A stretch of DNA of 64,000 nucleotides, taken from the NCBI GenBank assembly GCA_015061885.1, contig SUVS01000002.1:62001-126000 (forward strand), given 5' to 3'. The position numbers were made by a program, and so were the translations under genes. The notes under the pieces were generated by a model that saw nothing but the letters and a program-made list of their open reading frames with translations, was not told the DNA's origin and made no database searches. The first letter of the stretch is position 1; every line of letters starts with the position of its first letter. Below, in pieces: positions 1 to 64,000 of this stretch. The DNA is from Lentisphaerota bacterium (GTDB taxonomy: Bacteria; Verrucomicrobiota; Lentisphaeria; Victivallales; Victivallaceae).

Positions 1-1144
1 AGACCGGCAGAATCACGCCCAACACCCCTATGGGCATGTTGATACCCGCCATCAGCGAGAGGGTCAGGAAGTAACATCCCATCGGCACGCCCGCATTGCC
101 CACGGCAGAGATCACCGCGATCAGCACCCATACGGCAATGGTACTTAAAGTAAGCGTAACGCCGCCATTTTGCATAACAAACAGACTCGTTACCATAATA
201 AATGCCGCACAGCCGTTCATATTGATCGTACAGCACAAGGGCAGAACAAAGCGGGCGACTTCCGGTTTGGCAGAGAGATTATTTTCTGCCGAAGCGATCG
301 TTACCGGCAGCGTTGCCGCCGAACTTTTGGTGAAAAGTGCCATCAGCACCGCCGGCAGCATACCTTTGAACACCCTGACAGGATTGATTTTACGCATAAG
401 CAGAAACAAGGGCAGTATCACAAAAAACTGCAATATATTCCCGGTCAGCACCACCGTTACATATTTGCCGAGTTCGCCCACACTTTCGCCCGTTGACATT
501 TGTGCTGTAAGCTGACCGGCAAAAGCCACGATCCCCAGCGGCAACGCCCAAATCAGAGCCTTGATGACAATAAAAAATATCTCCTGCAAGCCGTTGACCG
601 CTTTGAGCAGAACCTGTACATTTTCTGAATTTCTGCCGGCGGCAAGAGCCAGTCCGACTGCCGCCGCCACGAGCAATATACTCAAAACATTGCCGGAGAA
701 AAACGGAGTTATAACATTGTCGGGTATCACCGCAAGAATGTGGTCATAAACGCTCACGGGAGTCAGATTCTGTCCGGAAGCGGCACTTTGAGCCTGTTTG
801 ACCAGTTCCAGCGGCAGATTGCCCGGAGCGATCACCAGATAAAGCACCACCCCCACCACTGCCGCCACCAATGTGGTCAGCACAGTGTAAACGATCGTGT
901 GCAAAAAGATCCTGCCGGTATTGCGTTCAGCCCCCAGCATGGCAAGCGTGGCAGTTACCGCTAAAGCAATGGTCGGCACTGCCACAAACTTGAAAAGCCG
1001 TGTATAAGCCGATGCCGTAAAGTTGAGAAACTCATTGACCGCATTGCAGTTGAGCATCCCCAAAGCTCCACCGAGCAGGAGTGCCGCCAGCCAGATAATC
1101 ATTTGCCTGCTGTTGAAGGCACGGTTTTTTTCGATTTTTTCCAT
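1..1144 (-). CDS. Dicarboxylate/amino acid:cation symporter (DAACS/SDF family), C-terminus cut by window edge
   Basis: Reverse-strand reading from ATG at 1144: MEKIEKNRAFNSRQMIIWLAALLLGGALGML...TKSSAATLPVTIASAENN...VLPLCCTINMNGCAAF...AVGNAGVPMG; SSAATLP and INMNG motifs are typical of the family. Confidence 0.88.
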   Translation of the reverse strand, partial: MEKIEKNRAFNSRQMIIWLAALLLGGALGMLNCNAVNEFLNFTASAYTRLFKFVAVPTIALAVTATLAMLGAERNTGRIFLHTIVYTVLTTLVAAVVGVVLYLVIAPGNLPLELVKQAQSAASGQNLTPVSVYDHILAVIPDNVITPFFSGNVLSILLVAAAVGLALAAGRNSENVQVLLKAVNGLQEIFFIVIKALIWALPLGIVAFAGQLTAQMSTGESVGELGKYVTVVLTGNILQFFVILPLFLLMRKINPVRVFKGMLPAVLMALFTKSSAATLPVTIASAENNLSAKPEVARFVLPLCCTINMNGCAAFIMVTSLFVMQNGGVTLTLSTIAVWVLIAVISAVGNAGVPMGCYFLTLSLMAGINMPIGVLGVILPV

Positions 1145-1260
1145 AAATAACAACCTATTGATTTTTATTGTTTTGAAACAGTTTCTGCTGAATAATCAAT
1201 CCGTCAAATATCCGTCAAATATCCGTCATTTATTGATTTTTGAGCGTAAAACAACATCCG

Positions 1261-1998
1261 TCACTTTTTTTCTATTCCGCCGAAACGGCGGTTGCGGCTG
1301 CTGTATGCTTCAAGAGCTTTTTTTAATTCATTGCAATCGAAATCCGGCCACATTACATTGCTTATATAAAGTTCGCTGTATGCCATTTCCCACAACAGAA
1401 AGTTACTTATCCGCAATTCGCCCGATGTCCTTATCACCAGATCCGGGTCGGGCAGTTCCGGGGCGTACAAAAATTGCTGAAAAGTTGTTTCATCAATTTC
1501 TTCCGGAGCGATTCTGCCATCTTTTACCGCCGCGATCAGTTTTTTTGCCGCATCGACTATTTCTGACCTGCCGCCGTAATTCAATGCCAATGTCAGTACG
1601 CCGCCGGTGTTATTGGCGGTCGCTTTCATTGCTCCGAGCAGACTCAAGCGGGCGGCTTCGGGCAGATCGTTCAATCTGCCGATAGCATTCAGACGCACAT
1701 TTTCTTTCTGCATAAAAGGCAGTTGTTTGAAGATAAACTCCTGCAGAAGTTTCATCAAAGCACCCACTTCGGCGGCAGGGCGTTTCCAGTTTTCGGTACT
1801 GAATGCGTACAAGGTCAGATATTTTATATCAAACTCTTTTGCTGCCTGCATTATTTTCAATACATTATCCGCCCCTGCCCGGTGTCCGGCGGTGCGTTCG
1901 AGATTTCTTGCCTCCGCCCAGCGGCCGTTGCCATCCATGATTATTGCCAGATGATTGACTTTGCCGGAGATTTTACTCACAGTACAACGCTCCTTCAA
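1261..1998 (-). CDS. uppS: Isoprenyl transferase (undecaprenyl diphosphate synthase)
   Basis: HLAIIMDGNGRWA, GHRAGADNV, TLYAFSTENWKRP, LALNYGGRSEI, PDPDLVIRTSGELRISNFLLWEMAYSELY motifs. Confidence 0.95.
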   Translation of the reverse strand: MKERCTVSKISGKVNHLAIIMDGNGRWAEARNLERTAGHRAGADNVLKIMQAAKEFDIKYLTLYAFSTENWKRPAAEVGALMKLLQEFIFKQLPFMQKENVRLNAIGRLNDLPEAARLSLLGAMKATANNTGGVLTLALNYGGRSEIVDAAKKLIAAVKDGRIAPEEIDETTFQQFLYAPELPDPDLVIRTSGELRISNFLLWEMAYSELYISNVMWPDFDCNELKKALEAYSSRNRRFGGIEKK

Positions 1999-2608
1999 CA
2001 GCTATGCAAAGTGTGTGATAAATGGGCAGGTGCAGTTCCTGAATTTTGTAGGTTTCCTTTTCCGGAACTGCGACCACCACATCGGCGTATTCACAGCAAA
2101 CGCCGTTTTTATTACCGGTAAGCAGAATACTCTTTACACCGGCGGCTTTGGCGGCAATAAGTGCCAGCCGGATATTTTCGGCATTGCCACCGGTGGAAAT
2201 ACCAACAAACACATCGCCCGGCCGGGCCAATGCCCACAGATGCTGGGCGTAGGCTGCCAGCGGATTCACATCGTTACCGAAAGCACTGACCAATGCTTGA
2301 GCATTCCCCAGATTGACCGATGCTATACCCATTTGCAATGACTTGGCAAGCTCCACGGCACCCGGCTTGTTCTGACTGGCGAATTTTTCCGCCAATTCCT
2401 CCGGTAGCGGCCGTTTTTTGATAAAACCCTTCAGTAATTCGCCGGTGATATGGTCAGCATCGGAGGCACTGCCGCCGTTCCCGGCAGTGAGTATTTTGCC
2501 CTGTTTCAAGGCACAATCTATCAGGAGTTCTGCGGCACGGTCAATATCTCCGGCAATCTCTTTAAGCACCGGATAACGCATTACAAGTTCTTCAACAAAT
2601 CTGTTCAT
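1973..2608 (-). CDS. gmhA: SIS-domain phosphoheptose isomerase (GmhA-like)
   Basis: AGNGGSASDADHITGELLKGF and GISTGGNAENI motifs of sedoheptulose-7-phosphate isomerase. Confidence 0.85.
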   Translation of the reverse strand: MNRFVEELVMRYPVLKEIAGDIDRAAELLIDCALKQGKILTAGNGGSASDADHITGELLKGFIKKRPLPEELAEKFASQNKPGAVELAKSLQMGIASVNLGNAQALVSAFGNDVNPLAAYAQHLWALARPGDVFVGISTGGNAENIRLALIAAKAAGVKSILLTGNKNGVCCEYADVVVAVPEKETYKIQELHLPIYHTLCIAVEGALYCE

Positions 2609-2821
2609 AATTACAAATCCTTCTTATGTTTCAGAGTAATTTAACACATCTAACGCACTCTTGCAAGCATAAAAGGTGCAAAATAAGCACTTTTAAGGGT
2701 TTATCATAAGATAAAAAGACTTTTTACTTGTAAAAACGCCAAAAGTGTGTTACATTAATTGTTTCCGGAATTTATTCTATTAAATATTAAAAAATATTTT
2801 TTATAACAAGGAGTGTTTATC

Positions 2822-4030
2822 ATGAACTGGAACGGCAGTGAAAAATCTTTTGAGCTGTTCAAAAACTATGTTTTGCAGACCTACCCGACGCCCGGTCAGT
2901 ATTTTGTCCGGGGCAAGGGTGCTTATCTTTACGATGAAAAAGATGTGGAATATCTGGACTTTGCTTCCGGTATCAGCGTCTGCAACCTCGGTCATGCTCA
3001 TCCGGCGATCGCCAAAGCTGTAGCCGATCAGGCGGCAACTCTGGTGCATATATCGAACTTGTACCTCAACGATGTAACGCCGCGTCTGGCGGAAAAACTT
3101 ATTTCCAAGTGCTTTGACGGTGCGGTATTTTTTGCCAACTCGGGAGCCGAAGCCAACGAAGGATTGATCAAGTTCGCCCGCAAATTCGGCAATGCCACCG
3201 GCAGAAATCACATCATTTCCATGGATAACAGTTTCCACGGCAGAACTCTTGCCACGCTTGCCGCCACCGGCCGGGCCAAATACCGCAAGGGTTTTGAACC
3301 GGATATGCCCGGTTTCAGCCAGGTGCCGTACAACGATATTGAAGCCCTCAAAGGTGCGATCACCGATCAGACCTGTGCCATTTTGCTGGAACCTGTGCAG
3401 GGCGAAGGCGGTATTCTGCCGGCTGATCCGGGGTATCTCAAACAGGTGCGTCAGCTTTGTGACGAAAAAAATCTGCTGCTGCTTTTTGACGAAGTCCAGT
3501 GCGGCATGGGCCGTATCGGTACATTGTATGCCTGGCAGAGTTTCGGCGTGGAGCCGGATGCTTTCAGTATGGCAAAGGCTCTTGCCAACGGTCTGCCGAT
3601 GGGTGCATTTGTGGTCAAACGCAAATATGCCAATATCCTGCTTCCCGGCGAACACGCCAGCACCTTCGGCGGTACTCCGCTGGTGAGTGCGGCGGCACTG
3701 GCGGTGCAGGAAGTCTTTGAAAAAGAAGATATTCTGGCAAATGTCAACAGTCAGGGCGAATACCTTATGCGTCAGCTGGGCAAGATCATCAGCCAGTACA
3801 AGTTCTGCAAAGCAGTCCGCGGCAAAGGTCTGATGCTCGGTGTGGTGCTTGACCGTCCGGCGGGAGCATTGTCGGCGGCGATCCTCAAGCACAAACTTAT
3901 CACGCTTACGGCGGGCGAAACGGTTTTGCGTCTGCTGCCGCCTTTAAACATCACCCGTGCCGAAGCTGATCTGGCACTTGAACGCATTGCCGCCGGTCTG
4001 GCGGATTATGCAAAAACCATTGAAGAATAA
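2822..4030 (+). CDS. argD: Acetylornithine aminotransferase (class III PLP aminotransferase)
   Basis: DFASGISVCNLGHAHP, FANSGAEANEG, SFHGRTLATLAATG, EPVQGEGGI, LLFDEVQCGMGRIG; AAGGAG RBS upstream of ATG 2822; argF follows. Confidence 0.92.
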   Translation: MNWNGSEKSFELFKNYVLQTYPTPGQYFVRGKGAYLYDEKDVEYLDFASGISVCNLGHAHPAIAKAVADQAATLVHISNLYLNDVTPRLAEKLISKCFDGAVFFANSGAEANEGLIKFARKFGNATGRNHIISMDNSFHGRTLATLAATGRAKYRKGFEPDMPGFSQVPYNDIEALKGAITDQTCAILLEPVQGEGGILPADPGYLKQVRQLCDEKNLLLLFDEVQCGMGRIGTLYAWQSFGVEPDAFSMAKALANGLPMGAFVVKRKYANILLPGEHASTFGGTPLVSAAALAVQEVFEKEDILANVNSQGEYLMRQLGKIISQYKFCKAVRGKGLMLGVVLDRPAGALSAAILKHKLITLTAGETVLRLLPPLNITRAEADLALERIAAGLADYAKTIEE

Positions 4031-4042
4031 GGAGTAACACTC

Positions 4043-4954
4043 ATGTATAAAGATTTATTGACACTGCGGGATATAAATATAGACGAACTCAATGAGCTTT
4101 TTGAGTTGACAACTTATCTCAAGCAGAATCGCGGCAAGGTCGAAGGTCATACCCTTAAAGGCAAAAGCATCGGTTTGATCTTTGCCAAATCCAGTACCCG
4201 TACCCGCGTATCTTTTGAAGTCGGAGTGCATGAACTCGGCGGCAATCCGCTTTATCTTGACAGTACCAAGATGCAGCTCGGCCGCGGCGAAACTGTCAGC
4301 GATACAGCTAATGTTTTGAGCCGTTATCTCTCCGGAATCGTCATCCGTACCTTTTCGCAGGCGGATATCGAAGAACTTGCACGGGTCGCCACGATTCCGG
4401 TCATCAATGCTCTGACTGACGATTATCACCCGTGCCAGATCCTTGCCGACCTCTTTACCATCAAAGAATACAGCAAAACTCTGGATGTAAAGACTGTGTT
4501 TATCGGCGACGGTGCCAGTAACATTGCCAACTCTCTGATGCTGGGTGCCAAACTTACCGGTATGAAAATGGTCATCGCCAGCCCCAGAGATTACGCTCCG
4601 AGCGAAGCCATCCTCAAAGAGTGTGCCCCGTTTGTGGAGTGGTGCGAAGACCCGGCAGAAGCGATCAAAGGTGCCAACTATGTTTATACTGATGTGTGGG
4701 TAAGCATGGGTTTTGAAGAAGAGCGTGCCAAACGCTTGCAGACGCTGGCACCGTATCAGGTCAACAAGGCCTTGATGGAAAAAGCGGCAAAGGATGTAAA
4801 ATTCCTGCATTGTCTGCCCGCCCATCGCGGCGAAGAAGTTTCCGCCGATGTTATGGATGACAGCAATATGTCGATAGTTTTCGACGAAGCTGAAAACCGT
4901 CTGCATGTGCAGAAAGCGGTTATGAGCATGATTTACCGCAATCTGGCAAAATAA
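4043..4954 (+). CDS. argF: Ornithine carbamoyltransferase
   Basis: FAKSSTRTRVSFE, HPCQILADL, FLHCLPAHRGEEV motifs. Confidence 0.95.
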   Translation: MYKDLLTLRDINIDELNELFELTTYLKQNRGKVEGHTLKGKSIGLIFAKSSTRTRVSFEVGVHELGGNPLYLDSTKMQLGRGETVSDTANVLSRYLSGIVIRTFSQADIEELARVATIPVINALTDDYHPCQILADLFTIKEYSKTLDVKTVFIGDGASNIANSLMLGAKLTGMKMVIASPRDYAPSEAILKECAPFVEWCEDPAEAIKGANYVYTDVWVSMGFEEERAKRLQTLAPYQVNKALMEKAAKDVKFLHCLPAHRGEEVSADVMDDSNMSIVFDEAENRLHVQKAVMSMIYRNLAK

Positions 4955-4966
4955 GTCCGGCAGGAT

Positions 4967-4995
4967 TTGACTTTTTGAGCAAATGCGGTTATAAT
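4967..4995 (+). promoter_or_regulatory. Sigma-70-like promoter (TTGACT-17-TATAAT) upstream of the dehydrogenase gene at 5040
   Basis: TTGACT at 4967-4972, TATAAT at 4990-4995, 17-bp spacer. Confidence 0.6.
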
Positions 4996-5039
4996 ATTCA
5001 GTTGATATAAAAACAGCCCTGTATTGGAGAGGTAAAAAA

Positions 5040-6698
5040 ATGAGCAATATCCCTGAAAAAATGTTGGCGTGGCCGTTGTTCGGCACCGGTTTTGAGTTTT
5101 TCGGTAAAGAAGACAAGCCCTGCGTGGTTAATGTTCCGGAAATCAAGGACGATGAACTGCTGGTGCGTATTGATGCTATCGGTCTGTGCTTTTCAGATGT
5201 CAAACTGATCCGTGCCGGTGAAAGCCACCCCCGCGTGATCTCCGAAAATCTTGCCACCGACCCGGTCATTCCCGGCCACGAAGCAGTTATGAGCGTGGTC
5301 AAAGTCGGTGCAAAACTTGCCAAGCAGTACGAAGTCGGTCAGCGTTTTATCATTCAGGCCGATATTTATGTCAATGGCAAGGGTTTTGCCTACGGTTACG
5401 CCATCGACGGCGGTATGGCACAGTACAGCGTACTGGATCAGCGGGTACTCAACGGCGATGAAGGCTGTTACCTCCTGCCCGTAGCCGATCACATGCCCAG
5501 TGCAGTAGCCGCACTGCTCGAACCCTGGACTTGTGTGCAGGCAGCTTACATGATCGAAAACCGCTCCACTCCCAAAGCCGGCGGCAAAATGCTCGTGGTC
5601 GGCAAAGCCGGCAACACCTATACCGCCGGAGCGGCAGTTGCCGCCAACAAACCCGCCAGTCTGACCGTTTACGGTCTGGACGATGCGGCTGTTGCGGCGT
5701 TGGAATCCGAACTGGGCATGAAGGCAGTAAAAGTCGATGCGTTGGATGAAAATGAAAAGTTCGACGATATTTTTGTTGCCGACCGTTGCGTGGAAACCAC
5801 TGCCAAAGTTGCCAAGATGGGTGCTTTCGGGGCAGTGATAAGTTTCGGCGGCGAACTGCCGGCGGAAAAACTCTCCTTCGATGTGGGCAGTATCCACTAT
5901 CAGGGCTGGTTCTATCAGGGTACTGCTTCGCGTGATATTTCTTCGGCTTACGGCAGAAATGTCCGCAGTACCATGAAAGCCGGCGGCAGCTGCTGGCTGC
6001 CCGGCGGTGCCGGAGCCATGGGTCAGATGCACACCCAGATGGCGGTGGAAAACCCCAACGGCCCCAAACGCATTCTGGTTTCCGATATGGATCAGAGCCG
6101 TATCGACAATGTCAAACGCCTGCTTGCCGACAAGATCGCCGAACGCGGCATTGAGTTTGTGGCAGTGAACCCGACCACTATGAGTGCTGAAGAATTTGAA
6201 AAAGTCCTGAATGACTTTGCTCCGGAAGGCTTTGACGATATTGTCATGCTCGTGCCGGTCGTGCCGGTTCTGATGCAGTCTGCTGCTCATCTGGGCAAAG
6301 ACGGACTGATGAACATCTTTGCCGGTATTCCCGCCGGTAAGGAAGGCGAACTTGATCTGGCGACTATTGCCCGCAACGGCGGCCGCTATATCGGTTCTTC
6401 GGGCAGTAAGACCGCTCACTTGCGTCATACTCTGGAGCTGGCGACCAGCGGCAAACTCCAGCCGGTAACAGCTCTGGCGGCAGTCGGCGGTATGCAGGAT
6501 CTCAAGAAGGGTCTGGATGCCGTAGCCAACGCCAAGTTCCCGGGCAAAACGGTGATCTTCCCGAATTGCGAAGATATGCCGCTTACTCCGGTAAGCCAGC
6601 TCGGTGATATTCTGCCCGATGCGGCGGCAACTTACGACGAGCAGGGCTTCTACACCAGCAAAACTGAAAAAGCATTGTTGGATAAATTTGAAAAATAA
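5040..6698 (+). CDS. Zinc-type alcohol/polyol dehydrogenase-like protein (possibly sorbose-1-phosphate reductase-like)
   Basis: MDR N-terminal domain (LLVRIDAIGLCFSDVKLIRAGESHPR, PVIPGHEAVMSVVKVG) and a long C-terminal nucleotide-binding half (GGAGAMGQMHTQMAVE). Confidence 0.7.
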   Translation: MSNIPEKMLAWPLFGTGFEFFGKEDKPCVVNVPEIKDDELLVRIDAIGLCFSDVKLIRAGESHPRVISENLATDPVIPGHEAVMSVVKVGAKLAKQYEVGQRFIIQADIYVNGKGFAYGYAIDGGMAQYSVLDQRVLNGDEGCYLLPVADHMPSAVAALLEPWTCVQAAYMIENRSTPKAGGKMLVVGKAGNTYTAGAAVAANKPASLTVYGLDDAAVAALESELGMKAVKVDALDENEKFDDIFVADRCVETTAKVAKMGAFGAVISFGGELPAEKLSFDVGSIHYQGWFYQGTASRDISSAYGRNVRSTMKAGGSCWLPGGAGAMGQMHTQMAVENPNGPKRILVSDMDQSRIDNVKRLLADKIAERGIEFVAVNPTTMSAEEFEKVLNDFAPEGFDDIVMLVPVVPVLMQSAAHLGKDGLMNIFAGIPAGKEGELDLATIARNGGRYIGSSGSKTAHLRHTLELATSGKLQPVTALAAVGGMQDLKKGLDAVANAKFPGKTVIFPNCEDMPLTPVSQLGDILPDAAATYDEQGFYTSKTEKALLDKFEK

Positions 6699-6713
6699 TT
6701 TGCTGTAAAATCA

Positions 6714-9383
6714 ATGAGGTCAAACCGCAAAATCAAAAAGCTGCTGTTGGCACTTTTAACGGTGTCAGCAACGCTTTTGCCGGTATCCGAAGTTTATGCG
6801 GCGGTTTTCAGCGGCGGTTTTGATACCGGATTTGATGCCCCCAAACGGCAGCCTGGTTATTTACAGCATGCCCGTGCCGACCAGTGGCGGTTGGTAGGCA
6901 GAACGCTCTTTGTAAAAGGTAATGTTTATATACCTTACGGCAATATGACCATTACTGCCGATTCTGCCATGATCGACCTGGAAAGCCGGGATATTGAAGC
7001 CAAAGGCAATGTATCGTTTGCCACAATAAAACGCGAATACCGGGATGTAACGCTCGATGAGTTTGAACTTCTTCAGCGTGAACCCGGCATGGCAGCAGAA
7101 ATCAAAGGAACAGTCGTCGATCCATTGGGCAATCACAAATTGCAAGTGGAAATCGCCCGGGCGGCGAGTGCGGTGCAAGCCGAACGCATGTCAGGCAATA
7201 TGCTTACGGGTATGATGACATTCACCGGATTGCGTTTGCGGGCAAGCAATTTTGTCTGCAAAGCCAGACGCGGAGTGCGTCAACCCGGCGGCGAGCTGAA
7301 GCTGGAAGATGTGGAGGTATCAAGCTGTGAGTATCTCTTTGAAGATCAGAGCCATTTCAGTATTGGCATGAGTACGGCGAATATCTATCCGCACGAAACT
7401 GAAGGTTTCGGCTTTGCCAATACCGAAAAAGAATATACTCATTACAGTTTGTGGGGTTACAACAGCACATTGCGGATTTACGGAGTGCCGGTTTTCTGGC
7501 TGCCGATGATCTATACGCCCAAAGATGAAAGTCCCGGCTTGTTCAGTACCCAGCTCGGCCGCAGCGGCGACTGGGGATACTATGTGTTGCTGACCAAGAA
7601 ATTTCAGTGGCTGGATTATCCCAATACCTCCACATCGCTGGAGTTGGATTTTTACAGCAAACGCGGTATCGGTTACGGGGTGCGTAACTCCATAACCACC
7701 GAAAACTCCCGGACAGCGATAAACGCCTACGGTATATACGATCAGGAACCTTACGAAAGCAGCGGCGGCGACCCAAAAAATCCGTGGGGAAAGGCCCGGT
7801 TTGAAATACCGCATCAGCGGTTTGATTTGCAAATAACGCACCGCACCCACATAACGCCGCGGCTGGATTTCCGCGGGCAGTTGGAGTGGATGAGCGATCC
7901 TTACATGCTCGATGATTTCTTTCCTGAACGGGCAGATGCAGTGACCGAACCGGCAACTTATGCGGCTTTGGAGTATCAGCACGACCGTTTTTCAGCATCG
8001 CTTTACACGCGTTTTCAGGTCAATGATTTTTACACTACCGTGCAGAAAATGCCGGAAGTCCGTCTGGATGTCCAGCGGCAGGAAATATTGCCCGGCAGCA
8101 ATCTCTACTATCAGGGGTCGCACACTGCCGATATATTGAAGATGAACTGGGCAAGATTTGACCGTCCGTGGAAAAATCCCTACGGCAGACTCAAAAATTA
8201 CGAAACCGGCAGATTCGATACGGTCAACTTCCTCTACTACCCGATCCGCACCGATTATATCAACATCGTGCCCCGGGCTGGTATCCGCATGACCGGTTAT
8301 TCCAATACCTCCCGCCGCAAAGTCAGTCAGAACGATATATTCATGATGCAGGCGGCGGCCGATGAGTTTGAAGATTACGGTTTGAAGATCCGCAATTACG
8401 ACGATCACGGCCACGGCAAGTTCCGGGTCGCCGCCGAATTGGGGGTGGAAGCCAACACCAAAATTTACAACACATGGCAGAATATCCGCAGTGATTTCTT
8501 CGGACTGGATGGGTTGCGTCATATTTGCGAACCGTATATAAATTACACTTTCATAACCGATCCTACGGTGAACCGCAACAAACTGCTCTTCTTTGATGAA
8601 GTTGACCGGCTGGAGGGCATGAACTTTCTGCGGCTGGGTTTGCGTAACCGTTTGCAGACCCGCCGGGGCGGTTTCCATGATGCACAGGTTTATGAATGGT
8701 TTTCGATGGAAAACTACTGGGATATTCACTTTGACAGCGACGATGACTACAACCATATCGGTGATTTCTGCACCAAATTGAGCTTCAATCCGGTCAAGGA
8801 ACTTTCGTTCCACGGGTTTATGGCTATTGATGCCGGCAATAATCAGGAACACAGGATTCAAGCGGAACGCGGCGGCAGAAAAGCCGGCAGACCGGGTATG
8901 TCGGGCAGTTTCTTCAACCGGCTCTACTTTGGTATAGAGTACAAACCCATTGAAGATATAACCTTTATCTTGACCTACGATTACCGCGATGCCTACACCG
9001 CCCGGCCGACGTATTCCATGGGCAGTACGCTTACTGAACTCTACACCAGTGCTTTTGACAGTTATTACTCCAGCAGCCGGGTGCAGGCATTTACATTCGG
9101 CGTAACGGCACCGATAACCCCCGACCGCAAAACTTTTGCCTCGTACAAATTGGAGTATGACATCGAAGAAGGGGCATTTACCCGTCATGCGATTGCTGTA
9201 TCAAGACTGTTTCATTGTGTGCGTTTGAGTGCATTGGTGGAGCTTGAGCGTTACCGTGAAGATGACGGCAAGGCGGAAAAGGAACTCTCCTTTGCCGTCT
9301 ATGCCACGCTCGTGGGCTGGGAACACCCGCTCAACCGCATCAGCCGTGATACGGTATCAAAACTTACTGATGTTGAAGAATAA
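6714..9383 (+). CDS. LptD/OstA-like LPS assembly outer-membrane protein
   Basis: Signal peptide, OstA-like region (LFVKGNVYIPYGNMTITADSAMIDLESRDIEAKGNV), long beta-rich C-terminus (PVFWLPMIYTPKDESPGLF). Confidence 0.75.
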   Translation: MRSNRKIKKLLLALLTVSATLLPVSEVYAAVFSGGFDTGFDAPKRQPGYLQHARADQWRLVGRTLFVKGNVYIPYGNMTITADSAMIDLESRDIEAKGNVSFATIKREYRDVTLDEFELLQREPGMAAEIKGTVVDPLGNHKLQVEIARAASAVQAERMSGNMLTGMMTFTGLRLRASNFVCKARRGVRQPGGELKLEDVEVSSCEYLFEDQSHFSIGMSTANIYPHETEGFGFANTEKEYTHYSLWGYNSTLRIYGVPVFWLPMIYTPKDESPGLFSTQLGRSGDWGYYVLLTKKFQWLDYPNTSTSLELDFYSKRGIGYGVRNSITTENSRTAINAYGIYDQEPYESSGGDPKNPWGKARFEIPHQRFDLQITHRTHITPRLDFRGQLEWMSDPYMLDDFFPERADAVTEPATYAALEYQHDRFSASLYTRFQVNDFYTTVQKMPEVRLDVQRQEILPGSNLYYQGSHTADILKMNWARFDRPWKNPYGRLKNYETGRFDTVNFLYYPIRTDYINIVPRAGIRMTGYSNTSRRKVSQNDIFMMQAAADEFEDYGLKIRNYDDHGHGKFRVAAELGVEANTKIYNTWQNIRSDFFGLDGLRHICEPYINYTFITDPTVNRNKLLFFDEVDRLEGMNFLRLGLRNRLQTRRGGFHDAQVYEWFSMENYWDIHFDSDDDYNHIGDFCTKLSFNPVKELSFHGFMAIDAGNNQEHRIQAERGGRKAGRPGMSGSFFNRLYFGIEYKPIEDITFILTYDYRDAYTARPTYSMGSTLTELYTSAFDSYYSSSRVQAFTFGVTAPITPDRKTFASYKLEYDIEEGAFTRHAIAVSRLFHCVRLSALVELERYREDDGKAEKELSFAVYATLVGWEHPLNRISRDTVSKLTDVEE

Positions 9384-9403
9384 TTTTTTCAGGAGAAAAA
9401 TCT

Positions 9404-10387
9404 ATGTGGATCGTAACAGGCGGAGCCGGTCTGATCGGCAGTGCAGTTGTCTGGCAGTGGAATAAAGAAGGCATAGACGATATATTGATCGTTGACCACC
9501 TCGGCAGTTCTGAAAAATGGAAAAATCTCCGGGCGTTGCGTTACAATGATTATCTGGAAAAAGATCAGTTTCTTGCCAAGCTGGAAGCCGGAGATTTCAA
9601 TAACTGCAATATTGAGGGTATAATGCACCTCGGAGCATGTTCTTCAACGACCGAAAGCGATGCTACTTATCTGGTAAACAACAACTTCCAATACACCTGC
9701 AAGCTCGCGGAATTTGCCGTTTGGAACAACATCCGCATGATTTACGCCTCCAGTTGTGCTACTTACGGCGACGGCTCTTTGGGTTATCGTGATGACGAAA
9801 GCAGTATCGAAGCATTGCGGCCGCTGAATATGTATGGTTACAGCAAACAGATGTTTGACTTATACGCCAAAAGACGCGGCTGGCTCGACTGTCTTGCCGG
9901 ATGTAAATTTTCCAATGTATATGGCCCCAACGAATACCACAAAGCCGGTATGCGGAGCGTGGTATTGCGGGCGTTTGAACAAATCACAGCCGACGGCAAA
10001 ATGCAGCTGTTCAAGAGTTACAGGCCCGAATATGCCGACGGCGAACAGAAGCGGGATTTCCTGTATGTAAAAGATGCAGTAAAGATGCTGTGGCATCTGG
10101 CATGTGTGCGGCCCGATGCGTGCGGATTGTTCAACATCGGCAGCGGCAGAGCCGAAACCTGGAACTCCATGGTAACATACGCCTTTGAAGCACTCAACAC
10201 CCCGAAAAATGTTGAATATATTGATATGCCCGAACACCTCAAAGGCAAATATCAATATTACACCTGTGCCGAAATGGAAAAGATGCGTTCAACAGGTTAT
10301 ACTGAAGAAGTTATGACACTGCGTGATGCAGTACACGATTATCTGGTGAATTACTGTCTGCCCGGTAAATACCTCGGCGATGAATAA
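9404..10387 (+). CDS. hldD: ADP-L-glycero-D-manno-heptose-6-epimerase
   Basis: MWIVTGGAGLIGSAVVWQWNKEGIDDILIVDHL, LGACSSTTE, YGYSKQMFD, FSNVYGPNEYHKAGMRSV, KRDFLYVKD. Confidence 0.9.
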   Translation: MWIVTGGAGLIGSAVVWQWNKEGIDDILIVDHLGSSEKWKNLRALRYNDYLEKDQFLAKLEAGDFNNCNIEGIMHLGACSSTTESDATYLVNNNFQYTCKLAEFAVWNNIRMIYASSCATYGDGSLGYRDDESSIEALRPLNMYGYSKQMFDLYAKRRGWLDCLAGCKFSNVYGPNEYHKAGMRSVVLRAFEQITADGKMQLFKSYRPEYADGEQKRDFLYVKDAVKMLWHLACVRPDACGLFNIGSGRAETWNSMVTYAFEALNTPKNVEYIDMPEHLKGKYQYYTCAEMEKMRSTGYTEEVMTLRDAVHDYLVNYCLPGKYLGDE

Positions 10388-10458
10388 TGTGAGAGTTTCA
10401 GAACTCTCCGCATAAAGATTCCGTGCTGTTTTCCGGTTGCTGAAAATCCTTTTTCGGC

Positions 10459-12780
10459 TCAAAACTTTATGGCACATGCTCCGGCTATCGGACGGCAGTG
10501 CAGGAGATCGGCTTTCAAGTTGCGTGGAGCGTAATATTTTTCTTCCAGTACCCGGGTCAGTTCATTGACTGCGTTACTGCGTATCAGCACCATCATACAT
10601 CCGCCCAGACCTGCTCCGGCAAGCTGTGAACCGACTACGCCGGGAACACTGTTTGCCAGATCTGCCATCAAATCTATTTCCGGCAGACTGCACCGGTAAC
10701 TGCCCGGCTGCCGCCACAACCGGGCGGCTTCGGCTTTTGCCGCATCGCCGGATTGGATGTCATTGGCAAGTTTCAGCAATGCCGCGTCGGATGTATCATA
10801 AAAATAATCACCGAGCATATTGCCGTTGCCGTCAAAACATTTTACCCGGTCGCCGTTATGCGATATATTCATCATTTCTCCTGCTTCGGCAATGTTGTTT
10901 GCCAGACACTCCACAAACCGTGCGGAGCGTTCGCACTCTGCCAAGCCGTACAGAACCACCCCGCGGATGGGGTAAAGGCCGTCGGCGGGCGGGTTGTGGT
11001 TTTGCCAGAACTGCTGTAAATCGACTGCCGGGAGCATTTTTTCCAACTCACTGCGGGTGGCGTATTCCGGCAGACGGAGCAGGAGTTTGTAGAGCCAATC
11101 CAGCGGTATATTGAGTTTGGCACAGCTGAAATCCCGCAAATGGTGCAGGGTTTGAGCGTATTGCGGAAAGAATTTTTTCAGCAGCAGCAAACCTATGCGG
11201 TAACAGCTTACCCGGTGGTTGAACTGGTCTTTGGCGTTGCCGCTTTTGCGGGCCTGTATTTTGCTGTCGCATACTATCAATGAATGATCCGGCGGAAAGT
11301 TGACCATCTTTTCGATGGCAAAATCAAAAAATCCCACCTTTACTACTTTGTTACATTCGCCCAGTTTTACCGCCGCATGGTCTGCCGCTCCGCCGCGGGT
11401 TCCGACGAACCATTCGCCTTCGCCGCAAAGCGTTACCAGTTTATCCGGCTCCAGATCCAGCCGGTTTGCCCCCACCACGGCTTCGGCAGTACCCACTACC
11501 AGCGTGGAAGATGAACTCAACCCCGCCGCCATCGGCACATTGCCGGAAACGATCATATCCATGCCGTGAAGTTTTTTATGGTCAAAGTGTTTCTGGAACC
11601 GCAGGAATACTGCTTTTATGTAATCCGCCCAGTTCACACCGTATTGCTTGAGCAAACGGGCAAGTTTCTTACTGCCGACCAAGGTCTGCCAGTCATCCCA
11701 CGGCAGATCCCGCACCAGTTCGCCGATGGAAAATTCTGCCGGAGCAAATTCTGCATTGAGATTGAACAGCGTTACCCGGTCATCGTTCCGCACCTTTACC
11801 GCCATAAGCGTTTCGCAACCGATGGTCATGAGGTTGCAGTTGCCGCCCTGATGATCCACATGCCGCCCCATGATGTTGACTCTGCCGGGCGAGCGGATCA
11901 CTGAAACCGACGCGTTCTCTCCCCAGCGGCAGGCGGCACACTCCAGGAGTTCGTGCAAACGCTCTTTCTGGCGTTGCATAACTTGCGGATCATTGCCGTA
12001 AAGCTCATTTATCCGTTTTAATAAAACGCTGTGGGTTCTGCCGTCAACAGCGGTCAGCCAATCCTGAATGGTGTGATATTCTGCGGGGTCGGGTTTTTCT
12101 CCGGCAAGCCCCTGTTGCTGCCTCAAAAGTTCAGCGGCTTGCAAAAATTCTTCGGGGTTGTTGAATCCGATCACCTGCGAAAAATCATTTATTTTCAGAA
12201 TACATTCCCCGCCGGGTGGATTCATGATTTCAGCAAGTTTACCCAGCTGGACTTCGTTATCCGGCGAAAAATCCTCCTGCAAATAAAGTTCCTGCAAACC
12301 CCGGCGTATATCGCCGAGTCTGCCGAGAAAAATAGATAAAAGCTGCCGGATATTGCGAGTTTCGTCGATCAGCTGCAATCCGGCAAGTTTGACCGGGTGC
12401 GTATGGTAAAATTCCAGTAATTGCTCTATGACTTCCGCCGCCACGATCCGGTGGCCGGGAACTGTCAAAATGAGCGTATCATCTGCTATGTTTGACGGCA
12501 ATGAATTTACCGCACAATTCAACGCATCCGCCGGGCCCAGCAAACTGGCCTGATAGGCGTAATTGACTTTGCCGAAACGCCCCGCCAGAGCTTTCATTAC
12601 CTGTTCAGCCGATGCTCCGGTCACGACTGTATGCGAATGTATATGAGCGTTTTCCAACGCTTCCAGCACCCGGACGATCACCGGCTTGCCCAGAAGCTCC
12701 AGACAAACCTTGTTGGTGTGCCGGGAGTTCATGCGGCGGCTCAATCCTGCCGCCAGAACAACTGAATGAATACTCTGCAT
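10459..12780 (-). CDS. Fused sugar nucleotidyltransferase-like domain plus galactokinase-like GHMP kinase
   Basis: N-term VVLAAGLSRRMNSRHTNKVCLELLGKPVI...LGPADALNC; C-term SPGRVNIMGRHVDHQGG (galactokinase signature), PMAAGLSSSSTLVVGTAEA, QLAGAGLGGCMMVL. Confidence 0.82.
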   Translation of the reverse strand: MQSIHSVVLAAGLSRRMNSRHTNKVCLELLGKPVIVRVLEALENAHIHSHTVVTGASAEQVMKALAGRFGKVNYAYQASLLGPADALNCAVNSLPSNIADDTLILTVPGHRIVAAEVIEQLLEFYHTHPVKLAGLQLIDETRNIRQLLSIFLGRLGDIRRGLQELYLQEDFSPDNEVQLGKLAEIMNPPGGECILKINDFSQVIGFNNPEEFLQAAELLRQQQGLAGEKPDPAEYHTIQDWLTAVDGRTHSVLLKRINELYGNDPQVMQRQKERLHELLECAACRWGENASVSVIRSPGRVNIMGRHVDHQGGNCNLMTIGCETLMAVKVRNDDRVTLFNLNAEFAPAEFSIGELVRDLPWDDWQTLVGSKKLARLLKQYGVNWADYIKAVFLRFQKHFDHKKLHGMDMIVSGNVPMAAGLSSSSTLVVGTAEAVVGANRLDLEPDKLVTLCGEGEWFVGTRGGAADHAAVKLGECNKVVKVGFFDFAIEKMVNFPPDHSLIVCDSKIQARKSGNAKDQFNHRVSCYRIGLLLLKKFFPQYAQTLHHLRDFSCAKLNIPLDWLYKLLLRLPEYATRSELEKMLPAVDLQQFWQNHNPPADGLYPIRGVVLYGLAECERSARFVECLANNIAEAGEMMNISHNGDRVKCFDGNGNMLGDYFYDTSDAALLKLANDIQSGDAAKAEAARLWRQPGSYRCSLPEIDLMADLANSVPGVVGSQLAGAGLGGCMMVLIRSNAVNELTRVLEEKYYAPRNLKADLLHCRPIAGACAIKF

Positions 12781-12810
12781 AGACTTTTGAAAATGAGTTG
12801 GTACTCTGTA

Positions 12811-13389
12811 TCAGAAATTATCTTCCGGGAAGAGTTTATGAGCATCTTCCCGCTTGTTGTTGTTGAAAAAACGGTAGTTGTCGTTGGCATACTTTACGAT
12901 CTGTTGAGCCCTTGCCGCATCCACATCCAGCGGCAGTTCCACCCATGTTTCTTCGCCGGTGGATACTTCGCGGGGGCGTAATTCGCCGAAATACAATCCG
13001 TCGAGCATGATCGCCACCGGTTCATTGCGGCTCAAAGCGGTGAGCTGCATCCACATCATTCTGCCCTTCAAGTCAGGCTTGAGGAAAATACGGTAGAACC
13101 CTTCTTTGCCCGGTACCGGTTTGGCGGCGGCATCAATAATAAAGTGCGACGACATCATCGGATACCGTTCCAGTACCCGGGTCACACCGTTGGGCATACG
13201 CAAAGGCATCTCGCCCTGCAAATTACCGCGGGGGTAAGCTACCTCCCGGTGGAATGAAAGCATAAACACAGCCTCTTTGGGTTTATCCAGCCCCAGCAAA
13301 CGCTCCAGTTCTTCAGCGGAACACCCGCACAGAAAACCGGCGGCGGCAAAAGCAAAAAGCAAAACTCTCAATTCAGATAAACGGCTCAT
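12811..13389 (-). CDS. Putative lipoprotein of unknown function
   Basis: N-terminal signal with lipobox-like FLCGC, no recognised domain. Confidence 0.6.
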   Translation of the reverse strand: MSRLSELRVLLFAFAAAGFLCGCSAEELERLLGLDKPKEAVFMLSFHREVAYPRGNLQGEMPLRMPNGVTRVLERYPMMSSHFIIDAAAKPVPGKEGFYRIFLKPDLKGRMMWMQLTALSRNEPVAIMLDGLYFGELRPREVSTGEETWVELPLDVDAARAQQIVKYANDNYRFFNNNKREDAHKLFPEDNF

Positions 13390-13620
13390 AATTCTGTACT
13401 CCTGTGTGTTTTTTTACTGCAACATTCTTGAATATACACGCTTAAGTTCACAATTCAACCCGTAATCACCATTAAAAGCGTAAAAAAATAGTTAAAGAGC
13501 TGTTTATGATACTTGCAAACCATCAAATACCGGGTTATATTTCAGCAATGCAAATAAGAAATGTAAACAATATTGCTGAATATCAGCATTATGACCGTAT
13601 AAACAGAAGGATCTACAATC

Positions 13621-14049
13621 ATGAAAATCATCCAGTTATCGCTTTTTGTGGAAAACCGTCCCGGTGCTTTGAACGATGTCTGCCGTACTCTTGAAGAAAA
13701 TAATATCAATATCAGTACGCTTTCGCTTGCCGATACCAAGGCTTTCGGTATTCTGCGTTTGCTGGTCAAAGAACACGAAAAGGCAAAGCAGGTTCTGGAA
13801 GCCGCCGGTTTTGTGGTCAAAACCACCGAAGTATTGGCGATTCCGGTAGCCAACTGCCCCGGCGGTCTGGCTCAACTGCTGGATACCTTGAAGGATTGTC
13901 AGGTCGAATACATGTATGCCTTTACCACCGAAGTACACGACAAGGCGGTGATGGTCTTCCGTTTTGCCGATCCGGACAAGGCTCTGGAAGCATTGAAAGT
14001 CTCGCACAGCGATATTATCCGCGAAGCCGAACTCTTTAAACTTGCCTGA
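13621..14049 (+). CDS. Tandem ACT-domain protein
   Basis: IIQLSLFVENRPGALNDVCRTLEENNINISTLSLADTKAFGILRLLV and a second ACT-like half. Confidence 0.8.
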   Translation: MKIIQLSLFVENRPGALNDVCRTLEENNINISTLSLADTKAFGILRLLVKEHEKAKQVLEAAGFVVKTTEVLAIPVANCPGGLAQLLDTLKDCQVEYMYAFTTEVHDKAVMVFRFADPDKALEALKVSHSDIIREAELFKLA

Positions 14050-14073
14050 CCGTAACAGAGGGTTTTTAAGATC

Positions 14074-14442
14074 ATGTATGAATTGGAAATAACCAAACAG
14101 TTTTCCGGAGCCCACAGCCTGACCGGATACCCCGGTGACTGCCGCAAACTTCACGGGCACAACTGGCAGGTAACAGTATATCTGCAAGCCGGTAAACTCG
14201 ATGAGATCGGCATTGCTCTGGACTTCAAGATATTGAAAAAAGAACTCAACGAAGTGATCGACCGTTTCGACCATGTTTACCTCAATGATCTTCCGGAGTT
14301 TGCCGAATGTAACCCCACCAGCGAAAATATTGCCCGCATCATCTATTGCGAACTGGGTAAACGGCTCAACGATGACCGGATCAAAGTAAATAAGGTCAGC
14401 GTGGAAGAATCCCCCGGCAGCCGGGCAAGCTATTTTGAGTGA
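14074..14442 (+). CDS. queD: 6-carboxytetrahydropterin synthase (QueD)
   Basis: FSGAHSLTGYPGDCRKLHGHNWQVTVYL, LDFKILKKELNEVIDRFDHVYLND, NPTSENIARII. Confidence 0.92.
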   Translation: MYELEITKQFSGAHSLTGYPGDCRKLHGHNWQVTVYLQAGKLDEIGIALDFKILKKELNEVIDRFDHVYLNDLPEFAECNPTSENIARIIYCELGKRLNDDRIKVNKVSVEESPGSRASYFE

Positions 14443-15116
14443 GTTTTATGCCGCAGGAAAATCTTTTTTTGAATGTGGCAGAAACTTTTGCCAGTATTCA
14501 GGGCGAGTCAACCCACGCGGGCAGACTCTGCTTTTTCATCCGTCTTGCCGGTTGCAATCTGGCGTGCAGTTATTGCGATACATGTTATGCTCAAGCCGAA
14601 AACTCCGGCAAAGACCGTTCCATTGCTGAACTGGTTGCCGAAGTTAAAGCAAGCAATATAAAACTTGTAGAAATTACCGGCGGTGAACCGGCGTTGCAGA
14701 AAAACACTCCCGCTCTGGCACAGGCATTGCTTGATGAAGGCTTTGAAGTGCTTATGGAAACCAACGGCTCGGTAAGGCTTGATCTCTTTCCGGCAGAGCT
14801 GAAAAAAATCATAGATGTAAAGCTCCCCTCCAGCGAAATGCACGAAGCCAATGATATTGTCAATTACCGTTTTCTCCGTCCCGGCGATGAACTTAAATTT
14901 GTTGCCGGAAGTCTGGATGATCTGGAATACGCGTACAGCTGGATAAAACGCTGGGAGCTGGAAGATAAGAATGTGCCGCTGATATTCAGTGCGGTTTTCG
15001 GTATGATCGAACCGGCACAGATCGTTGAATGGCTGCTGAAAAGAAATATCCGCAACAGCCGTATGCAGCTGCAAATGCACAAGTTCATCTGGAACCCGGA
15101 AAAACGCGGCGTGTGA
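14439..15116 (+). CDS. queE: 7-carboxy-7-deazaguanine synthase (radical SAM, QueE)
   Basis: FASIQGESTHAGRLCFFIRLAGCNLACSYCDT, VEITGGEPALQ; overlaps the queD stop. Confidence 0.92.
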   Translation: MSFMPQENLFLNVAETFASIQGESTHAGRLCFFIRLAGCNLACSYCDTCYAQAENSGKDRSIAELVAEVKASNIKLVEITGGEPALQKNTPALAQALLDEGFEVLMETNGSVRLDLFPAELKKIIDVKLPSSEMHEANDIVNYRFLRPGDELKFVAGSLDDLEYAYSWIKRWELEDKNVPLIFSAVFGMIEPAQIVEWLLKRNIRNSRMQLQMHKFIWNPEKRGV

Positions 15117-15268
15117 GCTTGCAACAGTGCGGAACTTTATGCAATTTGCCGCATACATTGTCCTCCTCCTGCAAATGCTTCCACCCGCACCAGGGCGGAC
15201 AAACCGGCGTGGCAAGCCGGTGATGCGGTTTAAATACAAATTTGAGTGATTTTTGATTTTCCGCAGAC

Positions 15269-15298
15269 TTGACAATCTTAATTTTGCACCTATATTAT
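15269..15298 (+). promoter_or_regulatory. Sigma-70-like promoter upstream of purQ (TTGACA-18-TATTAT)
   Basis: TTGACA 15269-15274, TATTAT 15293-15298. Confidence 0.5.
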
Positions 15299-15358
15299 AC
15301 AATAATATTATTGTTGTTGTATTGAAATACAAAGTTAAATATAAGGGATAAATCAGTT

Positions 15359-16150
15359 ATGAGTAAAGTCAAAGCTCTGGTCATCACCGGTTTCGGTTTG
15401 AATTGCGAAAAAGAGACCACGGCGGCATTTGAATATGTCGGTGCAGAAGTCAGCATGGTGCATCTCAATGATCTTATTGCCGGCAAGCGTTCACTCAAGG
15501 AGTTTCAGATATTGGCGTTTATCGGCGGATTTTCTTTCGGCGACCATCTCGGTGCCGGAACGGTTTTTGCCAACCGGGTGCATTTCCGTCTGCATGATGA
15601 ACTCAAAGAATTTATTGCCGACGGCAAACTTATCATCGGTATCTGCAACGGGTTCCAGACCATTTCCCGCCTGGGGATCGTGCCGGCACTCAACGGCAAT
15701 TACTTTGTTCAGCAGGCAGCTCTGGCACACAACGATTCCGGGGTTTTCCGCGATGACTGGTGCGTATTGCGTGCCAATCCGGCAAGTCCGTGCGTTTTCA
15801 CCAAAGGCATCGACCTCATCCGCCTGCCGCTGCGTCACGGCGAAGGCAAATTCGTTGCCGATGATGCCACGCTCAAGCAGATCGAAGCGAAAAATCTGGT
15901 GGCGTTCCGCTATGCCAATGCCGACGGCAGTCTGGCAACAGAATTCCCTGCCAATCCCAACGGTTCACTCAACAGCATTGCCGGTATCTGCGACGAAACC
16001 GGCAGAGTTTTCGGCTTGATGCCGCACCCGGAAGCATTCCTTTCGCCCTACAACTCGCCCACCTGGACTGCCGATCAGCTTAAAGGCGATCTGCCCAAAG
16101 AAGGCGACGGGGTGGCGATCTTCCGCAACGCGGTCGAATATCTGGCGTAA
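15359..16150 (+). CDS. purQ: Phosphoribosylformylglycinamidine synthase glutaminase subunit PurQ
   Basis: VKALVITGFGLNCEKETTAAFEYVGA, FIGGFSFGDHLGAG, LIIGICNGFQTISRLG, GLMPHPEAF. Confidence 0.9.
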   Translation: MSKVKALVITGFGLNCEKETTAAFEYVGAEVSMVHLNDLIAGKRSLKEFQILAFIGGFSFGDHLGAGTVFANRVHFRLHDELKEFIADGKLIIGICNGFQTISRLGIVPALNGNYFVQQAALAHNDSGVFRDDWCVLRANPASPCVFTKGIDLIRLPLRHGEGKFVADDATLKQIEAKNLVAFRYANADGSLATEFPANPNGSLNSIAGICDETGRVFGLMPHPEAFLSPYNSPTWTADQLKGDLPKEGDGVAIFRNAVEYLA

Positions 16151-16188
16151 ATTTACACGGGGTTCAATTTATAGAAAGAGGCAAAAAG

Positions 16189-17280
16189 ATGAAATTTACT
16201 GTAAGCAGAGAAAAACTCCTCAAGGCCCTCCAGCGGGTGAACAGCACTATCGGCAGCCGCAACACTTTGCCGATATTGGGTAATGTATTGGTGGAAGCCG
16301 CCGATAATGTTGTAAGCCTGACCACCACCGATCTGGAAATCCGCATCATGACACGGCTTGATGCCGAAGTGGAAATTGCCGGTGCAACGACTATTCCCGC
16401 CAAGCGTCTGCTGGCGTTGGTCAACAATTTTGAAGATGCAATGGTAACGATCAGCAGTGACGAGCGTCATCATGCGGAAGTTACCTGCGGTACGAGCTGC
16501 TTCAAACTTCTGGGCATCGCCCCCGAAGATTTCCCCGGTGCCGGCGAATTGAATGTTATCCGCACGATCACTTTCAAAGGTGCTGACCTCAAGCGTATGC
16601 TGGGGCAGATCATCTACGCCATCACGCTCAACGACAGCCGTAAAGTTCTGCATGGTATGCTGTTCAGTATGCACGACAATCTTGTCACCATGGTGGCGAC
16701 CGACAGCAAGCGTCTGGCCATGACCGAACGCAATGTGGAAAATGTTTCCGGCAGCAACGGCGACTGCATCATACCGCTTATGGCGGCACAGGAAATCAAG
16801 CGTCAGGCGAATCCGCAGGAAGATGTAACGCTGGAAATCGGCGAAAAATCCGCCCGATTCTCCACGGCGGATACTGTACTGCTGACCAAACTTATTGAAG
16901 GCAATTACCCCAATTACCGTCAGGTCATTCCCGCTGATTTCAAACAGCAGATCCCGATCGCAACTTCGGCACTGCTCGGCAAGATCGAGCTGGTTCAGCA
17001 GGTTTTGGCAGACAGCACCGGATGTGTGGTGCTGAACTTTACCGAAGGCAAGTTGGAACTGCGGGCGGCAAGCAACGAAATCGGCGAAGGTTCTGCCGAA
17101 CTGCCGGTGGAATTTTCCGGCGATCCGTTGACCGCATCGTTCAATCCGGCATTTCTGGCTGATCCGCTGCGTTTTGCCGACTGCGAGATCATGACCTTCA
17201 AGATGAATGACGGTTTCAGCCCGGTCGCCATTGACGGCGGCGACGGTTTTGTCTATGTAATCATGCCCATGCGTCATTGA
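16189..17280 (+). CDS. dnaN: DNA polymerase III beta sliding clamp
   Basis: MKFTVSREKLLKALQRVNSTIGSRNTLPILGNVLVEA...GFVYVIMPMRH. Confidence 0.95.
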   Translation: MKFTVSREKLLKALQRVNSTIGSRNTLPILGNVLVEAADNVVSLTTTDLEIRIMTRLDAEVEIAGATTIPAKRLLALVNNFEDAMVTISSDERHHAEVTCGTSCFKLLGIAPEDFPGAGELNVIRTITFKGADLKRMLGQIIYAITLNDSRKVLHGMLFSMHDNLVTMVATDSKRLAMTERNVENVSGSNGDCIIPLMAAQEIKRQANPQEDVTLEIGEKSARFSTADTVLLTKLIEGNYPNYRQVIPADFKQQIPIATSALLGKIELVQQVLADSTGCVVLNFTEGKLELRAASNEIGEGSAELPVEFSGDPLTASFNPAFLADPLRFADCEIMTFKMNDGFSPVAIDGGDGFVYVIMPMRH

Positions 17281-17320
17281 TATTGCCGCATTGAGCATAT
17301 AAATAAGTGCGTCCGTAAAT

Positions 17321-18373
17321 ATGATCGGCGAATTCAGAGCTTTGAATTGGCGTTCATTTGAACGGACGCACTGGTTTTTTGAAGAGAAAAACCTGCTGGT
17401 GGGCTGCAACGGCAGCGGCAAGAGCAACTTGCTGGAGGCGTTGGGTTTTCTGGGGATATTACGCAGTTTCCGCACCGCAAAAATCAGCGAACTCATACGC
17501 AATGATACGCAGGAATTTCATCTGCGCGGCGTGTGGCAGGAAAGCAAAAGCAAAACTGTTCTGGAAACCGGCATGACCGCAGCCGGTGAACGCTTACTGC
17601 TGGTCAACGGCAGCCGTGAACGCTCCGGCAGAGATTTTATCCGGCACTTTTTCCCGGTGGTATTTGCTCCGGAAGATATGGAAATAGTAAGCGGCACACC
17701 GGGCGTAAGACGCCGCTTTTTTGATATGACAGCCAGTCAGATCTCTGACAGTTATGTAAATATATTGCACGATTACATCGCCGCGTTGAAACTGCGTAAT
17801 ATGCTGCTGAAAAATCCCCGTAAAATTGATTTGGCCAAGCTGGAGGCATACGAAGGATTGATGGCATTTGCGGCGGCGGAACTGACGGAACGGCGGCAGA
17901 AATTCATAATGGAATTCAACCGTATGCTTTCGGCGTTGGCTCCGTCGAAAGCAGAACAAATCTCCATAGAGTATCACCCGCAGTGCAGTGCCGGTGCCGA
18001 AAGTTATCTGGCTTTGTTTGCCCGCAACCGCGGCCGCGAAATGGAAAAACGCACCACGCTGACCGGTTGTCATCTGGATGATTACCGGTTCTGTCTTGCC
18101 GGCAGGATCATGCGGGGCTTTGCCAGCAACGGGCAGAACCGCATGGCGGCATTGAACAGCAAACTGGCGGCGGCAAGGATGCTTATGCAGAATCACGGAG
18201 CAGAAAAATTAGTGGCATTGGTAGATGATGTTACCGGCGAACTCGATAAAAAGCACCGGGAGATGTTTTTTGAAACTATTGCACCATCCGGTCAGCTGTT
18301 TTTTACCTATACAAGCGTGCCGGATGACAGATTTTTCAAGGATGCCAAAGTGCAGAAAATCACCCGTGATTGA
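17321..18373 (+). CDS. recF: DNA replication and repair protein RecF
   Basis: LVGCNGSGKSNLLEALGFLG Walker A, VVFAPEDMEIVSGTPGVRRRFFD, LVALVDDVTGELDKKHREMFF; directly follows dnaN. Confidence 0.92.
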   Translation: MIGEFRALNWRSFERTHWFFEEKNLLVGCNGSGKSNLLEALGFLGILRSFRTAKISELIRNDTQEFHLRGVWQESKSKTVLETGMTAAGERLLLVNGSRERSGRDFIRHFFPVVFAPEDMEIVSGTPGVRRRFFDMTASQISDSYVNILHDYIAALKLRNMLLKNPRKIDLAKLEAYEGLMAFAAAELTERRQKFIMEFNRMLSALAPSKAEQISIEYHPQCSAGAESYLALFARNRGREMEKRTTLTGCHLDDYRFCLAGRIMRGFASNGQNRMAALNSKLAAARMLMQNHGAEKLVALVDDVTGELDKKHREMFFETIAPSGQLFFTYTSVPDDRFFKDAKVQKITRD

Positions 18374-18448
18374 ACCGAAAAAACCCGCAGTTTGCGGATA
18401 TAAAAAATAACCGACTGAAAACAATATCAAAAATCAAGGAACAGGAAA

Positions 18449-18952
18449 ATGTTTTATAAAAATGCACCCTTCGCCCGCTATATGCTTCTGATAACGCTTT
18501 TGCTGGAAGGCGTATGGTTTTTTCTGACCTGGGCTTTGATGTTCAAGAGCAGTAAGGCGTGGCTGGCAAGCACAATACTGCTGCCGGTGGTGGCTCTGAT
18601 TTTTCACTTTACTCCGGCGGAAAAACGCTCACTTTGCACCGGAAAAGATTTGAAACTGCTCAACGATCTGGCCAGAGGAGCATTTTTTGCCACCGCCTCA
18701 TTCACGGTAATGATTCTGCTGGGGATTTGCAAATATCTGTCGGCAAACCTGATAAAAAATTATCTTTTTTATGTACTTATCGGGCAGTTTGCTCTGCATG
18801 TATTTGCGGTGCTGACCTTTACGGCTCTGGCGGTGCTTGCCCCCCCGGATGCCCGTAAAAAGCCAATCAAACTGGCAATAGCCATTTACATAGTAAGCAC
18901 CCTCATGCAGTTGATAGTCTTTCCGGAAACCATGACGGTCATCAGCAGATAA
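18449..18952 (+). CDS. Hypothetical membrane protein
   Basis: 167-aa ORF with several hydrophobic segments, same strand as recF. Confidence 0.5.
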   Translation: MFYKNAPFARYMLLITLLLEGVWFFLTWALMFKSSKAWLASTILLPVVALIFHFTPAEKRSLCTGKDLKLLNDLARGAFFATASFTVMILLGICKYLSANLIKNYLFYVLIGQFALHVFAVLTFTALAVLAPPDARKKPIKLAIAIYIVSTLMQLIVFPETMTVISR

Positions 18953-19081
18953 AACCTTTGTTGCAGTTCTAATATTTTTGTCTCATCGGCAGACATCCAA
19001 ACTATTACCGGTAAACCATTTTCCGGTAAAATCATGCATTATATAGCAAATATCAAGTAAACTTATGTCTGCTATCGGCTG

Positions 19082-19966
19082 TTAAAATCTCAATAATTGC
19101 TGTTCCATATATCGTGTACTGTTATCCGATATGACGGAATAATTCAAAAATAATGCTTCTTCGACCGGATGTCTGTTATCAACAGTTCCACCGATATGGT
19201 AATAGTGTTTTTGCGTGTGCAAACAAAAATGTTTTGAATATTGTTCTATATATTTATTTTCCCGGAACTCGTTACCTTTCCAGGTAGAAAGAATAAAGTC
19301 AGACTGTATTTTGGTCAATAACTCAAGCAACTTCAACTCATTTTGTTCAGTCCATTGATTAAAATAATCCGTATGTCTATCTATGTATGGCGGGTCGCAA
19401 TATAAAAAGTCATCGGGAGTCAGCATAGAAAAGGTTTTTTCAAAATCCTGACAAATAAAATCAAACTTTTTTATTGCAAGAATCTGGCGGACAGCCATAA
19501 CTTGATTGACTATTTTTGTTATATATGCTTGAACAAAACGCTCCGGTTTGCGACAAAAAGGAACATTAAAATTTCCTTTACTATTAAAACGCATCACACC
19601 ATTAAAGCATGAACGATTGAGAAACAAAAAATCCAAAGGCGAATGAGTCCTGTTAAACCGTTCTCTTACCAGATAATAATAAGATTCCCCTTCTTTTTTC
19701 AACAGACTTCCCTCTTGTATCAGGTGTTCTCTGACAGAAATTTCCGTAATATCTCCTGATTTTAAAGCTGAATAAAAAGCTATAAGATGCGGGTTATTAT
19801 CACACAGCAGAGCATTTTCTGGTAAAATATTAAATGCAACCACACCAGACCCCATAAAAGGTTCAACCCACCTTTTATAACTTTTATTTTGAGATAAAAG
19901 TTGAATTTTTGGAACCAACTTTGTTTTGATACCCTGGCATTTTATAGGCGGGACAATCACGCTCAT
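19082..19966 (-). CDS. D12-class N6-adenine DNA methyltransferase, M.EcoRV-like
   Basis: VPPIKCQGIKTKLVPKI, WVEPFMGSGVVAFN, LDFLFLNRSCFNGVMRFNSKGNFNVPF, FLYCDPPYIDRHTDYFNQW; overlaps the nuclease gene. Confidence 0.9.
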   Translation of the reverse strand: MSVIVPPIKCQGIKTKLVPKIQLLSQNKSYKRWVEPFMGSGVVAFNILPENALLCDNNPHLIAFYSALKSGDITEISVREHLIQEGSLLKKEGESYYYLVRERFNRTHSPLDFLFLNRSCFNGVMRFNSKGNFNVPFCRKPERFVQAYITKIVNQVMAVRQILAIKKFDFICQDFEKTFSMLTPDDFLYCDPPYIDRHTDYFNQWTEQNELKLLELLTKIQSDFILSTWKGNEFRENKYIEQYSKHFCLHTQKHYYHIGGTVDNRHPVEEALFLNYSVISDNSTRYMEQQLLRF

Positions 19967-20775
19967 TTTTTTTCAATCCCTCTATAACGAAGATATTCTT
20001 TAAGAGAAGTCAGTTTTTTGGTTTTTCCATTTTTGTCCGTTACTGATATTTTCCCGAAATTCATCCAGTAGTCATCAAAAATTTCTTCTCCGTAAGGCAC
20101 AAAAACTCCCCGACCGGCTATGATGTCATCAATTTTTTTTATACTGCCAATATTTGCAGTATTACCACTGCCGCTTTTGTCACTTGCAATCTTCCATTTT
20201 TCCTCTGCAAAGAACTGAAAATTTTTAATTACAGAAGTTATCTGTTCTAATTTATCAAGAGTCCCACTTACTGTTTCAATTTGAGGATTATTGTTTTCAA
20301 TTCTATCATAAATTATTCCTAAACAAAAATGCCCGGAATATTTTGCGTAAGGATATTGAATATATTTTGTACTGGAGCGATCACAAAAATATTCTCCGTG
20401 TGAGCCAAGCGTAAACCCGTTGCACATTTGAGGATCAGCAACCCGACGATATGAAGTTTTTAAATCAACCGCAAAAATAATTTGAGGATTTTTTTTATAC
20501 ACAAATGTCAAGTCAGGATAATAATTTTGCTGCGATGCTAACTCTATCTTAAAACCGTTACTGTTTGCAAACTGTACTAATTGCGGCAATATATGTAACT
20601 CTAAGACTTTTGATACAATCTTTGTATCAGTGGAAATCGTATAAATATTTCTATAAATATCAATAAAACCTTTTATTGTCCACTGACCGTCCGGTGTTGA
20701 AACATAGGAACTCAATGATTGAACAAATTTTTTTAACAACTCTGAAAACTGTTGCTTGGAAAACTTATCTTTCAT
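19963..20775 (-). CDS. Type II restriction endonuclease, EcoRV-like
   Basis: SQQNYYPDLTFVYKKNPQIIFAVDLKTSYRR (PD...DxK), NGFTLGSHGEYF, KWKIASDKSGSGNTANIGSIKKIDDIIAGRGVF...DDYW; recognisable EcoRV-type blocks. Confidence 0.88.
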   Translation of the reverse strand: MKDKFSKQQFSELLKKFVQSLSSYVSTPDGQWTIKGFIDIYRNIYTISTDTKIVSKVLELHILPQLVQFANSNGFKIELASQQNYYPDLTFVYKKNPQIIFAVDLKTSYRRVADPQMCNGFTLGSHGEYFCDRSSTKYIQYPYAKYSGHFCLGIIYDRIENNNPQIETVSGTLDKLEQITSVIKNFQFFAEEKWKIASDKSGSGNTANIGSIKKIDDIIAGRGVFVPYGEEIFDDYWMNFGKISVTDKNGKTKKLTSLKEYLRYRGIEKK

Positions 20776-20890
20776 ATATACCTCTTGGCACTTTCAGGTT
20801 ATTTACATCTTTATATACCGGGCCAGTTCTTGCGGTTCTGCACCGGTTAATATATCATGTGTTAAGAATTTTGTCAAATTATTTTCCCAT

Positions 20891-21409
20891 TCACTCCCGG
20901 CAGGGAGGCAGTGCGAGCTGGTAGATGCCCCACGCGGCAGTGAATATACCCAGGAGCTGCAAGGCATCGGATAAGCCAGAACGCGGCATGAACAGCAGCA
21001 GCACAGCAAAAACGCACACTGTCAGACCACCGGCATAGCGAGCAAAAGCGTGTTTTTCCAATCCCGGCCGCCACGCCGGACGCATATTTAAATATGCTGA
21101 AAGAAACAAATATCCCGCAAAAATATACCACAATACCACATCACGCCACTGCACCCGGTAAAAAAGTATCAGACCGCAACAAAATATCAAAGCTCCGGCA
21201 AGCATGGGTAAATATTTCTTTTTACCGGATTTGCGGGGAATGGCACTTATCGCCCAAACCGCCCCGGCAATACTCAAAAACCAGGGTAGAATCGCAATCA
21301 GATAACCAAATACTGCAAAGCCCCGGAAGATAAAACCCAATCCAAGCAACAGCGAAAAACATGCCCAGAACAGCAACTGTAAACGATTGTTGAACTTTGT
21401 TATACCCAA
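20891..21409 (-). CDS. Hypothetical membrane protein
   Basis: 172-aa ORF with several predicted transmembrane segments. Confidence 0.5.
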   Translation of the reverse strand: MGITKFNNRLQLLFWACFSLLLGLGFIFRGFAVFGYLIAILPWFLSIAGAVWAISAIPRKSGKKKYLPMLAGALIFCCGLILFYRVQWRDVVLWYIFAGYLFLSAYLNMRPAWRPGLEKHAFARYAGGLTVCVFAVLLLFMPRSGLSDALQLLGIFTAAWGIYQLALPPCRE

Positions 21410-21579
21410 CTTGTGTTTTCTCCATTTTCAGCGGATTTTTTTTGTCAGGATAAAAGTTACAGCATATTATTGAAAAAATCAAGCTGTAAAAGCATATAAA
21501 ATGTTGTTTTTCTTTCAATACAGGTTATATTGTGAGCATGACAAAGTGAAAGTGAAAATTTTACAGAGGTTTTAAATAT

Positions 21580-22683
21580 ATGACACTTATTCTGGGTATA
21601 GAAAGCAGTTGTGACGAAAGTGCCTGTGCCGTTGTCCGCGACGGCGTGGAAGTGCTTTCCAGTGCCGTTGCCTCGCAGATCGCCCGCCATGCCGCCCACG
21701 GCGGCGTGGTTCCGGAACTTGCCGCCCGCGAACACTTGAGTGCGTTCCCGCGGGTGCTGGACGAAGCGTTGAATACAGCCAATGTCAGGCTCGAAGATAT
21801 TGACGGCATTGCCGTAACTCAAGGTCCCGGCCTGATCCCGGCATTGCTGGTAGGCGTGAACTTTGCCAAAGGTCTGGCACTCAAACACCGCAAACCGCTT
21901 TATGGGGTAAACCACTTTGCCGGACATATTTACGGAGCATTTCTCGGCAGTGAAGCTCATGCGTTGCTGGAAAAAGAAAGCTCTTACCCCATGCTGGCTC
22001 TGGTAGTTTCCGGCGGCCACACCAGCTTACTGCTGCTCCACGCCGACGGCCACGCCCGGCATTTGGGTTATACCATCGACGATGCCGCCGGGGAAGCGTT
22101 GGACAAAGCGGCAAAATTGCTCAAGCTCGGTTATCCCGGCGGCCCGATCATGCAGAAAACTGCGGTCAACGGCGATAAAAAACGCTTCGATTTCCCACGC
22201 CCGCTTACCGGAGCCGCAGGCAAAGCGTTGAGCGAAGAAAACCGCTATAATTTCAGTTTCAGCGGCATAAAGACTTCCTTGCTTTACACGCTGGAAAAAC
22301 TCAATTTGCGTAACGATGAAGATATTGAACCGCAGCTTTTGAGCGATCTGGCGGCATCTTTTCAGGAAGCTGTGGTCGATGTGCTTGCCCGTAAAGCAAT
22401 AAAAGCAGTAAAGGATTTCGGGGCAAAAACTCTGATCGCCGCCGGGGGTGTAGCGTGCAATGCTTCGTTGCGGGAACGGCTGGCGGCTGATTGTCCGGAA
22501 AATGTCAATCTTCAGCTGGCAAGTCCGGCGTATTGTACCGACAACGCCGCCATGATCGGCGGTCTGGGCTATTACCACTACCTCGCCGACCACGGCAGGG
22601 GCGACGGTGTGGGATTCGATGCGTTTGCCCGTCTGCCGGAAATCACCGCAATCAGATTTGCCGCACTCAACCACGGAGAATAA
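21580..22683 (+). CDS. tsaD: tRNA N6-threonylcarbamoyladenosine transferase
   Basis: LILGIESSCDESACAVV, YGVNHFAGHIYG, LALVVSGGHTSLLLL, AAGGVACNASLR. Confidence 0.95.
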   Translation: MTLILGIESSCDESACAVVRDGVEVLSSAVASQIARHAAHGGVVPELAAREHLSAFPRVLDEALNTANVRLEDIDGIAVTQGPGLIPALLVGVNFAKGLALKHRKPLYGVNHFAGHIYGAFLGSEAHALLEKESSYPMLALVVSGGHTSLLLLHADGHARHLGYTIDDAAGEALDKAAKLLKLGYPGGPIMQKTAVNGDKKRFDFPRPLTGAAGKALSEENRYNFSFSGIKTSLLYTLEKLNLRNDEDIEPQLLSDLAASFQEAVVDVLARKAIKAVKDFGAKTLIAAGGVACNASLRERLAADCPENVNLQLASPAYCTDNAAMIGGLGYYHYLADHGRGDGVGFDAFARLPEITAIRFAALNHGE

Positions 22684-22689
22684 TACTTT

Positions 22690-23346
22690 ATGAACGAAAA
22701 ATTCAAAAACTTTATTTTTGACCTCGACGGAACTTTGCTGGATACCGTTGATGATTTGACTACTGCTTTCAACTACATGCGGCGTAAGCTCGATTTTCCG
22801 GAAGTTTCCAGAAAAAAAATGGAAAAAATGATCGGCAACGGTATGCGTGATGTGATAGAACAGTCATTTGCAGAAATGAATGTAAATCCTTCCGGGGAAG
22901 ATATAGTTTCTGCTCTGGATACCATGCGTAATTATTACCTTGAGCATACCGTGGTGCTGACCAAACCTTACGACGGCGTGCGGGATACTTTGATATTTAT
23001 GCGGGAAAAAGGCTGTAAAACAGCGGTCGTTACCAATAAATACACCGATGCAGCAGTGGAAATATTAAAAAAGTTTGATCTGGATAAATACTTTGATGTC
23101 GTTTTCGGCAACGGCGAAGGTTTTCCGCTCAAACCGCAACCCGATCTGCTGTGGGAATCAGCCAAACGCATGAACTGCACCATAAACGATTGTGTGATGG
23201 TCGGCGATAATTACACCGATCTGGGGGCTGCCCGCAACGCCGGATGCAAGAGTATTTTCTGCAATTACGGTTACGGCGTTATGCAAGATGAAAAAGCTGA
23301 TTTCTTTATTGATAAATTTGCTGATCTGAAAGATTATATACCATGA
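22690..23346 (+). CDS. gph: HAD-family phosphoglycolate phosphatase
   Basis: FIFDLDGTLLDTVDDLTTAFN, KTAVVTNK, CVMVGDNYTDLGAARNAGCKSI. Confidence 0.85.
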   Translation: MNEKFKNFIFDLDGTLLDTVDDLTTAFNYMRRKLDFPEVSRKKMEKMIGNGMRDVIEQSFAEMNVNPSGEDIVSALDTMRNYYLEHTVVLTKPYDGVRDTLIFMREKGCKTAVVTNKYTDAAVEILKKFDLDKYFDVVFGNGEGFPLKPQPDLLWESAKRMNCTINDCVMVGDNYTDLGAARNAGCKSIFCNYGYGVMQDEKADFFIDKFADLKDYIP

Positions 23347-24356
23347 GTAACGGCAAACCCAATTTTCTTGCTTTATACTTTATATTGACCCCGGTAATAC
23401 TCGTACCGGTTGCCGCGATATTGTTTTTGCTGGTGCGGGGCGATGAAGGCGAACAGCTTTATAATAAAGCTCTTGCCGCTGCCGCCGGCGGCAATTACGA
23501 ACAAGCCGCCGTGGCGTTTGAAGCCGCCGCCAAACGGGGCCATGCCGAAAGTTGTTACAGTTTGGCACGGCTTTACCAGAGCGGCAGACTGAAAGCAGAT
23601 AATCCGCAGGAAATGATCTATGTGAATCTGATAAGGGCATCACTGCACGGGTCGATCCCGGCGGCGTATGAGCTGGGCAGATTATCATTATTGCCGCCGG
23701 AAGCTGATTACGCTCAAGCGGCACTCTACTTTCATACCGCCGCCCTCGGCGGACACGCAGAAGCACAATTTGAACTGGGTAAATTGTACGAACAGGGCAA
23801 CGGAGTCAAAAAGAGTACACTTTTAGCCAAAGAATTTTACCGGAAAGCTGCCGGACAGGGCAACGCCGGGGCTCAAACCGCATTGGGTATATTGCTGATT
23901 ACCGGAAATGACAGCAAACCGGATTTCAAACAAGCCGAAAAGTTTTTATATCAGGCCGCCGGACAAGGATATGCACAAGCCTTTACCGCATTGGGTTTTA
24001 TCCGCGAAAAATCTGCCGAAAAAAATCCCGATACCCCCATATTCGATGCCCAGGCCGGAGAATTTTACTGCCATGCCGCCATGTTGAATGATCCCGAAGG
24101 TCTGGTGAATTACGGCGACTGGCTCATGCGACATAACGAGTGCAAAAAAGCTCTGGCTAATTACCGTCAAGCCGTTGATAAACATAACTTTGCACCGGCA
24201 ATGCACCGTTTGGGAGTGTATTACTTCAAGCAGTCAGATCCGGATTATAAGCAAGCAAAAAAATACTTTGAACAGGCCGCGGCATCAGGCTATGAACCAA
24301 GCAAAAAGAATCTGCAAATAATGACAGACAAGTCAGCAAAACCGACCAATCCCTGA
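23343..24356 (+). CDS. Sel1-like repeat (TPR-type) membrane-anchored protein
   Basis: N-terminal TM and repeats such as GHAEAQFELGKLYEQGNGVKKSTLLAKEFYRKAAGQGNAGAQTALGILL. Confidence 0.85.
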   Translation: MSNGKPNFLALYFILTPVILVPVAAILFLLVRGDEGEQLYNKALAAAAGGNYEQAAVAFEAAAKRGHAESCYSLARLYQSGRLKADNPQEMIYVNLIRASLHGSIPAAYELGRLSLLPPEADYAQAALYFHTAALGGHAEAQFELGKLYEQGNGVKKSTLLAKEFYRKAAGQGNAGAQTALGILLITGNDSKPDFKQAEKFLYQAAGQGYAQAFTALGFIREKSAEKNPDTPIFDAQAGEFYCHAAMLNDPEGLVNYGDWLMRHNECKKALANYRQAVDKHNFAPAMHRLGVYYFKQSDPDYKQAKKYFEQAAASGYEPSKKNLQIMTDKSAKPTNP

Positions 24357-24624
24357 CACAGCTATCCGTATCGGCAACAGATAACGGTAGATGCCTGTAA
24401 CTACATTGTTGGTGTCCTGAATTTTGTGAAAAATCAAAGTACGGTGGCACATCGCGGGCAAATTCAAGCCTTGCAAAACACGACCTTGCCTCACGCTGTA
24501 TCCACCGGCGGCATACAATAGTTTTTGCGTTTTTGACAAATCATAATTTGTGTGGAATATTTACACTCATAACGAATATGTATGATTTAATTCAATGCAT
24601 CAGTTTCACTAAATTTGGGACATT

Positions 24625-24840
24625 ACCCATTGTTGATAACTCTGTTAAAAACTTGTGATAAGGTTGTGCAAAGGTTGTTGACCGATTATGGGGTTCAAAT
24701 TTATTATCACACTCTGCACAGAACTGTTGACAGGCTTTTGGTCGGATTTTGAGCGTAAAATCGGGTTATTAACATTATTAACAGGGTATAATAATAATAT
24801 ATTTATATAATACTATTTAAATTAATTATATTATATACTC
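24625..24840. other. Candidate replication origin: phased DnaA-box-like repeats next to an AT-rich unwinding-type tract
   Basis: TGTTGATAAC (24631), TGTTAAAAAC (24643), TGTGATAAGG (24654), TGTGCAAAGG (24665), TGTTGACCGA (24676), TTATCACAC (24704), then AT-rich 24768-24840. Confidence 0.4.
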
Positions 24841-24965
24841 CCCAAAATCCCTACTGAAACATCTGAATTGATGAAATAAACATCATCAAAACAAAAAACC
24901 GTACAACAGTTTTTACAGTTTTTTCAACATTCTATCCTGCCGATGCACTGTTTATTAAAATCTGT

Positions 24966-25005
24966 AAAAAAAGGGTGTTGCAAAATTCAGAAAATTGCAG
25001 CACCC
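24966..25005 (-). terminator. Rho-independent terminator for the gene at 25019-27199
   Basis: On the minus strand: GGGTGCTGCAA...TTGCAACACCC followed by TTTTTTT. Confidence 0.8.
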
Positions 25006-25018
25006 CTGATTTTTTTGT

Positions 25019-27199
25019 TTATTCTGTAACGACTGCTTTCAGCACTGTGAATTCAAACTGATCCAGTGAGAGTGAAATTTTACCATCCGTTACCGGTAAA
25101 ATCTTTTTACTGTAACAATCGGTGATCTTGATGTGTTTAAATTCATCCGGAACAGATATTGTGAACTTATTGGCTTTGAATTGCGGATTGGAAACCATCA
25201 GCAGGAAATTCTGATTGCTTTCTACCGGCAGATATGGATCGTGTGCAATATTTTTTTCATAATATCCTACTTTAACTTCCGGAATGTTCGGAATAAAACG
25301 CTTGTTTTCCCAATATGGTATAAATTCAGTTTTTGCTGTATCACTGTCGCCGATACCGAATAATCTGCGTATGGTATCAAAGGTATTTACTTCTCTGGCA
25401 TCGCAATGCAGCGGCCAGTAAAGCAAATCAAACTGAATGGAGTAACAGAGCATTGTCCGTGTACCCTTTTTCAATGCAGGGAATGTTTTCCGGTTGGCAC
25501 CGCGGACTTCCGGCAGCAGTACCTGCGGCACGCCGTATTGCCGGTGAAATTCAGTTTTAAGGTTGTCAATATCGCCCCAGATGTGTGCGTAATAATATGA
25601 ACCATCCTCTGAAGCAGAGCGTTTTTCCGGGTCCTGATACCAGTAAAAGAAATCTTCGCCGAAAATAACAAAATCAAACAATGTCAACGCCGGTATGAAC
25701 CTTATGGAACTGTTATGTGCCACCATCATGCCGTTTACCGGATCTTTATCTTTGACCATTGCCCGGATACGCCGGAACATTTCCATATATTTTTCAGCAG
25801 CATAAACCGGACGGATTTTACCCAAGTCATCTTTTACGGCACCGTTTGCCGGCGTAAAGTCTGCTCTCGGCGATACACCGTCTGAATAGATGCCGGGTAT
25901 ATTGTAGTTGTAAACAAATTTAGAAGTAACTGCAATTTGTCTTTGCAAAAGCTCATCAGTCAACCGGCAAACCCGTTCACCGGCACGCTTGGTAACCGGC
26001 CGCTTACCGCCAAAAATTTTTTTCCAGGTATCCAGATCATTTATAACTTTAACTCCGGCAGGCGGATTGAAGCGGAACGAATAATCCGGTGTCAGCAAGG
26101 CTTTATCGGTCATTGCTTTCAATTCGCTGTCAACGAGCATGTACTGCTCATTATCTTTGACAGTCAGTGTACTCCAGGTGTAGTGGGACGGAATAAAATA
26201 AAACATGCGTGCTTTTCCCGCCGCCGCATCCATCGCGGCAATTTTCTTGAGCCGGTCTTCATCATGCACCCAGTTACTGTTGTGAGTTTCTTTGGAACCG
26301 GGACGCCAGAATGACCAGTAAATAAGTTTATCGGCAGATAATTTGTTAAAATTATCGTAGCGGGTACCTATCCGCCATTCACGCCAGTTGCGGGGCATTT
26401 TTGACCACGGGGTGATATTCATGAAAAATGTATATACCAGAGGTTTTTCAATTCTGGTTTTGCGGTTTATCAAACGTATGGTCAACTGGTTATTTACCGG
26501 GTTGAAATTCATTTCCTGTCCGGCAACGGTATGCCAGGAGTCAAGATTTTCAAAACTCCATGCCAGACCGTAATGTGTGTTGCCCAGCCAGAGATTGTGC
26601 CACATGGATAGATCCATTGACTTGCTGTCAGTAATATTTTTACGCACCCAGCATTTGGCGGCCTGCTGCCCGGCCATAATTTTTGATTCCGGTTCGCTGT
26701 TGCCGCAAAGTAATTTTTCTTTATCAAGATTCAACGGAAAAATCAAATTTAATGAATCGATATCCAATGCTTTTTCCGGCGTTACTGTAACAGTTATTTT
26801 GAGCGTATGATCCCAATTAACTGTGGTGATTGCTGTGATCTTGCCGCCGGTGAAAACCGCACTGCTGACAGCTTCAGCAGCGTTTTTACCGGTCATTTTC
26901 AGATTTGATTTATTTTCTTTAAAAACTGCTTTTTTTCCATTGACTGTAATTTCGGCAACCGCCGGTGCTGCCAGAACATTCTGTTTCCTGACCTGGATAT
27001 TGCCAAAAATTTTACCCGGAGCAAACTCGATCTTCTTGAAGTCCATCTGCAAGGTATCACCTTCAGTTTTCAAAAGGCCGAATCTGCCGGAAGGTTCGAT
27101 GTAATCTTTGGAAAGAGCCTGACTGCCGTCTTTTACATCCGCCGCCGCCACCGGCAGCAAACTGACTGCCAATAACGCAAAAATAAATCGTTTTTTCAT
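25019..27199 (-). CDS. Secreted glycoside-hydrolase-like protein (DUF6067-like)
   Basis: Signal peptide; HNLWLGNTHYGLAWSFENLDSW, WREWRIG, YNYNIPGIYSDGVSPRADFTPANGA; family assignment is tentative. Confidence 0.55.
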   Translation of the reverse strand: MKKRFIFALLAVSLLPVAAADVKDGSQALSKDYIEPSGRFGLLKTEGDTLQMDFKKIEFAPGKIFGNIQVRKQNVLAAPAVAEITVNGKKAVFKENKSNLKMTGKNAAEAVSSAVFTGGKITAITTVNWDHTLKITVTVTPEKALDIDSLNLIFPLNLDKEKLLCGNSEPESKIMAGQQAAKCWVRKNITDSKSMDLSMWHNLWLGNTHYGLAWSFENLDSWHTVAGQEMNFNPVNNQLTIRLINRKTRIEKPLVYTFFMNITPWSKMPRNWREWRIGTRYDNFNKLSADKLIYWSFWRPGSKETHNSNWVHDEDRLKKIAAMDAAAGKARMFYFIPSHYTWSTLTVKDNEQYMLVDSELKAMTDKALLTPDYSFRFNPPAGVKVINDLDTWKKIFGGKRPVTKRAGERVCRLTDELLQRQIAVTSKFVYNYNIPGIYSDGVSPRADFTPANGAVKDDLGKIRPVYAAEKYMEMFRRIRAMVKDKDPVNGMMVAHNSSIRFIPALTLFDFVIFGEDFFYWYQDPEKRSASEDGSYYYAHIWGDIDNLKTEFHRQYGVPQVLLPEVRGANRKTFPALKKGTRTMLCYSIQFDLLYWPLHCDAREVNTFDTIRRLFGIGDSDTAKTEFIPYWENKRFIPNIPEVKVGYYEKNIAHDPYLPVESNQNFLLMVSNPQFKANKFTISVPDEFKHIKITDCYSKKILPVTDGKISLSLDQFEFTVLKAVVTE

Positions 27200-27226
27200 A
27201 AATAAAATCTCCTGCTGCTTATTTTT

Positions 27227-27937
27227 TTAACGATTTGAACTGCGATCCCAGTAATTTGCAGTGGTACCCACCTGATTTGCCGATGCCACACTGCCCAGCT
27301 CCGGATATGGATTATCCCATTTTGCACAACTTATTCCGGAAGAGTGTCCATCAAACCAACTTATCATGATAGTTTTTCCGTGTCGTGCACAGGCACCGCC
27401 GCCGATACCGCCGTTTGAATCTTTATAATAAGAATTTACAGCATAACGGCCGTAAGATAATTTGTGTGACAAACTGCCGGATTCAACAAAAGCAATAGTT
27501 CCGCTGGGCTCCTGAATACTCTGTTCCCTTGCCGGGGTATTGTTATCGCCGCCATAATAGGTGCTGGTGGCAAGGTGATAGTAATTGTAACCGTAACTGC
27601 CGAGCTGGTAATTGCTTTTGACATTCCAATCTACCGGATTTGCAGCGGCACACTGGTTGGTGCCTGTAGGTAAATTGTAATTTTCTTCCAGATACAGCGG
27701 CCAATAATTATTTGTTACGCCTCCTACATAAACCGAAAAACAATATCCATCGGAGTCATTGCGGTACTGAATAAACGACAAGCCCAGCTGCCGGAGATTA
27801 TTCAGACAACTGGCAGCATGAGCCCGGTCACGGGCCGCTGAAAGTGCCGGCAGCAGCATTGCTGCAAGTATGGCGATGATGGCAATCACAACTAAAAGTT
27901 CAATCAATGTAAACTTTAAAAAATTTCTGTTCTTCAT
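27227..27937 (-). CDS. Type II secretion/pilus pseudopilin with H-X9-DG motif
   Basis: [31 protein letters not shown] class III signal; [14 protein letters not shown] matches H-X9-DG. Confidence 0.92.
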
Positions 27938-27946
27938 TTTTGTTCC

Positions 27947-28552
27947 TTATTTATTAAATTCTTCCGGAAAATTATTTTTCAGTGTTTCAATTATTTTTTC
28001 AGCAAAAAACCGGTGGCCGGATGGATTCAAATGGATGCCGTCCGGTAATATCAGATCGTACCGGTGCGGATACATCTGCTGATAAAAATCCATAAGTACC
28101 CACTTGTTTTCAGGTGCAGTATGGCGGATGATTTCGCGTTGAGTTTGTAATTTTTCGTTTAATTTACCGCCCGGTACCAGCGGATAAAACTGATGTTGTT
28201 CGTTGATGATCGGAGGAAAAGTTACGATCACCACCCGGCAATTTTCCGGTAATCCGGATCGGAATTTTTCCAATAATTGCACAAATTCAGCATCATTGAC
28301 CTGCCGGTGTTCATGGCCTTTACGCGGATCGTGGTTATTGCCGCCGGGTTCAAAAATCACTAAATTGGGCTGTTGTGCAATAACATCATGCTCATAACGC
28401 ATCATCATTTCACGCGTGGAGTTGCCGCCGACTCCCGCATTGATAAAACTGTGTTGGGGAAATTCCTGCTGAAGTTGAAGAAAATAACTTTCATGCGGTT
28501 CTATTTGAGTCCTGCCTTCAGCGATCGAATCGCCAAATATTACAATCTTCAT
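27947..28552 (-). CDS. SGNH/GDSL-type hydrolase
   Basis: IVIFGDSIAEG (block I), VGGNSTREM, FEPGGNNH, PDGIHLNPSGH (block V). Confidence 0.85.
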   Translation of the reverse strand: MKIVIFGDSIAEGRTQIEPHESYFLQLQQEFPQHSFINAGVGGNSTREMMMRYEHDVIAQQPNLVIFEPGGNNHDPRKGHEHRQVNDAEFVQLLEKFRSGLPENCRVVIVTFPPIINEQHQFYPLVPGGKLNEKLQTQREIIRHTAPENKWVLMDFYQQMYPHRYDLILPDGIHLNPSGHRFFAEKIIETLKNNFPEEFNK

Positions 28553-28668
28553 TTAAAACCTCTCTTTTAACCAGATTTTCTATTCTCCGATTTAATATAT
28601 CACATAAAAATATTTGCAACAAATTTTTTTTGTGGTATATTATGGTCGAGGAGTTGTAAAATTCTGCT

Positions 28669-29481
28669 ATGAGTACATTAAAATTCAACTGGAAACTTAC
28701 TTCAAGTCAACCGATCAAAATTCAATATTCATCACACTATCCGGGTATGGCAAATGTACCGGCGGATATACACTCATCTATTCATATCGGGTTGCTGATT
28801 AAGGGAGATACCTATTTTTTGCACAATGGAAAATTTATACAAATCAATGAAAACGAAATTTATCTGACAGCCCCCTGGGAACTGCACCGTTCCGCCGGTT
28901 CTGAAAATGGGAATAATCTGCTTTTGATAACCGCCGACCCCAATGCCATCAGCAGTGTTTTACTTCATGGAGCTGAAAAACTCCACAGCCTGTTCCGGAT
29001 TCCGTTAGACCAGCGTCAGGAGATATTGCGTAATGTAAAAATCCCGGAATTTTATATAGAGACGATACTTCAGCTTTTACAGGAAAAAGAATCGCCTGAA
29101 CGTGAACTTAAACTTTATCATGCCGCTCTGGGCATATTTGTTGCCATAGCAGTTCTGGATTTTCCCACCGGTCATGATGCCGGTTATTACAGGCTTTTGC
29201 CATCGCTGGAAAAATTGGGCAACCGGCCGATAAGTGTAACCGAAGCTGCCGAAGCATGCTGTTTGAGCGAAAGCCGTTTTGCCCATCTTTTCCGCCAGGT
29301 ATTTGGCGTGCCGTTTGCCCAATATGACCGCATGTACAGATTGCATCAGGCGTTTGACCAGATCCAGCATGAACACAAAACTTTGAAAGAAGCTGCTGAA
29401 AACTGGGGTTTTTACGATAAAAGCCATTTTTCCAAAGTTTGCCGTCAGCATTTTGGCCGTTCGCCCAAAAAGATAAAATAA
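28669..29481 (+). CDS. AraC-family transcriptional regulator
   Basis: Cupin-like N-term and C-terminal HTH: ISVTEAAEACCLSESRFAHLFRQVFGVPFAQYDRMYRL...AENWGFYDKSHFSKVCRQHFGRSPKK. Confidence 0.9.
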   Translation: MSTLKFNWKLTSSQPIKIQYSSHYPGMANVPADIHSSIHIGLLIKGDTYFLHNGKFIQINENEIYLTAPWELHRSAGSENGNNLLLITADPNAISSVLLHGAEKLHSLFRIPLDQRQEILRNVKIPEFYIETILQLLQEKESPERELKLYHAALGIFVAIAVLDFPTGHDAGYYRLLPSLEKLGNRPISVTEAAEACCLSESRFAHLFRQVFGVPFAQYDRMYRLHQAFDQIQHEHKTLKEAAENWGFYDKSHFSKVCRQHFGRSPKKIK

Positions 29482-29485
29482 ACTT

Positions 29486-30493
29486 TCAATTGAGCTTTAT
29501 CCGCGGATCGGCGGCGGTATAAAGCAAGTCGGCTATGAAAATACCCAGCAGAGTCAGTATGCCGGAAAAAGTGAAAAGTGCCATCTGCAATGGGTAATCG
29601 CGGCTGGAAAGCGATAAAAGCGACAATGTTCCCATGCCGGGTATGTTGAATATGTGTTCTACAATGATACTTCCCGCTACCAGCGAGGGCAGCAGACCGG
29701 AAAACAGCGTTATCAAGGTTATCAGTGTATTCCTGAATGCGTGTTTCCACAATACTTGTGTGCCGGACAAACCTTTGGCGTAAGCGGTGCGGATAAAGTC
29801 GCAATTCAATACTTCCAGCATATTCGACCTTGTATAGCGTGCCAATCCGGCGAGCGAACCGTATGCCAGACAGAGTGCCGGCAGAGCATAATAATATAAT
29901 TCCATAAAAATTGCTTTGAATGTACTCATTTCCACCGGCGGTGTAAATACTCCACGCAGCGGAAATACGGGCAATATGCCGCCGGAACAGAATGTTGTCT
30001 GCAAAAGCAGCCCCACCCACATTACCGGCATACTGTAAAGTATAAAAAGCAGCAATGTTGAAGACCGGTCAAAACTTTTGTCAGCATATTTGGCTGAATA
30101 AACGCCGATAATGATCGCCAGAGTGTAGGCAAAACTGATGGCAAGCAAATTGAGTTTGATCGTTACCGGGAGCCGTTCTGCGATCATTTTTACCACACTT
30201 TTTCCGGGTTCAACGGTGGCTGAAGTTCCGAAATTGCCATGTTTGATTATATCAGTAAGCCATTCGCTGAAACCCTGAAATACCGATTTATCAAGTTTAA
30301 GTTTTTTTCTCAATGCTTCGTTGCGTGCCAGTTCATTTTTTTCGGAGCTGGAAACCCCGGCAGAACTGCCGTCCATAAAGTTGCTGCGGGTGGGATCACC
30401 GGGGGCAAGACGCAGCATGGCATAACTGGCAAACATGATCACCAGCATGGTAAAAATACTCAATAAAATGCGTTTTATGATATATTGCAGCAT
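29486..30493 (-). CDS. ABC transporter permease, DppB/OppB family
   Basis: MLQYIIKRILLSIFTMLVIMFASYAMLRLAPGDPTR...TAYAKGLSGTQVLWKHAFRNTLITLITL; start placed at ATG 30493. Confidence 0.88.
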   Translation of the reverse strand: MLQYIIKRILLSIFTMLVIMFASYAMLRLAPGDPTRSNFMDGSSAGVSSSEKNELARNEALRKKLKLDKSVFQGFSEWLTDIIKHGNFGTSATVEPGKSVVKMIAERLPVTIKLNLLAISFAYTLAIIIGVYSAKYADKSFDRSSTLLLFILYSMPVMWVGLLLQTTFCSGGILPVFPLRGVFTPPVEMSTFKAIFMELYYYALPALCLAYGSLAGLARYTRSNMLEVLNCDFIRTAYAKGLSGTQVLWKHAFRNTLITLITLFSGLLPSLVAGSIIVEHIFNIPGMGTLSLLSLSSRDYPLQMALFTFSGILTLLGIFIADLLYTAADPRIKLN

Positions 30494-30495
30494 CT

Positions 30496-31284
30496 TCAGA
30501 CGATTTCGGTCATACGCGAAATAGTTTTTATACTGTTGGCTCTGCCGGTGTTGTAGTCGTAGTCGATCACACAACCATCCAGCCGGATAGTACCTTCGGC
30601 AACCGGCAGTCGGCGGGGCATGCCGCTGCGGAATTTTTTGATGACTTCTTCCACGCTTCTGCCGAGAACGCTGTATTCGGCACCGACCATGCCAGCATCG
30701 GTCAGATAAGCCGTACCGTTGGGCAGAATTTTTGCATCGTTGGTCTGAACATGGGTATGCGTACCGATCACGGCAGTGACTTTGCCGTCAAGAAAGTAGC
30801 CCATGGCGATTTTTTCGCTGGTGGCTTCGGCATGAAAATCGACCAGAATGGTTTTTACATCGGCGGGGACTTGAGTCAAAAGTTTTTCGGCAGTTTCAAA
30901 GGGGCAATAGGCACTGTCACGCATGAAAACTTTGCCCTGCAGAGCGATTATTGCGATTTGTCCGGCAACGGGATTGTTGACTACTTTCATACCCACGCCC
31001 GGCTGCATGGTGCTTAAATTGGCGGGTCGGACAATATCGTGTATGCCGTTGATCTCTTTTTCAAAGTCTTTCTGATCCCAGACATGATCTCCGGCGGTGA
31101 AAAAATCCACATGTTTACGCATATCTTTGAGGCAACCGGCAGTAAGACCGGCTCCGGCGGCACAGTTTTCGGCATTGGCTATGACCATGGAAAGATTGAA
31201 TTCCTTACGCAGTTCCGGAACCAGTTTCTGAACGGCGGCTCTGCCGCTGTGGCCGACAATATCGCCGATAAAAAGTATATTCAT
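30496..31284 (-). CDS. YmdB-family metallophosphoesterase
   Basis: MNILFIGDIVGHSGRAAVQKLVPELR, IANAENCAAGAGLT, FTAGDHVWDQK, VIGTHTHVQTNDAKILPNGTAYLTDAGMVG. Confidence 0.9.
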   Translation of the reverse strand: MNILFIGDIVGHSGRAAVQKLVPELRKEFNLSMVIANAENCAAGAGLTAGCLKDMRKHVDFFTAGDHVWDQKDFEKEINGIHDIVRPANLSTMQPGVGMKVVNNPVAGQIAIIALQGKVFMRDSAYCPFETAEKLLTQVPADVKTILVDFHAEATSEKIAMGYFLDGKVTAVIGTHTHVQTNDAKILPNGTAYLTDAGMVGAEYSVLGRSVEEVIKKFRSGMPRRLPVAEGTIRLDGCVIDYDYNTGRANSIKTISRMTEIV

Positions 31285-31374
31285 ATAAAAACCTTTATCT
31301 TGTTGAATTATTTTTGCATAGTTTAATATATGCTTTATATTAACTTTTGACAAACATAAATAAGGATTTATCAG

Positions 31375-31899
31375 ATGTTTTTTTCCGGAGTTGATATAAA
31401 AGACAGCTCATTATATGACCGGGATGCACTCCTGCTTATGAGCGACAGCGATCTGGCTGATCTCTGCACTGTCGAAGCATTTGTCGGTACCGGCCCCGGC
31501 GGACAGCACCGCAACCGCAATTACACTGCTGTAAGAGTGCGGCTGAAAAAAATGGATTTTATTGTCGCCGAAGAAAGTTCCTTCCGCAGTCAGAAGCAGA
31601 ATCTGGGTTCGGCACTTAATAAAATACGCTTGAAGATCGCTCTCGGTTGGCGGAAAGATTATCCGGAAAATACTTTTTATACTCATTTGAACGAAAGTAA
31701 TCCGCTTTATGCCATTGAACTTGCCCGGTTGCTCGATGCGGTACTGCAAAGTAACTTTGACCATAAAAAAGCCGCAGAATTGACCGGACTTTCTGCCAGT
31801 AAACTGCTTAAAGAACTTTCACGCAACTACGAAGTGTGGGCTGAATTTCAAGCCGCCCGTGCTGAAACTGGTTTGAGCGAACTCAAAAAGCCCCGGTGA
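31375..31899 (+). CDS. RF-1-domain (GGQ) release-factor-like protein
   Basis: GTGPGGQHRNRNYTAVRVRLK catalytic GGQ loop; short, lacks the codon-recognition domains of RF1/RF2. Confidence 0.8.
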   Translation: MFFSGVDIKDSSLYDRDALLLMSDSDLADLCTVEAFVGTGPGGQHRNRNYTAVRVRLKKMDFIVAEESSFRSQKQNLGSALNKIRLKIALGWRKDYPENTFYTHLNESNPLYAIELARLLDAVLQSNFDHKKAAELTGLSASKLLKELSRNYEVWAEFQAARAETGLSELKKPR

Positions 31900-31902
31900 A
31901 AT

Positions 31903-33486
31903 ATGTTGTCTGATAAATCAGTTAAAAAATTATTTTCAGAATATCTTAAAACTCCGGAAGCGGAACTTTTGCGGGGCGATTTTCAGCTTGGTCAGGCTCC
32001 GGAACTTCTGTATATTATGGAAAATTCCGCCGATCCGGGGCATTTTCTGGAACTGGTGATGGATCACTGCAATAAACTCCAACGCAAAGATGAAGGTACA
32101 TTTTACACACCATCTTCAGTTGCCGGAAAGATGTTCCGCCGTTCACTGGAAATATTCCGGAAAAATAATCCGTCGCCGGAGAGTTTGCTCAATATCAAAG
32201 TGCTTGATCCGGCTTGCGGGAGCGGCGAATTTATTCTGGAAGCACTGAAAGTGTTGTTTGAAGAATTCCGTTTGCTGAAACCCGATGTACCGGCAAATAT
32301 ATTGCTTGAGCAGATAATCAGCAGCAACCTTTACGGTATTGACTGCAACTGCAATGCCGTGCAATTACTCTGGTGCCGGTTGAAAATTGCCGGCGGCAAT
32401 GCGGTCTCTCTGGAGAATTTTATTGTAAAAGATGTGCTGGAGTATTCTGACGCGGCGGCGTGTTTCAATAAAAATATCAAATTTGATATTGTAATCGGTA
32501 ATCCGCCGTATGTAAGCTACGGCTTGCGTAATGCCGGCAAAATTGATAAAAACCGTGCGGCGGAATTAAGAAAAAGATTTCCTTTTTCCGCTGAATACAA
32601 GATAACGCTTTACGCAGTTTTTATTGAGTTTGCCTTGAATTCAACTGCCCCAAACGGGGTTCAGAGTTTTATTGTGCCGGATAGTTTTCTTTGCGGGCAA
32701 TATTTTACCAAACTGCGTAATTTTATGCTCAAAACCACCTCATTTGACTATTTTTATTTAATCAAACAAAAACTTTTTGATGCAGTTCCCGGTACTCTTG
32801 TCATCTATATTGCAAGCAAAAATATTCCCTCTGAAAATCATGAGTTCAAAACTGTATTGCTGAACGGAAAAACCCCGTTTGAGTTGCCGGAAAACGGCTA
32901 CACGATGCGGCAAGGTTCTCTGGAAAAAAATCCACGGCAGAAATTCCGGCTCTTTTTCAATGAAGATATTCACAAACGCATTATGGATATTGAAAGTAAA
33001 AGCGTTTGCAAATTAGGCGATCTGCTCGAACTTGCCAGCGGTCTGATCGCTAAAAAAGGCAAATCTTCGATCGTTGCCGATAAACCGCAGCAGGACGGCA
33101 TCTATCAACGCGGCCTGGTCAGCGGCAGAGAGATAACCGCGTCGGGCACAGTAAATTATCAGGGATATTTCATCAATTCCGACCCGGCAAAAATCAAAAG
33201 CGGTCTGAAAAATATTGATTATTCGCAACCGAAAATATTGATCCGTCAAACCGGTGACAGAATAATTTCCGCCGTAGATCGCAATGGTTTGCTGGTTTTG
33301 AACAATATCCATGTGGGAACAGCCAAACGCTCCAATCTTGATCTCGAACGCCTGTCAAAGTATCTGAACAGCAGTGAAATGTGCTTTTACTATCAGGCGA
33401 TAACCCTCGAAGCAAACCGCCCGATGGCACAAATAGACTTGGAAACTCTGCGGGAATTGCCAATGAAAGAAACTTTTACGCTGTAA
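31903..33486 (+). CDS. N6-adenine DNA methyltransferase (Eco57I/TaqI-like), no nuclease partner seen
   Basis: LDPACGSGEFILEAL, LYGIDCNCNAVQL, FDIVIGNPPYVSY motifs; C-terminal target-recognition-like region. Confidence 0.85.
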   Translation: MLSDKSVKKLFSEYLKTPEAELLRGDFQLGQAPELLYIMENSADPGHFLELVMDHCNKLQRKDEGTFYTPSSVAGKMFRRSLEIFRKNNPSPESLLNIKVLDPACGSGEFILEALKVLFEEFRLLKPDVPANILLEQIISSNLYGIDCNCNAVQLLWCRLKIAGGNAVSLENFIVKDVLEYSDAAACFNKNIKFDIVIGNPPYVSYGLRNAGKIDKNRAAELRKRFPFSAEYKITLYAVFIEFALNSTAPNGVQSFIVPDSFLCGQYFTKLRNFMLKTTSFDYFYLIKQKLFDAVPGTLVIYIASKNIPSENHEFKTVLLNGKTPFELPENGYTMRQGSLEKNPRQKFRLFFNEDIHKRIMDIESKSVCKLGDLLELASGLIAKKGKSSIVADKPQQDGIYQRGLVSGREITASGTVNYQGYFINSDPAKIKSGLKNIDYSQPKILIRQTGDRIISAVDRNGLLVLNNIHVGTAKRSNLDLERLSKYLNSSEMCFYYQAITLEANRPMAQIDLETLRELPMKETFTL

Positions 33487-33492
33487 ATAGGT

Positions 33493-34027
33493 ATGGTGTT
33501 GTATGGCGAACACCTGTGTGCCGCCGCGATAAATTGAGAAGATTTGAGAGGCTTTGGGAAGGTTTGGGAAGGTTTGGGAGGGCGGGCTTTGCCCGCCGAC
33601 GGCCGGTTGACGCTCTGCCCATGCAAGCAATACTCAGCGTGTAGCCAGCCAACAGCATTTGGCGGCATCAGCCGCCCACGCACTATATTGCCCGCTCGCA
33701 CGGCGTAGCCGGGCGTATGCGGCGAATACAGGCGGCAAGGACTCCCATACTCTCTCATATTTTCCCATATTCTCCCATACTCTTCCATAAAAAAGCCGCC
33801 ACGCACCATATTGCCCGCTCGCACGGCGTAGCCGGGCGTATGCGGCGTACATGGCATACGGTATGGGGTTGTATGGCGAACACCTGTCTGCCGCCCGATG
33901 GATTGAGAGGCTTTGGGAAGGTTTGGGAGGGCGGGCTTTGCCCGCCGACAGCCGGTTGACGCTCTTACCCGGCAAGCATTATATAGTGTAAAACCTATTG
34001 CCCGCGTATGCGGCGAAACCGGCATAG
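33493..34027. repeat. Modular intergenic repeat, copy A (inverted relative to copy B at 46199-46755)
   Basis: Shares blocks with copy B in opposite orientation: GGCGGGCTTTGCCCGCC hairpins (33581-33597, 33930-33946), GAACACCTGT(G/C)TGCCGCC, 10-bp periodic CCCATA tracts, GCCGCC-ACGCACCATATTGCCCGC. Confidence 0.88.
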
Positions 34028-34028
34028 G

Positions 34029-34298
34029 GTGAGCGACGCAGCAATTAATTTCGAAAAATGTTGCGGTAATTATTCCTGGGTGGAAATGTCGAGTTTTGCA
34101 AGGAACGATCCGAGGGAGCATACCTTTGTATGTGACCGAGGTGAGCGACGCAGCAATTAATTTCGAAAAATGTTGCAGTAATTATTCCTGGGTGGAAATG
34201 TCGAGTTTTGCAAGGAACGATCCGAGGGAGCATACCTTTGTATGTGACCGAGGTGAGCGACGCAGCAAGGCTCGAGATTTCCCGCAGGAATAATTACT
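34029..34298. repeat. 112-bp tandem repeat (two full units plus partial third) with foldback end
   Basis: GTGAGCGACGCAGCA starts at 34029, 34141 and 34253 (112-bp spacing); units 1 and 2 differ by one base seen; GTAATTATTCCTG at 34066 and 34178, inverted CAGGAATAATTAC at 34285-34297. Confidence 0.93.
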
Positions 34299-36629
34299 TC
34301 AGAAACTGAAGCCCATGTTGAAGTGGAATCGCAAGCGGCTTTTCACATTATCCTGATTGTTGAGTACCGGGAACGCCAAATCCAGTTTGATCGGCATAGG
34401 CACATTGGGCAGTTTGATCCGCAGACCGTAACCGGCACCGATGTTAAAGTGGTCAAACCCGAATTTGTATTCAGATTTGCTGACACCTCCGGCATCGACG
34501 AATGCCGCACCCCGCAGGAAGTTCCAGATCGGATGAGATACTTCCACTGTGAATACGCTCATGCTCTGCCCGCCGACTTCTCTGCCCGCTGAATCCAGCG
34601 GCGAAATTTCCCGGTAGGGGAAACCGCGGACACTGTTGCTGCCGCCGAGGAAATAGCGTTCATAAATGGGGGCCCGTTTGCTGTGGAAACCATCGACCAC
34701 GCCGATTCTGGCCCCGGCTTGCAATGTTATGGCGTTATCCAGGAAGCTCTTGACATAGAGCAATTTGGCTTCGGCACGGTAGAAATCTTCGGAAGAACCG
34801 AATATTCTGGGCGAAACTGCCCCGAGCAAATTGATCTGATAACCGTTTTTGGGGTCGGCCAAGCTGTCCAGCGTGGTGCGGTCAAGTTCCAGCGATACCT
34901 GGCTGACCCAGTCGCGGCCGCGTTCTTCACGGGTTTCAAAGCCCATGCTGTCAGACATATCATGGACATTGACCTGTTCAAATTTGTAAGCAATGGTGGC
35001 TTTGGTAAAATCGTCAAAGAATTTTTTGGTCAAACCGATTCTGGCACCCCAGCGGGTTTCGTCCCAGTGTTCAAAAACTGTTTCCCGCAGATAAGCACCT
35101 ATATCCAACCGCAGCGGTATATCGAAAAGCCACGGTTCGGTAAAGTCAAAGTTTACTGCCGCCCGCTCAATACCGATCATTGCCTGCAAGCGGAACCGCT
35201 GACCGCCGCCGCGGAAGTAGTTGGCGGGGTTGGTGATGTCAAAGTTGCGGCTGCTGGCTTCGATCATACCGAACAGACTGTCCACATCGGAGTAACCGGC
35301 ACCGATGCGTACATCGTAGGCATTTTTTTCTTCCACGCGGATGATGGCATCTTTTTCGCCGATGGTATCGGAGTTGACAAAGGTGGTTTCAACTTTGCTG
35401 AACATATCCATATTCATCAACCGTGATTTGGTAACATCCAGCAGATTTTCGTCTGCCGGGTCGCCGGGATAGACCACCAGTTCGCGGCGGATGACTTTAT
35501 CCTGCGTGTACTCGTTGCCGACGATAGTAACCTGATTGATGGTATATTTTCTGCCTTCGTTGATGACAAATACCAGCTCAACGGTGTGTTTTTCAAAGTC
35601 GGCGTTACGCTGGACATTGCATACGGCATCGGCGAGACCTTCGCTGTGGAGCAAACCCATGATGGCGGCACGGCTGGCACTTTCTTTCTGATAATCAAAA
35701 GTTTCGTTCAGCGGTATATTTACCAGAGATTGCAACTCTTTTTCGTCAAAGCTCTTGAAGCCTTCAAACTTTATGCCGGTAACAGTGTATGGTTTGCCTT
35801 CGTGAATGGTAAAAAGCAGATTGACAAACTCCGGATCGTCCTCGCATGGAACGATCTTGACCGATTCGATCTTGAAGTCCAGATAGCCTTTGTTCCAGTA
35901 CATATCACGCAGACGCACCTTATCGACTTCCAGCATTTCGCGGTTGAGCAAACCGAGGTTGAGGAAGCCCATCCAGTTGAAATAGCTGTATTGATTTTCG
36001 ATGCTGTGGCGTAAAGTCCAACTGCTGAAAACGGTGTTGCCTTCAAAGAAAACATCGTTGACTTTGAGTTTGAGGTTTTCTTTGATTTTGAAAATCACTT
36101 TTACTGTATTGTTTTCGCCGCGTTCCAGCAAGGGGGCGATTTCGGCATCAAAGTAGCCTTTGTCGCGGTAGAACTCCCGCAATGCCGAAGCTCCGTCCCG
36201 CAGATTGCGTTCATTGAGCGGTGCGTCGATACCGATATTGACGAGCTTGGCAAGGTCTTCAGTTTCGTACTTCTGATTGCCGTCGAAGATGACTTCGGAT
36301 ACTGTGGCGTGAAGTTTCAAACGGAAATTGAGTTTGAGTTTGCCGTCTTTCATGGGAGCGGCCTGGGCGGTTACATCCGAAAAATATCCCAGTGAATGTA
36401 ACCGTTTGATGTCTTCATCCAGGATTCGGGCATCGTAGGCTTTACCCGGCTGCAGCCGGACATTGAATCGCAGAAGGTCTTCCACCACCGGTTTGCCGCC
36501 GGTCTGTTCAAAAGCCAGCTCACCAACCAGAACGCTGTCGGCTCCGGCAACGGTCAGGCATACAACGGAAAGCAGAGATAAAAGGCATAACTTGACTGCT
36601 GAAAAACTGTTTTTGATAAATAAATTCAC
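34299..36629 (-). CDS. bamA: Outer membrane protein assembly factor BamA
   Basis: POTRA repeats (VSEVIFDGNQKYETEDL, VTGIKFEGFKSFDEKEL, INQVTIVGNEYTQDKVIRREL) and C-terminal barrel (YFLGGSNSVRGFPYREISP; ends FHFNMGFSF). Confidence 0.93.
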   Translation of the reverse strand: MNLFIKNSFSAVKLCLLSLLSVVCLTVAGADSVLVGELAFEQTGGKPVVEDLLRFNVRLQPGKAYDARILDEDIKRLHSLGYFSDVTAQAAPMKDGKLKLNFRLKLHATVSEVIFDGNQKYETEDLAKLVNIGIDAPLNERNLRDGASALREFYRDKGYFDAEIAPLLERGENNTVKVIFKIKENLKLKVNDVFFEGNTVFSSWTLRHSIENQYSYFNWMGFLNLGLLNREMLEVDKVRLRDMYWNKGYLDFKIESVKIVPCEDDPEFVNLLFTIHEGKPYTVTGIKFEGFKSFDEKELQSLVNIPLNETFDYQKESASRAAIMGLLHSEGLADAVCNVQRNADFEKHTVELVFVINEGRKYTINQVTIVGNEYTQDKVIRRELVVYPGDPADENLLDVTKSRLMNMDMFSKVETTFVNSDTIGEKDAIIRVEEKNAYDVRIGAGYSDVDSLFGMIEASSRNFDITNPANYFRGGGQRFRLQAMIGIERAAVNFDFTEPWLFDIPLRLDIGAYLRETVFEHWDETRWGARIGLTKKFFDDFTKATIAYKFEQVNVHDMSDSMGFETREERGRDWVSQVSLELDRTTLDSLADPKNGYQINLLGAVSPRIFGSSEDFYRAEAKLLYVKSFLDNAITLQAGARIGVVDGFHSKRAPIYERYFLGGSNSVRGFPYREISPLDSAGREVGGQSMSVFTVEVSHPIWNFLRGAAFVDAGGVSKSEYKFGFDHFNIGAGYGLRIKLPNVPMPIKLDLAFPVLNNQDNVKSRLRFHFNMGFSF

Positions 36630-36805
36630 TGCAACACCTCTGGATATTTTATATTTAAAACAAAATGTAATTCTTTAAAATACAGCCATTTGGCAGAAAA
36701 ACCCAATTTTTTCTTAAAAAAACCGCTTTTTTTCTTGCAAAAACTCTTCTTCAGGGGTATTTTTCGTCCGGAATGGTAAATTGAAAACCCTGTGGAGAAA
36801 ATATT

Positions 36806-39043
36806 ATGTCTGCAAAAAAATCTGTTTCCCGCGGAGCGATCGCCATCATGACCAGCGGCGGTGATGCTCCGGGTATGAATGCCTGTATCCGCGGCTGTGT
36901 GCGTACAGCTCTGGAAGCCAACTTCAAGGTCTATGCCATTTACGAAGGCTATCAGGGATTGATAGCCGGGAATATCGGCGAATTGAAGTGGGACGATGTA
37001 TCCAATATCATCCAGCTCGGCGGCACAGTTATCGGCACTGCCCGCAGCAAGGAGTTCCGCGAACGCTCCGGCTTGCTCAAAGCGGCACACAATCTGATAA
37101 AAAACAGGATCGACAAACTCATGGTCATAGGCGGCGACGGTTCGCTTTCAGGTGCGGAAGACTTGCGTGAGCAATTCCCCGGTTTGACTGATGAACTGTT
37201 GAAAAAAGGTCTTATTACCGCCGAAGAAGCCGCCGGATACCGCAATCTGACCGTTACCGGTGCCATCGGCAGTATCGACAATGATATGGCTGAAAGCGAA
37301 ATAACCATCGGGGCGGATTCCGCACTGCACCGCATTGTTGAAGCATTGGATGCCATCACCAGCACCGCTTACAGCCATCAACGCACATTTATCATCGAAG
37401 TCATGGGCAGAAACTGCGGCCATCTGGCATTGATGGCGGCACTGGCATCGGGGGCATCGGGCTGTTTTATACCGGAAATGCCGCCGGAAGATGATTGGCC
37501 GGATCAGCTGGAAAAAAATATCCTTGAAGGGGCAAAAGCCGGACGCCGCGTAAACCTTATTGTCGTGGCCGAAGGTGCCAGAGATAACAAAAACCGCAAA
37601 CTTGATGCCCGGATAATCCAGGAAGAACTCACCAAACGTTCGCTGGATTCACGCATTACTATTCTGGGGCATGTTCAGCGCGGCGGCGTACCCAGTGCAT
37701 ACGACCGCTGCATGAGTACACTTTTCGGGGTGGAAACGGTCAATATTCTTTTGCGTAACAGCGAGGAGTCACACATAGCCTGTCTGCAGAAAAACCGCAT
37801 CAGCAGTACGCCGCTGACCGCCGCTGTTGCCAAGACCCGTGCCGCCGGAAAAGCTCTTGCCGCCGGTGATTTTGCCGCCGCCGGAAAAGCCCGGGGCGAT
37901 GAGTGGCTGCGGATGGCGTATATTCAGAAGACCCTTATGCGGCTTGCTCCGCCGGAAGAAAACTCCAAACGCAAAAAGGTACGGATCGGCGTGGTGACTG
38001 CCGGGCGTGCCGCCGCCGGGGTGAACAGTGCAGTACGCACCATAATCCGCATGGGCATGGCAAGCGGAGCAGAAGTTGTCTGCTTTGAGGAAGGGCCCAA
38101 CGGTCTGATAAACAATAAATCGCACATTGCCAGCTGGATGGAGCCGGAATTGTGGAACGCCTTCGGCGGTTCACGGCTTGGTGCGGGCAGATATGTCGAA
38201 AGCCACGGCGACATTGGTGCTATTGCAGAAAGTTTCCGGAAAAATCAGCTTGACGGCTTTATTCTGATCGGCGACTGGGGCGGCTACCGGCTTTTGAACA
38301 AACTCTGCAACGCCCGCAAGCGGTACAAAGAGTTCGATATACCCATGATCGCCATCCCCGCATCCATCAACAACGATCTGCCGGGCAGTGAGTACAGTAT
38401 CGGTTGCGATACAGCTTTGAACAACATCGTTGATGCCGTAGATAAGATCCGCAACTCCACAGATACTGCCAAACGCACCTACATTGTGGAAGTAATGGGG
38501 CGTTATTCGGGGTATCTGGCGTGCTGTGCGGCACTTGCCTCCGGAGCGGAATACTGTTATACGCCCGAAAAAGTTCTGTCGCTGGACGACCTCCGGCATG
38601 ATGTGCGGGAACTTGCCGAAGCCTTCAAGCACGGCAACCGCCACACCGGTTTGATAATCCGCAACGAAAATGCCCACGACGACTACACCACCGACTTTAT
38701 TTCCACTTTATTTGAAGCCGACGGCGGCATTGAGTTTGATGTCCGCAAAGCAGTACTCGGCCCTTTGCAGCAGGGCGGAATACCCTCGCCGCTCGACCGT
38801 ATCCAGTCGGTGCGGATGGCGTATTTTGCCGTCCGCAATCTGCTGGAATCAGTGGTGATGAATGTTTCCGGCGGCTACTTTATCGGCTGTGAAAACGGCG
38901 AAGTAGTTATGCACAACTGGAAAAAACTGCGTTCTTACCCCGATCCGTGGCAGCGGACAAAGTGCCGCCGCTGGTGGCAGGAGTACGAAAAAGCCATCCA
39001 CCGGCTTTCCATTGATCCGGAGGTGCGGAAAAAGATCAAGTGA
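36806..39043 (+). CDS. Tandem (double-domain) 6-phosphofructokinase
   Basis: N-half MTSGGDAPGMNACIRG, VIGGDGSLSGA, GSIDNDM, IEVMGRNCGHLAL; C-half VVTAGRAAAGVNSAVR, PASINNDLPGSEYSIG, VEVMGRYSGYLAC. Confidence 0.9.
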   Translation: MSAKKSVSRGAIAIMTSGGDAPGMNACIRGCVRTALEANFKVYAIYEGYQGLIAGNIGELKWDDVSNIIQLGGTVIGTARSKEFRERSGLLKAAHNLIKNRIDKLMVIGGDGSLSGAEDLREQFPGLTDELLKKGLITAEEAAGYRNLTVTGAIGSIDNDMAESEITIGADSALHRIVEALDAITSTAYSHQRTFIIEVMGRNCGHLALMAALASGASGCFIPEMPPEDDWPDQLEKNILEGAKAGRRVNLIVVAEGARDNKNRKLDARIIQEELTKRSLDSRITILGHVQRGGVPSAYDRCMSTLFGVETVNILLRNSEESHIACLQKNRISSTPLTAAVAKTRAAGKALAAGDFAAAGKARGDEWLRMAYIQKTLMRLAPPEENSKRKKVRIGVVTAGRAAAGVNSAVRTIIRMGMASGAEVVCFEEGPNGLINNKSHIASWMEPELWNAFGGSRLGAGRYVESHGDIGAIAESFRKNQLDGFILIGDWGGYRLLNKLCNARKRYKEFDIPMIAIPASINNDLPGSEYSIGCDTALNNIVDAVDKIRNSTDTAKRTYIVEVMGRYSGYLACCAALASGAEYCYTPEKVLSLDDLRHDVRELAEAFKHGNRHTGLIIRNENAHDDYTTDFISTLFEADGGIEFDVRKAVLGPLQQGGIPSPLDRIQSVRMAYFAVRNLLESVVMNVSGGYFIGCENGEVVMHNWKKLRSYPDPWQRTKCRRWWQEYEKAIHRLSIDPEVRKKIK

Positions 39044-39086
39044 CGGAAAACTGACGGAAATATGACGGTTTATTCCGTCAGTTTTT
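39041..39086 (+). terminator. Probable terminator with TGACGGA iterons after the phosphofructokinase gene
   Basis: TGACGGA/TGACGGA/TGACGGT/TCCGTCA at 39041, 39052, 39063, 39074, followed by GTTTTT. Confidence 0.65.
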
Positions 39087-39146
39087 CAATTATTTGATAA
39101 TAAGTGTGTTACAAACCGTCATTTGAAATTTTGGAGTTATAGTTTT

Positions 39147-39731
39147 ATGAATTATTCAGAGTTGTTACGCCGCCGCCGCACCATTCGTTTTTACCGTCAG
39201 ATGCCGGTGGCTGAAGCCCATCTGCTTAAAATGATCGAAGCGGCATGTCATGCACCTTCGGCGGCAAACAATCAGGTTTTGCGTTATACCGTTGTCCGCA
39301 ATCCGGATCTGGTGCAGGCGGTGTTTTATCACACCAAATACGCCGGCAGAGTAACGCCCAAACGCTCGCCGGAATGGGCAGTGAATGCTCCGACGGCATT
39401 TATTGCCATAAGTGCCGTAAAAAATACTCCGGTGATAAATCCCATGGTCTATGCCGATGCCGGGGCGGCGATCATGAGCATGGCATTTCAGGCAGTGGAA
39501 GAAAAACTCGGTACTTGCTGGATCGGTGCGTTCAACAGCAAAGAAGTTACGCAAATACTGCAAATAGATAAAACTGAAGAACTTATTTATCTTTTGGCAG
39601 TAGGCCACCCCGCCGAAAACCCGGTGGAAGACATTATCAGCAAAGACGAAAGCGTGGCGTACTATGTAGATACATACAACACACTGCATGTACCCAAATA
39701 CAGTGTTGAAGCCGTAACAAGAATATTGTAA
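39147..39731 (+). CDS. Nitroreductase-family protein
   Basis: ELLRRRRTIRFYRQMPV, ACHAPSAANNQVLRYTVV, AIMSMAFQAVEEKLGTCWIGAF. Confidence 0.85.
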   Translation: MNYSELLRRRRTIRFYRQMPVAEAHLLKMIEAACHAPSAANNQVLRYTVVRNPDLVQAVFYHTKYAGRVTPKRSPEWAVNAPTAFIAISAVKNTPVINPMVYADAGAAIMSMAFQAVEEKLGTCWIGAFNSKEVTQILQIDKTEELIYLLAVGHPAENPVEDIISKDESVAYYVDTYNTLHVPKYSVEAVTRIL

Positions 39732-39833
39732 TTTTAATGGTCAAACAGCTGCCGGAGTTGTACTTTTTTATTTTTGTGCTATATTATCGATTTCCCCGAC
39801 AATATGGTTAAAAAGGGCGATGAGGATCTGATA

Positions 39834-41240
39834 ATGAACTGGCTGGAAAAATTTTTTAAGCTGAAAGAAAACAATACCACTGTACGCCGGGAAATTTATA
39901 CCGGTACGATCATGTTCCTGACTGTATCGTATATCCTGGCGGTAAATCCCGAAATCCTTTCCACCACCGGGATGCCGCGCGGCGGACTTTTCTATGTAAC
40001 GGCTCTGGCGGCTTTTACCGGGACTTTTGTCATGGCTCTGCTTGCCAACAGTCCGCTGGCATTGGCTCCGGCAATGGGTCTGAACGCTTTCTTTGCTTAC
40101 TCCGTGGTCGGTCTGATGGGTTATTCGTGGCAGTTTGCACTGCTGGCGGTGGTTGTCGAAGGCGTGATATTTTTCATGATGTCTATCGGGAGCATCCGCG
40201 AAAAGATCATCAATGCCATACCTCTACAGCTCAAATATGCTATGGGTGCTGGGATCGGATTTTTCATTACGCTTATCGCATTTAAAAATGCCCATATCAT
40301 TCAGGCTCATCCGGTTACATTTTTAACGATTCAGGACTTTTTCGGCGGCAAGTTCCACACTGCCGGTATTTCGGCACTGCTGGCGATCGGCGGAGTGCTG
40401 TTTGCCTCGTTTCTTTTGCACCGCAATATTGCCGCGGCACTGCTTTTCGGTATTCTTGCTACTTGGGGTGCGGGTATCATCTGCCAGCTTACCGGGATCT
40501 ATCAGGTCGATCCGATGAACGGTTTCAACTCGCTGCTGCCGAATTTCAAAATAGCGGCGTTCACAGACTCGTTCCGCGAATTCGGCAATCTGTTCGGTTC
40601 GGCATTCGATTTTAACAACTGGGCTCACAAATCAACGGAAGCGACCGGATTCAAACTGGTATTATCAGCCGATTTTGCCGTGATCTGTCTGGCATTTCTC
40701 TTTACCGACTTTTTTGATACAGTCGGTACGATCAACGGGGCGGTGGTCAATACGCCGCTGATGGAAAAAAACGGCAATGTGCCGCGTATGAAAAAAATTC
40801 TGCTGGCGGACTCCATTGCCACCTTTGCCGGGGGCGTTCTGGGGACCAGCACCACTACGACTTTTGCGGAATCCGCTGTGGGGATCAAGGCGGGGGCAAG
40901 AACCGGTTTGGCGGCACTGACCTGTTCGATGTGGTTTCTGATTTCGCTGGTGGCGGCACCGGTTTTTCTGGCGATACCGGGTTTTGCCACGGCTCCGGCA
41001 CTTATCATAGTCGGATTTCTGATGATAAAATCCATTTTGAACATCGACTGGAACGATATTGCCGGGGCGATTCCGGCTTATCTGCTCATTGTCGGGGTGG
41101 TTTTCACCTATAATGTCAGCGACGGTCTGGGGATCGGGGTCATATCGTACACCATTCTCAACTGCGGTATCAAGGGGCGGGTGAGCTGGCTGTTGGTCGT
41201 TATATCGCTCCTGTTTGTCGGAAAATATCTGTGTTTATAA
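39834..41240 (+). CDS. NCS2-family (AzgA-like) purine permease
   Basis: MFLTVSYILAVNPEILSTTGMPRGG, APAMGLNAFFAYSVV, DFFDTVGTINGAV, LGTSTTTTFAESAVGIKAGARTGLAAL; hpt follows. Confidence 0.9.
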   Translation: MNWLEKFFKLKENNTTVRREIYTGTIMFLTVSYILAVNPEILSTTGMPRGGLFYVTALAAFTGTFVMALLANSPLALAPAMGLNAFFAYSVVGLMGYSWQFALLAVVVEGVIFFMMSIGSIREKIINAIPLQLKYAMGAGIGFFITLIAFKNAHIIQAHPVTFLTIQDFFGGKFHTAGISALLAIGGVLFASFLLHRNIAAALLFGILATWGAGIICQLTGIYQVDPMNGFNSLLPNFKIAAFTDSFREFGNLFGSAFDFNNWAHKSTEATGFKLVLSADFAVICLAFLFTDFFDTVGTINGAVVNTPLMEKNGNVPRMKKILLADSIATFAGGVLGTSTTTTFAESAVGIKAGARTGLAALTCSMWFLISLVAAPVFLAIPGFATAPALIIVGFLMIKSILNIDWNDIAGAIPAYLLIVGVVFTYNVSDGLGIGVISYTILNCGIKGRVSWLLVVISLLFVGKYLCL

Positions 41241-41267
41241 TCATAACAGTTTACGGGATCGGAATTT

Positions 41268-41786
41268 ATGGAAAATATCGAAGTAATCAAAACGCCGGAA
41301 GAAGTCAATCAGCAAATTAAGGCTATGGGCAGAGAAATCACCCGGGCCTACAACGGCGAACCCCTGACCATGCTGGTGGTGATGAACGGCGGGCTTTTCT
41401 TTGCGGCAAAACTGGCAGAAGCTATTGATATGGAAGATTTTTATGTGGATTCCATCGCCGCCGGAAGTTACAAAAACAATGTATGTTCGGGCGTGGTGGA
41501 ATTACGCTCGACTCTGAAACTCGATCCGCGCGGCAGACATGTGATAATCGTGGACGAAGTTCTCGATTCCGGCCGCACGCTGAAAGCGATCTGCAAAAAC
41601 ATTCTCGATATGGGTGCTTTGAGCGTAAAAACCGCCGTACTGGTGGAAAAAGAACTCCCCCGGCCCGATGGGCTTGAACACGCCGACTGGGCAGGATTTT
41701 TTATGGATGACCGCTACCTGATCGGCTGCGGAATGGATTCCAACGAAAAATACCGCCAGTATCCCGGCATCGCCGTCATGCTGTAA
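41268..41786 (+). CDS. hpt: Hypoxanthine phosphoribosyltransferase
   Basis: VVMNGGLFFAAKLAEAI, HVIIVDEVLDSGRTLKAI, FFMDDRYLIGCGMD. Confidence 0.9.
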   Translation: MENIEVIKTPEEVNQQIKAMGREITRAYNGEPLTMLVVMNGGLFFAAKLAEAIDMEDFYVDSIAAGSYKNNVCSGVVELRSTLKLDPRGRHVIIVDEVLDSGRTLKAICKNILDMGALSVKTAVLVEKELPRPDGLEHADWAGFFMDDRYLIGCGMDSNEKYRQYPGIAVML

Positions 41787-41837
41787 GCGGGCGAATGCGG
41801 CGAAGCCCCAATACGACAGAAAATCTTCATTATGCCC

Positions 41838-41866
41838 TTGACAAAACGGCGTTTATGTTGTATATT
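41838..41866 (+). promoter_or_regulatory. Sigma-70-like promoter (TTGACA-17-TATATT)
   Basis: TTGACA 41838-41843, TATATT 41861-41866. Confidence 0.6.
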
Positions 41867-41913
41867 AATATGGCAAAAACCAATGGATTATAACAAACCA
41901 AAGGGTCGTTATT

Positions 41914-44900
41914 ATGAAAAAAATCACTTTTGTTTCAATGCTGGTGCTGTCGGCGGCTGTATTGTGCGGTGCTGAAAGCAGTTACAACTATCTGAAAGCA
42001 TTTTTCAATCCTTACCCGAAAGACCCTGCGGTCAAGCTGCAGAGCAAGCTCAACGGTTCCAACCGGGTGCTGACCTTTACCGTCAGCGAAAAGAAGCCGT
42101 ATGCAACGCTTTACACCTATGCACCGGTGGAAGCGGGCAAAAAGATGACATTGAGTTTTTTGTATAAACTTTCTGATTATCAGGCGGGCAACCGGGCTTC
42201 TGCGAGTATCAATATCAACTTTCAGGCCAAAGGCGGCAAAGCCCTCAAGGGTGTAAAGCCGCATACTTCGGAATTGAAACTTGCCAATACTGATAAATAT
42301 GTCAAAGCCTCCACCACCTTTGCCGTGCCGGAAGGTGCCGGTCAGGTTCAGGCGGTGCTGTTTTCGTTGAGAAACTGCTCCGGCAAGTTTGAAGTTGCCA
42401 ATGTCAATATCCTGCCGGCTTCGGACATTGCACCGGTCGAACTGAAAAGTGCCTACAATAAAAATGCATTCTGGAGCAACTGGCCGCGTAACAATTCAGT
42501 AAAAATGACCCGTTCTGCTGACCGCAATACCGTAACTTTTTCTTCAGATTCACCCGGCGATAACGCATCGCTTTACACTTATTTGCAGCTGCAGAAGTTT
42601 GTTACCTACTCCATCAATTTCAAGCTGACTGCCGAAGAGATCATTCAGACTCCCGGCGGCACGGCGACCTTTTCGCTGGCTTTCCAGACCAAAGCCGGTA
42701 AACCCAGCGGCGATGCGGCAATGCGTTGGAAACTCGATCTGCCCGCCAAAGGCCAGACCAGAGAATATTCGTTTGAATTCACCACTCCCGCCAAAGCTGA
42801 ATCCGCCCGCATTTACCTGTTGCAGCTCAAGGGCATGGGCGGCAAGTTCATTGTTAAAGATCTGGCAGTGGAGCCGATCGTTGACAGCGTAACGGTCGCC
42901 AAAGCCCCGGCATCTATCGTGCTGGATGGCAAACTTGACGAAGCCGTCTGGAGCGAAGCCGGTGCGATCAGCCGTTTTTACCGCTTCGGCACCGATCAAC
43001 TTCAGGAAGTGCCGACCGAAATGTATATAGCTTACGATAATAATAACCTTTATTTGGGTGTGCGTTGTTTTGAGCCCGAAGTTGCCAAACTTGCCGCCAA
43101 AGAAACCAAACACGACAGTCCGGTGTGGTGCGATGACTCGGTGGAACTTTTTATTGCATCGCCCAACAATCGCGGTATGCAGCTTATTTTCAACACCGTT
43201 GGCGGACATTTTGATGGCGAGCTTTATCAGCGAGTTCCGGGGGACCCCTGGCGATGCCTGGGGGAGCGTAATTACTCCTGGCAGAGCAAAGCACTTGTAA
43301 CCAAAGACGGCTGGACGGGCGAACTGGTTCTGCCGTTCAAAGAATTCGGGATCGCTCCCAAAGCCGGACAGAAGTGGCGTGTAAATCTGGTACGCAACCG
43401 CCGGGTACCGGGTGTTGCCCGCGGCAGTGCCCAGTGGAATCTGCACTCCGGCGATCTGAAAAATGTCGATAAATTTGCCACATTGGAATTTGATGAAAAT
43501 TCCGGTGTGCTGACCCGTTTCCGCGAACAGATGCTCGACGACCCGCTGAAAATCGACCGCAAAGTCGAGCGTTTTGCCGAACTGCCCCGCAAAAAGGAAG
43601 GCAAATACAAGGTTTATGGTCTGGGTTCTTTCCTGCTCGGTTCCACTTACAGTGCCAAGTTCAGAAAAGAAAACGCTGCCACCTGGCCTTTGCGGCAGAA
43701 AAAGATGCTTGAAGAAATGGCTGATGCCGGCGATGCCACCCCCATCGGCTACCCCTGGCTCAATCTGCTGGGCGTAGGCGGCAAAGAAGGTGTGCTGGCA
43801 CTGCTCAAAAGAAATAACTGGAAATTTGCCTGTAACTTGCACAACAGTGCACAGGATCGTCAGGCGATAAAAGAAGGTGCCGTACTCAAAGTGCGTGCCA
43901 ACTTGGTCAACGCCGCCGACCCGCTGCTGCACAAGATCACGATGGCGTGGGGGCATGAACGCTTTACCAAAGATGCGTGGATCATACCGCATCTGGCATG
44001 GGTGGTCAGCACCGACGAGCCGACCAACACCATTTACGAATCGCACAGTGTAACCAAAAATGTCGAAAATGTCGAAGCATTGAACAAGATCAGCGAAGAG
44101 ATCAAAGCCAAACACGGTTTCGGCAAATACGGTCTGTTCGACAACTTTGCCGCCAACGACGATGCCGATGCACCGTTCCGGCGGATAGCGTTCCTCAAAT
44201 ACTGGAACGAAAAAGTGATCGGTTTCAAGAAAAACGAACGCGATCTGGTTAAACATTACGCTCCCAACGCTCCGTTTATGGCGGTCAATGCGTTCAATAC
44301 GGTATCGACATTCCGCGGAATTGAAGTATTTCCGGACTTTGCCGAAGTTTCTGACATCGGCTGTGTTGACCCCTATCCGACCAGCACGCTGGCACAGTGC
44401 GGTAGAGAGCGGGCACTCTATCACACCGGATTCAGCGGCAAAACGCTCAAAGATATGAACGGCGGCAAACTCACCGCAGTTTACGCCCAGGCGTTCAACT
44501 ACTGCGGCAGAGCCCCCAGTGTCGAAAATGTGCGTGAATGGGCAAGTCAGGCGATCAAAAACGGTGCCGATATCCTGCGGTGGTACACCGACGGCAATCA
44601 CGAAACCGCTCCGGGCTGTTACGAAGAAATGCTCCGCGTATCGCGTATAGTCCGCAAGATGAAACCGCTGGCACTGCCGGAAAAAACTCCGGTGGCGATC
44701 CTTTACAGCTACATAGCACACTGGGGCAAGTTCGATATTGAACAGAACGCCGAATATACATTGTATGTAATGATGGGTGAACAGCTCAAGGGCAACTTCA
44801 AGTTTGTTTCCGACTTTGAAATCGCCGACGACCGTGCCAAAGCCGCTGATTACAAAGTTATGATTGCCCCCAATCTGAAATACCTGACCCGTACCGTTGC

Positions 44901-45339
44901 CGCCAAACTGGTAAAATATGTGGAAAACGGCGGCAGACTTGTTGTTATGGATCCCGAAGCATTTGCCTTTGCCAACGACGGCAAACCGCTTGCCGCCGAA
45001 AGAACCAGGCTCATCGGTGCGGAGATCGGCAAAGTCCGTTCCGACAAAAATATTATTTTCAACGGCAAAGAAACCATGATCGAAGGTGCGTTTGCAGTCA
45101 AAGCTCCCGCCGGTGCCAAAGTCATTGCAACTTATGCGGATAAAACCCCGGCGGCGTTTGAACGCAAAGTCGGCAAAGGCAGTGTAGTTTACTTTGCGGC
45201 GGTGCCGTTCCGCAGTGCCAGACAGATCAACAATCCCGGCGAATGGGGCAAGTTCCTTGCCGGAGAAATGAAAGCTGCCGGCGAAAGACTTGACCACAAA
45301 TTCTGGGACTTCATGATCCCCAAAGCAGAAAAAAAGTGA
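41914..45339 (+). CDS. Large secreted multidomain glycosidase-like protein (tandem beta-sandwich, CBM9-like, barrel, beta-galactosidase trimerisation-like domain)
   Basis: Signal peptide; CBM9-like SIVLDGKLDEAVWSEAGAISRFYRF...DNNNLYLGVRCFEPE...WCDDSVELFI; C-term YKVMIAPNLKYLTRTVAAKLVKYVENGGRLVVMD. Confidence 0.65.
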   Translation: MKKITFVSMLVLSAAVLCGAESSYNYLKAFFNPYPKDPAVKLQSKLNGSNRVLTFTVSEKKPYATLYTYAPVEAGKKMTLSFLYKLSDYQAGNRASASININFQAKGGKALKGVKPHTSELKLANTDKYVKASTTFAVPEGAGQVQAVLFSLRNCSGKFEVANVNILPASDIAPVELKSAYNKNAFWSNWPRNNSVKMTRSADRNTVTFSSDSPGDNASLYTYLQLQKFVTYSINFKLTAEEIIQTPGGTATFSLAFQTKAGKPSGDAAMRWKLDLPAKGQTREYSFEFTTPAKAESARIYLLQLKGMGGKFIVKDLAVEPIVDSVTVAKAPASIVLDGKLDEAVWSEAGAISRFYRFGTDQLQEVPTEMYIAYDNNNLYLGVRCFEPEVAKLAAKETKHDSPVWCDDSVELFIASPNNRGMQLIFNTVGGHFDGELYQRVPGDPWRCLGERNYSWQSKALVTKDGWTGELVLPFKEFGIAPKAGQKWRVNLVRNRRVPGVARGSAQWNLHSGDLKNVDKFATLEFDENSGVLTRFREQMLDDPLKIDRKVERFAELPRKKEGKYKVYGLGSFLLGSTYSAKFRKENAATWPLRQKKMLEEMADAGDATPIGYPWLNLLGVGGKEGVLALLKRNNWKFACNLHNSAQDRQAIKEGAVLKVRANLVNAADPLLHKITMAWGHERFTKDAWIIPHLAWVVSTDEPTNTIYESHSVTKNVENVEALNKISEEIKAKHGFGKYGLFDNFAANDDADAPFRRIAFLKYWNEKVIGFKKNERDLVKHYAPNAPFMAVNAFNTVSTFRGIEVFPDFAEVSDIGCVDPYPTSTLAQCGRERALYHTGFSGKTLKDMNGGKLTAVYAQAFNYCGRAPSVENVREWASQAIKNGADILRWYTDGNHETAPGCYEEMLRVSRIVRKMKPLALPEKTPVAILYSYIAHWGKFDIEQNAEYTLYVMMGEQLKGNFKFVSDFEIADDRAKAADYKVMIAPNLKYLTRTVAAKLVKYVENGGRLVVMDPEAFAFANDGKPLAAERTRLIGAEIGKVRSDKNIIFNGKETMIEGAFAVKAPAGAKVIATYADKTPAAFERKVGKGSVVYFAAVPFRSARQINNPGEWGKFLAGEMKAAGERLDHKFWDFMIPKAEKK

Positions 45340-45357
45340 TTTTGTAAACAAAACCCC

Positions 45358-45386
45358 TTGAAAATTCGTCAAAAATATTGTATAAT
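45358..45386 (+). promoter_or_regulatory. Sigma-70-like promoter (TTGAAA-17-TATAAT) for pseudopilin at 45419
   Basis: TTGAAA 45358-45363, TATAAT 45381-45386. Confidence 0.6.
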
Positions 45387-45418
45387 GTAATTCGTCAAAA
45401 TTATATGGAGGAATAACA

Positions 45419-46171
45419 ATGCGTTTAAGTGTTTCTGAAAAACCCGCCTGCAGGCGGGTGAAGCCCATGGGCTTCACCCTTATAGAGTTACTCGTAGTAA
45501 TAGCCATTATAGCCATTCTGGCGGCAATGCTTTTGCCGGCACTCTCCGCAGCACGCGAGCGGGCAAGAAGTGCTAATTGTACCAACAATCTCAAATCGTT
45601 GGGACTGGCGTTTTGGATGTATCATGATGACCACAATCAAATGATAGCTCATGATATAAGTTATGGTACCAATATCGCGGGAACAGGTAATCATCGGTAT
45701 TGGAGCGAATGTATTGCTCCGTATTTGGCTCAACTTCATGAAAACGAAAACGACCTTTATGATAAATCAATAAAAGGCGGTCAAACCGCTTTTTCCTGCC
45801 CGACAGCTTATTCGATGGGGGCAACTGTTAATTTTGACAAATGGCCAACTTATAAATATCGCACAAATAAAATTGATATGAATAATCATTGGGCTCAAGA
45901 TTGGGCTACACCATTTGCTAATACCCCTGATACTTTATTATTCTGTGACGGCGATGATGATGCCAAACAAGGGACTTCTGATGACTCAAGAGGTACCCGG
46001 CGTTACGGTGATAAAAAACTTGGGCAGGGAGCAGTGCATAACGGTTATGTAAATATTGCCTGCTATGACGGGCATGTTGAAAGTGCCAAGGGAAAGGAAT
46101 ATACTAATAATGGTCTTCAGCGTATAGGTATTCCTACAAACTTTAAGGAATTTGAAAAATACTGGTATTGA
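45419..46171 (+). CDS. Pseudopilin with H-X9-DG motif and an extended leader
   Basis: [51 protein letters not shown] matches H-X9-DG. Confidence 0.9.
45442..45479. repeat. Two overlapping perfect palindromes within the pseudopilin leader codons
   Basis: ACCCGCCTGCAGGCGGGT (45442-45459) and GGGTGAAGCCCATGGGCTTCACCC (45456-45479). Confidence 0.95.
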
Positions 46172-46198
46172 TAAACAGCCAATACCACAAGGAAACCG

Positions 46199-46755
46199 GT
46201 GCAGAATGTACCGGTTTTTTTATGCCCCGCCGGATGGGAGCGTCAACCGGCTGTGGCGGGCAAAGCCCGCCTCCCAAACCCTCCCAAACCCTCCCATACC
46301 TTCCCATACTTTCCCATATCCATCGCGGCGGCACACAGGTGTTCGCCCTACAACACCATACCGTATGCCATATACACCGCCTACGCCCGCCTACGCAAAT
46401 GCTCCGGCGTGGCGAGCGGGCAATACGGTGTGTGGCGGCTTTTTTATGGGAGAGTATGGGAGAATATGGGAAAATATGAGAGAGTATGGGAGTCCTTGCC
46501 GCCTATGTTCGCCGCATAAGCCCGCCTCCGTTGCACTGCGGCGTGGCAAGCGGGCAGTATGGTGCGTGGGCGGCTGATGCCGCCAAATGCTGTTGGCTGG
46601 CTGCACGCCGGGTACTGCTTGCCGGGTAAGAGCGTCAACCGGCCGTCGGCGGGCAAAGCCCGCCTCCCAAACCTTCCCATACCCTCTCATACTTTCCCAT
46701 ATCTATCGCGGCGGCAGACAGGTGTCCGCCCTGCAACACCATACCGTATGCTTTA
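46199..46755. repeat. Modular intergenic repeat, copy B
   Basis: GGCGGGCAAAGCCCGCC hairpins at 46255-46271 and 46648-46664; 10-bp period tracts TCCCAAACCC/TCCCATACTT and ATGGGAGAGT/ATGGGAGAAT; reverse complement of copy A blocks. Confidence 0.88.
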
Positions 46756-46811
46756 TTTGCTTACTTCTGCTTGCTCAACAATAATTTTTTCGTTTTTTTC
46801 TTACTTTACCC

Positions 46812-46840
46812 TTGACAACTGCCGTTATATGTATTATAAT
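46812..46840 (+). promoter_or_regulatory. Consensus sigma-70-like promoter (TTGACA-17-TATAAT) for pseudopilin at 46912
   Basis: TTGACA 46812-46817, TATAAT 46835-46840. Confidence 0.7.
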
Positions 46841-46911
46841 TAGAACAAGAGTAAAACTTGAAAATAGAACCAGGATAGAACTAATAAAAACCAATCCACG
46901 GGAGAAAAAAA

Positions 46912-47583
46912 ATGAAAAAACTCACCCCCTTCACCCTGATCGAACTTGCAGTTATAATCGCTGTGCTGGCGATTTTTGCCGCACTGCTTCTGCCGGCGAC
47001 TGCTGTTGTCAGCGAACAGGCCAAAACCACCGCCTGTCTGGGCAACCTTAAAGAACTCGGCAAAGCCGTGCAGACTTACGCTAAAACTTACAATGGCCAT
47101 ATCGAAGGGCTTACCGGTCAATCCGGTTACACCGGCGACAAAACCGGTCTGCCGTGGAGCAAAAATCTTTTTGATATACTCAAAGACCCCAAACTCTTCC
47201 TCTGTCCGGCAGATGCCACCAAAAATGACCGCCGCGGCAAACCTGCCAAATGTTCTTACGGCGTGGTCAAGATTTCACCGGCGATCTGGCCGGTTCCGCA
47301 CAAGAGCTTTACCATTGACCGTTTGCTCGACCCGGCTAAATTCATTCATATCATGGATTCGCAGAGTTCGTGGGGCAATATCGGTCATGCCAGCGGTTCG
47401 TGGCAGGTCATTCCCGGTCATCGCGGCGGCTATCTGGATAAAAGCCGCATCGGCATGTACGCCCCGCACGAAAACAAAACCGTTTCTGCCGCACTGCATT
47501 ACGACGGCAGTGTGAATACTTACACTTATCCAGAGGCGGTAAAAGATTTTCCGCCGGAACGCAAAGAAAAAGTTTTCTTCTGA
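46912..47583 (+). CDS. Pseudopilin-like protein
   Basis: FTLIELAVIIAVLAIFAALLLPATAVVSEQAKTTACLGNLKELGKAV; H-X11-DG C-terminal variant. Confidence 0.85.
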   Translation: MKKLTPFTLIELAVIIAVLAIFAALLLPATAVVSEQAKTTACLGNLKELGKAVQTYAKTYNGHIEGLTGQSGYTGDKTGLPWSKNLFDILKDPKLFLCPADATKNDRRGKPAKCSYGVVKISPAIWPVPHKSFTIDRLLDPAKFIHIMDSQSSWGNIGHASGSWQVIPGHRGGYLDKSRIGMYAPHENKTVSAALHYDGSVNTYTYPEAVKDFPPERKEKVFF

Positions 47584-47601
47584 TAAAAAGTGCGGTTTAC
47601 A

Positions 47602-49839
47602 ATGAAAAAAGTATTACTTCTTTTGACGGCGGCATTCGCCGTCTGGACGGTCAGCGGAGCGGAAAACCTGATAAAAAACGGGGATTTTTCTGAAGTCGAT
47701 GCCAATGGCGTGCCGAAACACTGGAGCTTTTATCCCGCCAAAATGCCCGCCGGGGCAAGTGCGGTCGTTGACAGCACTTTTGCCACCAGCGGCGGTACTT
47801 CGGTGCGGTTTCAGAATACCGAACTCTGGCACTATACGCGTATAGATCAGGTGGTTAAAGTCAAACCCAACACCGATTACATTGCTTTTTTCAAGAGCAA
47901 GGGCGAAAATATCACCTCTCCCAACGGCGGTATGGTGCGTATGTATATCGGGCATAACGGCAATCTTGACCGGCCCACCAAACAATTCGGCCCGTTCTTT
48001 GATTATGTAAAACTTGGCCGACCGGAAAATTGGAGTTACAAGTGGAAAAAATACGAAAGCGGCGTTTTCAACAGCGGCAAAAATACCGCATTCGGTATTT
48101 GTCTTTTCCTGATGCGTGGCAAGGGTACTGCGTGGGTCGATGAAGTCGAACTCTACGAATACACCCCCGAATTACGCAAGGAGATCGAAGCCGGTCACGC
48201 CCGTACTCTGCTTAAACGCGATGTGGAAAAACTCAAAGCCAACGCCAAAGGCGATAAAGAGATGCTGAAAAAGATCAATGCCGCCGAACAGCGTCTGGGC
48301 AAATGGTATCCGGAAGTGCGTACCAACAAGCGTTCCGGTTTTCCGTTCTATAAGTTTCAGGAAGAGCTTTTTGCTCTCAATGCCGAAATATTGCAGCGTA
48401 ATCACCCCGGCAAAACCATGCTGCTTACGGCAGACAGTGATGCGATCAAACCCTACGATCATCTGCCCGCCAAAGTTAAGCCGTTTTCCGGCAAAGTTGA
48501 ACTCTCCGGCGTGGGCAACGATATAGAATCATTTGCGTTGAACTTTACCAACACAAGCAAAGATTTGAGCGTGGTCACGCTGGTCAGCGACAAAAAAATC
48601 AATCTGGAGATCCGCAAGACCACCGCAGTTGCTTCGGATTTGAACAAAGCCTTTGACGATGCCCTGATGCCGGTCGTGCTGACGCGGGATGGCAAATACC
48701 GTTTTGCGGTTCCCGGCGGCATGACGGTGCAGATCTACTGCACAGTATTTTTCCCGGAAAAAGCTGGCAAAACGCTTTCCACGCTCAAGTGGTCAACATT
48801 ACGCGATTCCGGTTCGGTGGATATTGTTCAGAATGTTATCAAAGCGGCATTTCCGGAGATCATGCCGATCTGGAGTTTTTCGTATCTCTACCGCAGTCGC
48901 GGCATCATGCACCGCCATGCTGATGCCACTGCCAAATTTCTCAAGCGTATGCACCAGAACGCCCACATGCTTTTCCATGTAACCGAGTTCCGCCCGGTCT
49001 TTGATGAAAACGGCAAAATTCAACCCGGAAAAATGCGTTGGGATGTGCTGGATAAAGACCGCAACGGCCTGATGCTCAAAGGCGGGATGCTGATAATCAA
49101 CTGCCTTTATTTCCACGAGCCGTATCTCTCCGTATTTCTGGGCAAAAACAAAGACGGCAGTTCGATCAAGCCGTTTTCGCCGGAGTGGGAAAGCCGTGCC
49201 GGTCAGTACATCAAAGCAACGGTCGAAGGCTTGAAAAAGCGGGGCGTGGGTTATGACCGGTTTGTCTTCTTCTTGCGTGATGAGCCGATGTCCAACGCAC
49301 TTCCGGGCATGGAAAAGATGGCTCACTTCATCCGCAAAGTCGATCCGCAGATCAAGATTTCCAACAACTCCAACAACCTTTTGAACCACAAAGAGATCAG
49401 GCGTCTTGCCGGTTTTCTGGATATTCAGGCTCCGCACATTGATTACCTGACGCCCGAAGTCATGCAGATATTGCACGATGCTAAAAACGAAGTCTGGACA
49501 TACTGGGTGCAGAACAAGAGTATTCCCGGCAGTCAGCTGCGTGATGTATTTATGAAGCTCAAAAAACAGAACATCCGGGCGTTCAGCTACTGGTGTGCCT
49601 ACGACCCCGGCGACATCTGGGATGCCGCCAAGCAGAGCTATTCAGTAATTTTCAGAAACGATGACGAGTGGTCGCCTTCCAAGCGTGCCGAAGGTATCCG
49701 CGAGGGGATCGAAGATTACACTCTTTTGAAGATGCTCGAAGATAAAGACCCCGCTTCCTACAAAGAAATAATCAACAGCATAACTCCGGAAAACCGTCCG
49801 GCAATGCGTAAAAAAATATTGGAAAAACTCAATCGTTGA
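47602..49839 (+). CDS. Secreted carbohydrate-active protein with N-terminal CBM-like domain and GH123/DUF4091-like C-terminus
   Basis: ENLIKNGDFSEVDANGVPKHWSF...GGTSVRFQN; C-term FVFFLRDEPMSN, WTYWVQNKS...FSYWCAYDPGDIWDA...AEGIREGIEDYTLLKMLED. Confidence 0.65.
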   Translation: MKKVLLLLTAAFAVWTVSGAENLIKNGDFSEVDANGVPKHWSFYPAKMPAGASAVVDSTFATSGGTSVRFQNTELWHYTRIDQVVKVKPNTDYIAFFKSKGENITSPNGGMVRMYIGHNGNLDRPTKQFGPFFDYVKLGRPENWSYKWKKYESGVFNSGKNTAFGICLFLMRGKGTAWVDEVELYEYTPELRKEIEAGHARTLLKRDVEKLKANAKGDKEMLKKINAAEQRLGKWYPEVRTNKRSGFPFYKFQEELFALNAEILQRNHPGKTMLLTADSDAIKPYDHLPAKVKPFSGKVELSGVGNDIESFALNFTNTSKDLSVVTLVSDKKINLEIRKTTAVASDLNKAFDDALMPVVLTRDGKYRFAVPGGMTVQIYCTVFFPEKAGKTLSTLKWSTLRDSGSVDIVQNVIKAAFPEIMPIWSFSYLYRSRGIMHRHADATAKFLKRMHQNAHMLFHVTEFRPVFDENGKIQPGKMRWDVLDKDRNGLMLKGGMLIINCLYFHEPYLSVFLGKNKDGSSIKPFSPEWESRAGQYIKATVEGLKKRGVGYDRFVFFLRDEPMSNALPGMEKMAHFIRKVDPQIKISNNSNNLLNHKEIRRLAGFLDIQAPHIDYLTPEVMQILHDAKNEVWTYWVQNKSIPGSQLRDVFMKLKKQNIRAFSYWCAYDPGDIWDAAKQSYSVIFRNDDEWSPSKRAEGIREGIEDYTLLKMLEDKDPASYKEIINSITPENRPAMRKKILEKLNR

Positions 49840-49855
49840 CCGGGGATCAGAACCT

Positions 49856-50983
49856 ATGGAAATAAAAATCACCCAAGACAGTTATCAGGCATTGCAGCAG
49901 GCGATCAACGAAGTTTCCGCCAATGGCGGCGGCAGAGTTTCTGTGGAGTGCAGTATAAATAATGCCCATACCATTTACCTCAAAAGCAATGTCGAACTGC
50001 ATATAGCACATAATGCAGTCATTACCGGTTCAGCCGATCACCGCGATTACGACGACTTTAATCCGCCGGAACTTTGCGGCATCAAGCCCGAAAAATACAA
50101 TCACACGCTGATTGCCGCCGTCAATGCCGGAAATATTGCCATAACCGGCAGCGGTACATTGGCGATCCCCGGTGCAAAGTTTTATGACGAAAGCACTTTC
50201 AACGGCAGGTTTTTTGCCAAACCGGCCACGCCGCGGCCGCGTATATTGCATCTGGTCGATTGCAGCGATGTGCTTTTGAGCGATACACTTTACAAAGACG
50301 CTCCGTGCTGGACGATTTGGCTCTCCGGCTGTAACCGCGTAACGCTAAAAGGTTTACGCGTTGAAGGCGATCAGCGGATGATAAATAACGACGGCATTGA
50401 TATTGACGGTTGCCGGGATGTTACCGTTTCCGACTGCCGGGTAAAGACTTGCGACGATTGTCTGATATTGCGTGCCATGCCGCGTGATAAAGAGGTGGTT
50501 TGCGAAAATGTGGTATTTACCAACTGTTTGCTCTCCAGTGCGTGTCAGGGTATCCGCATCGGCTGTCCCTCCGACGATATTATCCGCAACTGCCGTTTCA
50601 GCAATATGGTGCTGGATTGTCCCGGCAACGGCATAAATATCGACAACCCGGTGCGTTATCTGAAAGAGGGCTGTAACGGAAAACTGGATTTGAGCAACAT
50701 AACTTTTGCTCACATGACCATAAATTCCGGCTGGCTGCCGATACGGCTGGGCGTGGATGACGGAGTAAAACTGCGGAGCATACGCAATCTGGTCTTTGAC
50801 GATATAATAATGCAGTCAAGTTACCCCTGCGACTTCCACGGTTCGGCAGAAACCACCCCCGAAAACATCACTTTACGGAACATAAAATACATTCAGACCG
50901 CCCCCAACGAACGCGAAAGCAATTTCATAGTAAGAAAGTGCCGCCGCTTCCGGATGGAAAATGTAGAACTCGATACCATGTAA
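49856..50983 (+). CDS. Glycoside hydrolase family 28 (polygalacturonase-like)
   Basis: Parallel beta-helix repeats; NNDGIDIDGCRDVTVSDCRVKTCDDCLILRA and ACQGIRIGCPSDDIIRNCRFSN resemble the GH28 NTDG/DD/GxxxG regions. Confidence 0.8.
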   Translation: MEIKITQDSYQALQQAINEVSANGGGRVSVECSINNAHTIYLKSNVELHIAHNAVITGSADHRDYDDFNPPELCGIKPEKYNHTLIAAVNAGNIAITGSGTLAIPGAKFYDESTFNGRFFAKPATPRPRILHLVDCSDVLLSDTLYKDAPCWTIWLSGCNRVTLKGLRVEGDQRMINNDGIDIDGCRDVTVSDCRVKTCDDCLILRAMPRDKEVVCENVVFTNCLLSSACQGIRIGCPSDDIIRNCRFSNMVLDCPGNGINIDNPVRYLKEGCNGKLDLSNITFAHMTINSGWLPIRLGVDDGVKLRSIRNLVFDDIIMQSSYPCDFHGSAETTPENITLRNIKYIQTAPNERESNFIVRKCRRFRMENVELDTM

Positions 50984-51094
50984 AACGCCATACGGAATGG
51001 TGTCGTAAGGCGGACACCGGTGTGCTACCCCGCACACTACTGCCCGCTTGCCGTGCCGTAGTGCAACAAAGGCGGGCGAACCGGCAACAAGCAC

Positions 51095-51126
51095 AAAAAA
51101 AATGACGGATCACTCCGTCATTTTTT
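51095..51126. terminator. Bidirectional terminator between GH28 and thyX
   Basis: AAAAAATGACGGA-TCAC-TCCGTCATTTTTT. Confidence 0.85.
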
Positions 51127-51165
51127 CGTCATTTATCCGTCACTTGAGCTTTTTACGCTCAAAAA

Positions 51166-51891
51166 TCACCAGGTCTGCCCCTGTTTTTCGTAATAAGCAG
51201 CCACATGCGGCACGATCGGTTTGATGAGCTTTTTGATGGCTTGGGCGTATTCGCGGATCTCCACCTGTGCGTGGTCGCTGTCGCGCAATTCCAGGAAGTG
51301 CAGCAGATTGGAAAGATCCACCGTTCCCCAGAAAGTTACCATCATGTTCTGCGGCAGGACCCCGCGGGCCTGTTCGCGGCAGACACCGCCCTCGAGCAGC
51401 TGATTGTAAAGAGCAAGGCTTGCTTCGTTATGTTTGCGGATGGCTTCCACCAGTTCGGGAGCTTTGAAATTTTCATCCACATAAGAAGCCTGCCGGTTGT
51501 TGGTGCTCTGCTTACGCAACTCTGTGGGGTTGAAACACTCCAGGTCGATTTCCGTATAACGCCGGGAGATCTCGTTGTAACTCCAGGTGCGGTGGCGGTG
51601 CCACTGGCCGCGGACAAAAAGCGGGCAATGGATGCTGAAGGTAAAGACCAGGTGTTCCAGCGGACTGGTGTGGCGGTTGGCGATCAGATACTCTAAAAGA
51701 GCTTCGTCGCGGGCGTCGATTTCGGTTTTGATCTTGCCGAAACTTACGCGGGCGGCGTTGACGATGGTAGCTTCGCTGCCGAGATGGTCGATCAGACCCA
51801 CCCAGCCCTGGCCGTCAAGAACTTTAACATGGTTTGCCGGCGGAACATTGAGATGCTGCTGCATGGTGTAAAACCCTTTCCTTGTATTCAT
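51166..51891 (-). CDS. thyX: FAD-dependent thymidylate synthase
   Basis: RHTSPLEHLVFTFSIHCPLFVRGQWHRHRTWSYNEISRRYTEI (ThyX motif RGQWHRHR). Confidence 0.95.
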   Translation of the reverse strand: MNTRKGFYTMQQHLNVPPANHVKVLDGQGWVGLIDHLGSEATIVNAARVSFGKIKTEIDARDEALLEYLIANRHTSPLEHLVFTFSIHCPLFVRGQWHRHRTWSYNEISRRYTEIDLECFNPTELRKQSTNNRQASYVDENFKAPELVEAIRKHNEASLALYNQLLEGGVCREQARGVLPQNMMVTFWGTVDLSNLLHFLELRDSDHAQVEIREYAQAIKKLIKPIVPHVAAYYEKQGQTW

Positions 51892-52164
51892 GTAAAATGA
51901 AACTCATTTTGTCAACAGCAAATTTAACACCACAGCATTGCAAAATCAAATAAAATTCACGAATAATCCCGCATAATATGAAAAAATATAAAAAAATTCA
52001 ATGTTTTTGCAAAAATTTTGCTGTGTAATATTGCAAAAATCGCTTCCAAGTGCTATTTTGTAAAACACGGATTATTGTCGGGATGATTTTTCAATTCCGA
52101 AAAACCGTTGAAAACTGTGATTGCACAACCATTAAACATATATAATAAAAAAGGAGAAACAAAA

Positions 52165-52944
52165 ATGGCTCGTAAAGTTATCGTTGCCGGCAACTGGAAA
52201 ATGAACAAAACTGCTGCTGAAGGCGTTGCATTGGTAAATGCCCTCAAACCGCTGGTCGCTGATGTTTGCAGCTGCTGTGCCGAAATCGTCGTCTGCCCCA
52301 CCTTCACCACTCTTTCCGCCGTGGTTGAAGCCTGCAAAGGCAGCAATGTCAAAGTCGGTGCCCAGAACGTGCATTGGGCAGAATCCGGTGCTTTCACCGG
52401 CGAAATCTCCGCTGCTATGCTCAAAGAAGCCGGTGTTGAATATGTTATTCTCGGCCACAGCGAACGCCGCCAGTACTTCGGCGAAACCGACGCCACGGTC
52501 AACAGCCGCCTGAAGGCCGCCATCGCCGCCGGACTGAAACCCATCGTCTGCATCGGCGAAACTCTGGAAGAACGCGAAGGCAACAAGACCGAAGCCGTGT
52601 TGGGCAAACAGCTTGAAGATGGTTTGAAAGACCTCGATGCCGCCACCGTTGGTGCATTGGTTCTGGCTTACGAACCGGTCTGGGCAATCGGTACCGGCAA
52701 GACCGCCACTCCCGAAATGGCACAGGAAACCCACGCCTTCATCCGTAACAAGATCGCTGATCTGTTCGGCAAAGAAGCCGCTGAAAATATCCGTATTCAG
52801 TACGGCGGCAGCATGAAGCCGGAAAATGCCGAAGAACTCGTCCGTCAAGTTGACATCGACGGCGGTCTGATCGGCGGTGCCGCTCTCAAGGCCGACAGCT
52901 TTGCTGATCTGGTCAAGAATGCGATCAAGGGTGCCGGTTGCTGA
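52165..52944 (+). CDS. tpiA: Triosephosphate isomerase
   Basis: VIVAGNWKMNKT, VILGHSERRQYFGE, VLAYEPVWAIGTGKTATPEMAQE; AAGGAG RBS before ATG 52165. Confidence 0.96.
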   Translation: MARKVIVAGNWKMNKTAAEGVALVNALKPLVADVCSCCAEIVVCPTFTTLSAVVEACKGSNVKVGAQNVHWAESGAFTGEISAAMLKEAGVEYVILGHSERRQYFGETDATVNSRLKAAIAAGLKPIVCIGETLEEREGNKTEAVLGKQLEDGLKDLDAATVGALVLAYEPVWAIGTGKTATPEMAQETHAFIRNKIADLFGKEAAENIRIQYGGSMKPENAEELVRQVDIDGGLIGGAALKADSFADLVKNAIKGAGC

Positions 52945-52964
52945 CGAAGTAAAGTCAAAAATAA

Positions 52965-52985
52965 GCCCCGCAACTGTTGCGGGGC
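52965..52985 (+). other. GC-rich hairpin between tpiA and secG
   Basis: GCCCCGCAA-CTG-TTGCGGGGC, no T-run; possible mRNA processing/attenuation element. Confidence 0.5.
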
Positions 52986-53006
52986 GTAACCGAATGGGTA
53001 TTTCTC

Positions 53007-53381
53007 ATGGAAGTATTGATGACAATATTGTATGCACTGGTGATCGTAGTGGCATTGCTGTTGGCGATCCTGATTCTGATCCAGCCCTCCAAGTCCGGCG
53101 GTTTCGGTACTGTTTTCGGCGGGGTGGGCGAATCGGTTTTCGGAGCCCGTGCCGGCAGTCACCTCACCAAAGCTACGGTGGTGCTGACTGTGATTTTCTT
53201 TTTGCTGGCGTTGACTCTGGCATCGCTGATCGGTCACAGCCGCAGCGGTAAATCGCTGGTTGATGAAGTTGCCGACGAACCGGCAGTGCAGAAGGCAGTT
53301 CCCGTAGCGGCGGCAGACGCTAAAGCTGCGGCTCCGGCAAAAGCTCCGGAGAAAGCGGCAGAAAAGAAAACTGTCAAATAA
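53007..53381 (+). CDS. secG: Preprotein translocase subunit SecG
   Basis: LYALVIVVALLLAILILIQPSKSGGFGTVFGGVGESVFGARAGSHLTKATVVLTVIFFL. Confidence 0.9.
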   Translation: MEVLMTILYALVIVVALLLAILILIQPSKSGGFGTVFGGVGESVFGARAGSHLTKATVVLTVIFFLLALTLASLIGHSRSGKSLVDEVADEPAVQKAVPVAAADAKAAAPAKAPEKAAEKKTVK

Positions 53382-53740
53382 AAAATCGTGAATAATTGTT
53401 TCAGGAGTTTCTTAACTGCTGAAAATTGTTCGTTCAGGGTAACGGAAAAACGGCAAAAAAATAGTTTTTTTGTCATTTTTCCGGGAAAAATCATATTTTA
53501 TTGCGGAATTTTGCTGATTTGACAGTAAAATGAGTTGCAATAATCGTAAAAAAGGAATATTGTAACCTTGTTCATTTCAGCTTTCATGAAAAATGGAAGC
53601 GAAAAGTCAGGTGCGGTGCAGGGGGTGAAACTGCGGCAGGTATGCCGGAACCCTGATGGATTAGGAAACAAACGCATACATGCCGGAAAGCTGTATGGCG
53701 ATAACAAAAAAGTGAATACGGGTAACAGAGCGCAGTAGAT

Positions 53741-55606
53741 ATGATAAAAGACACTTCAGTTCTTACTATTGATGTCGGTGGAAATTGTCTTAAAGTGGCA
53801 GAATTCTTTGCCGGCGAAAACAATGACGGTGTAACCCTGGTCAAATATGCCATAAAAGAGCTTTCTACAGAACTTGCTGAAGAGAGCTTTGTTGATGCTT
53901 TCAGACAGGCTTTTACTGAAATCATTCAGGAAAATGATTTTTCCTCGAACCAGGTGCGTGTTGCCATAAGCAGTCTGCATGCGTTTCAGCGGTTGAGCAA
54001 GCTGCCGCCGTTGCTGGGGAACCGTGCCCGTGCGGCAGCGGTGGTGGAAGGCGAAGCAAAACTGACCGTGCCTTACCCGTTGGACGAAGTTATCTGGGAT
54101 TATCAGCTCATCAAGCATACCAAAGTTTTTGAAGTTGATGCTGAACCTACCGGCGATATGGATGCACCGGTGGAAAAAATTACCGAAACAGTTGAAGAAC
54201 TTGAAGCCCTTTTTGTGGCAGTAAAAGAGGATTTGGCTTCGGAAATAGCCGAAGTATTGCTGGATGCCGACTTTGAAGTCCTTTCCATAGAAGTATCACC
54301 TACGGCACTTTACAATGCCGCCAGTGCCAATATGTATGGTAAAGAATATTGCGATATGATCCTTGATTTGGGCGGCCGAGGATCGAATTTGATCATCATG
54401 GACGGCAACCGGGTGTTTGTCCGAGCCATTCCAATTGGCGGCAATACGATAACCCAGCAGATCGCCAAAGAATTTTCCATTGGTATTGACGATGCCGAAG
54501 AAATGAAGCGTAAGCACGGATTTGTTGCTCTGGGCGGTGCTTATGATGATGCTGATTCCGAAGTGGCGGCTACTATTTCCAAGATCGCCCGAAATGTCAT
54601 GACCCGTCTGCATGGCGAGATCAACCGTTCGATCAATGCATGGCGTTCCATGCACGGTGGTAACCGTCCGCAGCGGTTGTTTATTTCCGGCGGCAGTTCG
54701 ATCATACCTTATGCACCGCACTTTTTGAACGAAAAGCTCCGTCTGGAAGTAAACTTCCTCAATACCTTCCCGGTGATCGGGATTGCCGAAACTGTGGATA
54801 AGCAGGCGTTGCAGGAAACGGCCCACCTTTTCCCGCCCATGATCGGTATGGCTATCAGACACATCCGAACCTGTCCGATCGAAATATCATTGATTCCGCA
54901 GATCATTCAGTCAGCCCGTGATCTTGAGCGTAGAAAGCCCTATTTTTACTTGAGTGCGGCATGTGCGTTACTGCTGTTGCTGGTGTTCTACGGCGGGGTC
55001 AGTGCCAACAGTTATTTCCATAAACGGTTGACCGAAAATAACGCTCATACTTTGCAGGAAGCCAAACAGGCAAAAAATATGCTCCGCAATGCCAAGCGGG
55101 AATTGGACGATACTAAAGGTTCTTACGAGGCTTTGCGTGATGTTGCCCGAAGCCGCAATCAGTGGACAGCAGTGTTGAATGAATTGCAGGCATGTACACC
55201 GAAACACATGTGGTTTACCCAGATAGATGGTGTGAATGCTTTTGAAGATCCCGGTGCAGCACCGGCACCGGCCGCCAATCCGGATATGGGCATGGAGCCG
55301 CCGCCGGAAGACCCCGGCATGATGGAGGAACCCAGTGGCCCGACAGCTCCGCCGCAGGAAATCAAATGGCTGCGTTTGAAAGGTCATTCGCTGGTGATGG
55401 CAGACGACAACTCCAAGGCAGTGGAAGATATTTTCCAGGAAAATCTGTTTGAGAGTTCCAAGAAAGAAAACAGTGTGTTCAATGTCAAAAAGGAAGAAAA
55501 CCGCATCAACGGCTACAAGATCCCCGCTTTGACATTGGGTTCCGGTAATGATAATGTAACGAGCTTTGTGATTTATGTAGAGCTCAGAAATCCTATCAAG
55601 CAGTAA
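53741..55606 (+). CDS. PilM-like actin-fold pilus assembly protein with a PilN-like C-terminal TM/coiled-coil extension
   Basis: VLTIDVGGNCLKVAEF, DLGGRGSNLIIMDGNRVFVRAIPIGGNTITQQIA; C-term TM YFYLSAACALLLLLVFYGGV then coiled coil and WTAVLNELQACTPKHMWFTQI. Confidence 0.82.
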   Translation: MIKDTSVLTIDVGGNCLKVAEFFAGENNDGVTLVKYAIKELSTELAEESFVDAFRQAFTEIIQENDFSSNQVRVAISSLHAFQRLSKLPPLLGNRARAAAVVEGEAKLTVPYPLDEVIWDYQLIKHTKVFEVDAEPTGDMDAPVEKITETVEELEALFVAVKEDLASEIAEVLLDADFEVLSIEVSPTALYNAASANMYGKEYCDMILDLGGRGSNLIIMDGNRVFVRAIPIGGNTITQQIAKEFSIGIDDAEEMKRKHGFVALGGAYDDADSEVAATISKIARNVMTRLHGEINRSINAWRSMHGGNRPQRLFISGGSSIIPYAPHFLNEKLRLEVNFLNTFPVIGIAETVDKQALQETAHLFPPMIGMAIRHIRTCPIEISLIPQIIQSARDLERRKPYFYLSAACALLLLLVFYGGVSANSYFHKRLTENNAHTLQEAKQAKNMLRNAKRELDDTKGSYEALRDVARSRNQWTAVLNELQACTPKHMWFTQIDGVNAFEDPGAAPAPAANPDMGMEPPPEDPGMMEEPSGPTAPPQEIKWLRLKGHSLVMADDNSKAVEDIFQENLFESSKKENSVFNVKKEENRINGYKIPALTLGSGNDNVTSFVIYVELRNPIKQ

Positions 55607-55621
55607 CGGGGGCACTCTTAA

Positions 55622-57400
55622 ATGAATAGATTTATCAAGAAAAATTTGTTTCTGGTCGGTGTTCTGGCAATTTCCGGAGCCGGTATATTGATTCTTCTGG
55701 GTATGTCGGCGGTAAAGTTCTTTGAAATGAATAAATACCAGGCTGAAACCGAAAAGATGACCAGCGATTTGGAAGAATTGAACAATCGCATGAGAACGCC
55801 GATCCCGCCGTTCAGAAAGAATGTGAAGTTTATCCAGGAAGATACCGAAGGTTATAAAAAGCTCAAAAAATCCATCCACGGCTATTTCGGTCACACTCTG
55901 CAGGATGCTATGACGGTGTTTGTAGTTGACTTGCGTAAACAGTCGATGGAAAGGCTTATATCGCTCGGCGAAATGTTTGACAAATCTCCGGAGCTTGCCA
56001 ATCTGAAGAAAGAGTTTGCTTCTGCCGTTGCAATGTGGGATAAATGTCTGGCTGCCATCGATAAAGGCACTGCCGATCTCTTCAAGGCTTACAGAGATGT
56101 GAAACGCGTTGAAGATGAAGAAGATACCCAGGAAGGCAGAGCCCGTGCCATTGCCGCCCAGCAGAAGAAGATTGCCGACATGATAAATGTAAACGACAAT
56201 TTGATTGTTCAGAAAGCCGGGATTCTGGCGGCAATGGATAAATCTTACAACGGTTTGCTGAAATACTTTGCCGACAAAGTTGCCGACGGCGAAAAAAATG
56301 AGGAATATAAAAAGTGGGCTGCCGGAAATAAAGATGATGCCAAAGAGTTGGAATTTTACTATGGTATCTGCCGCCAGAATCTGACAGTGGATGTGTTGCG
56401 CGATACCTTTGTTGAATACTGGGAGCAGGTCAAACACCTCGGCGGCCCGCGTCAGCAGACTTACCGCAACTTCCGTCTGGAACGCGGTGCAACACTTGAA
56501 CAACCGGCAAACAGCAAGAATAAACCTGTGCTTTGGGATACTGATATGTGGAACAATGCCAGAGATAAGTTCAAGGTTGCCGCCCAGAAGAGTATGCTGG
56601 AAAAGATCGACGAGAAGAATCTGGAAGAAATCTTTCTGTCGGCATTCGGTTTGCCGCGTGATCTTGCTAAAAATGCTATCCTTGTGGAAGCTCACAACAG
56701 CAAGATGCGTGAACTGGTCAGAGAAAAACTGGAAAAAGGCAATGTTTTTGTTACCGGGGTGAACTTTGGTCAGGAACAGCTTGAGCTTATCAAGTCCAAC
56801 AAAGGTTTTATTGATTCCGGCAACACCCGTACCGTGGCAGCTGCCAACAGTACGGGTACATCTTCCAATGAAAATGCCGGAGGTGCATCGAGTTCCATAC
56901 TTACTGCTGAGCCGTCAGATGTGGTTCGGAACTGGGAGATCATCGGTGATATTGCACAGCGTATTGTAAATGCCAATATTGACTCGCTGGAAGGATTCTC
57001 GTATGTCAACCTTGCCGGCGACAGCAGCAATGGCAATTACAGGAAATACACCTACATTATAACTCTGGTCAGCCGCGAAAGTCAGGTGCGTGCTTTCATG
57101 CAATTGCTTGCCGATGCCTACAAAGACAACCGCATGTATGTAATCAAACGCTTTTCCATGCAGAAGCAGGAAGATCAGATACAGGATATAATCGATTATG
57201 CCAGCGGTATCATAGGCAAAGAAGAAGCTGCTGACAATAAGGATAATTCAGGTTCTGGCGATAACAAAAATGTGCAGGTCAAAACTGCCTATTTCAAAGA
57301 AACGAAAAATTATCCCGAATGTGTTGCCGGCCGCAGTACGCTGTGCCGGGCAACGCTGGTGATCGATTATGTGGAAGCAACTGGCAATCAACTGAAATAA
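55622..57400 (+). CDS. Membrane-anchored coiled-coil protein, PilO/Amuc_1100-like by position and architecture
   Basis: N-terminal TM then coiled coil; lies between pilM-like and secretin genes. Confidence 0.55.
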   Translation: MNRFIKKNLFLVGVLAISGAGILILLGMSAVKFFEMNKYQAETEKMTSDLEELNNRMRTPIPPFRKNVKFIQEDTEGYKKLKKSIHGYFGHTLQDAMTVFVVDLRKQSMERLISLGEMFDKSPELANLKKEFASAVAMWDKCLAAIDKGTADLFKAYRDVKRVEDEEDTQEGRARAIAAQQKKIADMINVNDNLIVQKAGILAAMDKSYNGLLKYFADKVADGEKNEEYKKWAAGNKDDAKELEFYYGICRQNLTVDVLRDTFVEYWEQVKHLGGPRQQTYRNFRLERGATLEQPANSKNKPVLWDTDMWNNARDKFKVAAQKSMLEKIDEKNLEEIFLSAFGLPRDLAKNAILVEAHNSKMRELVREKLEKGNVFVTGVNFGQEQLELIKSNKGFIDSGNTRTVAAANSTGTSSNENAGGASSSILTAEPSDVVRNWEIIGDIAQRIVNANIDSLEGFSYVNLAGDSSNGNYRKYTYIITLVSRESQVRAFMQLLADAYKDNRMYVIKRFSMQKQEDQIQDIIDYASGIIGKEEAADNKDNSGSGDNKNVQVKTAYFKETKNYPECVAGRSTLCRATLVIDYVEATGNQLK

Positions 57401-57418
57401 CTCAATGGCGGTGGAATT

Positions 57419-58690
57419 GTGGATATAATCAAGAAGCATTATGAAAAATTTGTACTTGGCTTTCTGTTGCTGAGTTTTGTGGTGGCACTCATTTACCTTT
57501 TGCAGATCATGAGTTCTACGCATGATACAAGTTCCGGCAACCGGGCTGCCGCCAAAAATGCTCTGGTCATCGAGCGGGAGAATCAGCCGTACAGATTCAA
57601 CTGTACGAATGAGAAGTTTTCGGTTGCCGGACAGAGCAAGGAGCTTGTCTGGCAGACTCGTCAGGGTGAAGGTTTGATCGGTTACGGCCGTCCCGGTCTG
57701 GTTGTGCCGGTGAAGATGTTGCGTTGTTCGCAGTGCAAAAAGATCATGCCGTGGGCACAACTGCGTAAAAACGATATGCGTTGCCTCTTTGAAGCATGTT
57801 CACAGGATTTGCGGGATCCCGGCGAACCGGAAGATTATGAAAAGCAGCTTGCCAACTTTGACAGCGACGGCGATGACATGCCCGACCGTTACGAAATACG
57901 CCTCGGCTTGAATCCCGGTTCATCCGAAGATGCCGATCAGGATAAAGACGGCGATAATTTTTCCAACTGGTTCGAGTATTACTGCAAAACCAACCCCAAC
58001 GATCCCAAGAGTCTGCCGACACTGGATAAGATGCTGTTTTTGAGCAATATTGAGGCGGTGAAACTGCCGATCAAACTCAACCGTATAACGGCGATAGACC
58101 CGAATAATAAAAATACATTCAAGATTTTTCTGACCATATTGAATCGCGATGTTTCAATGACAATAAGAGCGTCTTTTAATCTGTATGGCAAACGCTATAC
58201 GATTGTAGATGCTGTAAAACGCAATACCACCAAACAGAGTACCAGTTTTGCCCAGCAGGAAGATGATTCCACGATCTGGCTGATGCCGCAGGATGGCAAA
58301 AAAGATTCCGACCGTATCGAAGTGCGGGCCGGAAAAGATGTATATGACAACAAGACCCGCAAGGCAGTTATCCGCGATGTGCGTACACCCAATAAACGCA
58401 GAAGCAATTTGACTGTGGGCAGAGAGTTCAAACTCAAAAACAACATCACCGGTAAGGATACAGTGAACTTCAAGGTGGTCGCAGTCGCCGAAAAAACCGT
58501 TGATCTTGAATATATGCTTGACAAGACCCCCTGTAAGATAACGTTGGAATTGGTCAAGTCCGGCAGCATAAAGTATGAGCGTTTCAAAAAGGCTTATGTG
58601 AAGAGTGATGCCAATAAAACAGACAGAGTACAGCCGGATGAGGAACAGCCGCAACCCCGGCGTCGTTCCGTCCGCAGTCGCCGCCGTTAA
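57419..58690 (+). CDS. Membrane-anchored protein with Cys-pair motif and TSP3/EF-hand-like calcium motifs in the pilus operon
   Basis: GTG start; TM; CSQCKKIMPWAQLRKNDMRCLFEAC; DSDGDDMPDRYEIRLGLNPGSSEDADQDKDGDNFSNWFEYY. Confidence 0.6.
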   Translation: MDIIKKHYEKFVLGFLLLSFVVALIYLLQIMSSTHDTSSGNRAAAKNALVIERENQPYRFNCTNEKFSVAGQSKELVWQTRQGEGLIGYGRPGLVVPVKMLRCSQCKKIMPWAQLRKNDMRCLFEACSQDLRDPGEPEDYEKQLANFDSDGDDMPDRYEIRLGLNPGSSEDADQDKDGDNFSNWFEYYCKTNPNDPKSLPTLDKMLFLSNIEAVKLPIKLNRITAIDPNNKNTFKIFLTILNRDVSMTIRASFNLYGKRYTIVDAVKRNTTKQSTSFAQQEDDSTIWLMPQDGKKDSDRIEVRAGKDVYDNKTRKAVIRDVRTPNKRRSNLTVGREFKLKNNITGKDTVNFKVVAVAEKTVDLEYMLDKTPCKITLELVKSGSIKYERFKKAYVKSDANKTDRVQPDEEQPQPRRRSVRSRRR

Positions 58691-58742
58691 TCAACAGAGA
58701 ATAAAATATAATAGAATAAATTATAGATAAGGGAATCCGTGC

Positions 58743-61169
58743 ATGAGTAAAACAACTAAAACAATGTGGCTGCGCCGGGTCAGTCAGTTGGGTCTGGCAG
58801 GAGCATTGCTGATGCCGCTTTCGTTGAGCAGTTCGGAAGCTGCTGCACAGGCAGAAAAAAACATAAAAGATGTTTACAAAGCTCAAAATGAGGCAACAAA
58901 GAAGGTCTTTGAGTCAGTGGAAGCAAAGCGGCGTGCTGCGATGGGCAAGGCTGGCGACGGCAACTACGACGATGCGTTGAAAGAGTTGGGTGATTTGCAA
59001 AAGCAGCTTACCCGTTTCAACGGTGATTTTGCGAGAAACAAGGCGGCGGAAATCGGGAATAATATCCGTCGGATCAAGCGTGTTTACAGCAGTGAGATCA
59101 TGGTAAAGGCACGCAGTCTGGCAGCTGATAAAAAGTATGAAGAGGCAATCGCTCAAGCCCAGAAGGCGTTGGAACTGACTCCGCAGGATAAGTATATAGC
59201 CAATTTTCAGCTTGAGTGTCAGAAGAGTATCCAGGCGGGAAAATACAAAAAAGAAGTTACTCTGGAGAGCGTTTCCCCCAAACTCAATGACAATCGCAAA
59301 GAAGTGGATATGAATTTGCGTGAAGCCAAACTGCTGGTACGCAGAAATCAGCTGGAAGCCGCTATTCCGAAGCTGGAACGGGTTTTGCTGGTCGATCCTT
59401 TTAATATGGAAGCATTGCAGGTGCTTACCGATGTTTACAAAAAGCTCTACAAAGTTGGTGTTGACCGCGGCAATGAATCTATCATGTTTACCAACGCCCG
59501 CAACAGCTGGGAATGGGCAGAACCGCTCAGCCGGGTTGCTGTTGGCGGCAGTGCCACAGGGACCAGCCAGCAGGGCAAGACCCGCAAAAGCGGCGACAGT
59601 GAGCTGTATAATCTGCTGGAAAGCATTATTGTAGATAATGTTCCTTATGCCCAGAGTAATATAAACAGTGTCATCCGCTTCCTTAACGAACAGGTCAAGG
59701 ATAAGGGTATAAGCATTATAAGCAATATTGATCCCAGTGAAGGTTTGCGTCCGGTATCGCTTGACTTGGGGCGGACGCCGTTGCTGGATGTTATCCGCTA
59801 TTTCAGTATGGCATCGGGACTTTCTTTCCAGTTTAAGGGTAATCAAGTGGTTTTCGGCCGTGTGGATAATATGACCACAGCGGAATTTCCTGTACGCGGC
59901 GATATTATTGCATATATTATTGACCAGAATACTACCAAACCCACCGGCTCGACTATGAAGGATGCCGAAAGCAGCGGCGGCGGCGATGGAGCCCCGCCGG
60001 AAGATTTGGATGCCCCGATCATTGATGATGGCGGTGCGGCAGCGGCGGCGGTAAGTTCGACCGGCAGCAAAAAATCTGCCGTGGATTCCGAAACATTGAA
60101 GAAGTATTTTGCTCAACGCTGGATCACTTTTGATAAAGGCTCTCTTATCAATTATAATCGCAGAACCGAGCGTTTGAAGGTCAAAAATACGCCGGAAAAT
60201 CTCCGCCGTATGGAAGCGTTGCTCCGTCAGCTTGATGCTTTGGAACAACCGATGATCATGGTTGAGTTGAAGATGGTCGAACTTACCAATACCAATCTCA
60301 ACGAGCTGGGCTTTGAATGGGCATTCAGTGCCGGTCGTGAAAAGGGTAACGGCTGGACACTTGATACTAATGATCCGACCCGTCACGGCACCGGCGACGG
60401 AATGTTCCGGGTGTTGAACAATTTGAAGATTTTCCCGAACTTCGGCGAAAAGATCTTCGGAGCCGATACCAAGGTCGATTTAAGTCTGTCGATCAATGCG
60501 GTTGCCCAGAACCGTCAGGCGGAAGTACTTGCTTCGCCGAGAATTCTTTCGGAAAACAATCCCAAGTCGCCGGCAATGATCAAGATGGTCGAAAACACCT
60601 ATTTCATTACCGAATGGGAACAGCCGGATATGGAAAGCGAAGGCTTCAATATCACGCTGGAAGGCGATCAGCCGGAGTGGGACGATGATGTCCGTCCGCT
60701 GGGGGTTACTTTTACTGTCAAGCCCTCGGTCAATGTTGACAACTACACTATTACGCTTAATGACATCAAACCGGTGTTCTACACGCATGTACGCGATTAC
60801 GACAACTATCTGACCTATGGTGTTTATCAGACCGTCAATAATCAGCGTGTGCCGATCGTTGAGCGTGTATTCAACATGAAAATGCCGGAATTTTCCCGGC
60901 GTGAGATCACTACCAATATCACACTTTATGATGGCGAAACAGTGCTGATCGGCGGCATGGTGGATAATGAAGTCAAGACCAGAAAAGACAAGTGGCCGCT
61001 GTTGGGAGATATTCCGTTTATCGGAAATTTCTTCCGCGATCAGCAGCACGATATATTCAACCGCACGCTGCTTATATTCATCACTGCACGGCTGATGACT
61101 CCCAAAGGCACGCCGTGGAATGCAGAAAACACAATGAAGAACCGCGGTCTGGTTGATTTTACCCGCTAA
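58743..61169 (+). CDS. Secretin (type II/IV-pilus GspD/PilQ superfamily)
   Basis: C-terminal secretin domain VGVTFTVKPSVNVDNYTITLNDIKP...RREITTNITLYDGETVLIGGMVDNEVKTRKDKWPLLGDIPFIGNFFRD. Confidence 0.88.
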   Translation: MSKTTKTMWLRRVSQLGLAGALLMPLSLSSSEAAAQAEKNIKDVYKAQNEATKKVFESVEAKRRAAMGKAGDGNYDDALKELGDLQKQLTRFNGDFARNKAAEIGNNIRRIKRVYSSEIMVKARSLAADKKYEEAIAQAQKALELTPQDKYIANFQLECQKSIQAGKYKKEVTLESVSPKLNDNRKEVDMNLREAKLLVRRNQLEAAIPKLERVLLVDPFNMEALQVLTDVYKKLYKVGVDRGNESIMFTNARNSWEWAEPLSRVAVGGSATGTSQQGKTRKSGDSELYNLLESIIVDNVPYAQSNINSVIRFLNEQVKDKGISIISNIDPSEGLRPVSLDLGRTPLLDVIRYFSMASGLSFQFKGNQVVFGRVDNMTTAEFPVRGDIIAYIIDQNTTKPTGSTMKDAESSGGGDGAPPEDLDAPIIDDGGAAAAAVSSTGSKKSAVDSETLKKYFAQRWITFDKGSLINYNRRTERLKVKNTPENLRRMEALLRQLDALEQPMIMVELKMVELTNTNLNELGFEWAFSAGREKGNGWTLDTNDPTRHGTGDGMFRVLNNLKIFPNFGEKIFGADTKVDLSLSINAVAQNRQAEVLASPRILSENNPKSPAMIKMVENTYFITEWEQPDMESEGFNITLEGDQPEWDDDVRPLGVTFTVKPSVNVDNYTITLNDIKPVFYTHVRDYDNYLTYGVYQTVNNQRVPIVERVFNMKMPEFSRREITTNITLYDGETVLIGGMVDNEVKTRKDKWPLLGDIPFIGNFFRDQQHDIFNRTLLIFITARLMTPKGTPWNAENTMKNRGLVDFTR

Positions 61170-61191
61170 AGCAGAGGAGTACTGATTGGAT

Positions 61192-63591
61192 ATGAAAAAC
61201 AGATATGTAAAATTACTGCTGGCAACTGCGGCATGTTCATCGTTTGTGCTGGCAGCGGCAGAAAAGGCAGAAAGCATCAATTCCACTGTTGACAGCTTTT
61301 CTGTTGATAAGCAGAAAGAAGAAGCAACCGCCAAATCGTTTGTATTGAAGGGTAATGAGTTGTTTTTTGCGGCACAGTATCTTGATGCCGCTAAAAACTA
61401 TACGCAAGCAGCCTACATATACGATGCACTTAAAACCAACAGTGAGCATTTTACGGCACAGTACAACAAGACCCGCGAACTGATTGCAAAATGTTACTAC
61501 TATCTGGCACAGGAAACAGCGATCCAGGCCCAGGAACAGGCCAGTGCCAGTGAGTTTGACAAAGCCATTGCATTGTGCGAAAACGCCATAAAGATCTATC
61601 CGGCATCAGAAAAAGAGATGCAGCAGCGTATTGAAGTTTATAAAAAGATGCGTACCGCTGCCGTCAAACGCTCGGCATTGAACGAAGCAAATGTTCTGCC
61701 CAAGCAGAGTGAAAAAGAATACAGTATCCGGATCAAGCTCAAACAGGCAAAATTGCTCTATTATACCGGACAATATGAACTTGCCCGGAAAAAGTATCAG
61801 GATGTGCTGCTGGAAGACCCGCTGTGTCTGGACGCAGTGCAGGGGCAGAAGGCTTGTGATACGGCGATCAAAAAATATGGCGATGAACGGTTGCGTCTGA
61901 CTCATCAGCGGGCAATGGCTGAAGCTGCATGGACTTTGCCTGATCCGATCATCAAGAAAAATCAGACCGCTACTACCAACTTTACTGATGAGGAAGGTAT
62001 AAACAAACCTGCGGTCGGTGAAGATAACGACACTAAAGAAATCCGGGAGAAATTGAAGACTACCCGGTTGGAAGATGTGAACTTTGACGGCGATGCCAAC
62101 AATTCCGGTACGCCGTTGCCGGAAGCATTGCGTAAATTGCGTGATTTGTCCGGTGTAAACTTTTTCCTGTATTATCCCAATGCTCAAATTTCGGCTCCGG
62201 TGGATACCGGTGCTGCTCCCGAGCAGGGATTGGGTTCTGCAACCGCTGCCAATGACAACGGCGAAGAAGAAGATGAAGATGAAGAAGAAAGTGCTGATAA
62301 CAGCAATGCGGCGGCAAAACCCCAGGTCAGTGCAGTTTCAACGAATTATCCTCTGGTCAATTTGAATTTGAAGAATAAAACTCTTGAGGAAATCGTCAAG
62401 GCGTTGGCACAGAATACCAACATGAAATACAAGGTCGAAAAGAATGCTGTGGTGTTTGCCCCCCAGGATGCTCCGCTGGATGATATGCAGATCAAAGTAT
62501 TCATGTTTGACGAAGGTATGCTTGAAGAACTCGGCGGCGGTGATTCTCCCGATGAGTTGCAGAAAGGACTCCAGCTTTTGGTGGAAGCAGAAGCCGAAAA
62601 GGATTTGTTCCCGGTCGGTTCCAAAGTGATGTATGACCCGAAATTCCGTTCGCTGATCGTGCTTAACACCCCGCAAAACCTCAATCTTATCAATGATGCG
62701 TTGGTGCAGTTGCGTCAGCGTGACCCGGAACCGATGGTTCAGGTACAGGTCAAATTTGTTGAAGTCGAGCAGAGCGACCTCAAGGAATTGGGATTTATTC
62801 AGTCATTGGGCAGACCCGATGGCACCCCCGGTCAGCCGACTAATGGCAGATTGCAGTTTGATACCAACGATACGGTAATCAACAATTCCCAGAAAAATAC
62901 GGTAACATTCTCCACTTCCAAAAATGGTTACAACTACAATCTGGTTATCAATGCCATCAATCAGATGAACGGCAAAGACATTCTTTCTTCGCCGAAAGTT
63001 CTGACCAAATCCGGCGAAAAGGTTACTATCCGCATGATTTCGGAGCGTTACTTTGCATGGGATTACGAAGAAGGTGATGTTGATACTGATACCGAAGGCG
63101 GTGTTACCATTTCGGCAATCACTCCGCTGTGGCCGGAATTTGAAGTTCAGGAACTGGGTATCGAAATGGAAATCACTCCGAAAGTCGATAAGGAAAAACG
63201 CCTGATCACTCTGGATGTACACCCGTGGGTCAAGGCTCTGGTCGGCTGGACGGAGTACGATTACATTGATGAAAATGGCAGTTCGGAAAAACTCACCCGT
63301 CCGATCATTTCCGAACGCACCACTGATACTAATGTGGTTGTCTATAATGAGGAAACAGTGGTAATCGGCGGTATGATCAAAGATTATACTACCACGATCA
63401 ATGATAAAGTTCCGCTGTTGGGCGATATTCCGCTTATCGGCAACTTCTTCAAGTCCAAGTCCACCCAGGTTACAAAGACCAATTTGCTGATCTTTGTAAC
63501 CGCCCGGATCCTCAAACCCAACGGAATGCCTTACTTCCCCAGCGACAAACTGGGCAAGCCCTCGTCAGCGGGTATCGGCGATTTGTATTGA
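61192..63591 (+). CDS. Second secretin-family protein, paralogous to the preceding gene
   Basis: Signal peptide, TPR-like N-term, QVQVKFVEVEQSDLKELGF, NVVVYNEETVVIGGMIKDYTTTINDKVPLLGDIPLIGNFFKSK. Confidence 0.88.
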   Translation: MKNRYVKLLLATAACSSFVLAAAEKAESINSTVDSFSVDKQKEEATAKSFVLKGNELFFAAQYLDAAKNYTQAAYIYDALKTNSEHFTAQYNKTRELIAKCYYYLAQETAIQAQEQASASEFDKAIALCENAIKIYPASEKEMQQRIEVYKKMRTAAVKRSALNEANVLPKQSEKEYSIRIKLKQAKLLYYTGQYELARKKYQDVLLEDPLCLDAVQGQKACDTAIKKYGDERLRLTHQRAMAEAAWTLPDPIIKKNQTATTNFTDEEGINKPAVGEDNDTKEIREKLKTTRLEDVNFDGDANNSGTPLPEALRKLRDLSGVNFFLYYPNAQISAPVDTGAAPEQGLGSATAANDNGEEEDEDEEESADNSNAAAKPQVSAVSTNYPLVNLNLKNKTLEEIVKALAQNTNMKYKVEKNAVVFAPQDAPLDDMQIKVFMFDEGMLEELGGGDSPDELQKGLQLLVEAEAEKDLFPVGSKVMYDPKFRSLIVLNTPQNLNLINDALVQLRQRDPEPMVQVQVKFVEVEQSDLKELGFIQSLGRPDGTPGQPTNGRLQFDTNDTVINNSQKNTVTFSTSKNGYNYNLVINAINQMNGKDILSSPKVLTKSGEKVTIRMISERYFAWDYEEGDVDTDTEGGVTISAITPLWPEFEVQELGIEMEITPKVDKEKRLITLDVHPWVKALVGWTEYDYIDENGSSEKLTRPIISERTTDTNVVVYNEETVVIGGMIKDYTTTINDKVPLLGDIPLIGNFFKSKSTQVTKTNLLIFVTARILKPNGMPYFPSDKLGKPSSAGIGDLY

Positions 63592-63610
63592 TGAAAAGCT
63601 GAAAGTTACG

Positions 63611-63646
63611 GCGGGAGATTCCATACGGGATCTTCCGCTGTTTTTT
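63611..63646 (+). terminator. Rho-independent terminator of the pilus operon
   Basis: GCGGGAGATTCC-ATAC-GGGATCTTCCGC followed by TGTTTTTT. Confidence 0.85.
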
Positions 63647-63867
63647 ATGCCGCAAATGAGTCCGAAATTGGATGCAACAGACAAAAATATGTCGTATCCA
63701 GAGGCATGAATTTGTAACAAGATAGCAAATCAACAAAGTAAATGCAAGTTTGCCTGATCAAATGTAACTGACTTGACTTTTTGCAGTTGTCAGATTTGAA
63801 ATCAAAAATATTTGGCGTTTTTTTATACTTAAAAGTTGTATATTTCTTTATATAGGGGACTGAACTG

Positions 63868-64000
63868 TTGAAAAGTGTAGTATCTTACGATTGGAAACTG
63901 GATTTCCGGTGTCCGGTCTCGTGGGTGCTGGTGACCAATTCCGGCAGTGGAGGCAGGAGTTTGGATATGCACAGTGCCATACATCTGGGGATCGTGATTT
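63868..64000 (+). CDS. Probable AraC-family regulator, N-terminal fragment cut by window edge
   Basis: TTG start; (M)KSVVSYDWKLDFRCPVSW...LDMHSAIHLGIVI resembles the N-term of the regulator at 28669 (FNWKLTSS...DIHSSIHIGLLI). Confidence 0.5.
   Translation, partial: MKSVVSYDWKLDFRCPVSWVLVTNSGSGGRSLDMHSAIHLGIVI

Follow-up and report, generated by a model that had tools for sequence, protein, structure and literature searches.

In Neisseria and Haemophilus, uptake sequences form intrinsic terminators as inverted pairs, and the STRR sequences of cyanobacteria are tandem short units in intergenic DNA. The pho box has a core of 6–7 bp that is repeated directly with an 11-bp period and an AT-rich spacer. 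PhoB binds direct repeats in tandem (PMC3348028). The TAACTGA direct repeats of Beggiatoaceae, Cyanobacteria, and Bacteroidetes occur in intergenic regions as sets of 2–6 units, mostly in one orientation, which place stop codons in three frames and in some cases overlap the end of the upstream ORF (MacGregor, 2015, PMC4679880). The genes that flank these sets have no common function, and the function of the repeats is unproven (PMC4679880).

Here, we describe arrays of the word TGACGG in the window, i.e., the whole 64-kb stretch of DNA that was analysed (G000:C81:62001–126000), and in related genomes. Each copy consists of a conserved hexamer, (R)TGACGG, and a 5-bp linker rich in A, and 2–4 copies are spaced at exactly 11 bp. 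The nearest described kind is the TAACTGA repeat (MacGregor, 2015, PMC4679880), which shares with the TGACGG arrays an orientation bias, three-frame stops, and functionally unrelated flanking genes. However, TAACTGA is a heptamer, whereas the TGACGG array combines a hexamer core with a variable 5-bp linker; TAACTGA sets mostly stand immediately ahead of the following start codon, whereas TGACGG arrays hug the preceding stop; and 169 TAACTGA sets are present in that genome, as against approximately 7 array loci in G000. Like minisatellites and STRR sequences, the arrays are tandem short intergenic units, but outside the family, TGACGG arrays with 11-bp spacing are more often repeats of the entire unit (identity between linkers in a cross-set comparison: 0.59 in the family of G000, 0.76 in unrelated genomes, and 0.74 in viral contigs).

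The geometry is that of OmpR/PhoB operators, with head-to-tail sites, an 11-bp period, and an AT-rich spacer: same-strand spacings in noncoding DNA are almost exclusively 11, 22, and 33, and the linkers are 61% A and 17% T in the family, whereas those in unrelated genomes (17% A) and in viral contigs are not A-rich. The reverse strand of the array, CCGTCA-N5-CCGTCA, also resembles the CTGTCA-N5-CTGTCA of the pho box. On the other hand, the core differs from CTGTCA, and OmpR/PhoB operators are found at promoters while the TGACGG arrays are found at gene 3′ ends. No 11-bp pair of TGACGG or CTGTCA (≤1 mismatch) was found in 11 PstS-like loci, searched for approximately 1.5 kb on each side, which leaves a pho box of this clade unsupported. 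The literature searched, mostly without subscription papers, held no description of TGACGG arrays, in agreement with the preliminary description, which had known of no element of this form; nothing relevant was found on repeats in Lentisphaerae or on the intergenic repeats of Victivallis, and no paper on uptake sequences in terminators was returned.

The phosphofructokinase, thyX, and uppS arrays

One array begins on the stop codon of a phosphofructokinase (PFK) gene, identified by a match to Pfam PF00365, that ends at 39043. Its units are TGACGGA (39041–39047, + strand), the TGA of which (39041–39043) is the PFK stop codon, a second TGACGGA (39052–39058, + strand), and TGACGGT (39063–39069, + strand), followed by an inverted TCCGTCA (39074–39080, − strand) and then GTTTTTC. 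The preliminary description had reported the three units, their exact 11-bp steps, the inverted copy, the T-run, and the use of the first TGA as the stop codon, and all of its coordinates are right. The RNA is predicted to fold into an intrinsic-terminator hairpin (AAAACTGACGGAA/TTCCGTCAGTTTT with the T-run; 39047–39085, + strand), in which unit 2 forms the 5′ arm and pairs with the inverted copy in a 13-bp stem followed by T5, while unit 3 is an alternative pairing partner. The minimum free energy of 39035–39095 is −21.8 kcal/mol (z = −5.4). A sigma-70-like promoter was sought beside the array and none was found. Across relatives, the PFK locus carries the array only in G000; in G001, CCGTCA pairs are present in the opposite orientation.

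The same arrangement had been claimed to follow uppS and thyX, which is only partly correct. A three-unit array (TGACGG, TGACGA, TGACGG; 51114–51142, − strand) lies 23 nt past the thyX stop, between convergent genes, and its last unit and an inverted copy (51103–51109) form a predicted terminator hairpin with T8 (51097–51126, − strand); the fold (z = −4.97 for 51095–51175) is comparable to that at PFK. Clusters of TGACGG and CCGTCA are found at thyX in four of the five species of genus g1, in differing arrangements, and hairpins with TGACGG/CCGTCA stems and T-runs occur there in G000, G001, G002, and G004. At uppS, the stop codon (1261–1263) is the TGA of an isolated TGACGGA (1257–1263, − strand), and three direct units (1200–1228, − strand) begin 35 bp beyond it, in the intergenic region before a Na+/dicarboxylate symporter gene. 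This array has neither an inverted copy nor a long T-run, and its fold is no better than that of shuffles (z = −0.18). In genus g1 (L283, L284, L285, L078, and L254), a composite module of approximately 60 bp recurs, in which TTGAGCTT/AAGCTCAA often separates the array from an isolated TGACGGAT.

In the family, cdsA usually follows uppS. The gap between the two genes is short and array-free in several genera, holds a single TGACGG in G020 and G022, and is filled by an array in g1, g8, and g9; the array is additional DNA within this junction. The two genes are still adjacent in G001, G002, and G003. In G000 and G004 they are separated and each has its own array, downstream of uppS in one case and upstream of cdsA in the other, a layout that fits a rearrangement at the arrays.

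The preliminary description had offered, as one reading, a family of terminators assembled from phased iterons. This reading applies to PFK, thyX, and a few other loci, where a G+C-containing hairpin is followed at once by a T-run; it does not describe the family of arrays as a whole. An inverted copy within 45 nt is missing in 24 of 33 arrays, so that the word forms one arm of a terminator at some loci, but the majority of arrays cannot work in this way, and a purely terminator-type element is rejected for them. Only 4 of the 38 terminator-like hairpins in the G000 sample have a TGACGG stem. The PFK and thyX cases resemble uptake-sequence terminators in that one word forms inverted pairs before T-runs after genes. 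Unlike uptake sequences, the TGACGG hexamer is only mildly over-represented genome-wide (320 copies in 413 kb on both strands, approximately 0.8 per kb) and mostly occurs in direct rather than inverted arrays; it is too rare to be a DNA uptake sequence.

Abundance and constraint

TGACGGA is present 16 times in the window (shuffle mean 6.46), and two units at 11 bp (TGACGNA-N4-TGACGNA) are present 5 times, against a shuffle mean of 0.01 and with none of 100 shuffles reaching 5. The 2.96-Mb, 98-contig genome (G000) contains 13 exact TGACGG-N5-TGACGG pairs, compared with 2 for the reversed-pattern control. Three-unit arrays with one mismatch permitted were found in 15 of 41 relatives, where the control had zero matches; at zero mismatches, 10 of the 289 genomes of a phylum sample carry them, i.e., 8 of 48 in this family and 2 of 241 others. 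Counts at 11-bp spacing that were no higher than in shuffled sequence had been named beforehand as grounds for giving up the element; the observed counts exceed both the shuffle and the reversed-pattern controls, which rules out a chance origin.

Some pairs in G000 are coding coincidences, namely the 12-bp-spaced pairs and several 11-bp pairs (gyrA tail; contig C91). With the gyrA tail and C91 excluded and near-exact arrays included, approximately 7 noncoding loci are left, among them PFK, uppS, thyX, the region from aroE to an ATP-binding-protein-like gene (C52), an amidohydrolase-like gene (C73), and the region upstream of cdsA (C88). The window holds three of these and is therefore unusually array-rich. 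At the 3′ end of gyrA on the same contig (L044 12240–12310, G000:C81), TGACGG units, with 11-bp pairs and an inverted pair, lie within the coding sequence of what is apparently the acidic C-terminal tail of GyrA.

In samples from G000, G004, G011, and G012, which include contigs chosen for their arrays and yield counts rather than densities, TGACGG at 11 bp ranked first or close to first among words by autocorrelation. A scan of noncoding DNA found it in 5 (G000), 5 (G011), and 3 (G012) separate intergenic regions, and G014 and G025, which have few or no arrays, gave no phased word whatever. Among the matches listed in a scan of named genomes, most were chance or minisatellite, and Lentisphaerae bacterium SIG94 has an array of the family type that follows the end of an ORF. 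In a genome of another family of the same class (L260, G243:C138:5800–9900), 11 TGACGG units are spaced at 10/11 bp with linkers of the GGGGTC type, and this array looks like an ordinary minisatellite.

Constraint on the unit was measured from TGACGG pairs 22 bp apart in 60 genomes of the family, collected blind to the intervening sequence. The middle hexamer was bimodal (n = 108), with 33 exact copies, 9 with one mismatch, and the rest mostly with 3–6 mismatches. Core identity was 0.93 among the 48 middle units with ≤2 mismatches, a cut that raises this value somewhat and on which the bimodality does not depend; linker-linker identity in the same 48 arrays was 0.55, compared with 0.47 expected from column composition. 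With 93% of the core kept and the linkers near their composition expectation, both the core and the spacing look constrained, and duplication of whole units alone is disfavoured, since the core would then drift as fast as the linkers. The C and the first G of CGG are among the least variable positions of the unit. Identical linkers are found in 10 of the 48 arrays (about a fifth), probably through recent 11-bp duplication; most arrays are not simple copies of one 11-mer. A tandem minisatellite, in which core and linker would be equally alike, thus does not fit the arrays beyond this minority.

Position at gene ends

By a single ORF-based rule applied to all three sets of arrays, 17 of 24 family arrays (71%) lie in the sense orientation at or just past the end of an ORF, as against 20 of 80 (25%) in unrelated bacteria and 11 of 57 in viral contigs. 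Arrays within an antisense ORF number 3 of 24 in the family, 35 of 80 in unrelated genomes, and 29 of 57 in viral contigs. Part of the association with stop codons follows from the repeat itself, as three units that contain TGA at 11-bp steps stop all three frames; the outside sets measure that share, and the family exceeds it. The association with gene 3′ ends, whose absence the preliminary description had likewise held to be decisive, is therefore borne out. A viral origin was also considered and rejected, as the 64 viral-contig matches behave like the unrelated-genome controls and unlike the family. Random 28-mers fall in a comparable zone in 2–2.5% of cases, or in 9–15% if placed outside genes.

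Approximately 22 of 33 arrays, placed by reading and by gene calls from a simple codon-based script on incomplete assemblies, have their first base at −25 to +36 relative to a stop codon; in approximately 14 of the 33 the stop codon is unit 1, 2, or 3 (both hand counts). The next start codon is usually some 20–150 nt from the array. In the 60 nt after stops in the G004 sample, TGACGG occurs 18 times in sense and 0 times in antisense. Some C-termini have been rewritten by array sequence (SDGKVTVK*, SNDGNLTEK*, and SDGNMTAK*). The arrays upstream of cdsA have no preceding sense gene, and no common function is shared among the genes adjacent to arrays.

Candidate explanations and other phased elements

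A conserved core, free linkers, and rigid spacing suggest that something reads the word. The best explanation, to which we assign a probability of roughly 0.4, is that each array is a lineage-specific row of sites recognised by a putative tandem-binding factor. Such a sequence-specific factor would pack head-to-tail, one protomer per 11 bp, in the style of the OmpR/PhoB winged-helix proteins, and once bound might influence how the junction between the genes is transcribed. At PFK and thyX, where the array adjoins an inverted copy and a T-run, the same arms could also fold as an intrinsic terminator. We infer the binding by a protein, its action on DNA rather than RNA, and its effect. The phased protein binding proposed in the preliminary description gains indirect support from the exact 11-bp steps, the conserved core with free linkers, and the noncoding spacings; the binder itself is only putative, and helical phasing with variable turns (10, 21, 32) does not match a noncoding spacing held rigidly at 11, so that phasing alone is not demonstrated. 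Counting against a tandem-binding factor, the arrays are few (approximately 7 noncoding loci), and their loci are unconserved except for uppS–cdsA and, in part, thyX.

The main rival, nearly as likely as a tandem-binding factor, is a dispersed short repeat, functionless or self-propagating, that expands through slippage in 11-bp steps and through recombination. Only gene ends would tolerate it, as its TGA in all frames truncates genes that it enters in sense. This would account for the extra DNA in an uppS–cdsA junction that is tight in relatives, the separation of these genes, each flanked by an array, in G000 and G004, the rewritten C-termini, the arrays with identical linkers, and the TGACGG array at the left end of three composite repeat copies of approximately 600 bp in G004, as well as for further phased words in the same genus (ATGGGA and ACGGAC, each at 10 bp). 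It does not readily explain why the core is conserved and the linkers are not, why antisense arrays inside genes are so few compared with unrelated genomes, or why the uppS–cdsA position is kept in three genera. If the arrays spread as a repeat, they illustrate the way in which DNA bearing stop codons can enter operon junctions and rewrite C-termini. Because relatives with an array, with a single unit, and with no array are all available at the uppS–cdsA junction, the question can be tested there directly.

A less likely proposal is that UGACGGA acts in the RNA as a 3′-UTR or operon-junction element, recognised by a protein that binds RNA or by a small RNA of complementary sequence, and affecting processing, stability, or termination, with the terminator hairpins as one form. 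Binding to single-stranded RNA would not be expected to require a spacing of exactly 11 nt. The strong sense-strand bias at stops and the hairpins with T-runs at PFK and thyX point toward such an element, while the 24 arrays without an inverted copy, the few TGACGG stems among terminator-like hairpins, and the unremarkable fold of the uppS array point away from it. No Rfam model matched the 64-kb window at the gathering threshold. A G, C, or T after the unit breaks the CsrA-type GGA motif, and CsrA was rejected as the reader since GGA is missing from many units. It is quite improbable that the arrays are translational cassettes whose overlapping stop and start codons and three-frame stops could hand ribosomes on. 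As 11 bp is four codons minus one base, an NTG-ACG start is in frame with the TGA of the next unit; stop codons do fall in unit 1, 2, or 3, the ATGACGG of the last unit opens the next ORF in G006 and at one G011 junction, and three-frame stops were noted for the TAACTGA repeats (MacGregor, 2015, PMC4679880). Nevertheless, single-base variants in which the stop is lost (CGA, GGA, TGG, TGC) are no less frequent than those that retain one (TAA), so that a stop-codon cassette was discarded as the main reason for the arrays; some arrays lie between convergent genes (thyX) or upstream of cdsA without a preceding sense gene, and the CGG, whose C and first G vary among the least, would be left unexplained.

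If the arrays are bound, they would represent sites of control at transcript ends that share the geometry of bacterial operators. The family of largely uncultured bacteria in which they are found probably belongs to Lentisphaeria, as suggested by prepilin-type proteins typical of that group. A broader version, in which a putative dedicated factor reads phased 3′-end arrays as a clade-specific regulatory or insulating system, with a tandem-operator layout at transcript ends and not at promoters, is doubtful. The words ATGGGA and ACGGAC could be read by sister factors.

The three composite noncoding repeats of G004 lie on one contig (G004:C23; L083 4130–4721, 9060–9656, and 19281–19850), and the genes preceding them differ (an FtsX-like permease, an Eco57I-type methylase, and a BlaR1-type M56 peptidase). 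Two dispersed noncoding mosaic elements in the window (33480–34030 and 46200–46750) carry TATGGGAG/TTTGGGAAGG arrays at exactly 10 bp, which adjoin a GGCGGGC-TTT-GCCCGCC hairpin. Matches to these elements number 37 in G000 and 23 in G001, with none in G002–G004; in G002 and G004 a similarly built element takes their place, in which the word repeated at 10 bp is ACGGAC. Across species the layout stays the same and the array word changes, and these elements are possibly more interesting than the TGACGG arrays. The intergenic region of one mosaic element also contains 2.2 copies of a 112-bp tandem repeat (34028–34268) that are 99% alike.
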